Made by a program: the position numbers and the translations under genes. This document shows, in pieces, positions 1 to 64,000 of a DNA stretch of 64,000 nt. Where the stretch lies: contig NZ_CP063845.1 of assembly GCF_021018745.1 (NCBI RefSeq), forward strand, positions 4,154,001 through 4,218,000, in the 5' to 3' direction. Under the pieces are notes generated by a model, which had not been told where the DNA came from, ran no database searches, and saw only the letters and a list, made by a program, of their open reading frames with translations. Every line of letters starts with the position of its first letter. Positions within the stretch are counted from its first letter, which is position 1. This DNA is from Gloeobacter morelensis MG652769. Its GTDB lineage: Bacteria; Cyanobacteriota; Cyanobacteriia; Gloeobacterales; Gloeobacteraceae.

Positions 1-2571
1 CCCGGCTCACTTTTGCTGGTGCGCGACGGCCAGCGCATCGAGGCGGGCACGATGTACGCGGAGCTGGCCCTGGTCGGCAAGACCGCCCGTAAGAGCACCG
101 AAAAAGCGCAAAAAGAAGTCTTCTCGGATCTGGCCGGGGAGATCAAGTTTGCCGACCTGGTGCCTGAGGTCAAGACCGACCGCCAGGGCAACGAGACCCA
201 GTATGCAAGCCGACTGGGCCTTTTGTGGGTGCTCTCCGGCGAAGTCTACAACCTGCCGCCGGGGGCGGAGACCGCCCTGGAGCGCGGCGAAAAAGTCGAG
301 CAGGGGGGGGTGATCGCCGAGACGCGGCTGATCACCGAGCACGGCGGCGGTGTGCGCCTCAAAGAACAAGACGCCAAGGGCGGGCGCGAGGTCGAGATCA
401 TCACCGCCTCGGTGCTGCTCGACAAGGCCGTCGTCCACGAGGAGAAGTCCCAGGGTCGCGAGCACTATACCCTGGAGACCGACAACGGCCAGGTCTTTGC
501 CCTCAAAGTCTCGCCCGGCACCAAGGTTAACAATGGCCAGGTGGTGGCCGAGCGGGTCGACGATCGCTATATGACCAAATCCGGCGGCCTCATCAAGTAC
601 TCCGAAGGGGTGGAGGTGGCCAAGGCCCGCGGCAAGCAGGGTTATGAGGTGCTCAAAGGCGGTACGCTGCTGTGGATTCCGGAGGAGACCCACGAGGTCA
701 ACAAGGACATCTCACTGCTTGAAGTCGAAGACGGTCAGTATGTCGAAGCGGGCGTGCAGGTGGTCAAGGACATCTACTGCCTCACCTCCGGCGTGGTCTC
801 GATTGCCCAGCGCAACGACATCCTGCGCGAGGTGGTGATCAAGCCCGGCGAACTGCACCTGCTCGATGCGCCCAGCGACCTCAAAGTCGCCCACGAGTCC
901 TTCGCCTATCCGGGCACCGAGGTCATCCCCGGGGTGGTGACCACCGACTTGCGCTATGTCGAGCAGGTGGAGACTCCTGAGGGGCTCGCGGTGTTGCTCA
1001 GACCGGTCGAGGAGTTCCCGGTCCCCGACGAGCCGGACGCCCCCAGCCAGGAGGCTTCGCAGCAGGCGGGCAGCTCGATTCGCCTGCGGGGGGTGCAGCG
1101 CATCCCTTACCGCGACGGCGACCGCGTCAAGGCGATCGACGGTATCGAGCTACTGAAGACCCAGCTGGTGCTGGAGATCACCGATCAGGCAGCTCAGTTG
1201 GCCGCTGACATCGAATTTGTCCCCGACGAAAAAGATCCGTCGATGGTGCGGCTGCAACTGGTGATTTTGGAGACGCTGCTCATTCGCCGGGACGTAGCGG
1301 CAGACTTGCTGCACGGTTCCACTTTGACCCACATCCTGGTCAAAGACGGCGATCGCATCGGGCCGGGGGCAATCATCGCCCGCACCGAGATCCTCGCCAA
1401 GCAGGCCGGTACCGTGCGCGGCATCTCCCGGGTCGGCCAGACCGTGCGGCGCATTTTGCTGGTCACCCAGAGCGATCTGGTGAGCGTGCCGGTCGAGGGC
1501 GCCCCCACGGTCAAACCCGGCGATCTGTTGCGCGCCGGTGACAAACTGGCAAAGGATTTTGCCTCTCCCGAATCCGGCCAGGTGGTACTGGCGGAATCCG
1601 GGCGGGTGATCGTGCGCATCGGCCGACCCTACCTGGTCTCCGGCGGTGCGATTTTGCTGGTGGTTGACGGCGATCTCATCCAGCGCGGTGACAACCTGGC
1701 GCTGCTGGTGTTCGAGCGGGCCAAGACCGGCGACATCATCCAGGGTCTGCCGCGCGTCGAGGAGCTGCTCGAAGGGCGCAAACCCAAGGAGATGTGCGTG
1801 CTGGTGGAGCGCCCCGGCAAGGTGCAGATCACCCAGATGCCCGACGAATCTTATCAGGTGAGCGTCGTCGAGGATGACGGCGGGGTGACCAACTATCCGA
1901 TCGCCGGCCAGAGCCTGGTGGTGGTAGACGGCCAGCAGGTACAGACGGGCGAGTCGATCACCGACGGCCCGGCCAACCCCCACGACATCCTGCGCATCTT
2001 TACCGCACGCGGCGGGTTGCAAAAGGGCATCGAATCGGTTCAGCGCTACCTGGTCAACGAAGTCCAGCAGGTCTACCGCTCCCAGGGCGTCGAGATCCAC
2101 GACAAGCACATCGAGATCATCGTGCGTCAGATGACCTCGAAGGTGCGCGTCGAGGACGGCGGCGACACCACCTTCCTGCCGGGCGAACTGGTGGAACTCA
2201 GGCAAATCGAGCAGGTCAACGAGGCGATGGCGGTGACCGGCGGTGCCCCGGCCGACTGCACCCCGGTGCTGTTGGGGATCACCAAGGCGTCGCTCAACAC
2301 CGACTCGTTCATCTCCGCCGCCTCCTTCCAGGAGACCACCCGCGTGCTCACCGAAGCGGCCATCGAGGGCAAGTCCGACTGGCTGCGCGGTCTCAAAGAA
2401 AACGTGATCATCGGCCGGCTCATCCCGGCCGGCACGGGCTTCAACGCCTACGAGGAAGCCGAAGAAGTGATCGAAGACGATGAACTCATCGACGACACTC
2501 TGGGCTTGCGAACGGTGGGGGTGGCCTTTGCCGGCGACGACGACTTCGTCGAAGAGGACGACGAAGACTGA
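1..2571 (+). CDS. rpoC2: RNA polymerase beta' subunit, C-terminal part (RpoC2), 5' truncated by window edge
   Basis: The reading frame is open from base 1, so the gene starts outside the window; 856 codons remain. Cyanobacteria split beta' into RpoC1 (gamma) and RpoC2, and RpoC2 usually has about 1200-1400 residues, so roughly the N-terminal third is missing. The first ~570 visible residues are rich in short repeated beta-type segments ([31 protein letters not shown]), as expected for the large insertion in the trigger loop. The conserved C-terminal part begins at [20 protein letters not shown] and continues to [13 protein letters not shown] and [10 protein letters not shown], the Rpb1 domain 5 and beta' C-terminal hallmarks. 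The tail is acidic (EEDDED). argS follows on the same strand. Family assignment is very secure. Confidence 0.97.
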
Positions 2572-2581
2572 TACCGGTTGT

Positions 2582-2599
2582 GGGGGCTTTCAGGCCCCC
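2582..2599 (+). terminator. Weak hairpin downstream of rpoC2
   Basis: A 6-bp GC stem (GGGGGC / GCCCCC) with a 6-base loop lies 10 bp after the rpoC2 stop. There is no T-run, so it may only attenuate or protect the 3' end. Confidence 0.3.
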
Positions 2600-2675
2600 C
2601 GCCCGGAATTGCTGCTGTGGCCTTTCCCCCGCATAGGCTTCCTTGCACACCATCCACACGCTCGGCGGGAACACC

Positions 2676-4481
2676 ATGACAGCGCTATCACTGCAACAAC
2701 GACTCGCCAAGAGCATTGACATTGCCCTCGGCACTGCTTTTGAGGCTGGCCAACTGGGACAGCTCACCCAGTTGTCTGCGCGCCCATCGATCGTCGTCGA
2801 GAAGCCGAAAGTCCCCGAGCACGGCGACTACGCCACACCGGTGGCGATGAGCCTGGCCAAACCCTGCCGCCTGGCACCCCTCACCATCGCCGAGGCGATT
2901 GCCTCCCACCTGACAGGCGACGAGATTGCCGTCGAGGTGGCAAAGCCGGGCTTTATTAATCTGCGCCTTGGCCACCGGTTCGTGGCCGCCGAATTGCAGA
3001 GAATTCTAGAACTCAAGGGTGACTACGGCCGGACGGTTCCCGAGCAGCCCGAGCGCATCTTGCTCGAATTTGTCTCAGCTAATCCGACCGGGCCGCTGCA
3101 CCTGGGCCACGGGCGCTGGGCGGCAATCGGTTCCAGCCTGGAGCGGATCTTGCAGTTCGCAGGCTATACAGTCGACAGCGAATTTTATATCAACGATGCG
3201 GGCAACCAGATGCAGCTGTTGGGCCTCTCGCTCAAGCAGCGCTATCTGCAGGCTCTGGGTGAGGCGGTCGAATTGCCCGACGGCAGTTACAAGGGTAGCT
3301 ATCTGAAGGAGCTGGCGGAGCAACTGGCGGCCGCGCAGGGCGATAGCCTGCGCGACGAACCTGTCGCGTGGTTCAGCGCGTATGCCGAGGGCCGGCTGTT
3401 GGAGCAGCAGAAGATCACCTTGCAGCAATTTCGCACCGGTTTTGACCGCTGGTATTCTGAGCGCTCGCTGCATCAGGCGGGGGCCATCGAAGCGGCGCTG
3501 GCGGATCTGGAGGCGCGGGGGATGCTCTACCGGGCGACCTGCTCGCGCCAGGAGCAAAGTGGCGAAATCACCGGCCGCTCCAAAAAAGTGCAGACCCCGC
3601 ACGCCTTTGACGAAGAAGACGGCGGTGGCGAGGCGCTGTTTTTTAAGGCGGCGGATTTTGGCGACGAGATGGACCGGGTGGTCAAGCGCGCCGACGGCAA
3701 CAGCACCTACCTCGCCGCCGACATCGCCTACCACTGGGACAAGTACCAGCGCGGCTACGGGCGGCTCATCAACATCTGGGGAGCCGATCACCACGGCTAC
3801 GTGCCGCGGATGAAGGCAGTCGCTCAGGCGCTCGGACACCCGGCCGACTCCCTCGAAATTTTAATCGGCCAGATGGTGCGGCTATTTAAGACCAACCCCG
3901 CGACCGGCCAGAAAGAAGAAATGCGCATGTCGAAGCGCCGGGGCGAACTGGTGAGTATCGACGATCTCATTGAAGAAGTGGGTGTCGATGCCGGGCGGTG
4001 GTTCCTGCTCAGCCAATCGCTTAACACCACGGTCAATTTCGACCTCGACCTGGCCCAGTCCGAAAAATTCGACAACCCCGTCTTCTACGTCCAGTACAAC
4101 TACGCCCGCTGCTGCAGCATCCTGCGCAAGGCTCCCGAGCGGGGGATGCCGATCCCGGCGCGCTTCGAATTTCTCAAGCCCGACGGCTCTGCGTGGCTTG
4201 AAACCCCGCAGGAGCGCGCTCTTGCCCTGCGTCTGCTCGCCGCCCCGGACGAATATCGATTTGCAGCCATCGATCGAGCACCGCAGCGGCTTACCCAGTT
4301 CGCCTACGAGCTAGCCAGCGACGTGAGCCAGTTCTACGAGCACTGCCCGATCTTGCCACCTCTGGCGGAGGACCTGCAGCCTGCTTTGCGTTACGCTCGG
4401 CTTGGCCTCGTTGTCGCCACGCGGCAGGTGCTGGCCACTACCCTCACCCTGCTCGGCATCGAGCCGCGCGAATCGATGTAG
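2676..4481 (+). CDS. argS: Arginyl-tRNA synthetase
   Basis: Charges tRNA-Arg with arginine in the cytoplasm (class I aminoacyl-tRNA synthetase). The 601-residue product has the N-terminal additional domain, the HIGH-type signature HLGHGR near residue 142 within SANPTGPLHLGHGR, the catalytic-domain stretch INIWGADHHGYVPRM, and a KMSKS-equivalent MSKRRG near residue 416. The C-terminus LLGIEPRESM matches the family ending. The ATG at 2676 is chosen; an in-frame TTG at 2643 would add eleven residues not typical of the family. A GGCGGGA just upstream is a weak ribosome site. It sits between rpoC2 and a ZIP transporter with a 3-bp gap to the latter. Confidence 0.96.
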   Translation: MTALSLQQRLAKSIDIALGTAFEAGQLGQLTQLSARPSIVVEKPKVPEHGDYATPVAMSLAKPCRLAPLTIAEAIASHLTGDEIAVEVAKPGFINLRLGHRFVAAELQRILELKGDYGRTVPEQPERILLEFVSANPTGPLHLGHGRWAAIGSSLERILQFAGYTVDSEFYINDAGNQMQLLGLSLKQRYLQALGEAVELPDGSYKGSYLKELAEQLAAAQGDSLRDEPVAWFSAYAEGRLLEQQKITLQQFRTGFDRWYSERSLHQAGAIEAALADLEARGMLYRATCSRQEQSGEITGRSKKVQTPHAFDEEDGGGEALFFKAADFGDEMDRVVKRADGNSTYLAADIAYHWDKYQRGYGRLINIWGADHHGYVPRMKAVAQALGHPADSLEILIGQMVRLFKTNPATGQKEEMRMSKRRGELVSIDDLIEEVGVDAGRWFLLSQSLNTTVNFDLDLAQSEKFDNPVFYVQYNYARCCSILRKAPERGMPIPARFEFLKPDGSAWLETPQERALALRLLAAPDEYRFAAIDRAPQRLTQFAYELASDVSQFYEHCPILPPLAEDLQPALRYARLGLVVATRQVLATTLTLLGIEPRESM

Positions 4482-4484
4482 GCC

Positions 4485-5267
4485 ATGCACCCAGTCCTCC
4501 TCGGAACCTTCGCCAGTCTGATTGCCGGCCTTGCCACGGCTGTGGGGGCCTTGCCGGTGCTCTTTGCCCGCAAGCTCTCCCAGAAGACCCAATCGATTTT
4601 GCTGGGTTTCGGCGGCGGGGTCATGCTCGCCGCCTCCGCTTTTTCGCTGATCGTGCCGGGGACGGACATTGCTGTCGAGCAGGGTTACTCCCGGCCCGTC
4701 GCGGCTCTCATTATGGCCGTCGGCATTCTGCTGGGCGGCCTATTTTTGTGGCTGGCCAACCGCTACTTTCCCCACGAGCACTTCATCAAAGGCCCGGAGG
4801 GCGCCAATCCCAGCCCTGAGCGTCTCAAGCGCATCTGGTTATTTGTGGGGGCGATAGCCCTGCACAACTTTCCGGAGGGGATGGCCGTCGGCGTCAGCTT
4901 CGGGGGCGGCAGCATCGCCGAAGGTTTGCCGGTGGCGGTGGGCATCGGTCTGCAGAACATTCCCGAGGGGCTGGTGGTGGCCGTCGCCCTGCTGGGGCAG
5001 GGCTATTCGGTGGGCTACGCGCTGTGGGTGTCGTTGCTCTCGGGGCTGGTCGAACCGATCGGTGGTCTATTGGGGGCGAGCGTGGTGAGTGTCTCCCAGG
5101 CGATCTTGCCCTGGGGGATGGCCTTCGCCGCCGGGGCGATGCTCTTTGTGATCAGCGACGAAATTATCCCGGAATCGCACCGCCAGGGCTTTGACCTCGA
5201 AGGAACCGTTGGTGTGATGGTGGGATTCGTGGTGATGATGTTTCTCGATATCGCCCTGGGCAGCTAA
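4485..5267 (+). CDS. ZIP-family divalent metal transporter
   Basis: Predicted inner-membrane importer of zinc or another divalent metal. The 260 residues are strongly hydrophobic, with about eight membrane segments. The two ZIP metal-site motifs are present: HNFPEG near residue 126 (TM4) and QNIPEG near residue 156 (TM5). The loop between TM3 and TM4 is short, with one histidine-containing stretch (FPHEHF), as in bacterial ZupT/GufA-type members. It starts 3 bp after argS, so the two are probably cotranscribed; its stop is only 5 bp from the convergent modC stop. Substrate cannot be read from sequence. Confidence 0.88.
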   Translation: MHPVLLGTFASLIAGLATAVGALPVLFARKLSQKTQSILLGFGGGVMLAASAFSLIVPGTDIAVEQGYSRPVAALIMAVGILLGGLFLWLANRYFPHEHFIKGPEGANPSPERLKRIWLFVGAIALHNFPEGMAVGVSFGGGSIAEGLPVAVGIGLQNIPEGLVVAVALLGQGYSVGYALWVSLLSGLVEPIGGLLGASVVSVSQAILPWGMAFAAGAMLFVISDEIIPESHRQGFDLEGTVGVMVGFVVMMFLDIALGS

Positions 5268-5272
5268 ATAAC

Positions 5273-5983
5273 CTACCAGCTGAAGCGAGCGTTGTTGCCT
5301 GTGCGGGGAGTGGGACTGAGCACCGCCGCTGCGCTTCCCACAGCCATCACCTGACCCAGATCGAGGCGCACGACGGTGTCTGCGAGTTGGAGCGCTTCGG
5401 AGCGGGTGTGGGTGACCATCACGACCGGCAGAGCAAGCTCGATTTGCAGACGCTTCAATTCGTCGCGCAACTCCTCGCGCAGTTCGCTGTCGAGGGCGCT
5501 AAACGGTTCATCCAATAGCAACAGGCGCGGGTGGGGCGCCAGGGCGCGGGCCAGGGCCACCCGCTGCTGTTGCCCACCCGATAGCTCCGCCGGATAGCGA
5601 TGGGCCAGGTTTTCGAGGCGCAGCAGCGTGAGCAATTCCCGAAGACGTTCGCGCTGAAAATCCCGGCTCTCGCGGTCGATCGCAAAGCAGATGTTGCGCT
5701 CGACGTTCAAGTGCGGAAACAGGGCGTAGTTTTGGAAGACGAACCCGAGGCGGCGGCGCTGGGGAGCAATGTGAATATTGCGTTCGCTGTCGCAGAACAC
5801 TTCCTCCCCCAGAGCGATCCGGCCCCTATCTGGCTGCAACAGCCCGGCGATGGCCGCGAGTGTACTTGACTTGCCGCAGCCGCTCGGTCCGAACAGCACA
5901 ATCAAGCCGCCTTCGACGGCAAAATCCACCGCCAGCTGAAAGTCGCCCAAACGCTTGTGGACCGCTACGGCGAGCTTTACCAT
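5273..5983 (-). CDS. modC: Molybdate ABC transporter ATPase
   Basis: ATP-hydrolysing subunit that powers molybdate (or tungstate) uptake through ModB. Visible motifs: Walker A GPSGCGKS (residues 32-39), Q-loop FQNYALFPHL (83-92), ABC signature LSGGQ (134-138), Walker B LLLLDEP (154-160) and switch histidine H192. At 236 residues it stops after the nucleotide-binding domain and lacks the C-terminal Mop/TOBE region of the ~350-residue E. coli type; a free Mop protein is encoded upstream in the same operon. Its ATG overlaps the modB end by 7 bp, indicating translational coupling. Confidence 0.92.
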   Translation of the reverse strand: MVKLAVAVHKRLGDFQLAVDFAVEGGLIVLFGPSGCGKSSTLAAIAGLLQPDRGRIALGEEVFCDSERNIHIAPQRRRLGFVFQNYALFPHLNVERNICFAIDRESRDFQRERLRELLTLLRLENLAHRYPAELSGGQQQRVALARALAPHPRLLLLDEPFSALDSELREELRDELKRLQIELALPVVMVTHTRSEALQLADTVVRLDLGQVMAVGSAAAVLSPTPRTGNNARFSW

Positions 5984-6642
5984 GGCCGCCCCACAGCAAG
6001 GCGATTGGTAGCCACCAGCACCACCAGCGAAGTCACGGTCAAAATCGCCACCAGTGCTAGAGCAGTCGTATCTTCGCCCGTCTGGGTGGTCTGGTAGATA
6101 GCCAAAGGCATGGTCTGGGTTTTGCCGGGGATGTTGCCCGCCACCATCAGTGTGGCGCCAAATTCGCCCAGGGCGCGGGCGAAGCTGAGCACCAGCCCGG
6201 CTGCGATCCCCTTCCAGGCAAGGGGCAGGGTGATCTCAAAAAAGGTGCGCCACCGACTTTTGCCGAGGGTATAGGCGGCCTGCTCGTAGGCAGGATCGAC
6301 GCTCTCGATAGCGGCGCGCGCCGTTTTGACCATCAGGGGCATTGCCATTACCGTGGCTGCGATCACCGCCGCCTGAAACGTAAACAAAATTTCCCAACCC
6401 GTCCAGGCAAATAGAACCTGTCCGAACCAGCCGCGCTTGCCCAACAGACCCAAAAGATAGAAGCCGACGACGGTGGGCGGCAGCACCAGCGGCAGAGTGA
6501 ACAGGGCATCGAGAACCTCTTTGCCCCAGAAGCGGGATTTGGCCAGAAAGTAACCGGCGGCGGTGCCGACGATCCCGACAACCAGGGTGGCCAGGGTGGC
6601 GACGGCGAGCGACAGCCGCAGCGAAAACCAGGGATCCGTCAT
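5977..6642 (-). CDS. modB: Molybdate ABC transporter permease
   Basis: Inner-membrane channel of the molybdate importer. The 221-residue product has five to six hydrophobic segments and the EAA loop that contacts ModC (EQAAYTLGKSRWRTF, residues 120-134), followed by the ModB-typical GEFGATLMVAGNIPGKT stretch near 159-174. Overlaps modA by 4 bp (ATGA type) and modC by 7 bp. Family assignment is secure; the molybdate versus tungstate distinction is not visible. Confidence 0.94.
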   Translation of the reverse strand: MTDPWFSLRLSLAVATLATLVVGIVGTAAGYFLAKSRFWGKEVLDALFTLPLVLPPTVVGFYLLGLLGKRGWFGQVLFAWTGWEILFTFQAAVIAATVMAMPLMVKTARAAIESVDPAYEQAAYTLGKSRWRTFFEITLPLAWKGIAAGLVLSFARALGEFGATLMVAGNIPGKTQTMPLAIYQTTQTGEDTTALALVAILTVTSLVVLVATNRLAVGRPW

Positions 6643-7409
6643 TTTTTGCTTGCGCCCAGAAAGCCCTTGCTCTGCAATATCTCCTGTCCACGGGCGCTGA
6701 GCACAAAAGTCACAAATGCCCGGGCCAGATTCGGCTGTTTGCTATCTTGAACCACCGCGATCGGATAGATGACCGGCTCGCTGTAGTTGGCGGGCACCGC
6801 AAAACCGACGCTCACTTTCTGGCTGGTACGCGCGTCGGTGACGTAGACGATCCCCGCATCGACGTTGCCGTCCTCAATGTAGGCGAGGGCCTGGCGAACG
6901 TTCTCCGAGAAGACGATCTTCTGGGATGCAAGTAAAGTATCGTAAATTCCTGCCCTGGTGAGCGCCTCGGCGGCGTACTGTCCCGCCGGCACCGTCTTGG
7001 GGTTGCCGATGGTCAGACGGCTGAGTTGAGACAGTTGCTCGAAGGAAGTCACCTTCGCCTGCCCCTTCGGCACCACCACCACCAACCGGTTGCGGGCGAA
7101 AGGCTGGTTGGTGCCCGCCAGAAGCAGCCCTTTTTTGCCCAGGTCGTTCATCTGCTTGAGGGCGGCGGAAGCGAACACATCCACCGGCGCTCCGCGCTCA
7201 ATTTGCTGGGACAACTCGCCGGAGGCGGCGAAGTTGAAATGGATGTTGTCGCCCGGATGGCCTTTTTCAAACTGGACGGCAATCTCGCCGAACGCTGCTT
7301 TGAGGCTGATGGCCGCCGAGACCGTGAGTTCCGCCGCTTGGGCAGCAGCACCCAGGCCCCAGCACGCCAGTGCAAGCGAGACGAATCCCACCCGAGGTCT
7401 AAAGTGCAT
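6639..7409 (-). CDS. modA: Periplasmic molybdate-binding protein
   Basis: Captures molybdate in the periplasm and delivers it to ModBC. The 256-residue product has a signal peptide (positive start, hydrophobic LALACWGLGAAAQA, cleavage near residue 26) and then ELTVSAAISLKAAFGEIA, the ModA-typical oxyanion-binding N-terminus. Further family marks are FNFAASGELSQQIERGAPVDVFASA and the VDAGIVYVTDA segment near residue 190. The ATG directly follows the Mop stop codon with no gap, so mop-modA-modB-modC form one tightly packed operon. Confidence 0.94.
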   Translation of the reverse strand: MHFRPRVGFVSLALACWGLGAAAQAAELTVSAAISLKAAFGEIAVQFEKGHPGDNIHFNFAASGELSQQIERGAPVDVFASAALKQMNDLGKKGLLLAGTNQPFARNRLVVVVPKGQAKVTSFEQLSQLSRLTIGNPKTVPAGQYAAEALTRAGIYDTLLASQKIVFSENVRQALAYIEDGNVDAGIVYVTDARTSQKVSVGFAVPANYSEPVIYPIAVVQDSKQPNLARAFVTFVLSARGQEILQSKGFLGASKK

Positions 7410-7628
7410 CTAAGGCATCTCCTTGATCACCATCGCTTCTGTGGCTTTGACCAGCACGCTTACCTCGTCGCCGACTTTGAGGCCCATCTGCTCGGCGCTG
7501 CGGCGGGTGATCACCGCTTCGACAACAAATTCGCCCACCTGCACAACGACCTGGGCCATGATGTCCCCCAGGACCAATTCGATTACTTTGCCCGGCAACT
7601 GGTTGCGCCCGCTGATCCGGATCGCCAT
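7410..7628 (-). CDS. Stand-alone Mop-domain molybdate-binding protein
   Basis: A 72-residue Mop (molbindin) domain: MAIRISGRNQLPGKV, then VVEAVITRRSAEQMGLKVGDEV and VKATEAMVIK, the two conserved blocks of this beta-barrel. Such proteins oligomerise and store or buffer molybdate; the same domain is normally fused to the C-terminus of ModC, which here lacks it. The ATG at 7628 is chosen because the family begins at MAIRISGRN; 20 further upstream in-frame residues have no family support. First gene of the mod operon, its stop abutting the modA ATG. Confidence 0.88.
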   Translation of the reverse strand: MAIRISGRNQLPGKVIELVLGDIMAQVVVQVGEFVVEAVITRRSAEQMGLKVGDEVSVLVKATEAMVIKEMP

Positions 7629-7694
7629 CGCCTGCTCCTGCCCAAGACTTTCCGGCCCATCGTCGCCCGATACCGGCCATGGGCGCAACGTTCT

Positions 7695-8333
7695 TCAATC
7701 GGGCCCAGGAGCAACGGCTCCGGGGTGGATGGGGGCTCCCCGTCCGTACAAAGGTTCCACCTCGAACCAGCCGGGGCGCAGGCCGCCCTCGAAGCGTCCG
7801 TGCGCCAGATGCATCAAGGCAGCGATGGGCGGCTCGGGCACGGCGTCACCCGCGATCACCCGGCAGCCGGGCGGCAAGGTGCCCTGCCAGGCTTCCCAGT
7901 GCGCTTCGAGGACCAGTGCTACGTCCCGCAAAGTGATCAAAACACCGTCAACGCGCTCGTAAAGGGCGGCGTAGCGGTCGCCGCGGCGGGCATCCAGCCA
8001 GACGGCCACCGGGCCATGGCCTGGGTGAGCCGCCGCCAGGGCTTCGAGGGCATTGACGCCCAGAAGCGGGACAGCGAGCGCCTGGGCAAGGGTGCGCGCC
8101 GTCACCACCCCCAGCCGGGTGGCCGTGAAGCTGCCGGGGCCGATGCAGATGGCGATCCAATCTAGATCACTAAAACGCCGGGGGACCAGAAAATCCCGCA
8201 GCCGCACCTGCAGCGTCTCGGAGAGGGCGCGCCCCTCTGCGAACAGTTGCGTGCGCAAGCTCTCCCCCTCCCAAAGGGCAAGGCCCAGGGTGTCGGTGGA
8301 AGTGTGCAGACCCAGCCCGGCGGTGCCGCTCAA
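7695..8333 (-). CDS. tsaB: tRNA threonylcarbamoyladenosine biosynthesis protein TsaB
   Basis: Partner of TsaD (with TsaE) in installing t6A37 in ANN-decoding tRNAs. The 212-residue product has the ASKHA-type N-terminus (LGLHTSTDTLGLAL), the GPGSFTATRLGV block near residues 65-76 and ARRGDRYAALYE near 115, all typical of TsaB. It is near the usual size (about 210-230). The likely start is TTG at 8333, overlapping the stop of the upstream aldolase-like gene by 4 bp (TTGA), which supports that start through translational coupling. Confidence 0.9.
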   Translation of the reverse strand: MSGTAGLGLHTSTDTLGLALWEGESLRTQLFAEGRALSETLQVRLRDFLVPRRFSDLDWIAICIGPGSFTATRLGVVTARTLAQALAVPLLGVNALEALAAAHPGHGPVAVWLDARRGDRYAALYERVDGVLITLRDVALVLEAHWEAWQGTLPPGCRVIAGDAVPEPPIAALMHLAHGRFEGGLRPGWFEVEPLYGRGAPIHPGAVAPGPD

Positions 8334-9109
8334 CTTTCGAGCAGATCCGGCTGTTCGCGGACGATGCGCTCAAATAGCGGCTGGAAGCTGAACCAACCCA
8401 GGTGGTGGCTGCCCACCTGGCTGCAGGCGAGGCGGGCCTGCTCAGGGTGAATCGTCACGGGTCGGCCGGCCGCCTCGGCGAGCAACTGCGCCTGACAGGA
8501 GCGGTCCATGGCGATGAACCACCAGGCCGCCTCATCGACGCTGTGGCCGACGGTCAGAAGACCGTGGTTGCGCAGGATAACGGCTTTGTGGGGGCCGAGG
8601 GCCGCTGCGATGCGCCGCCCCTCCGCCGGGTCGAGGACGACCCCTGTGTAGTCTTCAAACAGACCGTGGTCCTCGTAGAACGCACAGGCGTCCTGGGTGA
8701 GCGGGTCGAGCTTGCGGCCGAGGGTAGACCAGGCTTTGCCGTACAGCGCGTGGGAATGGGCCGAGGCTGTCACGTCCGGGCGATGGGCGTGGATTTGCGA
8801 GTGGATGGCGAAGGCGGCGGTGTTGAGCGGGCGGTCCCCTTCGACAACCGCACCCCCGGCGTCGACCAGCAGCAGGTCGCGCACGCGGATGTGGCCGAAG
8901 TACATCCCGAAGGGATTGACCCAGAAGTGATCCGGCCGCTCGGGGTCGCGGGCGGTGATGTGCCCGGCGATGCCTTCGTCGAAGCCGTAGCGGGCAAACA
9001 GCCGAAAAGCCGCCGCCAAACGCTCCTTGAGGTGGCGACGCTCTTCGGCCGGATGGGTAAAGACCGGCGGTTCGGGAATGGCCGGTTGCAGGCGGGTGAT
9101 GGTTTCCAT
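8330..9109 (-). CDS. Class II aldolase/adducin family protein
   Basis: A 259-residue zinc-type aldolase/epimerase fold. The family glycine block GFDEGIAGHITARDP (near residues 41-55), metal-site histidines in SAHSHALYGKAW (near 115) and the later HGLLTVGHSVDEAAWWF are present. Many members act on sugar phosphates such as fuculose- or ribulose-phosphate, but eukaryote-like subfamilies have unknown substrates; this one resembles the latter, so no substrate is claimed. ATG at 9109 is preferred over a 25-residue upstream extension because family members begin close to it. Head of the leftward tsaB-coupled unit. Confidence 0.82.
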   Translation of the reverse strand: METITRLQPAIPEPPVFTHPAEERRHLKERLAAAFRLFARYGFDEGIAGHITARDPERPDHFWVNPFGMYFGHIRVRDLLLVDAGGAVVEGDRPLNTAAFAIHSQIHAHRPDVTASAHSHALYGKAWSTLGRKLDPLTQDACAFYEDHGLFEDYTGVVLDPAEGRRIAAALGPHKAVILRNHGLLTVGHSVDEAAWWFIAMDRSCQAQLLAEAAGRPVTIHPEQARLACSQVGSHHLGWFSFQPLFERIVREQPDLLES

Positions 9110-9195
9110 AGCTCTGGGGGCCGGGTGTCGATGCACCCTGGCCCCTAAAATTGTGGCACGGAGCGCGGCGGTCCCCCGCGACAAATGGTTGCACC

Positions 9196-10014
9196 GTGGA
9201 GCTGTGGGAGCTGGATTTTTATCGCTGTGCGCTGGTGGGAGCCGATGGACAGGTGCGCTGGGAATTGCTCGTCTGCACCGCCGAGGGCAACCCGCTGCGC
9301 GCGCAATTTTGTGCGGCAGGCGAAGCGAACGCGGTATGGCTTGAAGCGCAACTGGCAGAACTGGCAGCGAGCCGGGGCGGGCCGCCCTTGCAGATACGCG
9401 CCTTTCGCACCGCCACTTTCAACCTGGCAGGACCGGCCTGCCGCCGGCTGGGCATTCCCCTGCGCCATAGCCGCCGGGCCATCGCCGTGCAGCGCTGGCG
9501 CGCCGAACGCGAGGAGTCGCAATACCCGCAGATGCCGGACTATCGCCCCCTACCCCCGGGCGCACCTCAGCAAAAGGCCGTTCCCGCCCCCATCCCCGAC
9601 GCCCAGCTGCCGGAGCGCTGGGGATTTAGCGCCCTGCCCGGCACCGAACTGGGTCAGCTGCGGCAATTGCCGATTGCTCACCTCGAAGTGCCCCTCCTCA
9701 ACGGTATCGACGCACCGGTGCCCGGGGTGTTTTTGTTTTCCAGGCGCGACCGCGACCTTGCCTCCTGGCTCGCCGCCCGCGAACCGGTGAGTCTGCAGTA
9801 CACCCAGGCGGAGATCGATGGACTGCTCCTGGAGGCAGGCCTCGACGAGCGCTGGATCCTCGCCACCTTCGACGACCCCGGCATGCGCGAACGGGGACGC
9901 CAGTTCGCCGAGCGGCTCGCGGCAAGCCGCGGACTGCACTTTCTGGCGGTCCAACCGGCGGAGGGCAGCCCCCAGATCGCCGGCTTCTGGTTACTGCAGA
10001 CCCCCGGCGGCTGA
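9196..10014 (+). CDS. Tab2/Atab2-family RNA-binding protein (DUF1092)
   Basis: Product of 272 residues. The N-terminus VELWELDFYRCAL, the ALPGTELGQLRQLPIAHLEVPLLN stretch and the C-terminal SRGLHFLAVQP.PQIAGFWLLQ block match the Tab2 family. In Chlamydomonas and Arabidopsis, Tab2/Atab2 bind RNA and are needed for translation of photosystem mRNAs (psaB and others); the cyanobacterial role is less certain. GTG at 9196 is chosen because the family begins at this point; no strong ribosome site is visible. Divergent from the aldolase-like gene, with about 86 bp between them. Confidence 0.82.
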   Translation: MELWELDFYRCALVGADGQVRWELLVCTAEGNPLRAQFCAAGEANAVWLEAQLAELAASRGGPPLQIRAFRTATFNLAGPACRRLGIPLRHSRRAIAVQRWRAEREESQYPQMPDYRPLPPGAPQQKAVPAPIPDAQLPERWGFSALPGTELGQLRQLPIAHLEVPLLNGIDAPVPGVFLFSRRDRDLASWLAAREPVSLQYTQAEIDGLLLEAGLDERWILATFDDPGMRERGRQFAERLAASRGLHFLAVQPAEGSPQIAGFWLLQTPGG

Positions 10015-10058
10015 CCAGCTACCGGCGCAAGCGATCCCCGGCCGCCAAACTCTTCGTA

Positions 10059-10073
10059 AAGTTTAATAAACTT
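10059..10073. promoter_or_regulatory. Inverted repeat upstream of the RHH-ycf46 operon
   Basis: Perfect 7+1+7 inverted repeat AAGTTTA-A-TAAACTT, AT-rich in a GC-rich background, 76 bp before the RHH start at 10149. A TAGTAT resembling a -10 box lies at 10100-10105 without a clear -35. No T-run follows, so an operator is more likely than a terminator for the upstream gene. Confidence 0.4.
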
Positions 10074-10148
10074 CGTGCTGTCATACCATTGGCGGCCTGT
10101 AGTATGGGCGGCATCCCAGTCAGTTGCATCCCGATGAAGGGATTTGAA

Positions 10149-10493
10149 ATGGACGACAGCAAGCACAAAGTCACGCTCTACCTGCCGCCGCAGTTGCATC
10201 GCCAACTCAAGATCAAAGCCGCCGTCGAGGAGCAGCCGATGTCGGTGCTCGCCGAGCGCGCTTTGCAGTTCATGCTGGCCCATCCGGAGGCGATCGAGGC
10301 GACCCACGGTCGCACCCACCGGGTCTACCAATGTCCGGAATGTCGCACCGCCGTGGTGTTGCGCTCCGACAACCTTGAAACCCTGCCCCGCACCAAGGCG
10401 ATTCTGGCCGACGCGCCAATCGCCGAGGCCGCAGCAGGCGTTCCCGAAAGCGGCACTGTTCAGGAGCGCGAAGAGTTGTCCCTGGTGCACTGA
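10149..10493 (+). CDS. Small ribbon-helix-helix protein with a CPEC knuckle, ycf46-linked
   Basis: 114 residues. Residues 5-40 (HKVTLYLPPQLHRQLKIKA, then MSVLAERALQFML) fit a ribbon-helix-helix DNA-binding fold. A second part has YQCPECRTAVVLRSDNL (near 60-76), a lone CxxC pair that might bind metal on dimerisation. The ATG at 10149 has an AAGGGA ribosome site about 8 bases upstream. It lies 28 bp before a ycf46-type ATPase, an order resembling the slr0373-slr0374-slr0376 stress-responsive unit of Synechocystis (from memory). A regulatory role for the operon is inference. Confidence 0.72.
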   Translation: MDDSKHKVTLYLPPQLHRQLKIKAAVEEQPMSVLAERALQFMLAHPEAIEATHGRTHRVYQCPECRTAVVLRSDNLETLPRTKAILADAPIAEAAAGVPESGTVQEREELSLVH

Positions 10494-10521
10494 GATCCTC
10501 CCGGCCACGCGGTGAATCGCC

Positions 10522-12036
10522 ATGCAAGAGTTAGAAGTTCTCATCCAGGCTCACTACCCTCTTATTTATCTGCTGACTCCTGAGGAGGAGCGCGCAGAGC
10601 AGGCTATCGCCGCCATCTCGCAGCTGAAGCCGCCGCGCAAGATTTTCTTGTGGACGGTGACCCACGGCATCATCGAGTACGGCCGTCCCCGCACGCTCAC
10701 CCAGCACAACACCGTATCGCCGGAAGCGGCCATCGAGTGGGTCACCCGCCAGCGCGAGCCGGGTATCTTTATCTTCAAGGACTTGCATGCATTTATCGAG
10801 TCGGCCTCGGTGACCCGCTGGCTGCGCGATGCGATTGCAGGCTTCAAGGGGATGAACAAGACGATCGTCCTGATGTCGCCGGTGCAGCGTATCCCGGTCG
10901 AACTCGAAAAGGACGTGGTGGTGGTCGAGTTTCCACTACCGACCATGGGCGAACTCGACGAAGTGCTCAACACTCACCTCAAAAACGGCAGCTTCACCCG
11001 CGCCCGGCGGCTGAGTACCGAGGGGCGCGAGAAACTGCTCAAGGCCGCCCTGGGACTCACCAAAGACGAAGCCGACAAGGTCTACCGCAAAGCCGAAGTC
11101 GTCTCCGGAAGACTCACCGAAACCGAAGTCGACATCGTCCTCTCCGAAAAAAAACAAATCATCAAGCGCAACGGCATCCTCGAATACCTCGAATTCGACG
11201 ACACCATCGATTCGGTCGGCGGACTAGCCGAACTGAAGCGCTGGCTCACCCAGCGCTCCGACGCCTTCACCGAGCGCGCCCGCCAGTACGGCCTACCCCA
11301 ACCCAAAGGCATGCTCATCCTGGGGGTGCCCGGCTGCGGCAAGTCGCTGATCGCCAAGACCACTGCGAGGCTGTGGGGGTTGCCGCTGCTGCGCCTGGAC
11401 ATCGGCCGGGTCTACGACGGTTCGATGGTGGGCCGCTCGGAGGCGAACCTGCGCAACGCGTTGCGGGTGGCCGAATCGATTTCACCGGTGATTTTGTTTA
11501 TCGACGAAGTGGACAAGGCGTTTGCCGGTGCGGGGGGCTCCTCGGACTCCGACGGTGGCACCTCGATGCGGATTTTCGGTTCGTTTCTCACCTGGATGCA
11601 GGAGAAGACCTCTCCGGTGTTCGTGATGGCGACGGCGAACCGGGTGGAGCGCTTGCCGAGCGAGTTTTTGCGCAAGGGCCGCTTCGATGAAATCTTCTTC
11701 GTCGATTTGCCCAACTTCGAAGAACGCAAAGAAATCTTCCGCATCCACCTCGGCAAGCGGCGCGAGGACATCGCCCGCTTCGACATCGATTCGCTTGCGG
11801 GGGCCTGCGAGGGCTACTCGGGAGCCGAGATCGAGCAAGGCATGGTGGCTGCGATGTACGACGCCTTCGCCCAGGATCGCGAATTTACCCAGTTCGACAT
11901 CCTCGCGGCGCTCAAGTCGACGCTGCCCCTGTCTCGGACTGCGACCGAGCAGGTGACGGCGCTCAGGGAGTGGGCCAGGCATCGGGCACGCCCGGCCGCG
12001 TCCATGGTCGCTGAATACCAGCGCATGGAGTTCTAA
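10522..12036 (+). CDS. ycf46: Ycf46-type AAA ATPase
   Basis: 504 residues. The N-terminal ~215 residues are the Ycf46-specific part beginning MQELEVLIQAHYPLIYLLTPEE. The AAA module follows: Walker A GVPGCGKS (268-275), Walker B ILFIDEVD (324-331), sensor-1 ATAN (370-373) and an arginine-finger-like FLRKGRFDE (382-390). The family is encoded in cyanobacterial and red-lineage plastid genomes; studies link it to stress or inorganic-carbon responses, but the substrate is unknown. In an operon with the RHH gene upstream and the DUF1257 gene 113 bp downstream. Confidence 0.9.
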   Translation: MQELEVLIQAHYPLIYLLTPEEERAEQAIAAISQLKPPRKIFLWTVTHGIIEYGRPRTLTQHNTVSPEAAIEWVTRQREPGIFIFKDLHAFIESASVTRWLRDAIAGFKGMNKTIVLMSPVQRIPVELEKDVVVVEFPLPTMGELDEVLNTHLKNGSFTRARRLSTEGREKLLKAALGLTKDEADKVYRKAEVVSGRLTETEVDIVLSEKKQIIKRNGILEYLEFDDTIDSVGGLAELKRWLTQRSDAFTERARQYGLPQPKGMLILGVPGCGKSLIAKTTARLWGLPLLRLDIGRVYDGSMVGRSEANLRNALRVAESISPVILFIDEVDKAFAGAGGSSDSDGGTSMRIFGSFLTWMQEKTSPVFVMATANRVERLPSEFLRKGRFDEIFFVDLPNFEERKEIFRIHLGKRREDIARFDIDSLAGACEGYSGAEIEQGMVAAMYDAFAQDREFTQFDILAALKSTLPLSRTATEQVTALREWARHRARPAASMVAEYQRMEF

Positions 12037-12149
12037 ACATGCCCAGAGGTACTGATTCAGGAGGTGGTCGCCCCGCTTGTTGAGCAATCCGATTGCTAAT
12101 CATCCGGTTCCATTTCAACGCTTACCTTTCATTCCTTCAGGAGGAAACC

Positions 12150-12527
12150 ATGTCTCATTTCAGCACTCTCCGCACCAAGATCACCGACGCTGAGATCCTC
12201 AAGTCTTCGCTGCGCGACCTCGGCATCTCCGTCAAGACCGTCGCCGATGTGCGCGGCTACAACGGCCAACGCGTGCGCGCCGACATCGTCGCCACCCTCG
12301 ATGGCGAATACGACCTGGGCTGGTCGCGCAATTCCGACGGCTCCTTCGATCTGATCGCTGATCTCTGGGGCGTTGCCAAAAAGCACAACCAGACCGAGCT
12401 CATCAACTCGATCAACCAGAAGTACGCCGTCAACAAGACCCTGGCCGAAGTCAAGCGCACGGGCCACTCCGTGGTCTCCCAGAGCGTTGGCGCCGACGGT
12501 TCCTACAGGCTGACGATTGGCCGCTAA
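12150..12527 (+). CDS. DUF1257 (Ycf35-type) protein
   Basis: 125 residues beginning MSHFSTLRTKITDAEILKSSLRDLG, the hallmark start of the DUF1257/Ycf35 family found in cyanobacteria and algal plastids. A strong AGGAGG lies 6 bases before the ATG at 12150; a longer in-frame extension to 12093 is not supported. The position directly after ycf46 suggests a shared function. The molecular role is unknown; a terminator follows at 12551. Confidence 0.85.
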   Translation: MSHFSTLRTKITDAEILKSSLRDLGISVKTVADVRGYNGQRVRADIVATLDGEYDLGWSRNSDGSFDLIADLWGVAKKHNQTELINSINQKYAVNKTLAEVKRTGHSVVSQSVGADGSYRLTIGR

Positions 12528-12550
12528 CCCTTCTTCAATCGCGTTCCCAA

Positions 12551-12574
12551 AGCGGGCCAGTGGCCCGCTTTTTT
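12551..12574 (+). terminator. Rho-independent terminator of the RHH-ycf46-DUF1257 operon
   Basis: Perfect 8-bp GC-rich stem AGCGGGCC / GGCCCGCT with a 3-base loop (AGT), followed immediately by six Ts. It sits 24 bp after the DUF1257 stop. Confidence 0.92.
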
Positions 12575-12721
12575 ATGGGCTGCAGTCTCGGCGTGGCCGC
12601 TGCGATGTTGCTCGCCCCGGTCGTGCAGGCGCTGGGTCAGCCCGGCAAGCGGTAGAAGTCGGGAGGCCTGAGTTCTCCAACGAACTCGAGCTGTCCACCC
12701 GGACCGTAACCTTCCTGGGGC

Positions 12722-13816
12722 TCACATACAATCGGGATCGTCGGTGATGCCGATGGGCGTCTCCGTGGTGTGGTGTGCCCCTTCGGTGCCCGCGGGTAGC
12801 GGGCGGGCGTCCGGGCGTTGCTCGGTGGCGAAGATGACGTCGAAGACCTTGCCGCCCATCCCGGTGGCTTCTGCCCCCTCCAGCCTGCTCACCCACCGAA
12901 ACCAGTTGCCGTGGGCGTCCGCGACTTTGGTGGGCCACATCGTCAAGGAGATGGCGGTCGCCCCGGCGTCGGCATAAGGCCGCAGTTCGTCCGGCTCGGA
13001 CAAGCCGTTGTGGTTTTTGTCCGTCCACAGCAGCAGCGAGCCGAAAACCGCGTCCCCAGCGGAGATCACCCCGTCACCGTTGCCGCCGTTGTCGGCTTTG
13101 TCGAATTCGGCCAAGGCGTGGAAGCCGTTTTTGGGCAGCTTACCTCTGGACGGTTGCAGGGCGTGATTGCCGAACAGTTCGGTGCCGTCGTCTATCTGGC
13201 CGTTGTCGTTGCGGTCAAGGGCCAAAAAGGCGTCGTCGGAGCCCGCGGCGGTCCAGCCGGTGCGCGTGAGCTTCCCTTTGCCGGAAAAATCGAAGCGGAC
13301 ACCCGCGGCGGGACCGGTCAAGCGGAACCCGTCCCCGTCGGTGTCCAGCAGCAGCGGCGTGGGGTTGCAACTCTGGTAGAGGAGATAGACAAACAACAAT
13401 CGGTAGTTGGACCCGGTCAGGGCGTTCAGGTTGTTGAAACTGCCGGTGGCGACGTTGCTGCCGGCGTTGACGCTGACGGCAACCCTGACGTCCGGGGCGG
13501 GGGAGAGCTGATCGAGGACCGCTTCTTCGGCCTCGTAGTATTCGTACATGCCCAAGGGCACGTTCGCCGTCGCCTCCTCTTGGAACTGGGTGATGGTGCC
13601 AATCGGCATGCCGGTGAGCGTCTGGGCCGTCGGGGTCAGGGGGGGCATGCCTGTGGGGGTGCCCTTGGTGTAAGGAGTGGATTTGAACTGCCAGTGGGTG
13701 GCGGTGGGTCCGGAAGTTTTGACCTGGAAGTTGTTGGAAGTCTGGGGGACGGCGGCGGTCTGCGACAGGGCGCAGGCCAGCACCGCGGCGAGGGCGGCGT
13801 TTGTGGTGCGGGGCAT
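12722..13816 (-). CDS. Secreted protein with C-terminal EF-hand-like calcium module
   Basis: 364 residues with a signal peptide (MPRTTNAALAAVLACALSQTAA, cleavage near 22). No known domain is recognised in the N-terminal 150 residues. The C-terminal ~200 residues carry four Asp-rich loops of EF-hand/dockerin type: DTDGDG (158-163), DRNDNGQIDDG (201-211), DKADNGGNGDG (239-249) and DKNHNGLSEPDEL (266-278). The same module ends the neighbouring 1012-residue protein. ATG 13816 is chosen because it yields a signal peptide and has AGGAGC seven bases upstream; 39 further in-frame residues upstream look spurious. Probably exported and calcium-binding; role unknown. Confidence 0.78.
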   Translation of the reverse strand: MPRTTNAALAAVLACALSQTAAVPQTSNNFQVKTSGPTATHWQFKSTPYTKGTPTGMPPLTPTAQTLTGMPIGTITQFQEEATANVPLGMYEYYEAEEAVLDQLSPAPDVRVAVSVNAGSNVATGSFNNLNALTGSNYRLLFVYLLYQSCNPTPLLLDTDGDGFRLTGPAAGVRFDFSGKGKLTRTGWTAAGSDDAFLALDRNDNGQIDDGTELFGNHALQPSRGKLPKNGFHALAEFDKADNGGNGDGVISAGDAVFGSLLLWTDKNHNGLSEPDELRPYADAGATAISLTMWPTKVADAHGNWFRWVSRLEGAEATGMGGKVFDVIFATEQRPDARPLPAGTEGAHHTTETPIGITDDPDCM

Positions 13817-14254
13817 ACAGGTGCTCCTGATAGCGGAAGGGGAACGTAGGCAGTTCGGCAAACGGCTGCGGCGGTGCCGCGCGAGCACCGAGACCGAAAT
13901 TCGTTGTACCAATACCACAACACTATGTACCACAATTTGAATCCCATGTGGGGGTTTGCGGCACTTTGTAAGAACGCATTTCGTTTCGAGGTGGGCGGGA
14001 AACGGCGGCCTTCGGGATTTTGCACCATACCTGAAAAGCCACAGGCCAGAATGAGTAGTAGACGGTTGCCTTGCCTTGGCTTTGCCGCCGCAAACGCGCC
14101 GGCCTCGCCCGCCATTTCTTCATTGTTCCGTCGGCAGGCGCGCGGGGCCGGGTCGGCTTGCCCCGAAAGCACGGGCAACCGCAGTGCGACGGTATAGCTA
14201 CTTGCCGGTCTGTTTGGCGGTCTGGGTAAAGATTTTACGGGCGGGTCGCCCGGC
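13817..14254. other. 438-bp intergenic stretch without a supported gene
   Basis: Lies between two leftward secreted-protein genes. It should hold the promoter of the 12722-13816 gene. Short open frames exist on both strands but none has a ribosome site or recognisable composition. No hairpin terminator was seen. Confidence 0.5.
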
Positions 14255-17200
14255 TCATTGTCCGACCGGTTGTTGGTAGAGAAGCACCTGCTTGCCCATC
14301 GGCATCAGGCCCTCGCGGGACTTAGGTTTGGCGACGGCGAAGAAGACGTCCCACGCCCAGCGGCCATTGGTCGCCCCGCTTTGGTCGTACACCCGGGCTC
14401 TGTAGCGAAAGGCGTTGCCGTGGCGGTCTACCAGCGGCGACTGGGCGTACTCCAGGGCCAAGCGGGCAATTCCCTTATCCTGCAGGGTCAGCAGCTCCGG
14501 AGGCTGCGAAACGCCGTCGTGGTCGGCGTCCAGCCACAGGCGCAGGCGGTAGTAGACCGCGTCGGCGGCAGAGATCGCTCCGTCGCCGTTGCCGCCGTGG
14601 GCGGGTTTGTCGAACTCGGCGAGGGCCAAAAAGCCGTTGGGCTCGACACTGGCGGGCTGGGCGGTGTGGTTGCCGAAAAGCTCCCTGCCATCGTCGATGG
14701 TGCCGTTCTCGTCGCGGTCGAGCACCAAAAAGGCGTCATCCGAGCCGGTCTCGGTCCAGGCGTTTTTGGCGATGCCGCCGCGGCCCTGCAGGTCGAAAAG
14801 CACGCCGTTGTCGGCGGAGGTGAGCGCGAAGCCGTCGCCTTTGGTGTCGATGAGGATGGGCGAGATGGAGAAGTTGATGCCGGCGTTGGTGAAATTGTTG
14901 ACGGTGTCGTAGCCGTAGCCGCAGCCCGGGCCGCTCTCCACCACCGTCTGGTTGAGACTGGAGACGTAGTAGGTGACGTTGAAAGCCGGGAAAAAGTAGG
15001 CCGGGTCGGACTTGCCGTCGCCGTCGAAATCGCCCACGGCCGGGAACAGGTAATTGTTTATCGGCGGCCCGCCGTAGGCGACGACACTCGTCTGCAGGTT
15101 GGTGCCGCCGTTGGCGGAGGAGCGAAAGACGATATCGAAGTTCGTGTAGAGCCCGTCCGGGGAGAAGGGGCAGCCGCTGTAGGTCGAGGCGTTGACCGCC
15201 GCCGGGTCCACCTTGCCGTCACCGTCGTAGTCGCCGGGCAACTCGAAGACCATTGTGCCGCCGGAACTGGTGAAGAAAGGCCCGTAGGTGCGGGTGGCGC
15301 CGTCGGAGCTTTGCTTGATCTGGTAGGTGTAGGAGCTGGCACCGAAGGCGGCGCGGTCGGCTCGGCCGTCGCCGTCGTAGTCCGCCGGGATGGGCCGCCC
15401 GACGAAACCGGCGGCGGGAAAAGCCCCCAAAGAGGCCCCCCGTCCGGGCATCGACGCGGAGGCGACCGCACCGCTCCAGCCGGTCGAAGCGCCGCGGCCG
15501 TAGTGGGCCAGGCCCCCGGAGACGCCCGGGGCGATGACCGAGAGGTTGCCACCGGTGGTGTCGATGAGCAGCGGGTTGCCGGTGACGCTGGTGGCGAAGT
15601 CGGCCTGCTTGGTCCAGGCGGTGCCGCCGGGCAGCAGGCGGTACTCGACTAGGCCGCCGGTCTGCTTGATCGCTATTGCCTCCAAGGCGCCGTCGCTGGT
15701 TCTTTTGGCGAAGGCCGGGGTGCCGGTGAGGCCCGAGCCGAAGCTGGTTGCGCCCCAGGTGGTGCCGTAGACCCTGCTGAAGGCGGTCAGGCCACCCGAG
15801 CTGTTGCCGACCAGTGCCCACATGTTGCCGTTGACCGTTTCAAGCAGCGTCGGATTGCTGAGCACGCCCGAACCGAAGTCGGCGATTTTTTGCCAGCTGC
15901 CGTACGGGGGCAGTTGGTAGTGCGCGAGGCCGTCGCCGTTGGGCACCACGACTTGGAGCGAACCGTCGAAGGCGAGCCGGATGAGCGCGGGGGTGCCGAA
16001 AACGTTCGAGCCGAAATTGGAGAAAAGTCCCCAGGAGGTGTTGTAAACCTTGCTGTAGGCGCTCAGGCCGCCGGAGCTGTTGGGGGCGACCACCCACATG
16101 TTGCCGCCCACGGTCTCGACCAGGGACGGATTGCCAACGATCCCCGAACCGAAGTCGGCGACTTTTTGCCATCCGGAACCGCCAGCCGGCAGCTTGTACT
16201 CGGTGAGGCCACCGGAGGTATTGCGGTACACGGCTCTCAAAGAACTGTCGTAGGCCAATCGGATCAAGGCGGGGTTGCCGGTGACACCGGAGCCGAAGTA
16301 GGCAGGGGGGCTCCAGGCGGCAGTGGAGGAAGAAGAACGGTACATCCAAGCGAGCGTGCCGGACCCTGTGGGCACAACCGTGTGGAGGTTGCCGCTGCTG
16401 GGAACACGAATGATTCTTCCAGAGTTGCGCAGCAACGAACTGTAGATGGAAAACCAGTCATTCGTAGTGCTGCGGAACAATGTACGATCTGAAGTAGCGT
16501 CTCCATCAAAATCTCTTACTGCTGGTATATCTGTGCTTGCAGTGCCGAAAGTGCCCAAGTCCACAAGTTGATTCGCTCGACTAAGGTATGCTTGCCAAGA
16601 CTTAGTCTGACTATCCCGATACGCTGGATCAGGATTTCTGTCATTATCAAGGTAAGTAATGAACGGATAGATTTCACTTGATGACTGTACGCCCGAATAA
16701 GTCGGATATGTACATTGCTGACTATCTCCTTCATAAACAATAGGTTTGAAACCAAATCCTGAGGGAGGCCGAAAAATAAAATACTGACTGGAGCGCTTGT
16801 TGGACGGGTTGTACTTGAAATCTTCTAGAGGTCTAGCATAGTAATATTGTATATTCATGTTCGAGTTGCTAAGTGCTTGGTTTGAAGTAATATACGTAGA
16901 AGCACCAAGAAAGCCAGTCCCAAAATCAGTACTAATAGAAGAAGGTACAAAGGTTATACTGCCGCTATTTTCTTGGTAAAATACTCCTTGAAAAACATAT
17001 GCACCGGTATTGAGATAAACAAGAGGATTGCCATATGACGTTATAAAAGTTAAATCGTTGCTGGAAGCAGACGTAAATGGAAAACTAGTCAATGGTGTAG
17101 CCCCAACTATCAAGCCTTCTTCAAAATTTCTGTATACAAGCGTAATTCTCCATTGAAATGCAGGAACAGTAGCTCGATTTCCTGGGCTTGTTACAGAAAG

Positions 17201-17293
17201 ATTTAAAATGTTATCGGCATAGGCTACACAAGAGTTCAAAATTGAATAGATTGCAGCGTGAAATACTAGCGCGAATATTTTTCGAAGATTCAT
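14255..17293 (-). CDS. Large secreted FG-GAP/propeller-repeat protein with C-terminal EF-hand-like module
   Basis: 1012 residues with a signal peptide (cleavage near A26, CVAYA/DNI). Residues ~260-300 hold an FG-GAP-type calcium motif (DFDGDATSD). Residues ~300-590 contain about six tandem repeats of ~48 residues with the pattern FGSGVxGNPxLIxTxxGNxxVxxPxxxGGLxxY, suggesting a beta-propeller. Three more FG-GAP/VCBS motifs (DYDGDGRAD, DYDGDGKVD, DFDGDGKSD) follow, then the ~180-residue four-loop module shared with the 12722-13816 protein (DTKGDGF, DRDENGTIDDG, GNGDGAISAAD, DADHDGVSQPPEL). The first ~280 codons are distinctly AT-rich while the rest is GC-rich, suggesting a chimeric origin. Likely a surface adhesin; function not shown. 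Confidence 0.8.
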   Translation of the reverse strand: MNLRKIFALVFHAAIYSILNSCVAYADNILNLSVTSPGNRATVPAFQWRITLVYRNFEEGLIVGATPLTSFPFTSASSNDLTFITSYGNPLVYLNTGAYVFQGVFYQENSGSITFVPSSISTDFGTGFLGASTYITSNQALSNSNMNIQYYYARPLEDFKYNPSNKRSSQYFIFRPPSGFGFKPIVYEGDSQQCTYPTYSGVQSSSEIYPFITYLDNDRNPDPAYRDSQTKSWQAYLSRANQLVDLGTFGTASTDIPAVRDFDGDATSDRTLFRSTTNDWFSIYSSLLRNSGRIIRVPSSGNLHTVVPTGSGTLAWMYRSSSSTAAWSPPAYFGSGVTGNPALIRLAYDSSLRAVYRNTSGGLTEYKLPAGGSGWQKVADFGSGIVGNPSLVETVGGNMWVVAPNSSGGLSAYSKVYNTSWGLFSNFGSNVFGTPALIRLAFDGSLQVVVPNGDGLAHYQLPPYGSWQKIADFGSGVLSNPTLLETVNGNMWALVGNSSGGLTAFSRVYGTTWGATSFGSGLTGTPAFAKRTSDGALEAIAIKQTGGLVEYRLLPGGTAWTKQADFATSVTGNPLLIDTTGGNLSVIAPGVSGGLAHYGRGASTGWSGAVASASMPGRGASLGAFPAAGFVGRPIPADYDGDGRADRAAFGASSYTYQIKQSSDGATRTYGPFFTSSGGTMVFELPGDYDGDGKVDPAAVNASTYSGCPFSPDGLYTNFDIVFRSSANGGTNLQTSVVAYGGPPINNYLFPAVGDFDGDGKSDPAYFFPAFNVTYYVSSLNQTVVESGPGCGYGYDTVNNFTNAGINFSISPILIDTKGDGFALTSADNGVLFDLQGRGGIAKNAWTETGSDDAFLVLDRDENGTIDDGRELFGNHTAQPASVEPNGFLALAEFDKPAHGGNGDGAISAADAVYYRLRLWLDADHDGVSQPPELLTLQDKGIARLALEYAQSPLVDRHGNAFRYRARVYDQSGATNGRWAWDVFFAVAKPKSREGLMPMGKQVLLYQQPVGQ

Positions 17294-17333
17294 ACAAGCT
17301 GACCCCTTTGGGAAGTTGACAACTTTTGAAATA

Positions 17334-17633
17334 TCATAACTCTAGTCTTTCCTCAAGTATTTCTAATTCTTCAAGCTGCAGTTTAAAAAGTTGGGGAAAC
17401 TTTTCAGCATGGTACGAAAGCTTACTTTTTATTTCCATCGCCATATCATGATAATGATGGTGACGTTTTCTCGATTCTTGAAAAAGAGGATAGTTACCTT
17501 TGTCAAGTGCTAGCTTGGCTCGTCTTTGCCATTCCGCTGCACCGTCCAAAGTTTGTGCGAACTGTCTCACCAGGTCGCTCCATTCTTTCAACAGCTTTTC
17601 TTGTTCATTCGGTTTCTCCGGCCAACCCTCCAT
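17334..17633 (-). CDS. Small helical protein of unknown function in an AT-rich island
   Basis: 99 residues, almost wholly helical by composition, with heptad-like ends (FKLQLEELEILEERLEL) and a His-rich patch (RKRHHHYHD). No family recognised. Its AT-rich codon use matches the 5' part of the adjacent large secreted-protein gene and differs from the rest of the window, suggesting a shared foreign origin. Located 40 bp upstream of that gene on the same strand, so they may be cotranscribed. Confidence 0.5.
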   Translation of the reverse strand: MEGWPEKPNEQEKLLKEWSDLVRQFAQTLDGAAEWQRRAKLALDKGNYPLFQESRKRHHHYHDMAMEIKSKLSYHAEKFPQLFKLQLEELEILEERLEL

Positions 17634-17816
17634 GTGGCAGCCCCATTAGGTATAAAGAGCGGTATAGAACACCCTAATTTTGAGCGTAAAAATATGCACT
17701 TCTGTATTAAATAGCTGCATTTCGATTTTATTCGTGCCTACAACACATCCTTTTTCGCAGTTCGCGTATTATAAGGATACTTTATTTTGGGATAATGTAT
17801 CTCTTCTGCTGCGCTT

Positions 17817-19270
17817 TTAAGGCCTTCTATTTGTTAATATTTGTGTATAGCTGTCTTCGTAAGGCACTCCCGGTACTCCCCATTTGTACGACAGTGATAG
17901 ATCGGCTGAAAGCCTCTCGCTGAGCCGTTTCTGGTGGTAGTACTTCGCGACGGTGCGGTGCCGTCGTCGCCAGTCCAGCCACTCCAGTCTTTCTCGCAAA
18001 GGGCGTGGTTCTGGCCACAGGAAACTCCCAAGCAATCGCCGGAACTCCCGCACGCTTACAGGTAATAGAACCCGCACCGCTTCTTGAATGTATACAAGCT
18101 CCCGCTGCTGCCGGGCAGCATTTTTTTTACATCGATCGCTTGGGCACGCAGGACCGTCATCACCGCGTGGGCCAGCAGCGACAGGGTGACGTGCCGGTAC
18201 CAACCGTGCCAGGTGCGCACCTCGTACTGATCCAGGTCCGCTTCGCCCTTGGCGTCTTGGAAACCTTGTTCGATGGCCCACCTCCGACCGATCACCCCCA
18301 CCAGTTGCTCCGGGGTCGTGCCGACCGGTGCGAGGGCGAGGAAGTAGGCCACTTTGTCCGGCTCGCCCAAGTTGCGGCGGCCGATCACCCAGCGCCTCAG
18401 GTGCGGCTTTTCCGGGTGTCCCAAAGCAAGGGCGGTCCAGCGGTAGAAACGGGGCCCTTTGGAGCCCTCCCCGCAACTGAGGATCCTCCATGTTTCGGCT
18501 CCTTGCTGCGTGACCAGGGTTTCCACCCGATGCGTCTTCTGTCCGATCCAGACGGCATGGTCCTTCTGAACGGCAAGGACGTAGTTCAGGCCCAGTTCCT
18601 CGACGCAATGGCGCAAGCGGTGGTCGGTGCCGTAGAGGGCATCGGCCGCCACCCATCGGGCAGGCGCCCCGGCCTGGACGGCCCGTTTGAGCATTCTTCG
18701 GGCAAGTTGGATCTTGGTGGCAAATTCTGCTCCCTCCGGCACCCAGGCCTCGCGGCAGCGTTGCGGATTGTCCGTCCAGCTTTTCGGCAAGTAGAGTGCG
18801 CGGTCGATAAAGGCGTGCCCCTTCGCAGAGGCATAAGCCAGGAACACGCCCACCTGGCAGTTTTCCGTGCGTCCGGCGGTGCCTGAGTACTGCCGCTGCA
18901 CGCCGACAGATTTGGTGCCCTTCTTCAAAAAGCCGGTCTCATCGACGATGAGCACGCCATCCGGGTCTCCCAAGTGCTCGACTACATAGCGCCGCAGGTC
19001 ATTCCTCAGTCCGTCCGCTTCCCAGCAGGCGCGGTTGAGGAAGTGCTGGAAGTTGGAAGGGTCGGTGTCACCGGCGAACTCGGCCAACTGCCAGGAGTTC
19101 TTGCGCTCGATGGGGGCCATCAAGGCTTTGAGGTAGAGCAGGCAACGCTCTTTGGCTTCCAGACGGCGGAAACGCCAGCAGATGCGGCCGGCCAGATAGT
19201 CGAAGTGTTGTTGCTAGGCGGAGGCGGTATCTACGGCTGCCTGACTCGACGAAGAGTACGATGCGTTCAT
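17817..19270 (-). pseudogene. IS701-family DDE transposase, interrupted by a stop and a frameshift
   Basis: The intact central frame (19213 to 18056) has the IS701 core: RKNSWQLAEFAGD, first Asp in LIVDETGFLKKG, second Asp in VAADALYG, and Glu in RWAIEQGFQDAKGEADLD. Reading upstream, the natural N-terminus QQHFDYLAGRIRWCFRRLEA is in frame but a TAG at 19216-19214 separates it from an ATG at 19270. Downstream, an A8 tract near 18120-18127 shifts the frame; the true C-terminus (VLLPVSVREFRRLLGSFLWP) continues in the -1 frame and runs past the terminal repeat to 17817. The A8 could permit -1 slippage, but together with the nonsense codon decay is more likely. Confidence 0.78.
17886..17902 (+). 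repeat. Left terminal inverted repeat of the IS701-type element
   Basis: GTACGACAGTGATAGAT, matching the reverse complement of 19314-19330 at 15 of 17 positions. Confidence 0.75.
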
Positions 19271-19313
19271 GGTGGTGAAAGGCTTGCGGCATCAGTATTC
19301 TACCCGTCCCTAC

Positions 19314-19330
19314 ATCTACCGCTGTCGTAC
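19314..19330 (-). repeat. Right terminal inverted repeat of the IS701-type element
   Basis: Read on the minus strand this is GTACGACAGCGGTAGAT, pairing with the left repeat at 17886-17902. Confidence 0.75.
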
Positions 19331-19396
19331 TAAGAGCTGATTCGTAAAGTAAAAAGTGGAGAATGTGCCACGCGAATTTTGCTGGTGATGGAAGGA

Positions 19397-20506
19397 TCAT
19401 GTCACTCTCCTATTGATGAACTCTTCTAGGTTGGCTAGCATCTTGTCGCGCTCTCCTACGTAGCTGTGTTTCTCGAACATTTCGATTGCCTTACGGAAGT
19501 TCTCAATCGCCTCGTCGCGTTCGCCAAGGGCCGCGTGGGCATAGCCGAGAGACACGCGGGAGCAGTAAGGTTTGTCCCCGGACCTCGTGGGCATGGTTGC
19601 AAGGACGTCGACGCTTATCCACGGATTCCCATCCAAGAATTGCACCACCTTCCGGAAGGCCCGAGCGGCTTGATCCCAACGGCCGAGCGCCGCGAGAGCG
19701 TAGCCGAGATCGAGGTAGCCCTCCTCGGCGCCTGGGAACACCTGTCGGCTCACCTCGAAGTAGCTCACGACCTTTTCGAAGTCCGCCGCGGCTGACGCCC
19801 AGTCGCCCACGAGCGCAAAGCACCTCCCCCTCCTCCAGTACAAGCCCCAATGCAAACCGGAGCTGCGGTTTGCGTCGCGGTTTTCGAGTTCCAGGGCACG
19901 ATCGCTATCTTCGAGCGCTCCGCGCCAATCTCCCAGTTCCTCCCGAATCAGCGACCTTGCCTGGTGCACCCAACAAGCGGTATAAACGGCACCGTTGAAG
20001 CAATTAAATGGTCTGAACCCGATGCGCAGGGCTTCTGTGCAGTCGCCGAGGGCACCCCGTTTGTCCCCTAGGTCGTAACGCACAATCGCCCGGTGGAAGA
20101 GCACGTCCGCGTTTCCACGTTCACTCCGTATGGCCGTCGTGAAGTCCCGCTCGGCTGCTTCTAGCAATTGGGTGTTCCGATTTTTCCAGCCGACGTGATA
20201 GCGGAGGTACCCTAGCCACTCGCGAGCGTTTGTATCTTCCGGGTGCGCTTTGACGTAACGGTTGAAGTAACCGACCTCGTCAAGGGTGTAGCCGAGGTTT
20301 CCTATGAACTGCTTAAGGTGCTCAGCCCGGGGAATGGGAGGACAGACAAGCCAGTGCACGCCGAAGGGCATTTGCACCAGGAGCCTGGGTAATAAATGCG
20401 AGGTAGACGCAGATGCAATCATCTGCTCCAGAGCCGACGCGAGTATTGCTGTGGCGGCAAAACTGGCAAGAAGAAGGGTGCGCCGAGTAGGCACGAATTC
20501 GAACAT
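19397..20506 (-). CDS. Membrane-anchored TPR-repeat protein
   Basis: 369 residues. An N-terminal hydrophobic segment (TLLLASFAATAILASALE, residues 9-26) is a signal peptide or anchor. At least five TPR-like helical hairpins follow, for example AERDFTTAIRSERGNADVLFHRAIVRYDLGDK and GRWDQAARAFRKVV, ending with ALGERDEAIENFRKAIEMFEKH. The ATG at 20506 is chosen because GGAG lies eight bases upstream and the anchor begins close by. TPRs mediate protein contacts, so partners cannot be guessed. Its end lies 67 bp from the decayed IS. Confidence 0.75.
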   Translation of the reverse strand: MFEFVPTRRTLLLASFAATAILASALEQMIASASTSHLLPRLLVQMPFGVHWLVCPPIPRAEHLKQFIGNLGYTLDEVGYFNRYVKAHPEDTNAREWLGYLRYHVGWKNRNTQLLEAAERDFTTAIRSERGNADVLFHRAIVRYDLGDKRGALGDCTEALRIGFRPFNCFNGAVYTACWVHQARSLIREELGDWRGALEDSDRALELENRDANRSSGLHWGLYWRRGRCFALVGDWASAAADFEKVVSYFEVSRQVFPGAEEGYLDLGYALAALGRWDQAARAFRKVVQFLDGNPWISVDVLATMPTRSGDKPYCSRVSLGYAHAALGERDEAIENFRKAIEMFEKHSYVGERDKMLANLEEFINRRVT

Positions 20507-20893
20507 GTTTTTACTCCAAAAATGTAATTCTAATCTTCTAGTCACGCAAGTATTCTAGGAGACATCTCAATGTGGATGTGCCTGCACGAAGATGGACCCA
20601 ACACCGGTGCGGCGCCCGTGCAAGCAGTCCCAGTGAGAGCGAACGTGCGACGGAGTGCCACCTCGGTTTTGAAAGCGTTGCCTGGGCAGATCTTTGCCGA
20701 CAGCCATACCCCTACCAAACAGGAGAGAAGCATGGAGTGGGGTGAGCGCAAAACGTCTGTCCCGTGTTAGTTCTAGCCTTCGGGTGGCGCCCACCGCCGC
20801 TTTGCTCTCACTGGGCTGGGACTGCTTCTCAGCGTTTCAACTACCATAAGGATGCTTTCTGGTCTGGGAGCATCAGGATGAACTGATACTCAC
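20507..20893. other. 387-bp region without a supported gene
   Basis: Two short frames overlap here on opposite strands. The plus-strand one (ATG 20570, 66 codons) has an AGGAGA nine bases upstream but no recognisable family; neither is convincing. The region should contain the promoter of the TPR gene. Confidence 0.4.
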
Positions 20894-21124
20894 CTATCTA
20901 GGCTCGCCGTATTTTTTGCTAAGGGCCTCGATGATATCAGCCGTTATCGAGGTTCGCCTCCGTTTCGCTTCGGCCACCCAGTGGGAGCGCCGAGAGAGGC
21001 GGACCTTGATCGAGAGATTGACATAGGGGTCACTATCTATGGAACTCGCTTCTTCTAGTTTGCTGGCTTCCTGGTTTTCTGGCTTTGCGGCACATCGGCC
21101 ATAGGGTTCTGGGCCGCCGGGCAC
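20894..21124 (-). CDS. Small RHH-like protein, possibly disrupted at its 5' end
   Basis: The last ~45 residues (DPYVNLSIKVRLSRRSHWVAEAKRRRTSITADIIEALSKKYG) look like a ribbon-helix-helix DNA-binding protein of a type common in cyanobacteria. No ATG is in frame close by; the nearest in-frame start is GTG at 21124 (76 residues). A neighbouring frame has ATG at 21102 followed by MADVPQSQKTRKPAN and then a stop exactly where family-like sequence begins in this frame, suggesting a one-base frameshift near 21060-21070. It is therefore either a GTG-started gene or a recent pseudogene. Divergent from the Uma2 gene 34 bp away. Confidence 0.42.
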   Translation of the reverse strand: MPGGPEPYGRCAAKPENQEASKLEEASSIDSDPYVNLSIKVRLSRRSHWVAEAKRRRTSITADIIEALSKKYGEPR

Positions 21125-21157
21125 TAGGATTGGGAGTAAACGACCGGCCCCACAGCT

Positions 21158-21748
21158 ATGCACCCAGAACGGCACAATCCCACAGCGGCCATGCCGGAGC
21201 AGCGACTCACCCTCTACGGAGTGAGCTGGCAGGAGTACGAAATCTTGGGAGCGACCCTGTGCGATCGCCCGGGATTGCGGATGACCTATCTGGAAGGAAC
21301 ACTGGAGATCATGACCACCTCCCGCGAGCACGGGGCGCTGAAGACGACCATTGCGCGCCTTATCGAAGCTTACGCGGAAGAGATGGACATCGATCTCAAT
21401 GGGTACGGCGCGATGACCTTCAAAAAAGCGGCCAGACAGCGGGGGTTGGAGCCGGACGAATGCTACTGCGTCGGTACCATGCGCGACATTCCGGATATTG
21501 CCCTCGAAGTGGTCATCACTAGCGGCGGCATCGACAAGCTGCAGGTCTATGCAGGACTGCAGGTGCCGGAGGTGTGGTTCTGGCAGGACGGTGTTTTTTC
21601 GCTGTATCACCTCGAAGGCTCCGAGTATCTGCCGATCGCAAGCAGCCGATTTTTGCCGCAACTGGATCTGCTGAACCTGCACCGATTTGTCGATCCCAAC
21701 AACCAGACCCAGACAGTCAAAACTTACCGACGAACACTTCGTGCTTGA
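21158..21748 (+). CDS. Uma2-family (DUF820) PD-(D/E)XK nuclease-fold protein
   Basis: 196 residues. Family marks: YEILGATLCDRPGLRMTYLEGTLEIMTTS near the N-terminus and the nuclease-like core EPDECYCVG, PDIALEVVITSGGIDKLQVYAGLQVPEVWFW with the D...ExV...K pattern. Uma2 proteins are greatly expanded in cyanobacteria; they are thought to be restriction-type nucleases, sometimes linked to mobile elements, but their biology is unsettled. ATG at 21158 starts the frame; a second ATG at 21191 is possible. A second, more distant Uma2 gene lies at 30760. Confidence 0.85.
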   Translation: MHPERHNPTAAMPEQRLTLYGVSWQEYEILGATLCDRPGLRMTYLEGTLEIMTTSREHGALKTTIARLIEAYAEEMDIDLNGYGAMTFKKAARQRGLEPDECYCVGTMRDIPDIALEVVITSGGIDKLQVYAGLQVPEVWFWQDGVFSLYHLEGSEYLPIASSRFLPQLDLLNLHRFVDPNNQTQTVKTYRRTLRA

Positions 21749-22090
21749 TTGCCCGTCCTGGGCAAACTCGGCGAATCTTGCCGGAGGGTCGCCCACTTCG
21801 GTTAAGTTTTTTGCAACTTCGACGCCGGTTTGATTAGACTCATTCAAAATTAGGTTGTGTCTTTAACTGCAGCCTGTCCACCGGACGCATTGCTGTTGTT
21901 CACCGGCATTCTGTGTGTCCCGCTTATTTGCGATGACGACCGGCATCTATGGACTGGTTGTACTCGATAACAACCGTCTGATTTCTTGCTGAGAGGGCCA
22001 TTGACTTCTGGGTCGTTGTTCCTGGAAGTGTCGTCTGTGGATTGCATCTATAAATTGGCAAGTTCCAATTGCCCAAAAGGAGTTGAAATT
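21749..22090. other. 342-bp region upstream of the Dps-like gene
   Basis: No gene supported. It should contain the promoter of the Dps-like/Rieske unit; no clear hexamer pair was found. The only strong signal is an AAAAGGAG ribosome site at 22075-22082 just before the Dps-like ATG. Confidence 0.4.
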
Positions 22091-22663
22091 ATGGCCAAAG
22101 TAGCACGCGAGATGGTGGAAAAATCCGGTGTCAACGTCGATGAACTCGTCGGAAAGCTAGTACGCGCCGCTTCTGCGGAGTTTACAACCTACTATTACTA
22201 CACGCTGCTGCGCGCCCACGCGATCGGCTTTGAAGGTGAGGGACTCAAGGAGATCATCGAGGATGCCCGCCTGGAGGACCGCAACCACTTCGAAGCGCTT
22301 TTCCCGCGCATCTACGAGTTGGGTGGAGATCTGCCCCGCGACATCCGCGATTTTTCTGATATGGCGGCCTGCGCCGATGCGTATCTACCCGACAACCCGA
22401 ACGATGCCCGACAGCTTCTGGGGGTCTTAGTCGAAGCGGAGCGGTGCGCTATTCGCGTCTACACCGAAATTTGCGACATGACCTTCGGTAAAGATCACCG
22501 CACCTACGAGTTGGCCCTGGCTATCTTGAACGAGGAAATTGAGCACGAAGCGTGGTTCAGTGAATTTTTGGGCGAAGGGCCTTCCGGCCACTTCCGGCGC
22601 GGCACCCCGGGCGAATCGCCCTATACCAGCCGCTTCCTGGTCGTGCCGAATGGCCACAACTAG
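22091..22663 (+). CDS. Dps-like ferritin (DPSL type), probable iron storage/peroxide protection
   Basis: 190 residues of a four-helix ferritin-like fold. Probable di-iron ligands: E30 ([12 protein letters not shown]), E62/H66 ([10 protein letters not shown]), E117 ([10 protein letters not shown]), E149/H152 ([11 protein letters not shown]). C119 and C128 near the site recall the thiol pair of archaeal-type DPSL thioferritins. Such proteins oxidise iron with peroxide, store it and limit DNA damage. ATG 22091 is set by the AAAAGGAG site; a 35-residue upstream extension is not family-like. The 3' end overlaps a Rieske-type gene by 14 bp, suggesting coupled expression and perhaps electron exchange (inference). 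Confidence 0.8.
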
Positions 22664-23048
22664 GCGGCCGGTGCAGTACCTCGCCGTGGCCTACACCCGG
22701 GATATCCCGGCCGGCCGGGTATACCCGGTGCTGGCGGGGGGGCGGGAGCTGATTCTGGTGCGCGACGGGGAGGGCAACGTGTACGCCCTGGACGGCCTCT
22801 GTCCCCACCAGCGCCTACCCCTGGCCGGGGCCGAGGTCTGGAAGGGAGTGCTCGAATGCCCCTGGCACCACTTCCAATACGACGTGTGCACCGGGGAGAA
22901 TCTCTATCCGCGCCGGGTCTATCCGGCGCAATTGGCTGCCCGCCTCGGCGACCACGTCCGTCCCCTGCGCATTTACCCAGTGCGCACAGTCGATGAGCAG
23001 ATCCAGGTGGGGATGCCGGAGGCGGGCGGATCCCCCTGGACCCCTTGA
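22650..23048 (+). CDS. Rieske [2Fe-2S] ferredoxin-like protein
   Basis: 132 residues. The Rieske cluster motif is C-P-H-(16)-C-x2-[21 protein letters not shown] then PWHHFQYD (near residues 50-75). No signal peptide, transmembrane anchor or catalytic oxygenase domain, so it is a soluble cytoplasmic electron-transfer protein. The ATG at 22650 overlaps the upstream Dps-like gene by 14 bp, implying translational coupling. By analogy with Bfd and bacterioferritin it could reduce stored ferric iron; this is inference. The pentapeptide gene starts 12 bp after its stop. Confidence 0.86.
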
Positions 23049-23059
23049 GAGGTTGCACT

Positions 23060-23791
23060 ATGGCAGAACTGGCAAGACATCAGATTATCCTGAGCATCAT
23101 CAACACCCCGGCGGGTTCGACGTTGCGCTTTCGGGGCCTCAACCTCGCCGGTCTCGATCTATCGGGAGGATTGGATCTGTCGCGGGCCAATTTTTCGCTT
23201 GCGAACCTGAGCGGGGTACAGCTGCAGCGGGCCGACCTGGAGCAGGCGCGCTTCTGGAAGACGGATCTGCGCATGGCCGATTTGCAGCAGACCCACCTGG
23301 CCGGAGCCATGCTTGCCGAGGCGCGACTGGCACGGGCTAACTTGCGGCAGGCCGACTTGCGGGGGGCAAATCTGCAGGGGGCGAATCTGGCCCGTGCGGA
23401 TCTCAGTGGAGCGGATCTCACCGATGCCGTCCTGCAGAGAGCGGACTTGACCGGGGCGATCCTGGACGATTGCAAGCTTGAAAGAGCGAATTTGAGCGGT
23501 GCTGTTCTGGCGGGCGCCAGCCTGCAGCACGCGGTCCTCATCGACGCCAATCTGCACGCAGCGAGGCTGACGGGTGCGGATTTGCAGGGGGCACACCTGA
23601 TCGACGCCACCTGCACCGGCGCGGATCTAAGCGGCGCCAGCCTGCAGGCGGCGGATCTATCGCGGGCCGTCCTGGTGGACACGGACCTGAGCGGAGCGAA
23701 CCTGGCTGGAGCCGATGTCACCCACACGGACCTGCGCCGGGCCATCCTGCGCAACGTCCACTGGGACGGCCCTTCCTACTCGCAAAGCTGA
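23060..23791 (+). CDS. Pentapeptide-repeat protein
   Basis: 243 residues. From about residue 28 to 232 almost every fifth position follows the A(D/N)LxG/A pattern (for example ADLSGADLTDA, ANLQGANLARADL), predicting a right-handed quadrilateral beta-helix of about 40 repeats. Cyanobacteria carry many such proteins; most have no known function, while a few mimic DNA and protect gyrase. No signal peptide. ATG at 23060, 12 bp after the Rieske stop, so probably in the same transcription unit as the Dps-like and Rieske genes. Confidence 0.9.
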   Translation: MAELARHQIILSIINTPAGSTLRFRGLNLAGLDLSGGLDLSRANFSLANLSGVQLQRADLEQARFWKTDLRMADLQQTHLAGAMLAEARLARANLRQADLRGANLQGANLARADLSGADLTDAVLQRADLTGAILDDCKLERANLSGAVLAGASLQHAVLIDANLHAARLTGADLQGAHLIDATCTGADLSGASLQAADLSRAVLVDTDLSGANLAGADVTHTDLRRAILRNVHWDGPSYSQS

Positions 23792-23808
23792 GCCCTCGTC
23801 CTGGACAG

Positions 23809-23922
23809 TTACTGCGCGACGAAGCCCGCCACTACGACACTGATTGCCCACAAAATCGCCATGATCCCGAGCACCACACCGGCATCGGGAGCGCCGCGCC
23901 AGGGAAATTTGTTTCTGTCCAT
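23809..23922 (-). CDS. 37-residue single-pass membrane microprotein
   Basis: ATG at 23922, TAA at 23809. The sequence begins MDRNKFPWRGAPDAG and continues as one 20-residue hydrophobic helix (VVLGIMAILWAISVVVAG) ending FVAQ. Charge is confined to the first ten residues, giving the layout of small photosystem, cytochrome or NDH subunits, but it matches none that I recognise (not PetN, PsbX, Ycf12 or Hlip). The ribosome site is weak (GGCGGC). Convergent with the pentapeptide gene. Confidence 0.55.
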   Translation of the reverse strand: MDRNKFPWRGAPDAGVVLGIMAILWAISVVVAGFVAQ

Positions 23923-23975
23923 TGCCGCCGCCTGAGCGAATACTCCCTTCAGGATAGCGGCCGATGCACGTTGCG

Positions 23976-24362
23976 CTACGAACTGACCTTCTGTTCGTGG
24001 TAGCTGGAGATCTTCTCGTAGACCTCTTCGGGAAAAGTCAGTTCTTTATAGACATTACAGGCGTCCGGGTTGTCCGGATTGGGGCAAATCGGAAAATCCT
24101 GCTGCTTTTGAAATTCAAGGAGGCGCTCGCGGCTGGGCGGGCTGTAACCGCGCTCCTGTACCTGCTGGTAAAGGGCGCGGGCTTCAGATTCGCTGAAGTC
24201 GGGGTCCTTGCGCAGATGCTTTACCACTTCCGCTTCGCTCAGAAAATGGCGCGCCACCATCGCAAAGACCAGGCGGCCATAGTGGCCGATGTCCTGCTTG
24301 TGCTCGAGCGCATCGAGCAGGTGCGCCATCGTGGCGCTCTCGCGCAGTTGTTGAACAGACAT
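23976..24362 (-). CDS. Conserved small protein of unknown function
   Basis: 128 residues, soluble and mainly helical, starting MSVQQLRESATMAHLLDALEHKQDIGHYGRLVFAMVARHFL and containing two cysteines in ICPNPDNPDACNVYKEL. The style fits a conserved cyanobacterial hypothetical; no domain recognised. ATG at 24362. It lies 82 bp downstream of hom on the same strand and may share its transcript. Confidence 0.7.
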   Translation of the reverse strand: MSVQQLRESATMAHLLDALEHKQDIGHYGRLVFAMVARHFLSEAEVVKHLRKDPDFSESEARALYQQVQERGYSPPSRERLLEFQKQQDFPICPNPDNPDACNVYKELTFPEEVYEKISSYHEQKVSS

Positions 24363-24444
24363 GGTCGTTTATCCTCAAGCCGGGTTATCCGCCAGTGTGC
24401 GCGACGGGCGGGGGTGGGCCGTTCTGCCCGTGGGGGGATATCTC

Positions 24445-25728
24445 TCAGCCCTCGGGCAGAACCCGGATGGCGGTGCAAAAATCCTGCACTTCGCTGCTGG
24501 CGCGCAACTCGGCCAGGGCTGCCCGCAGGCGCGCTTCCGCCACGTCGTGGGTGATAATCACCAGTTCGGCGGCGGCCCCACGCGGATTTTTTTGCACAAT
24601 CGAGGCAAGGCTCACCGAGTGGCGGCCGAAGATCTGGCCGATATGGCCGATCACCCCCGGCCGGTCGAGGGCGCGCAGGCGGATGTAAAAGCGGGTCTGA
24701 ACTTCGTCGATGGATAGATAACCAGGCGGCGGCTGGGCAAAGTCGGCGGGGGTGGGTCCGGCGGGCCGGTCGGCGAGAATATTGATCAGATCAGAAATCA
24801 CCGCGCTCGCGGTGGGACCGCCCCCGGCCCCGGGACCAAAGAACATGATCGACCCCACCGGTTCCGCCTCGATGAGCACCGCGTTGTAGGCGCCGTCCAC
24901 GCGGCTGAGGGGATGATCGACCGGCACCAGCGTCGGGTGCACCCGCAAATCGAGCCGTCCGTCCGGGCAGCGCTCCGCGAGGGCCAGCAATTTGATCCCA
25001 AAACCCAACTGCTGGGCGTTGCTTACATCGGGCAGATCGATGGTGGTGATCCCCTCGCGATAAATCGCCTCCAGAGGCGGCAGCGGGATGCGAAAGGCAA
25101 TGCTCGCCAGAATCGTGAGCTTCTCCTGGGCGTCGGCCCCCTCGACGTCCGCCGCCGGGTTGGCCTCGGCGTAACCCAGGGCCTGGGCTTCGGCGAGGGC
25201 CTGGCTGTAGGCCATCTGGCGGGTGGCCATCTGGGTGAGGATGTAGTTGGTCGTGCCGTTGATGATGGCCGTCACCGAGTGGATGCGGTTGGCCCCCAGG
25301 CACTGCTCCAGCGGTTGAATGAGCGGGATGCCGCCGCCCACCGCCGCCTCGTAGCGCAACTGGCGACTTTGAGCGCGCGCCAGGGCGAACAACTCCTGAC
25401 CGTGGCGGGCAAGCAAGGCTTTGTTCGCAGTGATCACATGCTTGCCCGCCTTGAGCGCTGCGGTCAACAACTGGTAGGACAGGTCCACTCCCCCCATCAC
25501 CTCAGCTACCACATCCACGTCCGGATCGCGTACCAGTGCGAACGGGTCATCGGTGAGCGGGGGCAACACCGGCAGATCTCTGGGTCTTTCGAGATCGCGC
25601 ACGGCCACCCCAACCACCTGGACTGTGCCCAGCCGCGCATCGCGCCCGGCCGTGTCGTGCAAAATACGCAGGACACCGCTGCCGACCGTACCCAGACCGA
25701 TAAGTGCCAGACGCAAGGGGGTTACCAT
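24445..25728 (-). CDS. hom: Homoserine dehydrogenase
   Basis: Reduces aspartate semialdehyde to homoserine, the branch step to threonine and methionine. The 427-residue product has the Rossmann motif GLGTVGSG (near residue 10), the catalytic-region GGGIPLIQPLEQCL and NGTTNYIL blocks, YAEANPAADVEGADAQEKL near residue 200, and a C-terminal ACT domain (FYIRLRALDRPGVIGHIGQIFG) for feedback by threonine. ATG at 25728 is used; ten upstream in-frame residues are not typical. Length fits the monofunctional bacterial type. Confidence 0.96.
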   Translation of the reverse strand: MVTPLRLALIGLGTVGSGVLRILHDTAGRDARLGTVQVVGVAVRDLERPRDLPVLPPLTDDPFALVRDPDVDVVAEVMGGVDLSYQLLTAALKAGKHVITANKALLARHGQELFALARAQSRQLRYEAAVGGGIPLIQPLEQCLGANRIHSVTAIINGTTNYILTQMATRQMAYSQALAEAQALGYAEANPAADVEGADAQEKLTILASIAFRIPLPPLEAIYREGITTIDLPDVSNAQQLGFGIKLLALAERCPDGRLDLRVHPTLVPVDHPLSRVDGAYNAVLIEAEPVGSIMFFGPGAGGGPTASAVISDLINILADRPAGPTPADFAQPPPGYLSIDEVQTRFYIRLRALDRPGVIGHIGQIFGRHSVSLASIVQKNPRGAAAELVIITHDVAEARLRAALAELRASSEVQDFCTAIRVLPEG

Positions 25729-26284
25729 GGTCCTCCGCCAACCGTAGCAGGCTATCACAATCCCACTGGCTCCGGCACCCGGCGCACCTCCCCGGCGCGC
25801 ACATCCGCAGTCAAAATTGGAAGCCGTATTGCAATACTTTATACTCGCCGCAGTCTGGGGGAGCGGGAAGCGACCGGTTTCTGTTACTTATGTCTGCAAT
25901 TCCAAATGGTTATCCAGTCGATTCCAGCATTGCAGGCAGGCATCTTTTATGTCAGGGACGCTGCACAAATTGGCTACTCAGTGGTCTTGGCTACAAAACT
26001 GGCTAGGGGTGATGGGTATCGTTAACCACTAAAGAGAAGGTAGGTCACGTCCTGAGGAGCCAGGCTCTACAGGCTGTGTGCTTGTTGCGCCGACAGCAAT
26101 TTAACTGCAGGTGCAATTATCTTCTAGTAGCCCCCCACCTGTTAGTGCTTTGAAGGTTAATAAAGCGATTCCATTTTGGAATCTTTCATCAGAATATGCC
26201 GATGGCAGAGCTGTTTGCCCGGCTTTTAATTGGTGCGCCTTTGCGCGGCCAAGACAGATGGATTGATTTGTGAGGAGAATCGGG
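25729..26284. other. 556-bp intergenic region with promoter and long leader of the TonB receptor
   Basis: Contains a good sigma-70-type promoter at 25817-25845 reading right, a short hairpin at 26167-26183 (GATTCCA TTT TGGAATC) and the ribosome site GAGGAGA before 26285. The implied leader is about 430 nt. I looked for cobalamin and flavin riboswitch core motifs and did not recognise them. No gene supported. Confidence 0.45.
25817..25845 (+). promoter_or_regulatory. Putative promoter for the TonB-dependent receptor leader
   Basis: TTGGAA at 25817-25822, 17-bp spacer, TATACT at 25840-25845. A local AT-rich patch in GC-rich sequence, oriented toward the receptor gene, with transcription expected near 25852. 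Confidence 0.5.
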
Positions 26285-29035
26285 ATGAGTAAGAGAATTG
26301 GGAGTGGAATGGAGAGTCGGTTTGTGGGCGCGCTGGTAATGCTTGCAGGTTCGCTCACCGTGGGGTGGGCGAGCGCGGCGTCTGCCGAAGTGCCTCCCCC
26401 GGTACTGGCGCGGGCGAGCGCACCGGAGCCTATCCGCGCGCAGGATTTGCTGCGCGAGCACACCGGCCGCCAGGCGATCGATTTGAAGGCAGTGCCGTCC
26501 GCGTGGGATTGGACACAGCCGGTCATCGAACCGCAGGTGGGCCAGGCAACCCCCGCCGCTCCAACTGCTGCCCCGGCCGCTCCTGCGCAGGAGCCTGTGA
26601 CCGCCCAGCAGACCGACGAAGGCGACTTTCTCGACGAAGTGGCGGTGACGGCGACCCGGCGGCCCACCCGGGCGCGCGATTCTACCCAATCGGTCAATGT
26701 GATCAAGCGCGAAGATTTTCAGGCCCAGGGGGCGGTGACCGTCTCCGACGCGCTGCTGCTTATTCCCGGCTTCAACAACTCCACCCCGGCCCTGGGCGGC
26801 CAGAGCAATTTGAGCGCCAACTTCCTGCGCGGTTTCGGCGACACCCAGTACGTGGTGCTGCGCGACGGCGTGCGCCTCGGATCGCCCTTTAACGGCCGCT
26901 CGGACGTCTCCGCGCTGGTACTCGACGACCTTGAACGCATCGAAGTGATCACCGGCGGTTCGACGCTGCGCTACGGTTCCGGTTCGGTGGGCGGCGTCAT
27001 CAACTTGATCACCGAGACGCCCAAGGGGCCCCCCAAACTCAGCCTCAGCTACCAGTACGGCAGCTACTCGTTTAACCGCTTCGTGGGCAAGTACTCGGGC
27101 GGCGACGATACGTTTTCCTACAACTTGATCTTCACCGGCATCGCCGCGGGCAACAATTACCCGTTCGGCTTCACGCTGCCCACCTCGCCCCAGTTTTATG
27201 GACCCAACGATGTGGTCACCGGTTCCAGTTGCGTCGGCCCCCTAGGTCAAGCCTGCGGGGACGGCAGCCTACCCAACGGCACGAACCTCTACGGCTTTCT
27301 CAAGCCCGAAGTCGGTCCGCCCACCAAGGTGCAGGGAATCAACGACTTGTCGCACGTCGGCAACGACAACTACATGGGCAAGTTCACCTTCAAGCCCGAC
27401 ACCGACAACAAACTGACCCTGCGCCTCAACCAGCACAACCTGCTCATCGGCGACCGCAGCCCCGGCTACTTCGACTACAACATTTGCGGCTTTTTTACCG
27501 GTCCGGCCACCACCCCCAACGGCACTTACTTCAACGCCGATTTTGGCGAGGCGGCGCGGTTTTTGCCCCTCGACCGCCAGGGCCGCGAGCAGCGCTGTCC
27601 AGTGCAAACGTATCTGCCCGTGACACCCTCCTCGACGTTGGCTTTTCCGTTTAACTACTCCCGAAATTACGCTGGCAATCTTGCCATTCCCACCGGTACC
27701 GCCTTCCCACAGGCAGAAAGGGCCCAGGGCGACGACTCGTTTTTTCGCCGGCGCAGCATGAGCGAGACGGAGGCGTCTTTGACCTGGGACTGGGACATCT
27801 CGCCCTCGCAGTCGGTCAATAGTTACCTGGCCTACTACAAGCAGTCGTTGAACTTTTACCGGCCCAATTTGTATGTCTACAACACCGACGTTCTGGGCGG
27901 CCAGGCGGCAAACGGTCCCACCGCCAGCGGCGTGGGCGAACTGCAGGTCGGTCCGGTGTTTCGGCCGTATATCGAAGGCCAGCGCTTCGAAGTCCAGAGC
28001 GCCTACAACGTCCAGCTCTCCCCTGGGCAGATTTTGAGCGTCGGCGCCAACTTCGTGCAGGACCGGATTTATGTGCAGACCAACACCGAGCGCGACGAGT
28101 TCAACGTGCTCGCCGTTTCGTATCAAGATGTCGCCACCAGCCGCACCTCGGTCTTTATCGTGGACGACATTTCTTTTAGCGACCTGCTCAAGACCAACTT
28201 TGGCCTGCGCTATACCTACAGCGACCAGTTCGGCCAGATTCTCACCCCGGCGGCAGGGGTGCGGGTGAATCTGGCCAATAACCTGTCGCTGCGGGGCAAC
28301 TACTCCCAGGTCTTCAACGCTCCGAGCCTGAACAACCTGTTTATCAGCACCGGCACTTACGGCCAGAACACCGGCATCCCCAACCCGAACCTCAAGCCCG
28401 AAACGGGGATCACCTTCGATATCGGGGTCGATTACAGCCCGCTGCGCAATCTGTTTGTGAAGCTCACTTACTTCAGCACCTACGTCGACAACACCTTCCA
28501 GCGCCGGATTTTCTTGAACCCGAACTTTACGCCGGGCAGCACCACCGAGACCATCACCATCGATCAGACGATCAACCTGGGCAGCCGCCGGGGTAACGGC
28601 ATCGAATTTTCGGCCGACTGGCGCTTTGCGGATCAGTGGCAGTTTCGAGCGATCTGGACGAACGTCGACGCGCGCCCCTACGGCAACTATTCCGACGACA
28701 TCGACAGCTTCACCTATCCCAACTTCAAGGAATACCAGGACTACAACCTCCCCTACAACAGCGTCATCGGTGCGCTCACCTACGCCAACAAGGGGCTGAC
28801 CGCCACGCTTTTGGCGCGCTACGACGACGGCAAATATCGCTTTCGCGGCGACAACAGCACCCGGGTACCCTCGTGGTTCACCCTCGATCTCAACGCCGAA
28901 ATCCCGATTACGCCGATCTTTACGCTCACCGGCAGCGTCTTCAACCTCACCGACACCCAGTACGAATACCTCGATGCCAACCCTGCCCCCGGCACCACCT
29001 TCCGGATCGGCGGACGCTTCGAGATTGGTGGGTAG
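26285..29035 (+). CDS. TonB-dependent outer-membrane receptor
   Basis: 916 residues. Signal peptide (FVGALVMLAGSLTVGWASAASA, cleavage near 39), a Pro/Ala-rich linker to ~115, then the plug domain (VAVTATRRPTRARDSTQSVNVI through RFG.DTQYVVLRDGVRLGSP and IEVITGGSTLRYGSGSVGGVINLIT). The remainder is a 22-strand-type barrel ending TFRIGGRFEIGG. It imports a siderophore, cobalamin or similar ligand across the outer membrane with TonB energy; no ligand is evident and no ABC transporter lies nearby. ATG at 26285 follows GAGGAGA. A long leader and promoter precede it, and a terminator follows at 29107. Confidence 0.92.
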   Translation: MSKRIGSGMESRFVGALVMLAGSLTVGWASAASAEVPPPVLARASAPEPIRAQDLLREHTGRQAIDLKAVPSAWDWTQPVIEPQVGQATPAAPTAAPAAPAQEPVTAQQTDEGDFLDEVAVTATRRPTRARDSTQSVNVIKREDFQAQGAVTVSDALLLIPGFNNSTPALGGQSNLSANFLRGFGDTQYVVLRDGVRLGSPFNGRSDVSALVLDDLERIEVITGGSTLRYGSGSVGGVINLITETPKGPPKLSLSYQYGSYSFNRFVGKYSGGDDTFSYNLIFTGIAAGNNYPFGFTLPTSPQFYGPNDVVTGSSCVGPLGQACGDGSLPNGTNLYGFLKPEVGPPTKVQGINDLSHVGNDNYMGKFTFKPDTDNKLTLRLNQHNLLIGDRSPGYFDYNICGFFTGPATTPNGTYFNADFGEAARFLPLDRQGREQRCPVQTYLPVTPSSTLAFPFNYSRNYAGNLAIPTGTAFPQAERAQGDDSFFRRRSMSETEASLTWDWDISPSQSVNSYLAYYKQSLNFYRPNLYVYNTDVLGGQAANGPTASGVGELQVGPVFRPYIEGQRFEVQSAYNVQLSPGQILSVGANFVQDRIYVQTNTERDEFNVLAVSYQDVATSRTSVFIVDDISFSDLLKTNFGLRYTYSDQFGQILTPAAGVRVNLANNLSLRGNYSQVFNAPSLNNLFISTGTYGQNTGIPNPNLKPETGITFDIGVDYSPLRNLFVKLTYFSTYVDNTFQRRIFLNPNFTPGSTTETITIDQTINLGSRRGNGIEFSADWRFADQWQFRAIWTNVDARPYGNYSDDIDSFTYPNFKEYQDYNLPYNSVIGALTYANKGLTATLLARYDDGKYRFRGDNSTRVPSWFTLDLNAEIPITPIFTLTGSVFNLTDTQYEYLDANPAPGTTFRIGGRFEIGG

Positions 29036-29106
29036 CAGCGGGCCGATCCTGCAGCGCCAATAAAAGTAACGATGCCCATGGGTTTATGACAGTCCACTCC
29101 TTGCCC

Positions 29107-29140
29107 TAGCCGCCCACTTCGGTGCGCGGCTACTTTTTTT
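29107..29140 (+). terminator. Rho-independent terminator after the TonB-dependent receptor
   Basis: 7-bp stem TAGCCGC / GCGGCTA with an inner CAC-TTCG-GTG tetraloop hairpin and a single C-C mismatch, followed by C and seven Ts. Confidence 0.88.
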
Positions 29141-29192
29141 GGGTGCACGGGGGATAATCGTTCCAATTGCTGTGGACAGGGGGCCAGCTTCG

Positions 29193-30275
29193 ATGCGCTA
29201 CCCAGGTGAGGTTCGCGTTCAGCAACTGGTCATCCATGTGGTGGACCCGCACCGCAACAACGTCGTTTTCTCCGAGCGCGATGTGCCCCTCGACGGCGCC
29301 GACCGTCTGGTCGAATACTTCGGCCACCACATCCGCAACTCGCTGCAGGACCCGGTGGCCGGGGCGGGCCGCTTCGGAGCGGATAACGGCTGTGCGACCT
29401 TCGCCCTGTGCCGGGCGATGCTGCACGAGGGTCTGGGTCTGATTGGCGGCTCGGGCCAACTGGCCGGGCAACTGGCCGAAATTATCCGGCGCAACCGCAG
29501 CATCTCGCCGGGGGTGCTGGTGGCGGGGTTTTATACCGACAGCGAGCGGCCCGAAGTCCCCCGGTTTCTGGCCCTGCTGAAGATGGACCCTTCCCAAGTG
29601 TTTCGCCACGTCGTCGAGCGCGAGGCGACCACCGGCAGACGCTACGTGCGGCTTGCCCTCGAAAGCGACGTATTGCCCAGCGAGCGCGAAAAGCTGCAAA
29701 AATGCGCCTTCGTGCAGCCCCTGGAGCCGCGCCACGCCGAGTACGACATGTTGCTGCTCGATCGCCAGACGCGTGTACCCACCGAGGTGCCGGTGGCGAA
29801 GTTTTTTGTCGAAGGTCTCCTGGGAGCGAAGCTTACCCTGGATGCCCGCTCGCGCACCGACCGGCTCTACAAAGGACTGATGAGCGCCTACAACGATCTC
29901 AAGTCGGTACTGCCACCCGCACAGGGCGAACAACTGCGCCAGGCCGTCGACGCAGCGGTGCGCCAGGGCACTATCGACCTCGAAGACTGGTTGGAGAGCT
30001 TGCCCTTGGCCGAAGCACACCAGCAGCTGATCGACCGCCACCTCGCGGCGCAGCACCTGCTGGATCGCTCCTTTGCCATCGACCGGACCTACGGCCGCAG
30101 CCTGCTCAAAAAGCGGGTCTTTCGCGGGGATCACCGCTTGCGCGTCGAGGTATCGGCCGACCCGGACAAGGCCAAACAGGTCATCCAGAGCGCCGAACGC
30201 ATCGAGACTCCGGACGCCCCGCCTTACTACCGCGTGGTGTTGCACACCGAGCGCTGGGACGAAATCGCCCAGTGA
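29193..30275 (+). CDS. NdpA-like nucleoid-associated protein (37-kDa family)
   Basis: 360 residues. The overall pattern resembles the nucleoid-associated protein NdpA/YejK: an N-terminal VQQLVIHVVDPHRNNVVFSE beta segment, a central DMLLLDRQT and PVAKFFVEGLLGAKLTLDARSRTDRLYKGL segment and a C-terminal beta region (DHRLRVEVSAD). NdpA binds DNA non-specifically in E. coli. The ATG at 29193 follows an AGGGGG stretch. It is alone between the TonB receptor terminator and a gene-poor stretch. Assignment is from remembered family pattern, moderately sure. Confidence 0.62.
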   Translation: MRYPGEVRVQQLVIHVVDPHRNNVVFSERDVPLDGADRLVEYFGHHIRNSLQDPVAGAGRFGADNGCATFALCRAMLHEGLGLIGGSGQLAGQLAEIIRRNRSISPGVLVAGFYTDSERPEVPRFLALLKMDPSQVFRHVVEREATTGRRYVRLALESDVLPSEREKLQKCAFVQPLEPRHAEYDMLLLDRQTRVPTEVPVAKFFVEGLLGAKLTLDARSRTDRLYKGLMSAYNDLKSVLPPAQGEQLRQAVDAAVRQGTIDLEDWLESLPLAEAHQQLIDRHLAAQHLLDRSFAIDRTYGRSLLKKRVFRGDHRLRVEVSADPDKAKQVIQSAERIETPDAPPYYRVVLHTERWDEIAQ

Positions 30276-30321
30276 CCGTATCGTGGAAGCCGTCGTCTTC
30301 GGCAGCCGATGTTTCTTTGGC

Positions 30322-30657
30322 TCAAACAGCCGCGCCGGGAGCTATCGAGACAATCTCTGCAAATCGCCGGAGTACTCTCAGGACATCGTACAGTTCATTG
30401 CCGGGATTGCTGATCGCGTAGAATCTAGAGCGGCTGTACCAGGAGGGGGCTGTTCTCTTCACCTTGATAAAGTTGTATTCGCGGCCGTTGGTGATTATCC
30501 CAAAGATAGAATCGCCTACGGACGACCTGGCGTTGAGCATGTGATAGAGAGCCTGCGGCAGGACCACGTCAACGCGCGCTGTTTGCACCGATTCACGCAG
30601 CGGGTGCTGGATGTAACCGCAGCGATCGATTTTGCCCCGACGCGGCTTGAAATCGCC
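30322..30657 (-). pseudogene. Remnant of a restriction-endonuclease-like (HsdR N-terminal type) protein
   Basis: The open frame encodes VDVVLPQALYHML, then FGIITNGREYNFIKVK, then FYAISNPGNELYDVLRVLRRF. This order matches the C-terminal part of cyanobacterial proteins that share the type I restriction R-subunit N-terminal domain (PQALAYML, FGMVTNG, NELYxVLxIL). The conserved N-terminal half with the nuclease core is missing and a TAG lies just upstream at 30658-30660, so this is a truncated fragment. No start codon with a ribosome site. Confidence 0.45.
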
Positions 30658-30702
30658 CTATTTTTTCCGCCGACCTGAGGGCATGGCGTCGGGATTGCCC
30701 GC

Positions 30703-30730
30703 TTGGGAACAGTGCTGCTTTGGCTAAGAT
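30703..30730 (+). promoter_or_regulatory. Possible promoter of the second Uma2 gene
   Basis: TTGGGA at 30703-30708, 16-bp spacer, TAAGAT at 30725-30730, 30 bp before the Uma2 start. Pattern only. Confidence 0.33.
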
Positions 30731-30759
30731 GCTCTCAAAGCGCGACCGGGTGCATCGCC

Positions 30760-31491
30760 ATGGTCCAGTACAACCCGCTGCAGCCCCTGCCCACCGACGA
30801 GGAACTGCCGGATTCCGACGGCAAACCTGTGGACAACGAACTGCACGTGCTCATTCCCGCCCTGCTGCGCTCCATCCTGGCGCTGCTGTGGGCGGAGCGG
30901 ACCGACTGGTTTTTTGGCGCCAATATGGGGGTCTACTACGACCCCAAGCAGCCGCCGCTGGTCCCGGACGCCTTTTTGAGCCTGGGGGTGGACCGCAACC
31001 GGCGCGCTCCGCAGCTGCGGCTCAGTTACGTGCTGTGGCAGGAAAACGATATCGTTCCACAGTGGGTGCTGGAGATTGTCTCCCAAACCCCCGGCGGCGA
31101 GTACGACGCCAAGATGGCCAAGTACGCCGAACTTGGCATGCTCTACTACCTCGTCTACAACCCCAACTACACCGGACGCGACCGGCACGAGCGCTTCGAG
31201 CTGTACCGGCTCACAGGTGAAACCTACGAGCGTGTGCAGGGCTCTCCCGTGTGGATGCCCGAACTTGAACTGGGGATCGGCTACGAGACCGGCCGCTTCG
31301 AGGGCCGCACCCAGGAGTGGCTGTACTGGTACGACCGACAGGGTCAGCGATTCGCCACGCCCGAGGAAGCAGCCGAATCGCAGAAGCGACTCGCAGATCA
31401 GCAACAGCAACGTGCCGAGCAAGAGCGGCAACGTGCCGAGCGCCTGGCCGCCCGGCTGCGGGCGATGGGCGTCGAGCCCGACGAAAACTGA
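30760..31491 (+). CDS. Uma2-family (DUF820) protein with C-terminal coiled coil
   Basis: 243 residues. N-terminal LPTDEELPDSDGKPVDNELH, then the nuclease-like core with PLVPDAFLSLGV, WVLEIVSQTPGGEYDAKMAKYAELGMLYYLVYNPN (D...ExV...K), and a C-terminal Gln/Arg/Glu-rich coiled coil (about residues 204-236) ending AMGVEPDEN, a tail seen in one large Uma2 subgroup. ATG at 30760. Function of the family is unsettled. It is not closely similar to the Uma2 copy at 21158. Confidence 0.88.
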   Translation: MVQYNPLQPLPTDEELPDSDGKPVDNELHVLIPALLRSILALLWAERTDWFFGANMGVYYDPKQPPLVPDAFLSLGVDRNRRAPQLRLSYVLWQENDIVPQWVLEIVSQTPGGEYDAKMAKYAELGMLYYLVYNPNYTGRDRHERFELYRLTGETYERVQGSPVWMPELELGIGYETGRFEGRTQEWLYWYDRQGQRFATPEEAAESQKRLADQQQQRAEQERQRAERLAARLRAMGVEPDEN

Positions 31492-31512
31492 ACCCACGGG
31501 GAACCAAGCGCA

Positions 31513-32397
31513 GTGCGGATATTGTTTTGCATCCCCCATTACTTCAACCCCGAGGGCGGCGGCCGGCACGGCTCGCTCAAACGCGATCCCAGACCCCGCC
31601 TCGAAGCGCTCGAAGCCTGCATAGGTGCGTTGCATCAGCTATTCGGCCGCGGCCAGGGGATGATCGATATCCACCACCGACGGCTGCTCGCGGCCAACCG
31701 CACCATGGTCCATGACATCGACATTGTGCTGTGCACCACCGGCGATCACCATTTGCTCGCCCATTTGCCACTGCCGCCGCACCTATTCGCGCACCACGCC
31801 ACCGCCTGCGAACCGCTGCGCCTGGGTTTCGAATGCCAGGCGGTGCTGCGCGACGCCTTCGAGCGCTACGACTACTGCTGCTATCTCGAAGACGACCTCG
31901 TTCTGCACGATCCCTGGTTTTTCGCCAAACTCGCCTGGTTCAACGCCCAATCGGAGCCGGTGAACGTTTTGCTTCCCAACCGCTACGAGGTCGCCAACCG
32001 GGGGCCGATCCACAAAGTCTACGTCGATGGAGATCTGGCCCCACGCGTCACCGCCCCATGGCAGAACATCGAAGGCCAACCGCCCATCGTCTGCCAAAGT
32101 CTGGGGGCTACCGTCCACCTGGAGCGCACCCTCAACCCCCACTCCGGCTGCTCTTTTCTGAGCCGCGAGCAGATGCGCCGCTGGGTGAACGCGCCCCACT
32201 TTCTCGACGGCGACACCAGTTTTGTCGGCCCCCTCGAAAGTGCCGCCACCTTAGGCATCCTCAAAACCTTCAACGTCTACAAACCCGGCCGTGACACACC
32301 GAGTTTTCTGGAAGTCCAGCACTCGGGAACGGCCTTTCTCGATCTGGTCGGCCGTCAGGTGCACCTGAGCGTCAAAAGTGCAGGCGGACCTCCATGA
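31513..32397 (+). CDS. Putative glycosyltransferase-fold protein
   Basis: 294 residues. Starts MRILFCIPHYFNPEGGG (GTG at 31513) with no signal peptide. The middle has YDYCCYLEDDLVLHDPWFFAKLAWFN, a DxD-like acidic motif typical of nucleotide-diphospho-sugar transferases (GT-A fold), and later LNPHSGCSFLSREQM and DGDTSFVGPLESAATLG. Its place at the left edge of a polysaccharide region fits sugar transfer, but the exact family is not recognised. The GTG has only weak GGGGAACC upstream, 21 bp after the Uma2 stop. Confidence 0.6.
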   Translation: MRILFCIPHYFNPEGGGRHGSLKRDPRPRLEALEACIGALHQLFGRGQGMIDIHHRRLLAANRTMVHDIDIVLCTTGDHHLLAHLPLPPHLFAHHATACEPLRLGFECQAVLRDAFERYDYCCYLEDDLVLHDPWFFAKLAWFNAQSEPVNVLLPNRYEVANRGPIHKVYVDGDLAPRVTAPWQNIEGQPPIVCQSLGATVHLERTLNPHSGCSFLSREQMRRWVNAPHFLDGDTSFVGPLESAATLGILKTFNVYKPGRDTPSFLEVQHSGTAFLDLVGRQVHLSVKSAGGPP

Positions 32398-32490
32398 CGA
32401 CGACCAGATGCCACAAACCGCGATTCTAGACACCTGTCATAAAATATAAGTAATATTTACGTATTGTCGAAACGTCGGGAGGCCCGCTTT

Positions 32491-32796
32491 ATGAAGCCGG
32501 AAACTGAAAAGCAGCAGTCTGGAGAGCACTCCAAAAGGCGCGGGACCACAGACGAAGCGGCCCGCGATCTCTCTGCTTTTGCTCCATCGGCGAAAGTCCG
32601 TCTAAGCCTGGATGTCTCTCCGGAGCTTGACCAAGTGCTCGAAGAAATCGCCCGCCAAGAACAGACCACCAAGGCAGATGTACTGCGCCGTTCGATCGCC
32701 TTGATGCAGGTGGCCGTCAAAGCGAAACGCCAGGGACTCAAATTCGGCGCGACAGACCAGGATCAGGTGTTAAAAACCGAGATCGTCGGGATCTGA
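32491..32796 (+). CDS. Ribbon-helix-helix protein paired with a membrane protein
   Basis: 101 residues. Residues ~40-80 (AKVRLSLDVSPELDQVLEEIARQEQTTKADVLRRSIALMQ) form a clear RHH (CopG/Arc-type) DNA-binding domain; the N-terminal 35 residues are polar and disordered-looking. ATG 32491 is chosen because GGGAGG lies about eight bases upstream. The stop is 5 bp before a small two-TM protein gene, so the two are cotranscribed. This layout is like autoregulated toxin-antitoxin pairs, but no toxin family is recognised downstream. Confidence 0.78.
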   Translation: MKPETEKQQSGEHSKRRGTTDEAARDLSAFAPSAKVRLSLDVSPELDQVLEEIARQEQTTKADVLRRSIALMQVAVKAKRQGLKFGATDQDQVLKTEIVGI

Positions 32797-32800
32797 TTCG

Positions 32801-33151
32801 ATGGGTAACGCTCCCCCGCCCTCCGAAGGGGAGCGGCTTCCAAGCAAATTCGACTTGAACCAATTGCCCGCCAACTGGACGGCCGAGCTCAAAGCGGAAA
32901 CGCCCGAAGACCGGGCCGCGCGCATCAAGCGGGAGGATCGCAAGAGCCTGTTCCAGTTGATCCGGGAAACCGCGCTTTTGTTCACCGCGCTGGGAGTGAC
33001 GGTGGCCGCCTTTGCCATCAGCGCTTCGCTTGTCACCAACCCGCAAACGGCTGTCGATGACAAAAAGTGGGCCAGCGCGCTGTTGACTTTGATCGTGGGG
33101 GGCGTGCTCGGGTATTGGACCGGCAAAAGCACAAAGGACGACAAAGATTGA
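32801..33151 (+). CDS. Small two-helix membrane protein in an operon with an RHH regulator
   Basis: 116 residues. The N-terminal ~55 are charged and cytoplasmic-looking (ending RAARIKREDRKSLFQLIRE); helix 1 is TALLFTALGVTVAAFAISASLV (about 58-79), helix 2 is ASALLTLIVGGVLGYWTG (about 90-108), and the tail is KSTKDDKD. No family recognised. The gene follows the RHH stop by 4 bp and ends 31 bp from a convergent glycosyltransferase gene. Could be a membrane toxin, a sensor anchor or an unrelated conserved protein. Confidence 0.7.
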   Translation: MGNAPPPSEGERLPSKFDLNQLPANWTAELKAETPEDRAARIKREDRKSLFQLIRETALLFTALGVTVAAFAISASLVTNPQTAVDDKKWASALLTLIVGGVLGYWTGKSTKDDKD

Positions 33152-33182
33152 GGTGTGTAGCGTACATGGGGCACCGAGCGGC

Positions 33183-34397
33183 TCAACCGGTTGCAAGCGA
33201 CCGCTGCAACCGGGCGATCTGCAGAGGCAACAGCCTCTGCAGATCGTAAAACCGCTCGATCGTCCGCCGAGCATGCGTGCGTAGGGATACGACCCATTCT
33301 GGACGTTCGAGCGCTTCGTCGAGCCGCTCGGCTATCTCCTCTGGCGCAAAAAAATCGACCAGCCACCCATTGACCCCATCCTGGATCACCTCGCTCACCG
33401 GGGGAGTGTCGGAGGCAATCAGCAGGCACCCGGCGGCCATCGCCTCGAGCATCGACCAGGAGAGCACAAAAGGGCGGGTGAGATAGACGTGGGCCGAGGA
33501 TGCCTGCAGCACCTGCAGATACTCCCCGTACGGAAGCAGGCCGGTAAAGTGCACCCGCGCAAGATCGAGGGGGAACTTGGCGAGCATGAGTTCTTTGTAG
33601 CTCTGGCCCTTGGGAAGCGCTCGGCCGTAAGCCACCCGGTCGTCGCCGACGATCACCGCGTGACAGTGGGGGCGGCGCTGCTGCAACAGCCACAGCGCTT
33701 CGATCAATTGCGGGAAGCCCCGGTAAGGCTCCATGCCCCGGGCGACGTAGGTGACCAACTCCTCTACCTCTGAAAGATCCAGACCCAGTCGGGGCAGCAC
33801 CAGACGGCTCGGCCGGGGGCGGAAGTAACCCGTATCCACCCCATCGTGCAAAACCGCGATCTTCGATCGCAATGGGGCCGGAAACTGCGAGTGCTGCCAG
33901 ATAGTGGGCGAGATGCCCAGATCGCAGGCGGCAAGGTCCATCAAGATGGGTGCGTTCTTGATGCGCAGTTGCGCCAGGGTGTCGGGGCTCGCCGGGTCGG
34001 ACGGGTCAAAGTCGACGTCCGACCCGCAGGCGCGGTAGAACCATTCGAAGTAACAGACCAGTCGCACGTCGGGCAGGGCATCTTTGATGTAAAGGGTCGG
34101 CCCCCAACCCGAGTGACCGTAGACGAGGTCGGGGACAAATCCAAACTCCTTGAGGCGGCTCACCAACCGGTAGACCGCCTGCCCCTGCAGCACAGCGTTC
34201 TCAAAGCCGCCCAGGTAGGGGTGCACCTCGGCGTGGGCCTGGCGCGAAGGACCGTAGAGCACTTTGTGGACGCTGGGCAGTTCGCCTTCTTCGCGGCTGG
34301 TGCCAAAGACGACCTGGTTGCGGGGATCGGCTGCGAGGGCAGTGGCCAGATGGCGAAACTGGGCCGGGAAATTGGGGTGCAAAAAAAGAATGCGCAT
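33183..34397 (-). CDS. GT4-type glycosyltransferase
   Basis: 404 residues of GT-B fold. The N-terminal domain begins MRILFLHPNFPAQFRHLATAL, the C-terminal Rossmann domain has VTYVARGMEPYRGFPQLIEAL and the nucleotide-sugar site LSWSMLEAMAAGCLLIASDTPPVSEVIQDGVNGWLV (E-x7-E type). Soluble and cytoplasmic. The ATG at 34397 is preferred over a TTG two codons upstream. Likely acts in surface polysaccharide or glycolipid synthesis with the neighbouring transferases; donor and acceptor unknown. Confidence 0.86.
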   Translation of the reverse strand: MRILFLHPNFPAQFRHLATALAADPRNQVVFGTSREEGELPSVHKVLYGPSRQAHAEVHPYLGGFENAVLQGQAVYRLVSRLKEFGFVPDLVYGHSGWGPTLYIKDALPDVRLVCYFEWFYRACGSDVDFDPSDPASPDTLAQLRIKNAPILMDLAACDLGISPTIWQHSQFPAPLRSKIAVLHDGVDTGYFRPRPSRLVLPRLGLDLSEVEELVTYVARGMEPYRGFPQLIEALWLLQQRRPHCHAVIVGDDRVAYGRALPKGQSYKELMLAKFPLDLARVHFTGLLPYGEYLQVLQASSAHVYLTRPFVLSWSMLEAMAAGCLLIASDTPPVSEVIQDGVNGWLVDFFAPEEIAERLDEALERPEWVVSLRTHARRTIERFYDLQRLLPLQIARLQRSLATG

Positions 34398-34501
34398 CGA
34401 CAAGCTAGAGATTCTGTACGCCCAACATTTTCGGTGAGGAATAAACCATGACCAAGCGGACAGCCCCGCTCTCTAAGCGATAGCCATCCAGGCTTATCAC
34501 C

Positions 34502-35344
34502 TTACCCGGCTTTTTTGACCGCCACGGTGCGGTGCACGGCGGTCCAGTCGTCCTTGGGGTCGAGGGCGGTGGCGGCGTCGGGCACCTGGCCGGTCAGCGC
34601 CGTGCGAAAGTCGCGGTCGAAGCGCGAGCCGGTGCCGAACAGGTCGTCGATGGCAGTCAGTTTTTCGCCCAAAGCCGGCAGCGAAATGTTGCTCAGATCC
34701 GCCGCTCCCACCGAGCCCACAATCACCAGATGGTCGTACCCTTCAGGCTGGTTTTTGGGTGCACTCAGCGTAATAATCACCTCGGGACCGTAGCCGATTT
34801 TGAGTGTTTCGCCGGGTTTGGTCGGTTTGCCATAACCTGTGAGCGGGTGCAAAGGCGCCAGACGCAGATCCTGGTCGAGATCAATGATGTAGATATTTAG
34901 CGGTACCGAAGATTGGTTGGTGACTTCGACCACCAGTGAACGGCCGCTGGCGATGACGGTCGCATCGCCGTTCATCGGCAGCGGCTCGGCTTCGCCGGGC
35001 TTGTCTTTGGTTGCTTCACGGGTCAGACGCTTCAATTCGACGGCGAGAGCATCTTTGAGTTTGGTGTAGCGGTTGGTCAGGTTGCGGATATTGAGGTAAC
35101 CCGCCAGGTGCTCCAGGGTGACGAGCGCCCCCCGCTCCGGGCGCATCCCGGCGAAGCGCGCCGCGCCCAGAGGTCGCCCATCGAGCACATAGACAAAGCG
35201 ACCGTCCTGCACTTCGACCGCGGCAGGGGCGGCCTCGTCCTCCGAAGCGATAAGCAGGGGCGAATTTTCGAGGCTCTGGCGCAACGCCTCGGCGACGCGG
35301 TTTTTACCGTTGATGCGGATGGGCTGGGGACGGGGCGCGGGCAT
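34502..35344 (-). CDS. Unknown protein resembling the C-terminal region of caspase-like proteins (DUF4384-like)
   Basis: 280 residues with no signal peptide. The second half (VVEVTNQSSVPLNIYIIDLDQDLRLAPLHP, GETLKIGYGPEVIITLSAPKNQPEGYDHLVIVGS) resembles the beta-rich domain that follows the peptidase in some cyanobacterial metacaspase-like proteins. No caspase His/Cys dyad is present here, so it is either a stand-alone relative or a gene that lost its 5' part. ATG at 35344. Assignment is by remembered resemblance. Confidence 0.5.
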   Translation of the reverse strand: MPAPRPQPIRINGKNRVAEALRQSLENSPLLIASEDEAAPAAVEVQDGRFVYVLDGRPLGAARFAGMRPERGALVTLEHLAGYLNIRNLTNRYTKLKDALAVELKRLTREATKDKPGEAEPLPMNGDATVIASGRSLVVEVTNQSSVPLNIYIIDLDQDLRLAPLHPLTGYGKPTKPGETLKIGYGPEVIITLSAPKNQPEGYDHLVIVGSVGAADLSNISLPALGEKLTAIDDLFGTGSRFDRDFRTALTGQVPDAATALDPKDDWTAVHRTVAVKKAG

Positions 35345-35855
35345 TAGCTTGTCAGGGCAACTCCGTGCCTACCTTACCTTTTTTCCAAGCGCACCAAAAC
35401 CCGCAAGGGCGAATGGCTTGCAGCGAGGAACCTCGGGCGATATCGCTGCGGGGGTGCAGTGGCTCATATCCGCAGCTCTGCACTCTTTCATTGAATTGAA
35501 AGCACTACGGCAAATTTGAGGTATCGATTGAGCCGCTGGTGCCCCTAAAATCTTGGCAAGAACACTTTTCGGCTACACCAGAAGTGTCGGGTGACAGGAG
35601 AGGAAACTGGAGTCATGGCCCTCTGCACTGCGAAACCGTCACACTTTGTCGACCTAAAATTCATTGACTGCGAAGCCAGATTCGACGTTGGTGTTCTCAA
35701 ATCCACACACCTAAGAAGAAAAAACGGTGGCGGAGAACCCATTACGACACCTAGCGGTGCGCGCCTGGTCGGTTATGTTAACTTCCTAGTGTAGAAGTGG
35801 TATTGTGTGCGACAGGAAAGACGTTGCGTGGGGTAAGGGACCGAGGTACAACTAC
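35345..35855. other. 511-bp region without a confident gene
   Basis: A 59-codon frame (35615-35794, plus) has a GGAG site before its ATG but no recognisable family. The rest should carry promoters for the divergent genes on either side. No hairpin or repeat stood out. Confidence 0.4.
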
Positions 35856-37061
35856 ATGAAGATCTGTATCGTCACACCCTTTGCCCTTTCCAACAGCCAC
35901 GGCACCGGCGTTCAACTCCTCCGATTGTTCGCCTCTGAAGATTACGCCCACCTTTACTGGTCCTCTGCCTCCGGATTTAGCGAGACGGACCAGTCTTTAC
36001 TGCTCGAAGAACAATTCGACTGGTGGCCCCTCTCGCGCGGCAAGGGCCGGCTGGAGCAGGTGATGGGGCTGTTGGGGATGAGTTCGGTCTGGCGGCACAA
36101 CGAACTGATTAGCGCCCAGTACCGGCGGCTGCTGGAGCGGGACTACCGCTGCGACGTCGCCCACGTCGTGGTCATCGACGAGACGAGCGCGCGCAAAGCC
36201 GTTTCGCTATTGGGGGTGCTGGGTTGCCCCTACGTCGTGCATATCATGGACCTGATGCACCCGCGCGGCCTCGACCCCGCTTCGATGAGGGGCTTTGGGC
36301 ACCTGTTCGCCGGGGCGAGCCGGGTACTGGCCCTCAGTGAAAATATCCGCCGGGAGGTGCGCAGGTTCCCCGGCCCTCCCTGTGAGATTTTTCCGATCGT
36401 GCGCAGCCTCGGCCGGGCGGTGCAAAGCCCGCCTGAATCCGGCGGGCCGCTGCGCATCGCCATGGTCGGTTCGCTCTACTATACCGAGGGCCTCAAGTGC
36501 CTGGCGGTGGCCTGGGATGAGTTGTCCCGGCGCTATCCGCGCCTGGAACTGGTCTACGCCGGCCCCGAGGCGCAGATCCGCAACTACCTGCCCGCTCGCC
36601 TCAAGGAGGTCCTGGTTTACCGCGGCTACGTGCCTAACGAAAAAGTCGAATCGATCCTGCTCGATTGCCACCTTGCCTACCTGCCCGGTCCCTGCTGGCC
36701 CGCCGAAAAAGACAAATACAGCAAATATTCGATTCCTTCGCGCCTGACCGACTACCTGATGGCGGGTTTGCCGATCGTGGCCTACCTGGCGGACGGTTCA
36801 GCCACCGAGCAATTTCTCAACCCGCTGATGCCGGAGGCGGTGCGCCGGGCGATGCACCCGGCTGCCTTGATTGAGGCGGTGGCTCACTACGCGGATCAGC
36901 CTATGGTGTGGCGCGCGGCGAGCAACACCGCCCACGCTTTTGCCGCCGGCCAGTGCACCGTCGAAGGGGTGCACGCGGTGCTGGCGGACCGCCTGCAGCA
37001 GGCGGCCGGATTGCCGCGGCCGAATTCGCGTGTGCAGGTGTCGGGGAACTCCGATGGCTAA
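35856..37061 (+). CDS. GT4-type glycosyltransferase
   Basis: 401 residues. Starts MKICIVTPFALSNSHGTGVQLLRLF with the glycine-rich acceptor loop of GT-B enzymes. The C-terminal half has IAMVGSLYYTEGLKCLAVAWDEL, YRGYVPNEKVESILLDCHLAYLPGP and SIPSRLTDYLMAGLPIVAYL. ATG at 35856. It is followed 35 bp later by a gene encoding another glycosyltransferase fused to a methyltransferase; both contain an N-terminal (H)GTGV loop and probably act on the same glycan. Confidence 0.82.
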   Translation: MKICIVTPFALSNSHGTGVQLLRLFASEDYAHLYWSSASGFSETDQSLLLEEQFDWWPLSRGKGRLEQVMGLLGMSSVWRHNELISAQYRRLLERDYRCDVAHVVVIDETSARKAVSLLGVLGCPYVVHIMDLMHPRGLDPASMRGFGHLFAGASRVLALSENIRREVRRFPGPPCEIFPIVRSLGRAVQSPPESGGPLRIAMVGSLYYTEGLKCLAVAWDELSRRYPRLELVYAGPEAQIRNYLPARLKEVLVYRGYVPNEKVESILLDCHLAYLPGPCWPAEKDKYSKYSIPSRLTDYLMAGLPIVAYLADGSATEQFLNPLMPEAVRRAMHPAALIEAVAHYADQPMVWRAASNTAHAFAAGQCTVEGVHAVLADRLQQAAGLPRPNSRVQVSGNSDG

Positions 37062-37096
37062 TCGATTAAGCTCGGACAGACGATGGTTGTACCGCG

Positions 37097-39097
37097 ATGA
37101 CTGCATCGGACCCGCTCAGTAGATTTGTCGAACTCACCGGTGAGACGGCCACGGCGCGCGAGCGCCTGCGCGAACTGTTGGGCAGCCAGATGGTGCTGCC
37201 GGAAGATCCGCCCCCCGAGCAGTTGCGCGCCCTCATCACCCGCGATCTGGCACTGTTGCGCGCAGCCGATGTGGTGATCACCGGTAACGAAGTCAACGAG
37301 CGCCACGGCACCGGCGTGCTGGTGCGGCGCATCTTCGCAGGCTGCCCGAATATCCTCTCGGTGCGCTCGCGCAACGACTACGGCGGCGAGCACGCATTCG
37401 GAGCGGCGAGCACCCTGATCGCCCACAGAGACCCCCGCCGCCATCTGGTGTTCTACAACGTCATCCAGGCCCTGCGCGGCAGTACCGCCGGCCGGGTGGT
37501 GTGCATTCCCTATTACGCGAGCGACGCCCTCACCGCCATCGCCGTCAAAGAGCTGTTCGGCGTGCCGCTTTGCACCTACATCATGGACGACCATACGCTC
37601 TACGGCGACGGCATCCCCGACGGGTTAATGGCGGAGTTGCTCGCCAAGTCGTCTTTGCGCCTGGCTATCTCCCCCGAGATGCGCGCCGCCTACGTCCAGC
37701 GCTACGGCCTCAAGTTCTGGGTGCTGCCGCCGGTGGTGGAGCCGGGCCGGGTGCGCACCCAACCGGAACTGCCCGAGGCGCGGGTGCTGGGCTCTAGGAC
37801 CGGCGTGCTCATCGGCAACGTCTGGGGCGAGCGCTGGCTCGAACGGCTGCGGCGCACAGTGGCAGGCTCCGGGCTCAAGCTCGACTGGTTTGCCAGCCTG
37901 CCACCGTGGCGCAACCTGAGTGCGACCGAACTGGAGCGCGACGGACTGCACCTGCGCGGCTTCGTGCCGGAAAGCGAACTGGCACCGCAACTGTCCAACT
38001 ACCCGTTCGCGGTGCTGCCCTCGGGCACCCTCGATGCCGGTGACGATCAGCAGGCGATTGCCCGGTTGAGCTTGCCTACGCGGGTGCTGTTTTTGATGGC
38101 CGCCTCCGGGATTCCGATTCTGGTGCTGGGCAGCCGCCGCACCGCAGCGGCGGGCTTCGTGCTGCGCACCGGTATCGGAGAGGTCGCCGACTATGAGGCG
38201 GCGAGTTTTCGCCGCGCCGCCGAGCGGTTGTGCGACCCCGCCACCCAGCGCGCCGTGCGCGCGCGGGCTGCCGCCGCCGCCCCCGCCTTTGCCGCCCGGG
38301 AGGTCGGCGCGTGGCTGTTCGAGTCGCTCGAGCGCGGCGAACCCGCCGACGATCGCTTCGAGCGCGCCCTGCCCAGCGCTCCTGAGGATCTGACGCCCTA
38401 TATCGGACCGGCGGTGCCCGAGGGGGTGCAACTGGAGCTGCGCGCCGCCTTCGAGGCGCTGCGCCGACTCGGATCGCGCTTTGTGCCCGATTTTGTCCTG
38501 GATGTGGGCGGTTCGTCGGGGATCTGGTCCCACACTATGCAGCCGCTGTTTCCGAAGGCCCGCTTTGTGCTGGTGGAGCCGCTTTTGGATGAGTACGTCC
38601 GGGCCGGGCGCGATCGGCACATCAAAGCCCACCCCGAATTTGAATGGGTCAAAGCGGCTGCGGCCGAGCGGGAGGGCGAGACGACCCTGCTGGTGGACGG
38701 CGCGCTTTACGGCAGCTCGCTTTTGGATGCAGGGGAGCATCAGACTCGCCGCACCGTTCCGGTCACGACCCTCGATGCCGTCGCCCGCGCCAAGCAACTC
38801 ACCGGCCGCGGCCTGATAAAGCTCGATGTACAGGGGGCCGAGCACCTGGTGCTGGAGGGGGCAGCCGAACTGCTCCGGCGGGTGGACGCCCTGATCATCG
38901 AAACTTCACTTGAAGCGGGGGCTGCGGGCGGCAAGGCCCTGGGCGAGATGCTCCAGATAGTCGAGCAGTTGGGGTTTACCTACGCCGACGATGCCGGGGA
39001 GTGGCGCGCGCCCGCGGACGGCCGGTTGCTGCAAAAAGATATTCTCTTCCTCAGAAAAGCGCTGCCCGCCCGTCCATCCACCGTTGCGAGGAACTGA
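37097..39097 (+). CDS. Fusion of GT4-like glycosyltransferase and FkbM-family methyltransferase
   Basis: 666 residues in two modules. Residues ~50-420 resemble the upstream transferase (GNEVNERHGTGVLVRRIF, GNVWGERWLERLRR, LPTRVLFLMAASGIPILVLGS). Residues ~455-650 are an FkbM methyltransferase: SAM-binding DFVLDVGGSSGIWSHTMQPLFP (near 464-485), then FVLVEPLL, VPVTTLDAV and LIKLDVQGAEHLVLEGA (near 572-590), and a family-like DALIIETSLE. FkbM enzymes O-methylate sugars, so one polypeptide may transfer and then methylate a residue. Four base pairs separate its stop from the next gene. Confidence 0.84.
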   Translation: MTASDPLSRFVELTGETATARERLRELLGSQMVLPEDPPPEQLRALITRDLALLRAADVVITGNEVNERHGTGVLVRRIFAGCPNILSVRSRNDYGGEHAFGAASTLIAHRDPRRHLVFYNVIQALRGSTAGRVVCIPYYASDALTAIAVKELFGVPLCTYIMDDHTLYGDGIPDGLMAELLAKSSLRLAISPEMRAAYVQRYGLKFWVLPPVVEPGRVRTQPELPEARVLGSRTGVLIGNVWGERWLERLRRTVAGSGLKLDWFASLPPWRNLSATELERDGLHLRGFVPESELAPQLSNYPFAVLPSGTLDAGDDQQAIARLSLPTRVLFLMAASGIPILVLGSRRTAAAGFVLRTGIGEVADYEAASFRRAAERLCDPATQRAVRARAAAAAPAFAAREVGAWLFESLERGEPADDRFERALPSAPEDLTPYIGPAVPEGVQLELRAAFEALRRLGSRFVPDFVLDVGGSSGIWSHTMQPLFPKARFVLVEPLLDEYVRAGRDRHIKAHPEFEWVKAAAAEREGETTLLVDGALYGSSLLDAGEHQTRRTVPVTTLDAVARAKQLTGRGLIKLDVQGAEHLVLEGAAELLRRVDALIIETSLEAGAAGGKALGEMLQIVEQLGFTYADDAGEWRAPADGRLLQKDILFLRKALPARPSTVARN

Positions 39098-39100
39098 CAG

Positions 39101-39982
39101 GTGCTCTCTGCGTTGACCGGTCGGGTAAAGCGACTCAAAGATACCTTTTTGGCGTATCTGGAGTTGAGCAACCGCAACCATCTGGCGCTGTTGGATGCCA
39201 CCGCCTACATCATCGAGGTGCTCCAGCTGCAAAACCGCGTCTTTCTAGATGGGCGCGCCGAGCTGAACAGGCAGATGGCCGCTCTGGGCGAGGGCTGTGG
39301 GCGGGGACAAAGCCCAACCCTACCCGGCGATCCGCCGGTACCCATCGTTGTCTGGGACGCGGACGCCCCCGCCACCCCGGAGGCCGGTTTTTTTGCCCAC
39401 CTGGCCGGGGTGTTGCCCAATCGTCGCGCGGTGGCCGTGGGCACTCCGCGCGGCGAGGTGCTCGACTGGTTGCAGGAGGCAGGCTTTGCCGTCACCGCCT
39501 GTTCCGGGGTGCCGGAGGCGACGGCCGCCCTCGCCCAGGGGCAGGGTGAACGACAGGCCTATCCCGCCGCCCTTCCCGGTCGCGCCGGTCTGCAGCACGA
39601 GGGCGGCGGTGTACCCCAACAGACGTCCCTGGTGCACATCGACACGGGCAGCACGCTCTTCGATGTGCTCGCAGTCCTCGAAGAGCAGCGCTGCGCAGTG
39701 ATCTCGGCGGCATGGGCCCCCGGCGTCCCCGGTGATCCGCTTCTCGGGGAACTGGTGGGGCGGATGCGGCGGGGCGGCTATCCGTGGCAGCTGGTGCTCT
39801 ACCGTCTGGAGAGCGGACAGGTTTCTTTTTATTGCAACAGTGCGGCGAGCGTGCCGGGAACCTGGGGGTACGCCTTTTTCTTTGCCGAGCACGAAACTTA
39901 CTGGCAGGCGCGGCGGTGGTGCACCGCGCTGCTGCCGATCACCCACTTCAAAGGCTGGAAAACGGCATCGGAGCGGGGATGA
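39101..39982 (+). CDS. Divergent FkbM-like protein lacking a clear SAM motif
   Basis: 293 residues, GTG start at 39101. The C-terminal part (LVGRMRRGGYPWQLVLYRLESGQVSFYCNSA, WGYAFFFAEHETYWQARRWCTALLP) matches the tail of a class of FkbM-domain proteins in polysaccharide clusters. VHIDTGSTLFDVL near residue 185 sits where those have VDIEGFDL, but the GxG SAM-binding loop is not recognisable. N-terminal residues 1-55 are helical. Possibly an inactive or substrate-binding relative working with the fused FkbM enzyme upstream. Confidence 0.55.
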   Translation: MLSALTGRVKRLKDTFLAYLELSNRNHLALLDATAYIIEVLQLQNRVFLDGRAELNRQMAALGEGCGRGQSPTLPGDPPVPIVVWDADAPATPEAGFFAHLAGVLPNRRAVAVGTPRGEVLDWLQEAGFAVTACSGVPEATAALAQGQGERQAYPAALPGRAGLQHEGGGVPQQTSLVHIDTGSTLFDVLAVLEEQRCAVISAAWAPGVPGDPLLGELVGRMRRGGYPWQLVLYRLESGQVSFYCNSAASVPGTWGYAFFFAEHETYWQARRWCTALLPITHFKGWKTASERG

Positions 39983-40062
39983 AAATGCCCCCATAACTCG
40001 CTGGAAGCAGATGCTGACGCTGCATAGTCAACTGCAGCCAGGTATACAGATAGGTCACGTGT

Positions 40063-40091
40063 TTGACTGCATACATTGCGCATGGTGTAAA
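40063..40091 (+). promoter_or_regulatory. Putative promoter of the BY-kinase/GT4 operon
   Basis: TTGACT at 40063-40068, 17-bp spacer, TGTAAA at 40086-40091, ending 35 bp before the GTG start at 40126. Good -35 and spacing, moderate -10. Confidence 0.5.
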
Positions 40092-40125
40092 TTCTTGGTT
40101 GCAGGTGCGTGTATGAGGAGAGTGC

Positions 40126-42402
40126 GTGGGACTGCGCGAGTACTTGCGGATTTTGAACCGCCACTGGCCCTACGCTGCGGGGACGGCCCTCGCGGTGGTG
40201 ACGGTTGTTACCGTCTGGACTTTTGCGCTGCCACCGGTCTGGGAAGCCCAGGGCCGTTTATTGTTCAAACAAAAAGATACGGCGATTGACAACCCTACAG
40301 CCGTAGGCTTGCGCGGCGCTCTTGGACAGATGGGCTCGGTCGCCTACGGCAATCCCCTCGATACCCAGGCGGAGATCCTCCAATCGCGGCCAGTGGCAGC
40401 CGGGGTGATCCGCGATCTACAACTGGCCGACCCGCGCCAGCCGGGGGAGTTGCTCGGCACCACCGACTTTTTGCGCGCCCTCAAAGTGGAGGCGTTGCGC
40501 CGCACCGACTTATTGGTCATTAAATATCGTGACCGCGACCCGGCTGTGGCCTCAAAGGTGGTTAACACCCTTGCCCGCCATTACATCGACCTCAATATGC
40601 AGCAAAATCGGGCGGAAGCCGCCTCGACCCGCAGCTTCGTCGAAGCGCAGCTGCCGGCGATGGAGCAGCGCCTGCGCGCCTCGGAGCGCAGACTGCGTTC
40701 CTTCAAAGAACAGTACGGCAGCGTTGCCCTAGCCGAGGAGCAACAGGCGGCGGTGCGTCTATTGTCCGAATTTAGAAGCCAGCAGGCCCAGGCTGATGTC
40801 GCCCTTTCGGAGGCCGGGGCGCGGGTGCGGGCGATCGACGCCCGTATGGGCGGTCTTTCTGAACCAGAGGCGCTCGTGGCCGGTGCCCTAAGCGGCAGCG
40901 ACGGGATGCGCGATTTGCGCAAGACCTTGCTTGAGATCGAATCGAAGCTGGCGGTGGCCCGCGCCCAGTACCAGGACAGCTATCCCGAAGTTGAACAACT
41001 CATCAAGCGGCGAGGCGCCCTGCGGGCGCTGCTGGCGAGCGAAGCGGACCGGCTTTTGGGCCGCCGGAGGCTGCCCGATTCGCTGCTCGATGCGCATCTG
41101 GGGACCGGGGGGAGCGAGCCTGCGGCGATCCCCGACGATCTGCCACGCCTCGACGCGGTGCGCCAGCAACTACTCAAAGATCTGATCGCCGCGCGGGTCG
41201 AAGAACTGGCCACCCGCACCCGCACCGAGGCGATCGCCCGGGTGAGTGCCGAGTACGACGCGCGGGTAGCCGCTTTACCCCGGCTGGAGGAGTCCCAGCG
41301 CCAGCTGGCCCGGCAGGTGGAAGCCGACCAGGAAGCCTACCGGCTATTGCAAAAAAAATTCTACGAATACCGGATTCTCGAAGCGCAGAATATCGGCAAC
41401 GCCACGCTCATCGAACCGGCCGAGCTGCCGGAGATCCCAGCCTGGCCGAAGCCGCTGCTCAATCTGGCCGCGGGCGGGGTGCTCGCCCTGATTCTCGGAG
41501 CGCTCGCCGCCTATACGCGCGAATTTTTTGACGACTCGCTGCGCAGCGTCGAGGAAGCGCGGGGGCTTCTGGGCACATCGCTTCTGGGGGGCGTGCCGCG
41601 CTGGAACGCCCAGGGCGGCCGGGGTCCGCTCATTGTGCTTCGCGACCCGCTCTCGCCGGTGAGCGAGGCCTATCGTTCGATCCGTACCCACCTCAAATTT
41701 TTAAGCAGCGAGCGGGGTCTGCGCGCCTTCGTGCTCACCAGCGCCAGCCCCCAGGAGGGAAAGTCGACCACCGCCGCCAATCTTGCGGCGGTAAGCGCCC
41801 AGGCAGGGGCGCGGGTGTTGCTTGTAGACGGCGACCTGCGCAAACCCCGCCAGCATACCCTCTGGGATCTCGACAACCGTCAGGGATTCTCGACGCTGCT
41901 GGTGGGTGAGTCCGACTGGCAAACGGTAGTCCGCCCTACCTCCCAGCCGGGTCTTGCGGTGCTCACCGCCGGACCGCCACCGCCCAACCCGGTGGCCCTG
42001 CTCGAATCGAGGCGGTTGGGCGAACTGCTTGGCCTGTGGAGCGAACAGTTCGACCTTGTCATCTTTGACACCCCGCCGCTCACTGCCGCCTCCGATGCCC
42101 TGGTGCTGGGGGCGCTGGGTGGCGGACTGGTGCTGGTGGTGCGTCCGGGCATCGCCAACAAGCGCGTGCTCGCCAAAGTGCGCGACAGCCTCAAGCGGCC
42201 CGGCATCGAGTTGTTGGGCCACATCGTCAATGGCACGATTGCCGCCAACGAAGGCCACGACGAGTACTACTACTACAACCGCTATGGGGCCGACCCCGCC
42301 CCAGGGCAGTCTGGGGCCGCAGCCCACACCAACGGCAACAGCACCGCCCGCCGTTGGTTCCAATCCCTCTCCACCCGGCGCTCCAGCAAGCCCCGATCCT
42401 GA
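40126..42402 (+). CDS. Wzc-type polysaccharide co-polymerase with BY-kinase domain
   Basis: 758 residues. Two membrane helices (near residues 15-35 and 445-465) bracket a large periplasmic domain with coiled coils (residues ~160-410). The cytoplasmic tyrosine-kinase part has Walker A SPQEGKSTT (near 543-551), Walker A' LLVDGDLRKP (near 566), Walker B DLVIFDTPPL (near 643) and a C-terminal tyrosine cluster EYYYYNRYG (near 714-722) for autophosphorylation. These proteins set the chain length and export of capsule or exopolysaccharide. GTG 40126 is preceded by GAGGAG. A GT4 gene starts 2 bp after its stop. Confidence 0.93.
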   Translation: MGLREYLRILNRHWPYAAGTALAVVTVVTVWTFALPPVWEAQGRLLFKQKDTAIDNPTAVGLRGALGQMGSVAYGNPLDTQAEILQSRPVAAGVIRDLQLADPRQPGELLGTTDFLRALKVEALRRTDLLVIKYRDRDPAVASKVVNTLARHYIDLNMQQNRAEAASTRSFVEAQLPAMEQRLRASERRLRSFKEQYGSVALAEEQQAAVRLLSEFRSQQAQADVALSEAGARVRAIDARMGGLSEPEALVAGALSGSDGMRDLRKTLLEIESKLAVARAQYQDSYPEVEQLIKRRGALRALLASEADRLLGRRRLPDSLLDAHLGTGGSEPAAIPDDLPRLDAVRQQLLKDLIAARVEELATRTRTEAIARVSAEYDARVAALPRLEESQRQLARQVEADQEAYRLLQKKFYEYRILEAQNIGNATLIEPAELPEIPAWPKPLLNLAAGGVLALILGALAAYTREFFDDSLRSVEEARGLLGTSLLGGVPRWNAQGGRGPLIVLRDPLSPVSEAYRSIRTHLKFLSSERGLRAFVLTSASPQEGKSTTAANLAAVSAQAGARVLLVDGDLRKPRQHTLWDLDNRQGFSTLLVGESDWQTVVRPTSQPGLAVLTAGPPPPNPVALLESRRLGELLGLWSEQFDLVIFDTPPLTAASDALVLGALGGGLVLVVRPGIANKRVLAKVRDSLKRPGIELLGHIVNGTIAANEGHDEYYYYNRYGADPAPGQSGAAAHTNGNSTARRWFQSLSTRRSSKPRS

Positions 42403-42404
42403 AG

Positions 42405-43445
42405 ATGTCTGCCATCGCCGTCAACGGCCGGTTCCTGCACAAAGCGCGCATCTGTGGCGTCGAGCGCTACGGCCGGGAGGTGGTTGCCCGGCTGCCGGAG
42501 TACGTGCCGCTCAACGTCCGGCAGCCTGCCCATGGTGCGCTCGCCTACCACCACCTCTGGGAGCAGGCGATTTTGCCCTCGCACCTGGACAAGGGTACGC
42601 TGCTGTTCAATCCCTGCAACCTGGCACCGCTGTGCCATCCGGCCAATGTGATCACGCTGCACGACGCGATTCCTCTGGCCTACCCCCAGTTCTACCGGCC
42701 GGCCTTCAGGCTGTACTACCGGGCGCTCATCCCGACGCTGGCGCGCCGGGCTGTCCATGTGATCACCGTCTCCGAATACTCCCGGCGGCAGATCAGCCGC
42801 TTCACAGGTATCAGCGAAAAAAAAATTACCGTGATCCCCAACGGTGTCAGCCACCGCTTCCACCCCGCCCTACGATCATCAGATTCAGAGCTGTTCGCCC
42901 GATACCGTATCGGGCGCCCCTACATCCTCTATACCGGATCGCTCGAACCGCGTAAAAACGTCGTCGCCCTGCTCAAAGCCTTTGCTTTCGCCCGCGAACA
43001 CCTGGGCCTGGAAGGCTACGAACTGCTGGTGGCAGGTAGCGGTCACCCGATTTTCGCTTCTGCCGGGTTGGGGGCTTCCCCCTGGCCGGATGTACGATTT
43101 TTGGGCTACGTCGATGATGCCGATCTGCCGTCCCTCTACGCCAACGCCGAACTGTTCGTTTATCCGTCACTGTGCGAAGGATTCGGATTGCCGCCTTTGG
43201 AGGCAATGGCAGCCGGGGTGGTAGCCCTGGTCTCCCAGGGATCGGCCCTGGAAGAAATTACCATCGAACCGGAGTTGCGCTTTGCAGCGCACGATTACCA
43301 TGCCCTGGCTGAGAAAATTTGCCATATCCTGGAGCGCCCGTCCCTCAAACTCGCCTACAGTCGCAAGGGCCTGGAGCGGGCGCGTCAATTCAGCTGGCAG
43401 CGGACGGCCGAGCGCACCGCCCAGGTGCTGGCAGCCTACGGCTAA
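42405..43445 (+). CDS. GT4-family (mannosyltransferase-like) glycosyltransferase
   Basis: 346 residues. Classic GT4 signatures: GVERYGREVV near the start, ITLHDAIPLAYPQFY, ITVSEYSRRQISRF then KITVIPNGVSHRF, YTGSLEPRKNVVALLKAF, and the donor-site FVYPSLCEGFGLPPLEAMAAGV (E-x7-E). Cytoplasmic. The ATG at 42405 lies 2 bp after the Wzc stop, so translation is coupled and the enzyme probably builds the polymer whose length the kinase sets. Confidence 0.9.
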   Translation: MSAIAVNGRFLHKARICGVERYGREVVARLPEYVPLNVRQPAHGALAYHHLWEQAILPSHLDKGTLLFNPCNLAPLCHPANVITLHDAIPLAYPQFYRPAFRLYYRALIPTLARRAVHVITVSEYSRRQISRFTGISEKKITVIPNGVSHRFHPALRSSDSELFARYRIGRPYILYTGSLEPRKNVVALLKAFAFAREHLGLEGYELLVAGSGHPIFASAGLGASPWPDVRFLGYVDDADLPSLYANAELFVYPSLCEGFGLPPLEAMAAGVVALVSQGSALEEITIEPELRFAAHDYHALAEKICHILERPSLKLAYSRKGLERARQFSWQRTAERTAQVLAAYG

Positions 43446-43495
43446 ATGTGGCAGCAATGCCAGCAAGCGACTGTCCCGGGTTTACACCTTGGCAA

Positions 43496-43927
43496 TCAGG
43501 CCGTCGTGCGCAACGAGTCCTCTGCTTCCGCGTTGTCGATGCCCCAGAACTGCTCGGTGAGCAGTGGATTTTCTTTATTCCAGTAGAGCAGAGCGACGAT
43601 CAGGGACTGATAACCGATGTTGCGCGCTTCGCCCTCGGCTTTGAGCCAACGCAGCAGATCCGCCGGCATGCGGATGCTGATCAAAAACCGCTGCTGCGGA
43701 TTGGCCGTGGTCAGATCTTCATCGAGCGACGTGCGGGGCGGACGGGCGTGCTTGCGCCACTGCCGTTGATAACGGTAGACCGTGCTGCGGGCAAGGTGGG
43801 TTACTTTCATCAATTCCTCCACCAGTTGCCCGGCATTCATCGGCAGTTGCCCGGCACTCTCCAGTTCGCGCAGAGCGCTCTTGATGCGATCTTGCGTACT
43901 TTCAGTCATGCTTGTCTGGCTCTCCAT
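43496..43927 (-). CDS. HTH plus RHH-like DNA-binding regulator
   Basis: 143 residues. A helix-turn-helix-like segment QLVEELMKVTHLARSTVYRYQRQW (about 35-58) precedes an RHH-like segment FLISIRMPADLLRWLKAEGEARNIGYQSLIVALLYWNKEN (about 84-123). Two DNA-binding folds in one small protein suggest a transcription factor. ATG at 43927 is used; 43909 is an alternative. Two tandem TGTACGAAT repeats one helical turn apart lie 27-45 bp upstream, a likely autoregulatory operator. Convergent with the GT4 gene. Confidence 0.68.
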   Translation of the reverse strand: MESQTSMTESTQDRIKSALRELESAGQLPMNAGQLVEELMKVTHLARSTVYRYQRQWRKHARPPRTSLDEDLTTANPQQRFLISIRMPADLLRWLKAEGEARNIGYQSLIVALLYWNKENPLLTEQFWGIDNAEAEDSLRTTA

Positions 43928-43953
43928 GGGCTTCAAACCTTGCACAGTGCCAG

Positions 43954-43972
43954 TGTACGAATCTGTACGAAT
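43954..43972. promoter_or_regulatory. Tandem TGTACGAAT direct repeats, probable operator
   Basis: Copies at 43954-43962 and 43964-43972, offset by exactly 10 bp, upstream of the leftward HTH-RHH gene. Spacing of one DNA turn is typical of cooperative binding by small repressors. Confidence 0.55.
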
Positions 43973-44059
43973 ACGCCACTTCCATCTTTTGGCGTAAATG
44001 TTGGCATGCGGTAAGTAGATTTGGGGATCAGCTCGGGCAAAGCTTTCCGCTTTGAGTGT

Positions 44060-44692
44060 TCATCCGGCTGCGCGCAATCGCTCATCGAGAAATTGCGCAA
44101 GGGTTTCTATCCAGGCCAGTTCCTGCTCGGAGAAACTGCGGGGTGCTGCACTTCCCACCAGCAACACACCCCGATTGCCGAGCGGTTGGCAGACAACTGC
44201 CTGCAGGTTCGAAGGCAAATACGCAAATTCGATCCGCCCCGGAAACAGCCGCAAATCGACCAGATAGACCGGCCGGCCGGTGCGCAGCACCCGCTCGACG
44301 ATCGGTCCTGCCCTGAAGGGGGATGGTCCTTCAAAGACGCCCGCGCGCATGGCCGTCTCCCCCTGCCACCACACGAGCAGCACCCGGGCGCGGGTGTGTT
44401 CCAGCAGCAACCGCCGAATCAGTAGCAGTGCCTCTTGCGCATAGGCTAGGCGCTCCGACCGCTCGTCGATAGGCTCGCCCGCCAGTTGCACTTCTTCCGG
44501 GGGCGCCGGCTGGACCTGCTGCCACAAAAGCCCCACCAGCACCAGCACCGCGGCCATGGCAAGCCCCAGTGCGTCGGAGCGGGTCTGCTCGGGGGCGAGG
44601 TTCGCGGTACCCAATAGCCGGTTGAGCACCACCAGAGTGCCCCCCAGGAGACCCACGGCGATGGGCAGATTGCGCAGCAGCACCGACGACAT
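44060..44692 (-). CDS. Cofactor assembly of complex C subunit B (CCB, DUF2930)
   Basis: 210 residues. Two N-terminal membrane helices (LPIAVGLLGGTLVVLNRLL and LGLAMAAVLVLVGLLWQ) followed by a GAF-like soluble domain with the family blocks GPIVERVLRTGRPVYLVDLRLFPGRIEFAYLPSNLQAVVCQPLGNRGVLLVG and RSFSEQELAWIETLA. Relatives of plastid CCB2/CCB4 attach the covalent haem ci to cytochrome b6 of the b6f complex. ATG at 44692 overlaps the hisF stop by one base (TGATG), so the two genes are translationally coupled although their pathways differ. Confidence 0.85.
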   Translation of the reverse strand: MSSVLLRNLPIAVGLLGGTLVVLNRLLGTANLAPEQTRSDALGLAMAAVLVLVGLLWQQVQPAPPEEVQLAGEPIDERSERLAYAQEALLLIRRLLLEHTRARVLLVWWQGETAMRAGVFEGPSPFRAGPIVERVLRTGRPVYLVDLRLFPGRIEFAYLPSNLQAVVCQPLGNRGVLLVGSAAPRSFSEQELAWIETLAQFLDERLRAAG

Positions 44693-45456
44693 CAGCCCCG
44701 GCGCACGGGCACGCCGTGCGCGGCGAGGTGCGCTTTGATCTGCTCTACGGTGAGTTCACCGTAGTGCAACAGCGAAGCGAGCAGTGCCGCCTGCGCCTCC
44801 CCCTCGGTGAGGGCGGTGCGGATGTGCTCGCAGTTGCCCGCCCCCCCTGAGGCGATTACCGGCAACTGCACCGCCTCGGCCACCGCCCGGGTGAGGGCTA
44901 GATCGTAACCGGCCCGGGTGCCGTCCGCGTCCATGCTGGTCAGCAAAATCTCCCCCGCCCCCCGCCGCTCGCCCTCGACGGCCCAGGCTACTGCGTCGAG
45001 GCCGGTGGGGGTACGGCCGCCGCGCACGTAGACTTCCCAGCCGTCGGTACCCGCGCGGGCGCGCGCGTCGATGGCCAGCACAATGCACTGGGCACCGAAG
45101 CGTTCGCCGGCGCGCGAAATCAGTTCAGGGTCGCGCACGGCGGCGGAATTGATGCTCACTTTGTCTGCCCCGGCGTCGAGCAAGGCCTGAATCGTATCCA
45201 GATCGCCGATGCCGCCGCCCACGGTCAAGGGGATGAACACCCGCTCGGCGGTCCGGTAGACCACGTCGAGGAGGATCGCCCGCTTTTCGTGGGTAGCGGC
45301 AATATCCAGGAACACCAGTTCATCTGCGCCCTGGTCGTTATAGAGCTTCGCCAATTCTACCGGGTCGCCCGCGTCGCGCAGCCCGACGAAGTTGACCCCC
45401 TTGACCACCCTGCCCGCCTTGACGTCGAGGCAGGGAACGATGCGCTTTGCCAGCAT
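44692..45456 (-). CDS. hisF: Imidazole glycerol phosphate synthase, cyclase subunit
   Basis: Closes the imidazole ring in histidine synthesis with HisH supplying ammonia. The 254-residue TIM barrel shows [19 protein letters not shown] (catalytic D11 region), [31 protein letters not shown] (second catalytic Asp), [12 protein letters not shown] and [13 protein letters not shown]. Full length. ATG at 45456. Its stop overlaps the CCB gene start; upstream it faces atpG divergently across 76 bp. Confidence 0.97.
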
Positions 45457-45481
45457 GGATGTGCGGCCTGAATGTGCCCGG

Positions 45482-45495
45482 TAATGGTACCATTA
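45482..45495. promoter_or_regulatory. Perfect 14-bp palindrome between hisF and atpG
   Basis: TAATGGTACCATTA, centred 26 bp from the hisF start and 44 bp from the atpG start in the divergent 76-bp spacer. A possible operator for either gene, or part of a promoter. Confidence 0.42.
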
Positions 45496-45532
45496 TGAAA
45501 AAATTTGAAGATTTTCGTCCAGGAGCCGGGCC

Positions 45533-46477
45533 GTGCCGAACCTACGTGGTATACGCGATCGCATCAAATCCGTCAAAAATACCCAGAAGATCACCAAGGC
45601 CATGCGCCTGGTGGCTGCCGCCCGGGTCCGCCGCGCCCAGGAGCAGGTGCTCGCCAGCCGGCCCTTCGCCGACCGCCTGGTCGGTCTGTTGTTCCGGCTG
45701 CGCTCGCGGTTGCGCTTTGAGGACGTCCAGTCGCCGCTGATGGAGCGCCGCGACGTGCAGAAGGTGCTGGTGCTGGTGATTGCCGGCGACCGCGGTCTGT
45801 GCGGCGCCTACAATTCCAACATCATCCGCCGCACCGTGCAGTACCTGCGCGAGCTGCAGCAGCAGGGCAAGCAGTTCGCCCTCTACCTGGTGGGCAACAA
45901 AGCCATCTCGTTCTTCCGGCGCTCCAACTTTCCGATTGCCAAGACCCTCGCTAACCCCGATCCCAACGCTCCCCTCGAAGCGGCCAACCAGCTTATCACC
46001 GACGACATCCTGGCGCCGTTTCTGTCGGGTGAATACGACCAGGTCGAACTGGTCTACACCCGCTTTGTCTCGCTGATTTCTTCGCGCCCGACCATTCAGA
46101 CCCTACTGCCCCTCGATCCTGACGCCCTTGGCCAGGAGGACGAGACTTTTAAGCTCATCACCAAGGGCGGCGGCTTCGAGGTGCTCCGCGAAAAGCAGCA
46201 GGTGCGCACCGAACCCGAATTCGCCGCCGATACTATCTTCGAGCAAGATCCCACCCAGTTGCTCGACGCGCTGTTGCCGCTGTATCTCACCAGCGAAATT
46301 CTGCACGCCCTGCAGGAAGCTTCAGCAAGCGAACTGGCCGCCCGCATGACGGCGATGAGTGCCGCTTCCGACAACGCCAAGAAGCTTCTGAGCACACTCA
46401 CCATCGTCTACAACAAGGCGCGCCAGGCATCCATCACCCAGGAAATCCTGGAAGTGGTCAGCGGCGCAAACGCCTAA
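45533..46477 (+). CDS. atpG: ATP synthase gamma chain
   Basis: Central rotor shaft of F1. 314 residues: N-terminal helix MPNLRGIRDRIKSVKNTQKITKAMRLVAAARVRRAQ, VIAGDRGLCGAYNSNI, and C-terminal helix SELAARMTAMSAASDNAKKLL. The insert near residues 198-230 (GQEDETFKLITKGGGFEVLRE), specific to photosynthetic lineages, is present without the redox cysteine pair of plants. GTG at 45533 follows CAGGAG. In most cyanobacteria this gene (atpC there) follows atpA; here it stands alone next to hisF with no other atp gene in the window. Confidence 0.96.
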   Translation: MPNLRGIRDRIKSVKNTQKITKAMRLVAAARVRRAQEQVLASRPFADRLVGLLFRLRSRLRFEDVQSPLMERRDVQKVLVLVIAGDRGLCGAYNSNIIRRTVQYLRELQQQGKQFALYLVGNKAISFFRRSNFPIAKTLANPDPNAPLEAANQLITDDILAPFLSGEYDQVELVYTRFVSLISSRPTIQTLLPLDPDALGQEDETFKLITKGGGFEVLREKQQVRTEPEFAADTIFEQDPTQLLDALLPLYLTSEILHALQEASASELAARMTAMSAASDNAKKLLSTLTIVYNKARQASITQEILEVVSGANA

Positions 46478-46482
46478 GGCGC

Positions 46483-46510
46483 CAGGTGTCAGGGGGTATT
46501 CTGACGCCTG
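46483..46510. terminator. Hairpin between convergent atpG and DUF1830 genes
   Basis: 10-bp stem CAGGTGTCAG / CTGACGCCTG with one G-T pair and an 8-base loop, starting 6 bp after the atpG stop. No T-run; may serve either gene. Confidence 0.45.
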
Positions 46511-46519
46511 ACAACCTAT

Positions 46520-46804
46520 TCAATCCGCCGCAACCGCGATCGAACTGACCATCTCGCGGATCTCTAGCTGGGTGCAGGGGATCGTATCCGCCAGCAAGCA
46601 CGTCGCGTGACTGCCTGTGTACACTTCGAGCTGGGCTTCCGGCAGGGCACAAAACAGAATCGTCTGGGCAGGGAAGACGACCCGTTCGAAGTACCAGCCG
46701 GGAACGTTGGTGACGCGGACAATCTGCAAACCGCCGGTGCGATTTGCGTAGGAGCAGGTGAGATGCGTACCTGCGGGTGGCAGGCCGTCCAGGGACTGTT
46801 GCAT
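46520..46804 (-). CDS. DUF1830 protein
   Basis: 94 residues. The family core is clear: CSYANRTGGLQIVRVTNVPGWYFERVVFPAQTILFCALPEAQLEVYTG and DTIPCTQLEI. DUF1830 is restricted to cyanobacteria; function unknown. ATG 46804 is used; a TTG at 46828 would add eight residues. No signal peptide. Confidence 0.82.
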   Translation of the reverse strand: MQQSLDGLPPAGTHLTCSYANRTGGLQIVRVTNVPGWYFERVVFPAQTILFCALPEAQLEVYTGSHATCLLADTIPCTQLEIREMVSSIAVAAD

Positions 46805-46910
46805 AGAGAAGGGTTCGAATAAGGACAACTTATCTAGACGATAGTGCTCGCCTTTATCTCCATCAGAGCACGCCCCAGTGATCCTGGGTGTTCTTGGAGA
46901 ACTTTTTGTA

Positions 46911-48224
46911 TCAGGCTTGGAACACTTCGCCGTGCAGATCGTAGGGTGTGGCGGCGGTGATGCGCACGGGGATCAACTGGTTGAGGACGGCCTCGCCGCG
47001 GACAATCACCTGGCCGTCGATCTCCGGCGAAAAGCGCGCCGAGCGGCCAAGCCATACTTTTTTCTGAGCGTTCTCCTGCTCGATGAGCACCGGCACCACC
47101 CGGCCCACCTGCGAGGCGTTGCGGCGCTGGGAAATCGCCTGCTGCAGGCGCATCAGGTCGCGGCGGCGGCGCTTTTTGATCGCTTCAGGGATCTGGCCTG
47201 CTAGATTGGCGGCGGCGGTGTTCTCCTCGCGCGAGTAAGCGAACACGCCCACGTGATCGAACGCGGAGCGCTCGACAAAGGCGCACAGATGGGCAAAGTG
47301 CGCCTCACTCTCGCCAGGAAAGCCGACGATGAGCGTCGTGCGCAGGGTCGCCTCGGGAATACGCTCGCGGATACGCTCCAACAGCCGGGTGTTCAGGTCC
47401 GCCTGCCAGGGGCGATTCATCGCCCTCAGCACCTCCGGGTGACTGTGTTGGAGGGGCACATCGAAGTAGGGCAGCACGTTGGCAGTGTGCTCGACGGCAG
47501 TGAGCAATTCGTCGGTAAGGCCGGTCGGGTAGGCGTAGTGCACCCGTACCCAGGGGATGTCCACTTCTCCGAGGGCGCGCAGCAGGTCGGCGAGGCGGGG
47601 CTTGCCGTAGAGGTCAAGGCCGTAGTTGGTCGAGATCTGAGAAATCAAGATCAGTTCTTTGACCCCTTCGCTCGCCAGTTGCTTCGCCTCGGCCACGATC
47701 GATTCGATCGGGCGGCTGCGCTGGTCGCCCCGCAGGTGGGGAATGACGCAGAACGCGCAGCGGTAGTCGCAGCCTTCGGCAATCTTGAGATAGGCCACCG
47801 CCTCGGTGGTGGTGCGGTAGCGCGGCAGATGCTCGTCGGCGATGTACGTCGGTGTGGCGCTCACCAGGCTGACCCGCTCGCCGGTGCGGCTGCGCTCGAC
47901 CACCTCGACGATGCGGTGGTAGTCGCCGGTGCCGACGATAGCCACCGCTTCGGGAATCTCTTTGAGCAATTCGTCGCGGAACATCTGGGGCAGGCAGCCG
48001 GCGATGATGATCTTCTTGCCCTGCTCCGCCAGGTTGACGAGGGTGCGCACCGACTCGGTGCGCGCCGGGCCGATGAAACTGCAGGTATTGACCAGGACGT
48101 ACTCGGCTTTGTCCTCGTCGCAATCAATCTGGTAACCGGCCTGGGCCAGAAGCCCCAGCATGTGTTCGGTGTCGATGCGGTTTTTCTCGCAGCCCAGGTG
48201 GGTGACGGCGATCGTGGCTGGCAT
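46911..48224 (-). CDS. rimO: Ribosomal protein S12 methylthiotransferase
   Basis: Radical-SAM enzyme that methylthiolates an aspartate of ribosomal protein S12. 437 residues: N-terminal UPF0004 domain [22 protein letters not shown] with cysteines near residues 11, 47 and 81 for the auxiliary cluster, radical-SAM CDYRCAFC near residue 155, and a C-terminal TRAM domain. LGCEKNRID distinguishes RimO from MiaB. ATG 48224 is preferred, although an ATG at 48254 is in frame; neither has a strong ribosome site. An open frame extending ~80 codons further upstream is not coding-like. Confidence 0.94.
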
Positions 48225-48343
48225 AGAAATGGTGAATGCTTGCAAACACTTCATTATGGCACGGGGGGATCGGGGGCTTCGGATGCGCCGCCCGGCGCGG
48301 GCTCTGTCAGACTGGTGGCAGGCGAGCGCTTTGGAGGTGTGCG

Positions 48344-48697
48344 ATGCGGTTGGTGCGCGTTCAGTGCGATGCTCAGGGGGCGATGACGATCGCCTGGTAC
48401 CCTTTCGACCGGGCGGGCAAAGCCGACTTCGCCAACCCGCTGCAGGCGCCGTACCCGCTGCCGCGGGTGGGTCTGGTGCCGACGATGGCGGCAACGCTCG
48501 ACCTGGTCGTCGACGACGATTACACCCAGGTCTATACGCTGCTGGTGCCGGAGGGGGGCTTGCCGCCCTGGGTCTTCCACCACCTCTATCAGGCGCTCTG
48601 GGAGCATATCCTGGTGCTCAAGCATTTCCTGCCGCCGGAGCCGGGGCCTGAAGATATCGAGCGCATGGACGCGCTCACTGCCTCGGTTCAAGCTTGA
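48344..48697 (+). CDS. Small conserved-looking protein of unknown function
   Basis: 117 residues, acidic, no signal peptide or membrane segment. Starts [22 protein letters not shown] and has a [47 protein letters not shown] core. ATG 48344 has TTGGAGG eight bases upstream. Family not recognised. Divergent from rimO. Confidence 0.65.
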
Positions 48698-48827
48698 GGA
48701 GCGCTCTACAGCTGCTGCGGCGATCAAAACTGCAGTGCCCCGGCGATGCGCGGGTCAGCGATCTCAGTCGGCGCCTACCGGGCCTAGCGCGGGTGTGAGC
48801 GGCTTGAACCCGGCAAAAAGGCCGCAG

Positions 48828-49031
48828 CTACTTGCTTTCGATGGTCACCAGCGCCAGGGCCGCCATCCCCAGGACCGCCGAGAGCAGCGCGCGGGCCGGT
48901 TCGGCGGCGGGAAGCCACTGCGACCAATCGGTATTCAATAAGGCAAGAGCCGTGGTCCCCAACAGCGCCGCCTTCAAAGAAAGCCAGCGCCGCTCCAGGG
49001 CAAGCAGCACACGCAAAGTCGACTTGTCCAT
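48828..49031 (-). CDS. 67-residue membrane protein with two hydrophobic segments
   Basis: Starts MDKSTLRVLLALERRW; hydrophobic segments near residues 16-34 (LSLKAALLGTTALALLN) and 46-63 (ARALLSAVLGMAALALVTI). GGGAGGGGCC precedes the ATG. No family recognised. The repeat-rich element at 49064-49109 lies directly upstream and may control it. Confidence 0.6.
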   Translation of the reverse strand: MDKSTLRVLLALERRWLSLKAALLGTTALALLNTDWSQWLPAAEPARALLSAVLGMAALALVTIESK

Positions 49032-49063
49032 GGCCCCTCCCGATCGCCCAAGCACTGGGCTAG

Positions 49064-49109
49064 TGCAACAATTTGCATATCGACACTTTATAGGCAAATT
49101 GTTGCATAT
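49064..49109. promoter_or_regulatory. Perfect 13-bp inverted repeat with overlapping direct repeat
   Basis: Arms TGCAACAATTTGC (49064-49076) and GCAAATTGTTGCA (49094-49106) are exact inverses 17 bp apart, centres 30 bp (three turns) apart. Within them TTGCATAT occurs twice (49073-49080 and 49102-49109). AT-rich, between the leftward 67-residue membrane protein gene and the rightward CobO-like gene. Confidence 0.6.
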
Positions 49110-49311
49110 GTCAAGGGATGCGCGGATGGTGGATGCTAAAGCTTGGAAGCCGCCCATCGGGCCGTCCCTGGGCTACATTGGGGAAGGCTGCGGCACGGTT
49201 TTTCCTTAAAACGCTAGATATGGAGAAATTCAAAGCTGGGATACTAAATGTGCCCCAGGCGTGGTAGAGTGGGGCCGTTCAGCCAGGCGCAACACTTCTA
49301 GAGAGACACCC

Positions 49312-50442
49312 ATGGCGGAGATTGGCATTCTCACAGCCCAGGTCATTCCCGATCGCACCATTGGCCAGATCCACGTCTACGACGGGCTGGGCAAGGGTAA
49401 GTCCCAGGCAGCTTTGGGGGTGGTGCTGCGTTCGATTGGTCTTGGGATCGCCGAAAAGCGCGACAACCGCGTGCTGCTTTTGCGTTTTCTCAAGGGCCCG
49501 GGGCGCGAGTATTCCGAGGACGCCGCCATCGAGGCGCTCCGTCGTGCTTTCCCTCATCTGATTGATCAAGTCCGTACCGGCCGGGCCGAATTTTTCGGCC
49601 CGGACCAGGTGATTCCGTTTGACAAAAAAGAAGCGCGCCGGGGTTGGGACATCGCGAAGGGAGCGATTGCCTCGGGCTTCTACTCGGTGCTGGTGCTCGA
49701 CGAACTCAACCCGGTGCTCGATCTGGGTCTTTTGCCGGTGGCGGAGGTGGTGAGCGCCCTCTCCAACAAGCCCCAGGATCTGGAGGTGATCATCACCGGC
49801 CGCGGCGCCCCCAAAGAGATCCTCGAAGTGGCCAATTTGCACTCGGAGATGCGCGCCCACCGCCGTCCCGAGCACAACGGTAACGGCCGCGACTCGGGGA
49901 TTGAAATTTACACCGGTGCCGGCAAGGGCAAATCGACCTCAGCTTTGGGCCGGGCCTTGCAAGCGATTGGCCAGGGCATCTCCCGCGACCTGTCGCACCG
50001 GGTGCTCATCATGCAGTGGCTCAAGGGCGGCACAGGCTACACCGAAGACGCGGCCATCCGCGCTTTGCACCAGAGCTATCCGCACCTCATCGACCACCAC
50101 CGCTCCGGCCGCGATGCGATCGTCTGGCGCGGCAAACAGCAGGAAATCGATTACGTCGAGGCCGAGCGCGGCTGGGAAATTGCCCAGGCGGCTATCGCCT
50201 CGGGACTTTACAAGACGATCATTCTGGACGAACTGAATCCGACGGTGGATCTCGAACTATTGCCGGTCGAACCGATCGTCAAGGCACTGCTGCGCAAGCC
50301 CCGCGACACCGAGATCATCATCACCGGCCGCTGCTACAAGCCGCCCGCCTACTTCGAGCTTGCCACCATCCACTCTGAGATGGTCTGCCACAAGCACTAC
50401 GCCGAGCAGGGCGTCGACCTCAAGCGGGGTGTCGATTTTTAA
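49312..50442 (+). CDS. Tandem CobO-like P-loop protein (cob(I)alamin adenosyltransferase family)
   Basis: 376 residues made of two CobO/BtuR-type ATPase domains. Domain 1 (about 15-185) has P-loop GLGKGKS (25-31), LDELNPVLDLGLL and VIITGRGAP. Domain 2 (about 196-376) has P-loop GAGKGKS (202-208), LDELNPTVDLELL and IIITGRCYKPPAYF. Single-domain CobO transfers adenosyl from ATP to cobalamin; this doubled form recurs in cyanobacteria and its activity is less certain. ATG 49312 starts the conserved MAEIGILTAQVIPDRTIGQI. The upstream repeat element may regulate it. Confidence 0.82.
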   Translation: MAEIGILTAQVIPDRTIGQIHVYDGLGKGKSQAALGVVLRSIGLGIAEKRDNRVLLLRFLKGPGREYSEDAAIEALRRAFPHLIDQVRTGRAEFFGPDQVIPFDKKEARRGWDIAKGAIASGFYSVLVLDELNPVLDLGLLPVAEVVSALSNKPQDLEVIITGRGAPKEILEVANLHSEMRAHRRPEHNGNGRDSGIEIYTGAGKGKSTSALGRALQAIGQGISRDLSHRVLIMQWLKGGTGYTEDAAIRALHQSYPHLIDHHRSGRDAIVWRGKQQEIDYVEAERGWEIAQAAIASGLYKTIILDELNPTVDLELLPVEPIVKALLRKPRDTEIIITGRCYKPPAYFELATIHSEMVCHKHYAEQGVDLKRGVDF

Positions 50443-50550
50443 AGTGTCCAGTGCATCGAGTACCGCCTTCCCCCGGTTGTTCACCCTTGCCAGGTGGTAG
50501 ACCGGGGGATTTCTTTGGCATCGGCGCCCACGGTCCCGGGCGGGAACGCC

Positions 50551-50997
50551 TCAGGGCCGGGCATCGGAGGGAGCAAAGAGCGAACCTTTCTGGCTCACCC
50601 AGGCGGTGAGGATGTGGGAGAGCAGCCCGAGCGGCCCAAAAAATAGACACAAAATCAGCGAGTGAATTGTCCAAACTCCCGGGCGCTGACCTTCGAAGTA
50701 AATCCAGCGGCCGACAAACAAATCGAACACCAGGTAATGCACCCAGCCCGCGGCGGCTCCCTGCTCGGTGCCAAAAAAGCGCGCGATGTCGGCCAGTTTT
50801 GGGTTGGACATTGCCTGAAGCGATTCGGCGTTGAGACTTCCCACCACCAGGTACAGATACACCAGCGCCAGGGCGATGAAAGGCAGATAGGAGGCCATCA
50901 CCCGGCGGGTCACCTGCCAGTTGGGAGCGATAATCATCAGCGCCCAAAAGGGCAGCACGAACAGGTTGGCCGCATCAAACAGCAGCGAAATGGTCAT
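50551..50997 (-). CDS. ABA4-like membrane protein (DUF4281)
   Basis: 148 residues with four membrane helices. The start MTISLLFDAANLFVLPFWALMI and the core AGWVHYLVFDLFVGRWIYFEG with GPLGLLSHILT are the DUF4281 hallmarks. Plant ABA4 is needed for neoxanthin synthesis; bacterial members are conserved but their reaction is unsettled, possibly carotenoid-related. ATG 50997 is preferred over seven upstream residues. Leftward, 27 bp downstream of the hydrolase gene, so likely cotranscribed. Confidence 0.83.
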   Translation of the reverse strand: MTISLLFDAANLFVLPFWALMIIAPNWQVTRRVMASYLPFIALALVYLYLVVGSLNAESLQAMSNPKLADIARFFGTEQGAAAGWVHYLVFDLFVGRWIYFEGQRPGVWTIHSLILCLFFGPLGLLSHILTAWVSQKGSLFAPSDARP

Positions 50998-51024
50998 GGG
51001 TAAATCTACGAGCACCAACTACAT

Positions 51025-51915
51025 TCAAGCAAGCGCGAAACGCAAAATGTACCCGGCCGTGACGCCAGGACGTTCGATCTGCGGAACATGTCCGCAACCG
51101 CCTATCCAGATGAGGGCGCTATTATCAATAGCCGCCAGGAACTTGAGGGCGTCGGCGGGCGGGATCGAGTCGTCTTTTTCGCCCCAGAGAATCAGGGTCG
51201 GTTGGGTGACTGCGCGGATCTGCTCCTCCAAGATGCGATAGCCGCCCCGGGCGTTGAAATCGAGCATCGCCTCGCGCCAGTGGGGCATCTCCATGGGCAG
51301 GGCGGCGCAACGGATGAGTTCGGCCGTATTGCGGTCCCCCACCAATTCACTCCAGCCCAGGGCCACGAGCCGACGCTGGCGAAAATATTCGACCGCCGCT
51401 TCGCGCAACGGTTCCGCCAGACCCCCAAGCCAGGCCGGGGGACCGGTGAAGCCGGTGCTGGCAATGAGCACCAGTTTCTGCACTGCCTGCGGGTGGTTAA
51501 CGGCAAAATCGACCGCCGCCGCCCCGCCCATCGAAGCGCCCACCACCAGCACCGGCCGTTGGATATGCGCCTGCCAAAAAGCGTGCAGATGGGTCTGGAT
51601 TTCGGCCCGTCCGTAAGCGGCCCCGCTCTGGCGCCCGGTGAAACCGAATCCCCATAGATCCACCGCCCAGGTCGGGTGGCGCTGCCCCAGCCGGGGCAGC
51701 ACGAAGCGAAATTCGAGCGCAGAGCTGTCGAAGCCGTGCAGCAGCAGGATGGGCGGGTCGTCCGAACCAGCTGCGAAGGTCCAGGCGGTCTCGGCCGGCT
51801 GGGGCAAAAAAGGCACGGCCACTGGGTCGCGCTGGAGTGTCTGCAACAGCCCGATTGAGACGGGCTCGCGCAGCAGGGCGGCGGTTGGGGGCAAAAAAGC
51901 GGGCAGCGTCTGCAT
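51025..51915 (-). CDS. Alpha/beta-fold hydrolase
   Basis: 296 residues. Oxyanion loop LLLHGFDSSALEFR, nucleophile elbow GASMGG (Ser near residue 127), acid GEKDDSIPP (near 246) and histidine GCGHVPQIERP (near 276) complete the triad. No signal peptide. The substrate cannot be told; in cyanobacteria such enzymes often act on esters or lipids. ATG 51915, 11 bp after the stop of the secreted-protein gene upstream, and followed by the ABA4-like gene. Confidence 0.88.
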   Translation of the reverse strand: MQTLPAFLPPTAALLREPVSIGLLQTLQRDPVAVPFLPQPAETAWTFAAGSDDPPILLLHGFDSSALEFRFVLPRLGQRHPTWAVDLWGFGFTGRQSGAAYGRAEIQTHLHAFWQAHIQRPVLVVGASMGGAAAVDFAVNHPQAVQKLVLIASTGFTGPPAWLGGLAEPLREAAVEYFRQRRLVALGWSELVGDRNTAELIRCAALPMEMPHWREAMLDFNARGGYRILEEQIRAVTQPTLILWGEKDDSIPPADALKFLAAIDNSALIWIGGCGHVPQIERPGVTAGYILRFALA

Positions 51916-51926
51916 GGCAAGGGGCC

Positions 51927-52637
51927 TTAGGGGATAGAACGATCGAATTCGAGCCGGTAGCGGTAGACGGTGACGGCGCGGCCTTTGGCGTCGAAGTAGG
52001 CCGGATCGCGCGGGTCGAGGTAGACCGCCGTGATTTGCTCAGCAATAATCCCCGCCCCCCGCCGGGTATAGAGCGTTACCGTTTCGATGGCGCGCAGGTT
52101 GGGCACGCGGCTGCCGGTAAACGTCTGCTGGTAAAATTCCGCCACCTCGAAGCGGTCCGCCGCAGGCGTCTCGCTATGCCGCCTGAGGGTGACCAGTTCG
52201 CCGCGCCGGTCGCCTTTGAGCGTGATCACCTGACGGTTCGGCTCGTCGGGGCGCACCTCCACACCCAGCACGTTGGTGCGGCCGAAGTACGCCTCGGCGA
52301 TTGAACGGCTGTTGAAGGCTAGATCCGCCACCACTTGCTGGCGCCGGTTGCGCACGAAGCGCGCTTGAAAGTTCACGGGTTTGCCTTTAAGTTTTTGGCT
52401 CGCGGCAAAGGCCTGGCGGTTGATCAGTTGTTCACCCTGGGGCGCCGCCAGGTCCGTCAGCGTTGTGCGCACCCGCCAGGTGCCCGCGAACCAGTCCGGA
52501 TAGACTAACTCCCCCCGCGCCGCCGCCAGATTGAGCGCCTCGCCCACGGCCGCAAAAGCGCGCACCCGCTCGGCCAGGGGAGTGGCGGCGACCGGAACGG
52601 TCCACGACAACAGCAGCAAAATCCACAACAAAGGCAT
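51927..52637 (-). CDS. Secreted conserved protein (DUF6816-like)
   Basis: 236 residues with a signal peptide (MPLLWILLLLSWTVPVAA, cleavage near 18). The mature part shows LVYPDWFAGTWRVRTTLTDLAAPQG, then VADLAFNSRSIAEAYFG and YLDPRDPAYFDAKGRAVTVYRYRLEF, resembling a protein conserved in cyanobacteria and plant plastids that I recall as DUF6816. Role unknown, probably periplasm or lumen-side. ATG 52637. In line with the hydrolase and ABA4-like genes. Confidence 0.7.
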   Translation of the reverse strand: MPLLWILLLLSWTVPVAATPLAERVRAFAAVGEALNLAAARGELVYPDWFAGTWRVRTTLTDLAAPQGEQLINRQAFAASQKLKGKPVNFQARFVRNRRQQVVADLAFNSRSIAEAYFGRTNVLGVEVRPDEPNRQVITLKGDRRGELVTLRRHSETPAADRFEVAEFYQQTFTGSRVPNLRAIETVTLYTRRGAGIIAEQITAVYLDPRDPAYFDAKGRAVTVYRYRLEFDRSIP

Positions 52638-52690
52638 TGCGTCGGCGGTAAAGCTCAAGGTAGCGTCGGGGGGCCGCCAGGAAGAGCGCG

Positions 52691-53335
52691 ATGCCGCCCA
52701 CCATTGCCAGAAGCAACGGCCTGACCACCGCCATCATTATCTTCGCCGTGGAACCATCGCGGCAGGCGGATTTGCTCGCCAACATCGAACGGTTCTTGAT
52801 GGCCACGGTCCAGTATCAGGCCGGTTTCGTCTCCGCGACGCTCCACAAAAGCCTGGACGGCGCCCGCGTGGTCAATTACGCCCAGTGGCGCACCGAGGCC
52901 GACTACGACGCCTTTTTGCGCAACAGCGAAGTGCAGGCCGCCACCGGTTGGCTTTCGCTGTTTGCCCCGCCCGATAGCCGCCTGTACGCAGTGGCGGCTT
53001 CTGAGCCCGAGAGTCCGGCCACGGTGCTGGCCCCGAATACGGGCGCGCTGGCCGACGTGGCCGTGTTCAAGACCACCCCCGACACCCAGGAGCAGGCGGT
53101 GGCACTGGCCCGCGAAGCTATCGATCTATTGCGGCTGCGGCCGGGATTCGTCTCGACCCATATCCACCGCAGCTTCGACGGCACGCGGGTGATCGGTTAC
53201 AGCCAGTGGCGCTCAGAAAGTGACTTTCGCTCGGTGACAGGCGATTTGCCCGCCCCAATCCGCAAGCTGTTCGCTGTGGCCGAGTACGAAGCCCAGCCGG
53301 CGCTGTTCGATATCGCCCTTACCTGGCCAAACTGA
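52691..53335 (+). CDS. Tandem antibiotic-biosynthesis-monooxygenase (ABM) domain protein
   Basis: 214 residues containing two ABM-type ferredoxin-like domains: residues ~10-100 (TTAIIIFAVEPSRQADLLANI, QAGFVSATLHKSLDGARVVNYAQWRTEADYDAFL) and ~115-205 (DVAVFKTTPDTQEQAVALAREAI, RPGFVSTHIHRSFDGTRVIGYSQWRSESDF). The repeats are clearly homologous. ABM domains include small cofactor-free oxygenases and haem-degrading enzymes; no substrate is indicated. Three base pairs before the glycosyltransferase gene, so cotranscribed. Confidence 0.85.
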   Translation: MPPTIARSNGLTTAIIIFAVEPSRQADLLANIERFLMATVQYQAGFVSATLHKSLDGARVVNYAQWRTEADYDAFLRNSEVQAATGWLSLFAPPDSRLYAVAASEPESPATVLAPNTGALADVAVFKTTPDTQEQAVALAREAIDLLRLRPGFVSTHIHRSFDGTRVIGYSQWRSESDFRSVTGDLPAPIRKLFAVAEYEAQPALFDIALTWPN

Positions 53336-53338
53336 GCG

Positions 53339-55075
53339 ATGCCGGATCTGACCCCACGCACGATCGTGCAACTGGTAGCCCTCGACGAGACGGGCGATTC
53401 GTACTACCGGATGCGCTGGCCGGCGGTGCAGCTGGCCGCCCAGGCGCCGCACTGGCGGGTCATCAACTTGGATGCGACCGCCAGCGAGCGCTATGTCTGG
53501 GCGGAGATGGCCGACCTGCTCGTGCTCATCCAGTGCGCCGACCCGGACATGCTGCCGGTGATCGAGCAGCGCCGCGCCCAAGGCAGGCAGACCCTCGTCG
53601 AGTACAACGACAACTACTACGATCCGCCAGCCTGGTCCCCGGCCGCGGACCCGTGGGCTTCGCCGTTGTTGCAGCAAATGTACGAGCGCTTCATGGTACA
53701 CGGCGACGCCTTGGCGGTGACCGGCCCCGGCCTGGAGCGACTGTTCAGAAGCAAAACCACCAAACCGATCCACATCCTCAAAAATCACTTTCCTGAAGAG
53801 CCGCCGCCCTTCGAAGCGCTCCAACAGGCCAAAGGCAATCAGATCCGGCTCGGGTGGGCAGGATCGCTCGGGCATATGGCGGATCTGCTGGCGGTGATGC
53901 CGACCCTCAAAAAGCTCCTGGAGCGCTTTGCTGAGATCAAGCTCTGCCTGATGGGCAACGAGGCGATCCCGTCGCTCATCCACGTACCCGCAGCGCAGCT
54001 CGAATTTCGCAAGTGGGGGACTATTCACGACTACTACGCCTTTGTCAAAACCCTGCACATCGGCATCGCACCCTTGCAGGACACCGGCTACAACCGCTGC
54101 CGCAGCGACGTCAAAGCGGTCGAACTCGCCGCGCTGGGGGCGGTGCCGGTTTTGCAGAACACCCTTCCCTACCGGGATTTTCTGAGCGAAACGGGTCTGG
54201 TGGGCTTCAGCAGCCTGGATGGATTGTTCGAGCGACTGGTGGGTTATTTACTCAACCCGGCCGGCTTGGAAGCGGACGCCCGCGGCGCTCACCGCTACGT
54301 GCAGGCATGGCGGCTCGCCTCGCAGCGGCGCGAGCGCTACGAACTGTACGCAACCATGCTCGCCGCCACGCCCTCGAAGTACTTCTGGCCCCAGGGCGCC
54401 GGTTACCACGAAGTTTGCGGGACACCCGAGCCCGGCACCCCCTCGCAAAAATTGCTCCAGCACGGGCGCAACCTCTGGCAGCACGGCGCCCACCCGACCG
54501 CTTTGCAGGTGCTGGGGGGTGCCGTCCAGGCCAATCCTTTTCACCCGGATCTAGCACTCGCTGAGCTGCGCTTTATGCACCTGGCCGGATTCGCCGACAT
54601 TCCCGCCCGCCTGAGCGCCTATGCGGAGCGTTTTGCAGAAGATGCGCGCTTTGCTTTGTTTGCGCTCGCTATCCAAAAAAATCCCCACAGGCGCGCCGGT
54701 GCGTGGAGCGATCTTGCCGGGCGGGTAGCGGGTTTGCCCCGCTCGGCGGCCGATTTTTACTTCGAACAAATCTCCAAACTCTTTCTCAAAGATCTGCGCG
54801 CCGATCCCGTCCTCTTTCTCGAAGCGGGCGAGTGCTGGCTGCGGGTGTACCCGGGGCGGGCCGCCCTGCGGCTCGAAGTGGCCCAGGCGGCGGAGCAGTG
54901 CGGCCGCTTCGCCCAGGCCCAGGACCATTACCGGTGGCTGCAGGGTGCCCTGGCACTTTATACCGACAACCAGGCGTTTCTGGGCGGCGTGAGCCCGAAG
55001 ACCGTGGCAGCCTGGAGTGCGGCCCTGCACGGCCGTCTGCACGGGGACTGGAGCCCCGCTGGGGAAGACGTCTAG
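53339..55075 (+). CDS. Glycosyltransferase-like protein with C-terminal TPR-like region
   Basis: 578 residues. Residues ~1-330 look like a GT-B-type transferase: DSYYRMRWPAVQLA near the start, VEYNDNYYDPPAW, IRLGWAGSLGHMADLLAVMPTLKKLLERF and YNRCRSDVKAVELAALGAVPVLQN. Residues ~365-560 are helical and Ala/Leu-rich with TPR-like hairpins (GRNLWQHGAHPTALQVLGGAVQANPFHPDLALAELRFM). No membrane helix. The second-half repeat may bind protein partners. Ends before a perfect 11-bp hairpin at 55103. Confidence 0.75.
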   Translation: MPDLTPRTIVQLVALDETGDSYYRMRWPAVQLAAQAPHWRVINLDATASERYVWAEMADLLVLIQCADPDMLPVIEQRRAQGRQTLVEYNDNYYDPPAWSPAADPWASPLLQQMYERFMVHGDALAVTGPGLERLFRSKTTKPIHILKNHFPEEPPPFEALQQAKGNQIRLGWAGSLGHMADLLAVMPTLKKLLERFAEIKLCLMGNEAIPSLIHVPAAQLEFRKWGTIHDYYAFVKTLHIGIAPLQDTGYNRCRSDVKAVELAALGAVPVLQNTLPYRDFLSETGLVGFSSLDGLFERLVGYLLNPAGLEADARGAHRYVQAWRLASQRRERYELYATMLAATPSKYFWPQGAGYHEVCGTPEPGTPSQKLLQHGRNLWQHGAHPTALQVLGGAVQANPFHPDLALAELRFMHLAGFADIPARLSAYAERFAEDARFALFALAIQKNPHRRAGAWSDLAGRVAGLPRSAADFYFEQISKLFLKDLRADPVLFLEAGECWLRVYPGRAALRLEVAQAAEQCGRFAQAQDHYRWLQGALALYTDNQAFLGGVSPKTVAAWSAALHGRLHGDWSPAGEDV

Positions 55076-55102
55076 CCCTGTACTATGCATGGACTTTTCA
55101 AC

Positions 55103-55134
55103 GCACCAGCCCCAGTCAGAATCGGGGCTGGTGC
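55103..55134. terminator. Perfect 11-bp hairpin between convergent genes
   Basis: GCACCAGCCCC / GGGGCTGGTGC with a 10-base loop, between the GT-TPR gene and the leftward oxidoreductase gene. No T-run on either side, so termination is uncertain. Confidence 0.5.
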
Positions 55135-55151
55135 ATGGTCCGCATAGGCGA

Positions 55152-56855
55152 TTAACTGCCGGTCAGGCTGCGATACACCGACTTCGCCGTCTCGCCGATC
55201 GATTTGACGGCGTCTTTGGCCGTCTCGGCCAGCGGACGCTGCTCGTGCAGGAAGACGCGCGCCGCGTTGCGGCCGGGCATACCCGAGACCGAACCGCCCG
55301 GGTGGGTACCCGCTCCGCTCAGATAGAGTCCATCGATGGGGGTTTTGTAATTGGCGATCTCCGGCAGCGGTCGGAAGAACATCAGGTAGTCGATGGTCAT
55401 ATCCAGGTGGTAGTAGTTGCCCTTGAGCGCCCCAAGCCGGTCGGCCAATTCCGCCGGACTCTCGACGTTGCGGGCGATGGTGGCTCCGTGGACGTTGGGG
55501 GCGTACTGGGCGAGCTTGTCGATCACCCGGTCGGCGACTTTGTTTTTCAGTTCATCCGTCCAACCGGTGCCCATCTGGCCGGTGCCCTGCGCCCCGGCGA
55601 TCTGGTAAGGGGCAAAAAATTCGATCCAGGCGGTGTGCTTGCCCTCGGGAGCAAGGCTCGGATCGAGCACGGAAGGCACCACGACGTACATCGACGGGTC
55701 TTCGAGGGGAATTTTGCCCACGGCCGGATCGCTGTGGGCGATTTCGACTTGATCGACCGAATCGGCAATCAGGACCGAACCAATCAGGTACTCGTCGCGG
55801 TGCTCGTGGTGCTCGAAGCGCAGGGGCTCCGAAAGGGCAAGGTCGATTTTGAGAATCGTCTCGTTGCTGTTGCCGATCTTGCGCTCGACCCGCTCGCGCA
55901 GTTTGTCGTCGGCCCGATCGACATCGGCCGGATCGATCAGGTGCAAAAAGACGCGCTTGGCGTCGATGTTGGAGACGACGCCGTGGCGGGCGCGGTAGGC
56001 GCGGCCGTCGGCGGTCTCCACCCCCGCCGCCCGGTTCTGCTCGACCAGGATGCGCCGCACCGGCTGGTTGCAGAGGATGTCACCCCCCAGGCTTTCGACC
56101 AGCCGCACCAGGGCCGCCACCAGCGCCCCGGTGCCGCCTCTGGGGCGGGCCATGCCCGGATTGTGGCGCATCGCCATCATCACCGCCCCGAAGGCGAGCG
56201 CTTTTTGGGAGGGCGGAGCGCCCAGTTCGGCGGCCAGACGGGCGAGGGGGGCGCGAACCAGTTCCAGGTCGAACCATTCTTCGAGCATGTCCCGGGGACT
56301 GGTCAGCAGGCTCTGGGCAAAATCGAGGGTCTTGTTCGGGCCGCCGATCACCGAGAAGAGATCCGCGAGTTTGGCGCCGTCGAAGTTGCCCGCGATGTCC
56401 AACAGCGACTTGGGTGGGGCATTAAAAAGCGGAATGAATACACCCATCGCCCGCTGCCAAAAGTCGATAAATTCGCGATACTTGCGCGCGTCGCGCCCGC
56501 TGTAGCGGGCAATCTCCCCGCAGGTTTTGTCCACGGAGCGGTGGGCCAGAAAGTAGCGCCCGTCCGGGTGCGGGCAGAAGACGACCGGGTCGCAATACAG
56601 GTATTCGAGGCCGAATTTTTCCAGTTCCAGTTCCTCGACTACCGGACCGAGGTGGATAAATTCGTGATCGATGGCGCAGAGGTTGAAGCGAAAACCCGGC
56701 GCTTCGTCGGGCATGATCTCCTCGGTAGTCGCCGCTCCACCCGGGATCTCGCGTTTTTCGAGCAACAGCACGCTGTAGCCCGCCTTGAGCAGATATGCTG
56801 CACACACCAGCCCGTTGTGGCCGGCTCCAATGATCACGACATCGTAAGTATCCAC
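55152..56855 (-). CDS. CrtI/CrtO-type carotenoid oxidoreductase (FAD-dependent)
   Basis: 567 residues. N-terminal FAD dinucleotide motif YDVVIIGAGHNGLVCAAYLLKAGYSVLLLEK (residues 3-33), PGGAATTEEI, the RPRGGTGALVAALVRLVESLGGDIL core, and C-terminal GLYLSGAGTHPGGSVSGMPGRNAARVFL. This pattern belongs to the phytoene-desaturase superfamily, closest in style to CrtO ketolase/long desaturase-like proteins. Gloeobacter is known to use a bacterial-type CrtI and to carry an apparently inactive CrtO homologue; which this is cannot be decided. GTG at 56855, preceded by GGGAG, starts the FAD motif; the 54 in-frame residues upstream look unrelated. Confidence 0.8.
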   Translation of the reverse strand: MDTYDVVIIGAGHNGLVCAAYLLKAGYSVLLLEKREIPGGAATTEEIMPDEAPGFRFNLCAIDHEFIHLGPVVEELELEKFGLEYLYCDPVVFCPHPDGRYFLAHRSVDKTCGEIARYSGRDARKYREFIDFWQRAMGVFIPLFNAPPKSLLDIAGNFDGAKLADLFSVIGGPNKTLDFAQSLLTSPRDMLEEWFDLELVRAPLARLAAELGAPPSQKALAFGAVMMAMRHNPGMARPRGGTGALVAALVRLVESLGGDILCNQPVRRILVEQNRAAGVETADGRAYRARHGVVSNIDAKRVFLHLIDPADVDRADDKLRERVERKIGNSNETILKIDLALSEPLRFEHHEHRDEYLIGSVLIADSVDQVEIAHSDPAVGKIPLEDPSMYVVVPSVLDPSLAPEGKHTAWIEFFAPYQIAGAQGTGQMGTGWTDELKNKVADRVIDKLAQYAPNVHGATIARNVESPAELADRLGALKGNYYHLDMTIDYLMFFRPLPEIANYKTPIDGLYLSGAGTHPGGSVSGMPGRNAARVFLHEQRPLAETAKDAVKSIGETAKSVYRSLTGS

Positions 56856-57035
56856 GTCCGAACTCCCTGGCTTCGCTTTCCGGTTCTTCACCAGATTGCG
56901 AAACGTTATCGAGCCTGTCGCCCGCCGCCGGAGGGATTTCAGTCCGCACAGGTGAGGCTTGAACCTGAACAATCGGCCAGTAGCCCGCGCTGTGTTGCCG
57001 TGGTAGCTTTTTCGCAAGCGTTGGGGGCGAAGGCG

Positions 57036-57959
57036 ATGGCAAGAGCAATCCGGATTTTGCTGCAGACAACCATTCCCGAGACGGACGACGACTGGGACAT
57101 CCGGCGCTTTTCGCTGTTGACGGAATGTTTGCGTTCCCTCAAAGACGAAAACGGTGCGCCGCTGTGCGAGGTGACGGCGCGCAACCGGGCTGCCGCAGGC
57201 GGCGACGACCCGGTGCTGAGCGGCCTGGGCGCATCAGACTTTGACGAGTTGTGGCTGTTTGCCGTCGATGTAGGCGACGGGTTGAGCGCCGCCGACTGTG
57301 CGGGGATCAATGCCTTTCACCGGCGCGGCGGCGGGCTGATGGTCACCCGCGATCACATGGATCTCGGTTGTTCGGTCTGCAGCCTGGGGGCGGTGGGGGC
57401 GGCCCACAATTTCCACACCCACAACCCCGAGCACGACCCCGAGCGACAGTGCATCGACGACATCTACACCACCGACATCAGCTGGCCCAACTACCACTCC
57501 GGCCGCAACGGCGACTATCAAAAAATTGTCCCGGTCGAACCAATCCACGCATTGCTCCGCCGTCCCGATGCTTTGGGCAGCCCGATCGAATACCTGCCGG
57601 CCCATCCCCACGAGGGAGCGGTGGGCCTACCCGCGGTCGAAGGCATCGATGCGCGGGTGGTGGCCCGGGGCACGAGCCTGATCTCGGGTCGCCTGTTCAA
57701 CCTGGCGGTGGCCATCGAGCGCACGGTGCACTCCGGCCGGGCGGTGGCCGAATCGACTTTTCACCACTTCAGCGATGTCAACTGGGACGGCCGCTATCCC
57801 TGTCCAAGCTTCGTGTGCGAACTGCCCGGCGACACGATGCAGACCCATCCGCGCGCGCTGGAAGACACCCAAGCCTACGTGCGCAATCTGGCGCTGTGGC
57901 TGGCTCCGGAAGGTGTTCGCCCGAGCAGACCACTTCATACCGTAGACACTGCCGGCTGA
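57036..57959 (+). CDS. ThuA-like/class I amidotransferase-fold protein
   Basis: 307 residues, no signal peptide. Starts MARAIRILLQTTIPETDDDWDIRRFSLL; a Rossmann-like core DELWLFAVDVGDGLSAADCAGINAFHRRGGGLMVTRDH, then a His/Asp-rich stretch (NFHTHNPEHDPERQC) and late HHFSDVNWDGRYPCPSFV resemble trehalose-utilisation ThuA-type proteins. No catalytic Cys-His-Glu triad evident. A longer plus-strand frame extends upstream across the antisense of the oxidoreductase gene but only this part looks coding; AAGG lies just before the ATG. Confidence 0.68.
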   Translation: MARAIRILLQTTIPETDDDWDIRRFSLLTECLRSLKDENGAPLCEVTARNRAAAGGDDPVLSGLGASDFDELWLFAVDVGDGLSAADCAGINAFHRRGGGLMVTRDHMDLGCSVCSLGAVGAAHNFHTHNPEHDPERQCIDDIYTTDISWPNYHSGRNGDYQKIVPVEPIHALLRRPDALGSPIEYLPAHPHEGAVGLPAVEGIDARVVARGTSLISGRLFNLAVAIERTVHSGRAVAESTFHHFSDVNWDGRYPCPSFVCELPGDTMQTHPRALEDTQAYVRNLALWLAPEGVRPSRPLHTVDTAG

Positions 57960-57971
57960 TAGATATGTGAT

Positions 57972-59144
57972 TTACGAACAAGCGAAGCCCGACGAGACCT
58001 TGGTAAGGGCCGCGATCAGCGTGTCGATCATCGCCTCGGTGTGAGTGGCCATCAAAGACAGGCGGATGCGGCTGGTGGGCACTGTGGGAGGCCGGATGGC
58101 CGGGGCAAAAATGCCTGCGTCGAACAGCTCGCCAGCAAAGCGTTGGGTGGTTTCGATATTGCCTACCCGCAGGCAAAGGATGGCCGCATCGCCCGGCAGC
58201 TGTGCAATGCCGATTTCATCGATACCCGCGCGCAGGCGATCGATGTTTTGCCGCAGCAGGGTGCGGCGAGAAGTCTCCGTGCGGGCAATATGCACCGCCA
58301 CCAGGGCCGCGGCCGTCGCAGCCGGAGCCAGTCCGGTCGTGTAGACGAAGCTGCGCGCCCGGTTGCGCAGATAGTCGACGAGTTCAGCACTGCCGCAGAC
58401 GTAGCCGCCCTGGCTTCCCAATGCCTTCGAGAGCGTTCCCATCTGCACCAGGGATCGGGTGAGGCCCAGTTGCTCGACTGCCCCGGCACCGGTAGGGCCG
58501 AGCACGCCGGTAGCGTGGGCTTCGTCCACCAGGAGCATGCACTCGTAGCGGCGGGCCAAACCCGCGATGCGGGCCAGATCGACTAGATCGCCGTCCATGC
58601 TAAAGACCGAGTCGGTGCAGATCAAGCAGCGGCGGTGGCGCTCGCGCTGCTCGATGAGCAAGCTTTCGAGGGCGCTGCAATCGCTGTGGGGGTAAAGCCG
58701 GTGGACAGCACCGCTCAGCTCGGCCCCCCCGCGCAGGCAGGCGTGGTTGTACTCGTCGCCTACCACCAGATCGCGCTTGCCCACCAGCGCCGGGATCGTC
58801 CCGAGATTGGCCAGATACCCCGACGAGAAGACCAGGCAATCATCGCAGCCTTTCCAGCCGGCCAGGGCGCGCTCCAACTCGCAGTGCACCTCGCGCTCAC
58901 CACTGAGAAGCCGCGAGCCGGTCGCCCCGGCGCCGTAGAGCCGAACGGCCCGGCAAGCCGCCTCGATGAGCCGCGCATCGCCGCTGAGGCCCAGATAGTC
59001 GTTGCTTGCAAACTGAAGCACCGGCTTGCCGTCCACATCCATTTGCGGTCCGGCCAGACCATTGTGGGTTCGCATCGTCCGGTACCAGCCCACCCGATGC
59101 AAGCTCTCAAGATCCGCCCGGATCCATCCGTAAAGATCAGCCAC
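57972..59144 (-). CDS. bioF: 8-amino-7-oxononanoate synthase-like (alpha-oxoamine synthase)
   Basis: 390 residues of PLP-dependent fold type I: QFASNDYLGLSGDARLI, GSRLLSGEREVHCELERALA, DDCLVFSSGYLANLG, VDEAHATGVLGPTGAG and PLP lysine in TLSKALGSQGGY (near residue 238). This family condenses pimeloyl thioester with alanine in biotin synthesis; relatives such as KBL and other oxoamine synthases share the motifs, so BioF is likely but not certain. GTG start at 59144; a TGGAGC lies upstream. No other biotin gene is adjacent. Confidence 0.84.
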   Translation of the reverse strand: MADLYGWIRADLESLHRVGWYRTMRTHNGLAGPQMDVDGKPVLQFASNDYLGLSGDARLIEAACRAVRLYGAGATGSRLLSGEREVHCELERALAGWKGCDDCLVFSSGYLANLGTIPALVGKRDLVVGDEYNHACLRGGAELSGAVHRLYPHSDCSALESLLIEQRERHRRCLICTDSVFSMDGDLVDLARIAGLARRYECMLLVDEAHATGVLGPTGAGAVEQLGLTRSLVQMGTLSKALGSQGGYVCGSAELVDYLRNRARSFVYTTGLAPAATAAALVAVHIARTETSRRTLLRQNIDRLRAGIDEIGIAQLPGDAAILCLRVGNIETTQRFAGELFDAGIFAPAIRPPTVPTSRIRLSLMATHTEAMIDTLIAALTKVSSGFACS

Positions 59145-59266
59145 GCTCCATTACCCCGACTTGCAGGTGTCCGGCGGCGGACGGCGGTTGGCTGGCACTT
59201 TCAAGCAAGGTGATTTCCGACTTAGAGTGCGAGAGCTTGACCACCCCGAAGTACCCGGTAACCACC

Positions 59267-60022
59267 ATGGCACCCTCCCGACAGCCCGATTTGCACTCAC
59301 CGCTCAAAAATCTACGGATCACCAGCCGCTTCGGCATGCGCGTACACCCCATCCGGCGGACCCGGCGGCTGCACAGGGGAATCGACCTGCGCGCCCCGAC
59401 CGGAACCCCAGTGTACGCCGCCGCCGGTGGTGCGGTGGAAGCCGCCGGGCGGCAGGGCGGTTACGGCAATACCGTCCTCATCGATCACGGCGGCGGTTGG
59501 AAGACTCGCTACGCCCACCTCGACAGCATCGGCGTGCAGGCAGGGGCACCCGTCGAAGCGGGCAAGCCGATTGGCCACGCCGGAAACACTGGTCTATCGA
59601 AAGGCCCCCATCTCCACTTCGAACTGCTGCACAACGGCCGCCCGGTCGACCCGATGCCTTACTTGCAAGCCGCCATAAAGCCCGGCCGCGCCGCGTCGGT
59701 TGCCGCTGCAGCCAAGACGATTCTCGAACGCCGCGGGTACACCGACGCACAGGGCACACGTTCCTACCGTGGCCACACCTACAACTTCGACAAAGAGGGT
59801 TCCCGATTGACGGTGAGTGAGCCTGAGGGCCGGGGGGCGATTCTCGAAGTCGATGGCGGACGAGTGCTTACCGATCGGGTGACAGCCCGGGACGCGACTA
59901 TCCTCGGCGAGGTCCGGCGTCGGCTGTTGGCACCACCCGCACCGGAGCGGCAGCCCGGCCGGGTGCCGCTCGCGGTTCCAGACCGCCCCCGACCACAAGC
60001 TCTGGAGCACCAGCCGGAGTGA
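59267..60022 (+). CDS. M23-family (LytM-type) peptidase without visible signal peptide
   Basis: 251 residues. Zinc-peptidase motifs are intact: RLHRGIDLRAPTGTPVYAAAGGAV (HxxxD near residues 36-40), YAHLDSIGVQAGAPVEAGKPIGHAGNTG and HLHFELLHNGRPVDP (near 115-129). M23 enzymes cut glycine-containing or peptidoglycan crosslinks outside the cell, yet residues 1-30 show no hydrophobic signal, and no better upstream start exists. Its stop codon is immediately next to the convergent rplY stop. A C-terminal ~110-residue region has no recognised domain. Confidence 0.82.
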   Translation: MAPSRQPDLHSPLKNLRITSRFGMRVHPIRRTRRLHRGIDLRAPTGTPVYAAAGGAVEAAGRQGGYGNTVLIDHGGGWKTRYAHLDSIGVQAGAPVEAGKPIGHAGNTGLSKGPHLHFELLHNGRPVDPMPYLQAAIKPGRAASVAAAAKTILERRGYTDAQGTRSYRGHTYNFDKEGSRLTVSEPEGRGAILEVDGGRVLTDRVTARDATILGEVRRRLLAPPAPERQPGRVPLAVPDRPRPQALEHQPE

Positions 60023-60658
60023 TTACCCGGCGGCCGTCGCCGGTTGCTCGCCGGGTTGCTCGGTCGCCGATTCTGCCGCTTCCATCGATTCGAGGGCGCG
60101 GCCGGTCGGCGAGGGAGTCAGGTGCGCCACTACCAGATCCGGGGTGTTGACAACCTCGATGCCGGGGGGCAAAACCAGATCTCTGACGTAGAGCATGTCG
60201 CCTACTTGCATGGTCGAAATATCAACCTCGATTGCCTCGGGCACCTCCGTGGGAGCAGTGTGGACGGTCAGTTGGGTGATTACCTTTTCGAGCAGACCGC
60301 CATCCACCTTGACACCCACCGCTTCGCCGGTAAACACCAGAGGCAAATCGAGGGTGATGCTGCCGTGGCCCGCGACCGCAAAAAAGCTCAAGTGCAGCAG
60401 TTTGCCGCCCACCGCGTCGTGCTGCACTTCGCGCAGAAGCACATCGCCCGACCAGCCCCGCTCCACCTTCAAAGGCAAAATGGTGTTGTTGATGGTGACA
60501 CGCTTGAGCAGGTCTTCTGCGGTGCGTTGTTCAAGTTCCAACGCCAGCGACTGGGTTCCCCGATGACCGTAGAGGACCGCCGGAATGCGGCCTGCGCGGC
60601 GCATCGCCCGCGGCTGGGCGCCCGTGACCCGTTGTTTGAGCGTCAGTTGTATCGTCAT
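60023..60658 (-). CDS. rplY: Ribosomal protein bL25 (general stress protein CTC type)
   Basis: 211 residues. N-terminal L25 domain (RAMRRAGRIPAVLYGHRGTQSLALELEQRTAEDLL, binding 5S rRNA) followed by the TL5/CTC C-terminal domain (HLSFFAVAGHGSITLDLPLVFTGEAVGVKVDGGLLEKV, PEAIEVDISTMQVGDMLYVRDL). The acidic tail ESMEAAESATEQPGEQ is common. ATG at 60658. Its 3' end touches the M23 gene. Confidence 0.96.
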   Translation of the reverse strand: MTIQLTLKQRVTGAQPRAMRRAGRIPAVLYGHRGTQSLALELEQRTAEDLLKRVTINNTILPLKVERGWSGDVLLREVQHDAVGGKLLHLSFFAVAGHGSITLDLPLVFTGEAVGVKVDGGLLEKVITQLTVHTAPTEVPEAIEVDISTMQVGDMLYVRDLVLPPGIEVVNTPDLVVAHLTPSPTGRALESMEAAESATEQPGEQPATAAG

Positions 60659-60844
60659 GGGAAATTCCTTCAGGGACAGAGTTCTCTATGGTAATGGTTG
60701 CCTACTGCACGCGCTGTTCGCTTCCTCCCTAAGTTGCAAGTTCTGGCGATCTGTTGGTGCTATGGGGTAGGGGGTGCGATGGGCCGCACTTGATAGCCCT
60801 GCAACCTTTTCGCTACATTGGCTCTACCGAACAAGCGGGCCACC

Positions 60845-61195
60845 ATGGAAACAGAAACAACCGCCACCGACGTTGAGAAACATTTAGAAATCATCGACAA
60901 AATGATTGATCTCAGATTGCGGCTGGCTGCCATCGAATCGGAAATCCAAGCGGTGCAACCGGAGTTTTACCTGGCCTGCGCCGCCATCAGCGACGACAAA
61001 ATCGAGACTCCCCGGGCCACGATCAGCCGTCGCTTCACTGCCGGCCGCTGGGAATACAGCCCTCCCATCGTGCAAATGGAAGAAGATCTCAAGCGGCTCA
61101 AAAAAGACTTTCAGAAAAAGCACGAACCCACGGAGGGCCGCGAGGTGATCTGGGCGGTGCGGCTCACTGGCGGGGACGATCTGCGGAACTTTTGA
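60845..61195 (+). CDS. Small conserved-looking protein of unknown function
   Basis: 116 residues with helical ends and a charged middle. Starts METETTATDVEKHLEIIDKMIDLRLRLAAIESEIQ, ends EGREVIWAVRLTGGDDLRNF. ATG 60845. No domain recognised; the ends are coiled-coil-like. It converges with tilS across 12 bp. Confidence 0.65.
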   Translation: METETTATDVEKHLEIIDKMIDLRLRLAAIESEIQAVQPEFYLACAAISDDKIETPRATISRRFTAGRWEYSPPIVQMEEDLKRLKKDFQKKHEPTEGREVIWAVRLTGGDDLRNF

Positions 61196-61207
61196 GGGAA
61201 AAGGTGC

Positions 61208-62155
61208 CTACCCGCCGACCAGCCCCAGCCACTCACCCTGCACCTCTACCAGCAGACCATGGGCCAAAGGCGATGTGCGGGTGCGGTTGGGGGTGTTCAA
61301 GCAACCAAGGACAGCGGCGATATGCTCAAAACTGGGTTGCTTCCCCAGCTCCACGCTCAACCAACGGCGCACAGCCCGCCGTTGCAGTGCCAGCGGCAAA
61401 GCAGCCAGCGTATTCCTGTGCAGTCGTCCGTCCTGCACCAGACTGTGCCAGTGACCGTCGAGCAAGCTCTCGAGCAACTCCGACTCAGCGTGCAAAATTT
61501 CGCCGGTTCGGGCCAGGGTCTGCTCCACCATTGGATTGAAGTGCTCGCGCAGATACGGCATCAACTCCAGACGGATGCGGTTGCGGCGGAAAGTCACATT
61601 GGCGTTGCTCTCATCGATGCAGACCGGTAGGTCGTGGGCAAGACAAAATGCCCCGGTCTCAGCGCGGCTGATCCCCAATAGTGGCCTGACCAGCCGCACC
61701 CCCCCACCCAGGGACCGATCCCAATCGAGGCTGCCCAGACCGGCGCCGCCGCTGCCGCGCAGCAGATTGAACAAAACCGTCTCGGCCCGATCACTCAGCG
61801 TATGACCGGTCACCACCCGCTCCAGCGCCAGACCGCGGGCGATCTGCTCGAGCCAGCAGTAGCGCCAGGCGCGGGCCGCCGCCTCACCCGCAGGTGGGGT
61901 GCGGGCAATCCCCAGGTGAAATGGTACCCCCCAGACATTGCACAGGGCTGCCACCCGCCGGGCATCCCGCTCGGATCCGGGCCGCCAGCGGTGGTCGAGG
62001 TGACCGACGTGCAGACGCCAGCCGCGCTCAGGGACCAGATCCACCAGCAGCTTCAATAGACACAGTGAATCCTGACCGCCGGAGACCGCCACCAGCAAGC
62101 CGCGGCCCGGCGGCAGCAGGCCAAGAACCGGACGCAGGCGACTCCCCAGTGACAA
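61208..62155 (-). CDS. tilS: tRNA(Ile)-lysidine synthase
   Basis: Converts C34 of the CAU-anticodon tRNA-Ile to lysidine. 315 residues, the short cyanobacterial form: P-loop SGGQDSLCLLKLL (near residue 25), HLDHRWRPGSERDA, VVTGHTLSDRAETVLFNLLRGSGGAGL and NVTFRRNRIRLELMPYL. The catalytic domain is intact while the long C-terminal domain of E. coli TilS is absent. TTG at 62155 is the only fitting start, 4 bp after the thiS stop, so it is translated as part of the thiE-thiS-tilS unit. Confidence 0.92.
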   Translation of the reverse strand: MSLGSRLRPVLGLLPPGRGLLVAVSGGQDSLCLLKLLVDLVPERGWRLHVGHLDHRWRPGSERDARRVAALCNVWGVPFHLGIARTPPAGEAAARAWRYCWLEQIARGLALERVVTGHTLSDRAETVLFNLLRGSGGAGLGSLDWDRSLGGGVRLVRPLLGISRAETGAFCLAHDLPVCIDESNANVTFRRNRIRLELMPYLREHFNPMVEQTLARTGEILHAESELLESLLDGHWHSLVQDGRLHRNTLAALPLALQRRAVRRWLSVELGKQPSFEHIAAVLGCLNTPNRTRTSPLAHGLLVEVQGEWLGLVGG

Positions 62156-62159
62156 GTCG

Positions 62160-62366
62160 CTAACCGCCGCCCACCACCGTCACAATCTCGAAGCGATCGC
62201 CGGGAGCGACGGTCGTTTTCTGCCAGTCCTGACGGTGCAGGATGTCGCCGTTGCGCTCGATGACCAGCAGCCGCGGTTCGAGGGCCAGTTGGGCGAGCAT
62301 CGCGCTTATCGTTGTGCCGGGGGCGAACGTCCGCTGTTCACCGTTGACGCACACCGTTTCAACCAC
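62160..62366 (-). CDS. thiS: Sulfur carrier protein ThiS
   Basis: 68 residues of ubiquitin-like fold. VCVNGEQRTFAPGTTISAML at the start, and the C-terminal FEIVTVVGGG gives the Gly-Gly end thiocarboxylated by ThiF. GTG start at 62366 overlaps the thiE stop by 8 bp. Supplies sulfur for the thiazole of thiamine. Confidence 0.93.
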   Translation of the reverse strand: MVETVCVNGEQRTFAPGTTISAMLAQLALEPRLLVIERNGDILHRQDWQKTTVAPGDRFEIVTVVGGG

Positions 62367-63384
62367 GGTTTAACCTCTCCAGAAACCAGGCGGTCGTGCG
62401 GCCCGGATCTTCTGCTGCCATGATCGCACGCACCACCGCGACGCGCTCGGCTCCAGCGGCAATCACCGCCTCCAGATTGCTCCGGTCGATGCCGCCAATG
62501 GCAAAACCCGGCCGCTCGCTATGTTCGCGGCAGTAGCGCACGTACGCCAGGCCCACGGGTGTGCGCCCCTCTTTGGTGGGAGTGGCGTAGACCGGACCGA
62601 CGCCCAGGTAATCGGCCCCGCCTGCGACGGCTTGTTGCGCCTCGGCCGGAGCGTGGGTCGATTGGCCAATGAGCAAACGCGGTCCCATCAAGGCCCGCGC
62701 CCGAGCGAGGGGCAGATCCTCCTGGCCGAGGTGCACCCCGTCGGCCCCGCAGGCCAGGGCCAGATCCACCCGGTCGTTGACGATCAACAGCGCCCCGTGG
62801 CGCAGGGTGACATCCCGCAACCTTAAAGCAATATCGAGTACGTCGCGGGCGGGCGCTTCTTTTTCGCGCAGTTGCACCAGCGGCAACCCCGCAGCCAGGG
62901 AGCGCTCCACGATCTCGACTAGATCGGGGTGCGGCGAGGTGACCAGATAGAGCCGGGCCGCCGCAAGCCGGGTGCGCAGATCGCTGCCGGTGGCGACACT
63001 CTCGAGGGTATAGACCCGGTAGCGCCATGCCTTGGCCGCCGCGGCCAGATCCGGCTCGGCGAGCTTGGCGTACTCTTCTAGGACGCGCAGGGCTTCTTGG
63101 ATGCGGGCAAAATTGACCCGCACCACATCCAGAGTGCTGCTGCGCACCCCTTCGTCGGGGTGATCCAGCCCGGTGCCCGGGTCGTGGGGCGTGTCGCGGG
63201 CGGCGCGCAGCCGGTCGGTGTGAAAGCGGCCCAGTTGCTGGCGCAAGGCTTTGCACTCGGCGAGGGATGCGCCCGGACCGCCGCCGAAGCGCAGCCATTC
63301 CTCCACAACCCGCACGCCTTCGCGGGCGCGATCGAGATTAGCATCGAGAATTTTCAGAACCGCTTGCTCTTCCACAACCGCCAT
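62359..63384 (-). CDS. thiE: Thiamine-phosphate synthase with N-terminal extra domain
   Basis: 341 residues. Residues ~150-341 are ThiE: LYLVTSPHPDLVEIVERSLAAGLPLVQLREKEAPARD, LIVNDRVDLALACGADGVHLGQEDLP, IGQSTHAPAEAQQA, ADYLGVGPVYATPTKEG, IGGID. The N-terminal ~145 residues (ILDANLDRAREGVRVVEEWLRF, LDHPDEGVRSSTLDVVRVNFARIQEALRVLEEYAKL) form the helical domain that precedes ThiE in cyanobacteria and some other phyla. Couples the thiazole and pyrimidine phosphates. ATG 63384 is used. Confidence 0.94.
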   Translation of the reverse strand: MAVVEEQAVLKILDANLDRAREGVRVVEEWLRFGGGPGASLAECKALRQQLGRFHTDRLRAARDTPHDPGTGLDHPDEGVRSSTLDVVRVNFARIQEALRVLEEYAKLAEPDLAAAAKAWRYRVYTLESVATGSDLRTRLAAARLYLVTSPHPDLVEIVERSLAAGLPLVQLREKEAPARDVLDIALRLRDVTLRHGALLIVNDRVDLALACGADGVHLGQEDLPLARARALMGPRLLIGQSTHAPAEAQQAVAGGADYLGVGPVYATPTKEGRTPVGLAYVRYCREHSERPGFAIGGIDRSNLEAVIAAGAERVAVVRAIMAAEDPGRTTAWFLERLNRG

Positions 63385-63584
63385 TGAAGCACCGCCGACG
63401 CTCCCTGCCCAGACCCGCCAAGAACGACTCTCCACCACCGCATTGCGGGGGGTGTCATTCTGTTGCTTTGCGCGGGGGAGAAAGCGCTAAATGTTGTGGA
63501 TCATACCCGCAATTCAGGGTTTTGCCATGTTAATGTGGTGTCGCCGATAAGCTTTTATCCAGGCCGAATTTTTGAGGAGTGACG

Positions 63585-64000
63585 ATGAAGTTCTCCGATA
63601 CCGTGGTGCGTCGCCTGATGGGCTGGACGCTTGCTCTGTCGCTTTTGGGAACAGCTTCAGCAAGTATTGTTCAAGCCCAGTCAGATCTGGAGCGCGATTT
63701 GAGCATGACCTACGTCGACGCAGTCAACGGCGATGACAGCACCGCCGATGGCAGCAAACAAAAACCGTTCAAAACGATCACCCGGGCTATCACTGCCTCG
63801 CCTCCCGGGGTGACTTTGCAGTTGGCCGAGGGCGAATACTCCGAGGCCACCGGCGAACAGTTTCCCATCCAACTGGCCATGCGCAACCTGGTGGGCAATG
63901 AAGCGACCAAAGGCCAGGGCATCAAAATCGTCGGCGGCGGCAAGCACGTCAGCCCCACCTTCGCAAGCCAGGATGCGACGATCGTCGTCGGCAAAGAGGT
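63585..64000 (+). CDS. Secreted DUF1565 parallel-beta-helix protein, 3' truncated by window edge
   Basis: The frame opens at ATG 63585 with TGAGGAGTGACG upstream and stays open to the last base (138 codons). A signal peptide (MGWTLALSLLGTASASIVQA, cleavage near residue 32) is followed by MTYVDAVNGDDSTADGSKQKPFKTITRAITASPPGVTLQLAEGEYSEATGEQFPIQL, the DUF1565 start found in right-handed beta-helix proteins of cyanobacteria. Role unknown; likely an exported or surface protein. Confidence 0.85.
   Translation, partial: MKFSDTVVRRLMGWTLALSLLGTASASIVQAQSDLERDLSMTYVDAVNGDDSTADGSKQKPFKTITRAITASPPGVTLQLAEGEYSEATGEQFPIQLAMRNLVGNEATKGQGIKIVGGGKHVSPTFASQDATIVVGKE

Follow-up and report, generated by a model that had tools for sequence, protein, structure and literature searches.

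RHH repressors of the CopG/Arc type are generally single-domain proteins. The small regulator studied here is encoded in a 64-kb window (the whole stretch of DNA analysed, 64,000 nucleotides) of Gloeobacter morelensis MG652769, and differs from them in having an HTH domain of about 57 residues ahead of the RHH. This N-terminal part is alike to TetR/FadR- and resolvase-type HTH domains, but the protein has no ligand-binding domain and all its profile matches lie below cut-off. The nearest relatives are the BrnA antitoxins (PF14384), which carry a C-terminal RHH and are described as controlling their own operon (PMC11980606). The RHH segments are alike (ISIRMPADLLRWLKAEGEARNIGYQS vs ISIRIHPKVLAWAKEEASRRGIGYQT), but the regulator has no BrnT partner, has the extra HTH, and matches PF14384 below the curated cut-off. 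No paper on this regulator family was found in the open-licence literature.

Six Gloeobacteraceae genomes (G000 to G005) were compared. G000 is the own genome, G000-G003 belong to the genus, and G004 and G005 represent the other two genera. Every one of the four genus genomes has three family genes, and the other two genomes have two and four. Among 386 genomes of the phylum, full-length matches came from the own genome only and eight others matched the RHH stretch alone; the genomes listed with a match exclude the other five family genomes, which were covered by a separate family search. A scan of GTDB contigs returned nine loci, each from a record of Gloeobacterales or of Aphanocapsa lilacina (corresponding to G002, G004 and G005). 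Searches of phages, plasmids and viral contigs found no relative of the protein, and PHROGs gave weak matches only, mostly unnamed. The HTH+RHH family appears to be confined to Gloeobacteraceae. The features discussed below are collected in Table 1.

Table 1. Positions in the window of the regulator gene, its upstream elements and its upstream neighbours.
Feature	Position	Strand	Remarks
HTH+RHH regulator gene	43496..43909	-	Preferred start ATG 43909, 137 aa
Regulator gene, alternative starts	ATG 43927; GTG 43945	-	143 aa; 149 aa
Proposed -10 hexamer, TACACT	43952..43957	-	Inferred from position and conservation
TGTACGAAT, copy proximal to gene	43954..43962	+	Overlaps -10-like TACACT; one mismatch in G003
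GTA-N8-TAC dyad formed by the two copies	43955..43968	-	NtcA-type half-sites, inferred
TGTACGAAT, copy distal to gene (ATTCGTACA on gene strand)	43964..43972	+	Exact in 4/4 genus genomes
Upstream element CATTTACGCCAAAAGATGGA	43981..44000	-	Resembles group B element TATCTCTATCCAAAGACGGA: 12/20 here, 16/20 in G003
CCB2/CCB4-family gene (cofactor assembly of complex C)	44060..44692	-	PF11152, E 4e-68; co-directional upstream neighbour
hisF (presumed, named from sequence)	44692..45456	-	Next upstream neighbour

Counting from ATG 43909, the HTH-like segment spans residues 24-54 and the RHH-like segment residues 73-108. This two-part make-up, proposed in the first-pass annotation, was borne out by recurrent Pfam matches over 15 aligned family members (CopG_antitoxin in 15/15, HTH_29 in 14/15 and BrnA_antitoxin in 9/15), all below curated cut-offs; the HTH_7 profile was also matched, again below cut-off. 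The AlphaFold model of the regulator has a mean pLDDT of 73. Its residues 1-57 align with TetR-family HTHs at low Z (best Z 5.7, rmsd 3.9, 54 residues) and residues about 70-119 align weakly with Arc (VIA Z 4.5, below 5; rmsd 2.3, 43 residues). RHH proteins have a strand followed by two helices and dimerise by swapping the strand; here helices are modelled at 83-95 and 100-113, and the strand is absent from the monomer model (pLDDT about 53 at 61-80). A Foldseek search with the model gave no match at E <= 0.001, and a sequence search of solved structures gave one match, at chance level. Profile-profile comparison with a set of five BrnA-like sequences from other cyanobacteria aligned the RHH segment over 30 columns (hhalign probability 96.8), indicating an RHH domain of BrnA type, with Pfam and NCBIfam scores below curated cut-offs. 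The C-terminal BrnA/CopG-type RHH should dimerise.

The same alignment, together with the weak matches to CopG_antitoxin and BrnA_antitoxin, would fit an orphan antitoxin from a toxin-antitoxin pair of the BrnT/BrnA type, a reading that we consider very improbable. In our reading, a BrnT-like ORF lies beside three of the five cyanobacterial BrnA-like proteins and a partial one beside a fourth. The own genome gave no BrnT (0 matches), the BrnT of G001, G002, G003 and G005 is not near any family regulator gene, and no small toxin-like neighbour is conserved. With none in the own genome and none linked elsewhere in the family, the BrnTA antitoxin was rejected as a candidate.

The regulator had been described as 143 residues long, which assumes a start at ATG 43927. 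The motif M-T-E-(S/N)-T at ATG 43909 is common to all six orthologues of the regulator (group A) and to the group B paralogues, and GGAGAG lies 10 nt ahead of this ATG in the window. The G003 orthologue has no start codon at the position corresponding to ATG 43927. Since MTE(S/N)T is conserved and G003 lacks that upstream start codon, ATG 43909 is the more likely start codon, giving 137 aa. An in-frame upstream extension reading the repeats as IRTDSYT in G000 and G003 was rejected, as there is no ATG, GTG or TTG in frame upstream of the repeats and the peptide is not common to the other orthologues. Within the gene, a 13-bp direct repeat of period 21 (window 43823-43856) encodes the doubled AGQL of AGQLPMNAGQL; the first AGQL copy is AGHL in G001 and G002.

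The two identical 9-bp words reported ahead of the gene are indeed exact copies of TGTACGAAT at a period of 10, lying 45-63 nt upstream of ATG 43909. TGTACGAAT is the reverse complement of ATTCGTACA, and the pair reads ATTCGTACAGATTCGTACACT on the gene strand. One perfect 9-bp repeat of period 10 was observed in the window against 0.25 expected (first-order Markov, 40 simulations, largest 2). The repeat alone is not significant as evidence, and other spacings could also have been picked. Allowing one mismatch at most, the window contains 12 instances of TGTACGAAT where 4.9 are expected; 1 of 100 shuffles reaches 12.

Conservation of the pair follows the limits of the genus. At <=2 mismatches it occurs once in each genus genome (4/6 family genomes), always at the regulator gene, and in neither genome of the other two genera (0/2). 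The expectation that the repeats recur upstream of orthologues therefore held for the genus, with a mismatch in one genome, and failed for the other two genera. Further pairs, which the first-pass annotation had suggested looking for, are absent from the own genome at up to 3 mismatches. Exact pairs separated by 0-30 bp occur nowhere else in the six family genomes, no inverted pair ATTCGTACA..TGTACGAAT was present (0/6), and the viral contigs searched held no copy of the repeat block.

Three of the genus genomes resemble each other too closely to be of use here; the informative comparison is with G003. Between G000 and G003, 24 of 25 columns match in the repeat block, compared with 99 of 161 (about 61%) from the end of the upstream gene to the start codon, a difference indicating that the block is under constraint within the genus. 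Conservation of 24/25 was equalled by 38 of 20000 column shuffles. The sole change in the 25-bp block lies inside the gene-proximal copy. Constraint also extends past the repeats into ACTGGCA, so the conserved block is not the footprint of the repeats alone.

Comparison with the paralogues points to a promoter. The genus promoters of groups A and B have in common AGATTyGTACwCT at -52 to -55. This sequence overlaps the gene-proximal copy, and its last bases form a -10-like hexamer (TACACT, TACTCT or TATACT). They also have in common an element at about -90, reading TATCTCTATCCAAAGACGGA in G003 group B and CATTTACGCCAAAAGATGGA in the window. Over 14 bases, AGATTCGTACACTG of G000 matches AGATTCCTACACTG (G003), AGATTTGTACTCTG and AGACTTGTATACTA (group B) and AGAGACGTATACTG (G005, at -70) at 13, 12, 10 and 11 positions, respectively. 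The best summed 14-base score over the repeats is 54, whereas 30 shuffles gave maxima averaging 46.8 and never above 50; the close pair G000/G003 inflates this significance. In G004 the 14-base window matches at 8/14 only, though TACACT itself is present. No TTGACA-like -35 accompanies TACACT and a sigma-70 consensus scan found no promoter. On balance we lean towards reading the conserved block as the core promoter of a small transcription factor specific to Gloeobacteraceae, possibly with an overlapping repressor site. Against this, a -10 role leaves the conservation of the distal copy unexplained.

Other family promoters have features of their own. The group C promoters carry a conserved block with TATAGT, kept at the group C gene in 6/6 genomes, and a search with this block gave an additional 4 sites at 3 mismatches. 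Around TATGTTTGATGTATAGTTTG the block is conserved across genera (L033:8490-8560 and orthologues). The group C paralogue is co-directional with, and downstream of, what we take to be geranylgeranyl-reductase-like and glycerophosphodiesterase-like genes in G000, G003, G004 and G005. Group B leaders contain an inverted repeat, TTGACCAA-N7-TTGGTCAA, just ahead of the start (L031 about 8100-8125; L029 about 7690-7720), one arm being TTAACCAA in G000. This repeat may serve as an operator, or form a hairpin in the RNA close to the ribosome-binding site.

The 10-bp spacing of the words and the RHH-like C-terminal domain, found by both profile and fold, would fit a scheme in which RHH dimers of the regulator bind both words side by side on one DNA face and block RNA polymerase at the -10. 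The autoregulation described for BrnA and the restriction of the pair to the regulator gene in 4/4 genus genomes point the same way. Self-binding might however be expected to place the pair at the group B promoters and those of the other genera, and it is absent from both. The recognition segments STVYRYQRQW and RFLISIRMPADLL are identical between groups A and B, except for Q-to-K and R-to-L in the G005 orthologue. Nevertheless, the group B promoters examined lack the pair, as do two of the six orthologues, whose proteins are 84% and 77% identical; the operator is not conserved wherever the DNA-reading residues are. The distal copy is likewise absent from group B and the other genera, and the promoter sequence common to A and B comprises the 43981-44000 element and only one of the two copies. 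A search with the A/B upstream element pattern returned 6 matches in 6 genomes against 8 for a reversed-pattern control, and 5 of the 6 are the family's own promoters, the source of the pattern; no regulon was found. Self-repression is possible within the genus and unsupported outside it, and as an account of the words we regard it as tentative and rather unlikely.

The GTAC core is palindromic, so that a pair of copies at this spacing of 10 bp doubles as the dyad GTA-N8-TAC, the NtcA consensus (PMC3898017). Nitrogen status could then repress the gene through NtcA, or another CRP/FNR factor, bound over the -10. NtcA is encoded in 6/6 family genomes, and a GTA-N8-TACA site lies upstream of glnA in 4/4 genomes examined as a positive control. 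The dyad is present in 5/6 group A upstream regions, against 0.03-0.04 per shuffled region. It reads CGTACAGATTCGTACA in G000-G002 and CGTACAGATTCCTACA in G003, with a single substitution inside N8, and G005, although without the repeats, retains CGTATACTGAGATACT at -64. Four GTA-N8-TAC sites occur in the whole window. Elsewhere in the family the dyad was found in 0/4 group B, 1/6 group C and 0/2 other upstream regions.

At glnA of G000 and G003 the promoter has the canonical NtcA form, GTA-N8-TAC-N22-TAN3T, about 135 nt upstream (L089, L091). The regulator shares the (C)GTA-N8-TACA half-sites with the NtcA-activated glnA promoters but has no TAN3T 20-24 nt downstream of its dyad. This is not the canonical activated geometry and the usual NtcA activation is thus unlikely; a dyad overlapping the proposed -10 would fit repression only. 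Moreover, the dyad is missing from G004 and from every group B region, that of G005 is in a different register, N8 is conserved at 7/8 in G003, beyond what an NtcA site requires, and the motif was chosen after looking. Nitrogen control through this dyad appears improbable to us. LexA was also considered as a binder because of the GTAC cores; the Gloeobacter LexA is described as divergent and was left out of the study in PMC3091678.

Gene order does not tie the regulator to exopolysaccharide synthesis, although it had been placed at the end of the exopolysaccharide genes. The glycosyltransferase adjoins the regulator in G000-G002 only and is convergent with it. In the more distant G003 and G004, which keep hisF and the CCB2/CCB4-family gene, the convergent neighbour is a different protein (652 and 626 aa, respectively). 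hisF and the CCB2/CCB4-family gene adjoin the regulator in G000-G004, 5/6 family genomes, and in G005 hisF, the CCB2/CCB4-family gene and the glycosyltransferase are all non-adjacent to it.

In the preferred core-promoter reading, the gene-proximal TGTACGAAT copy would overlap the -10 region, assigned here as TACACT on the gene strand, and would be the ancestral element, a looser form of which is common to the paralogue's promoter. The distal copy, one helical turn upstream, would be an addition confined to the genus. If the site is regulated, a repressor most likely docks across the -10 region. As to its identity, the regulator itself is a doubtful candidate and an NtcA/CRP-type factor a fairly improbable one, and the absence of any repressor, leaving simple promoter conservation, is about an even prospect. 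A bolder scheme for this family, private to an early-branching cyanobacterial group, which we regard as quite improbable, would have the HTH+RHH dimer clamp its own promoter and cross-regulate the paralogues, with RHH on the tandem words at the -10 and HTH on the 43981-44000 element about 27 bp upstream.

As it stands, the locus offers a modest promoter footprint together with a regulator family confined to this lineage, of which each genus genome has three genes. If an HTH+RHH dimer did read two different words within a single promoter, it would be unusual among compact regulators, and an RHH domain of toxin-antitoxin type would have been recruited to ordinary gene control in Gloeobacter.
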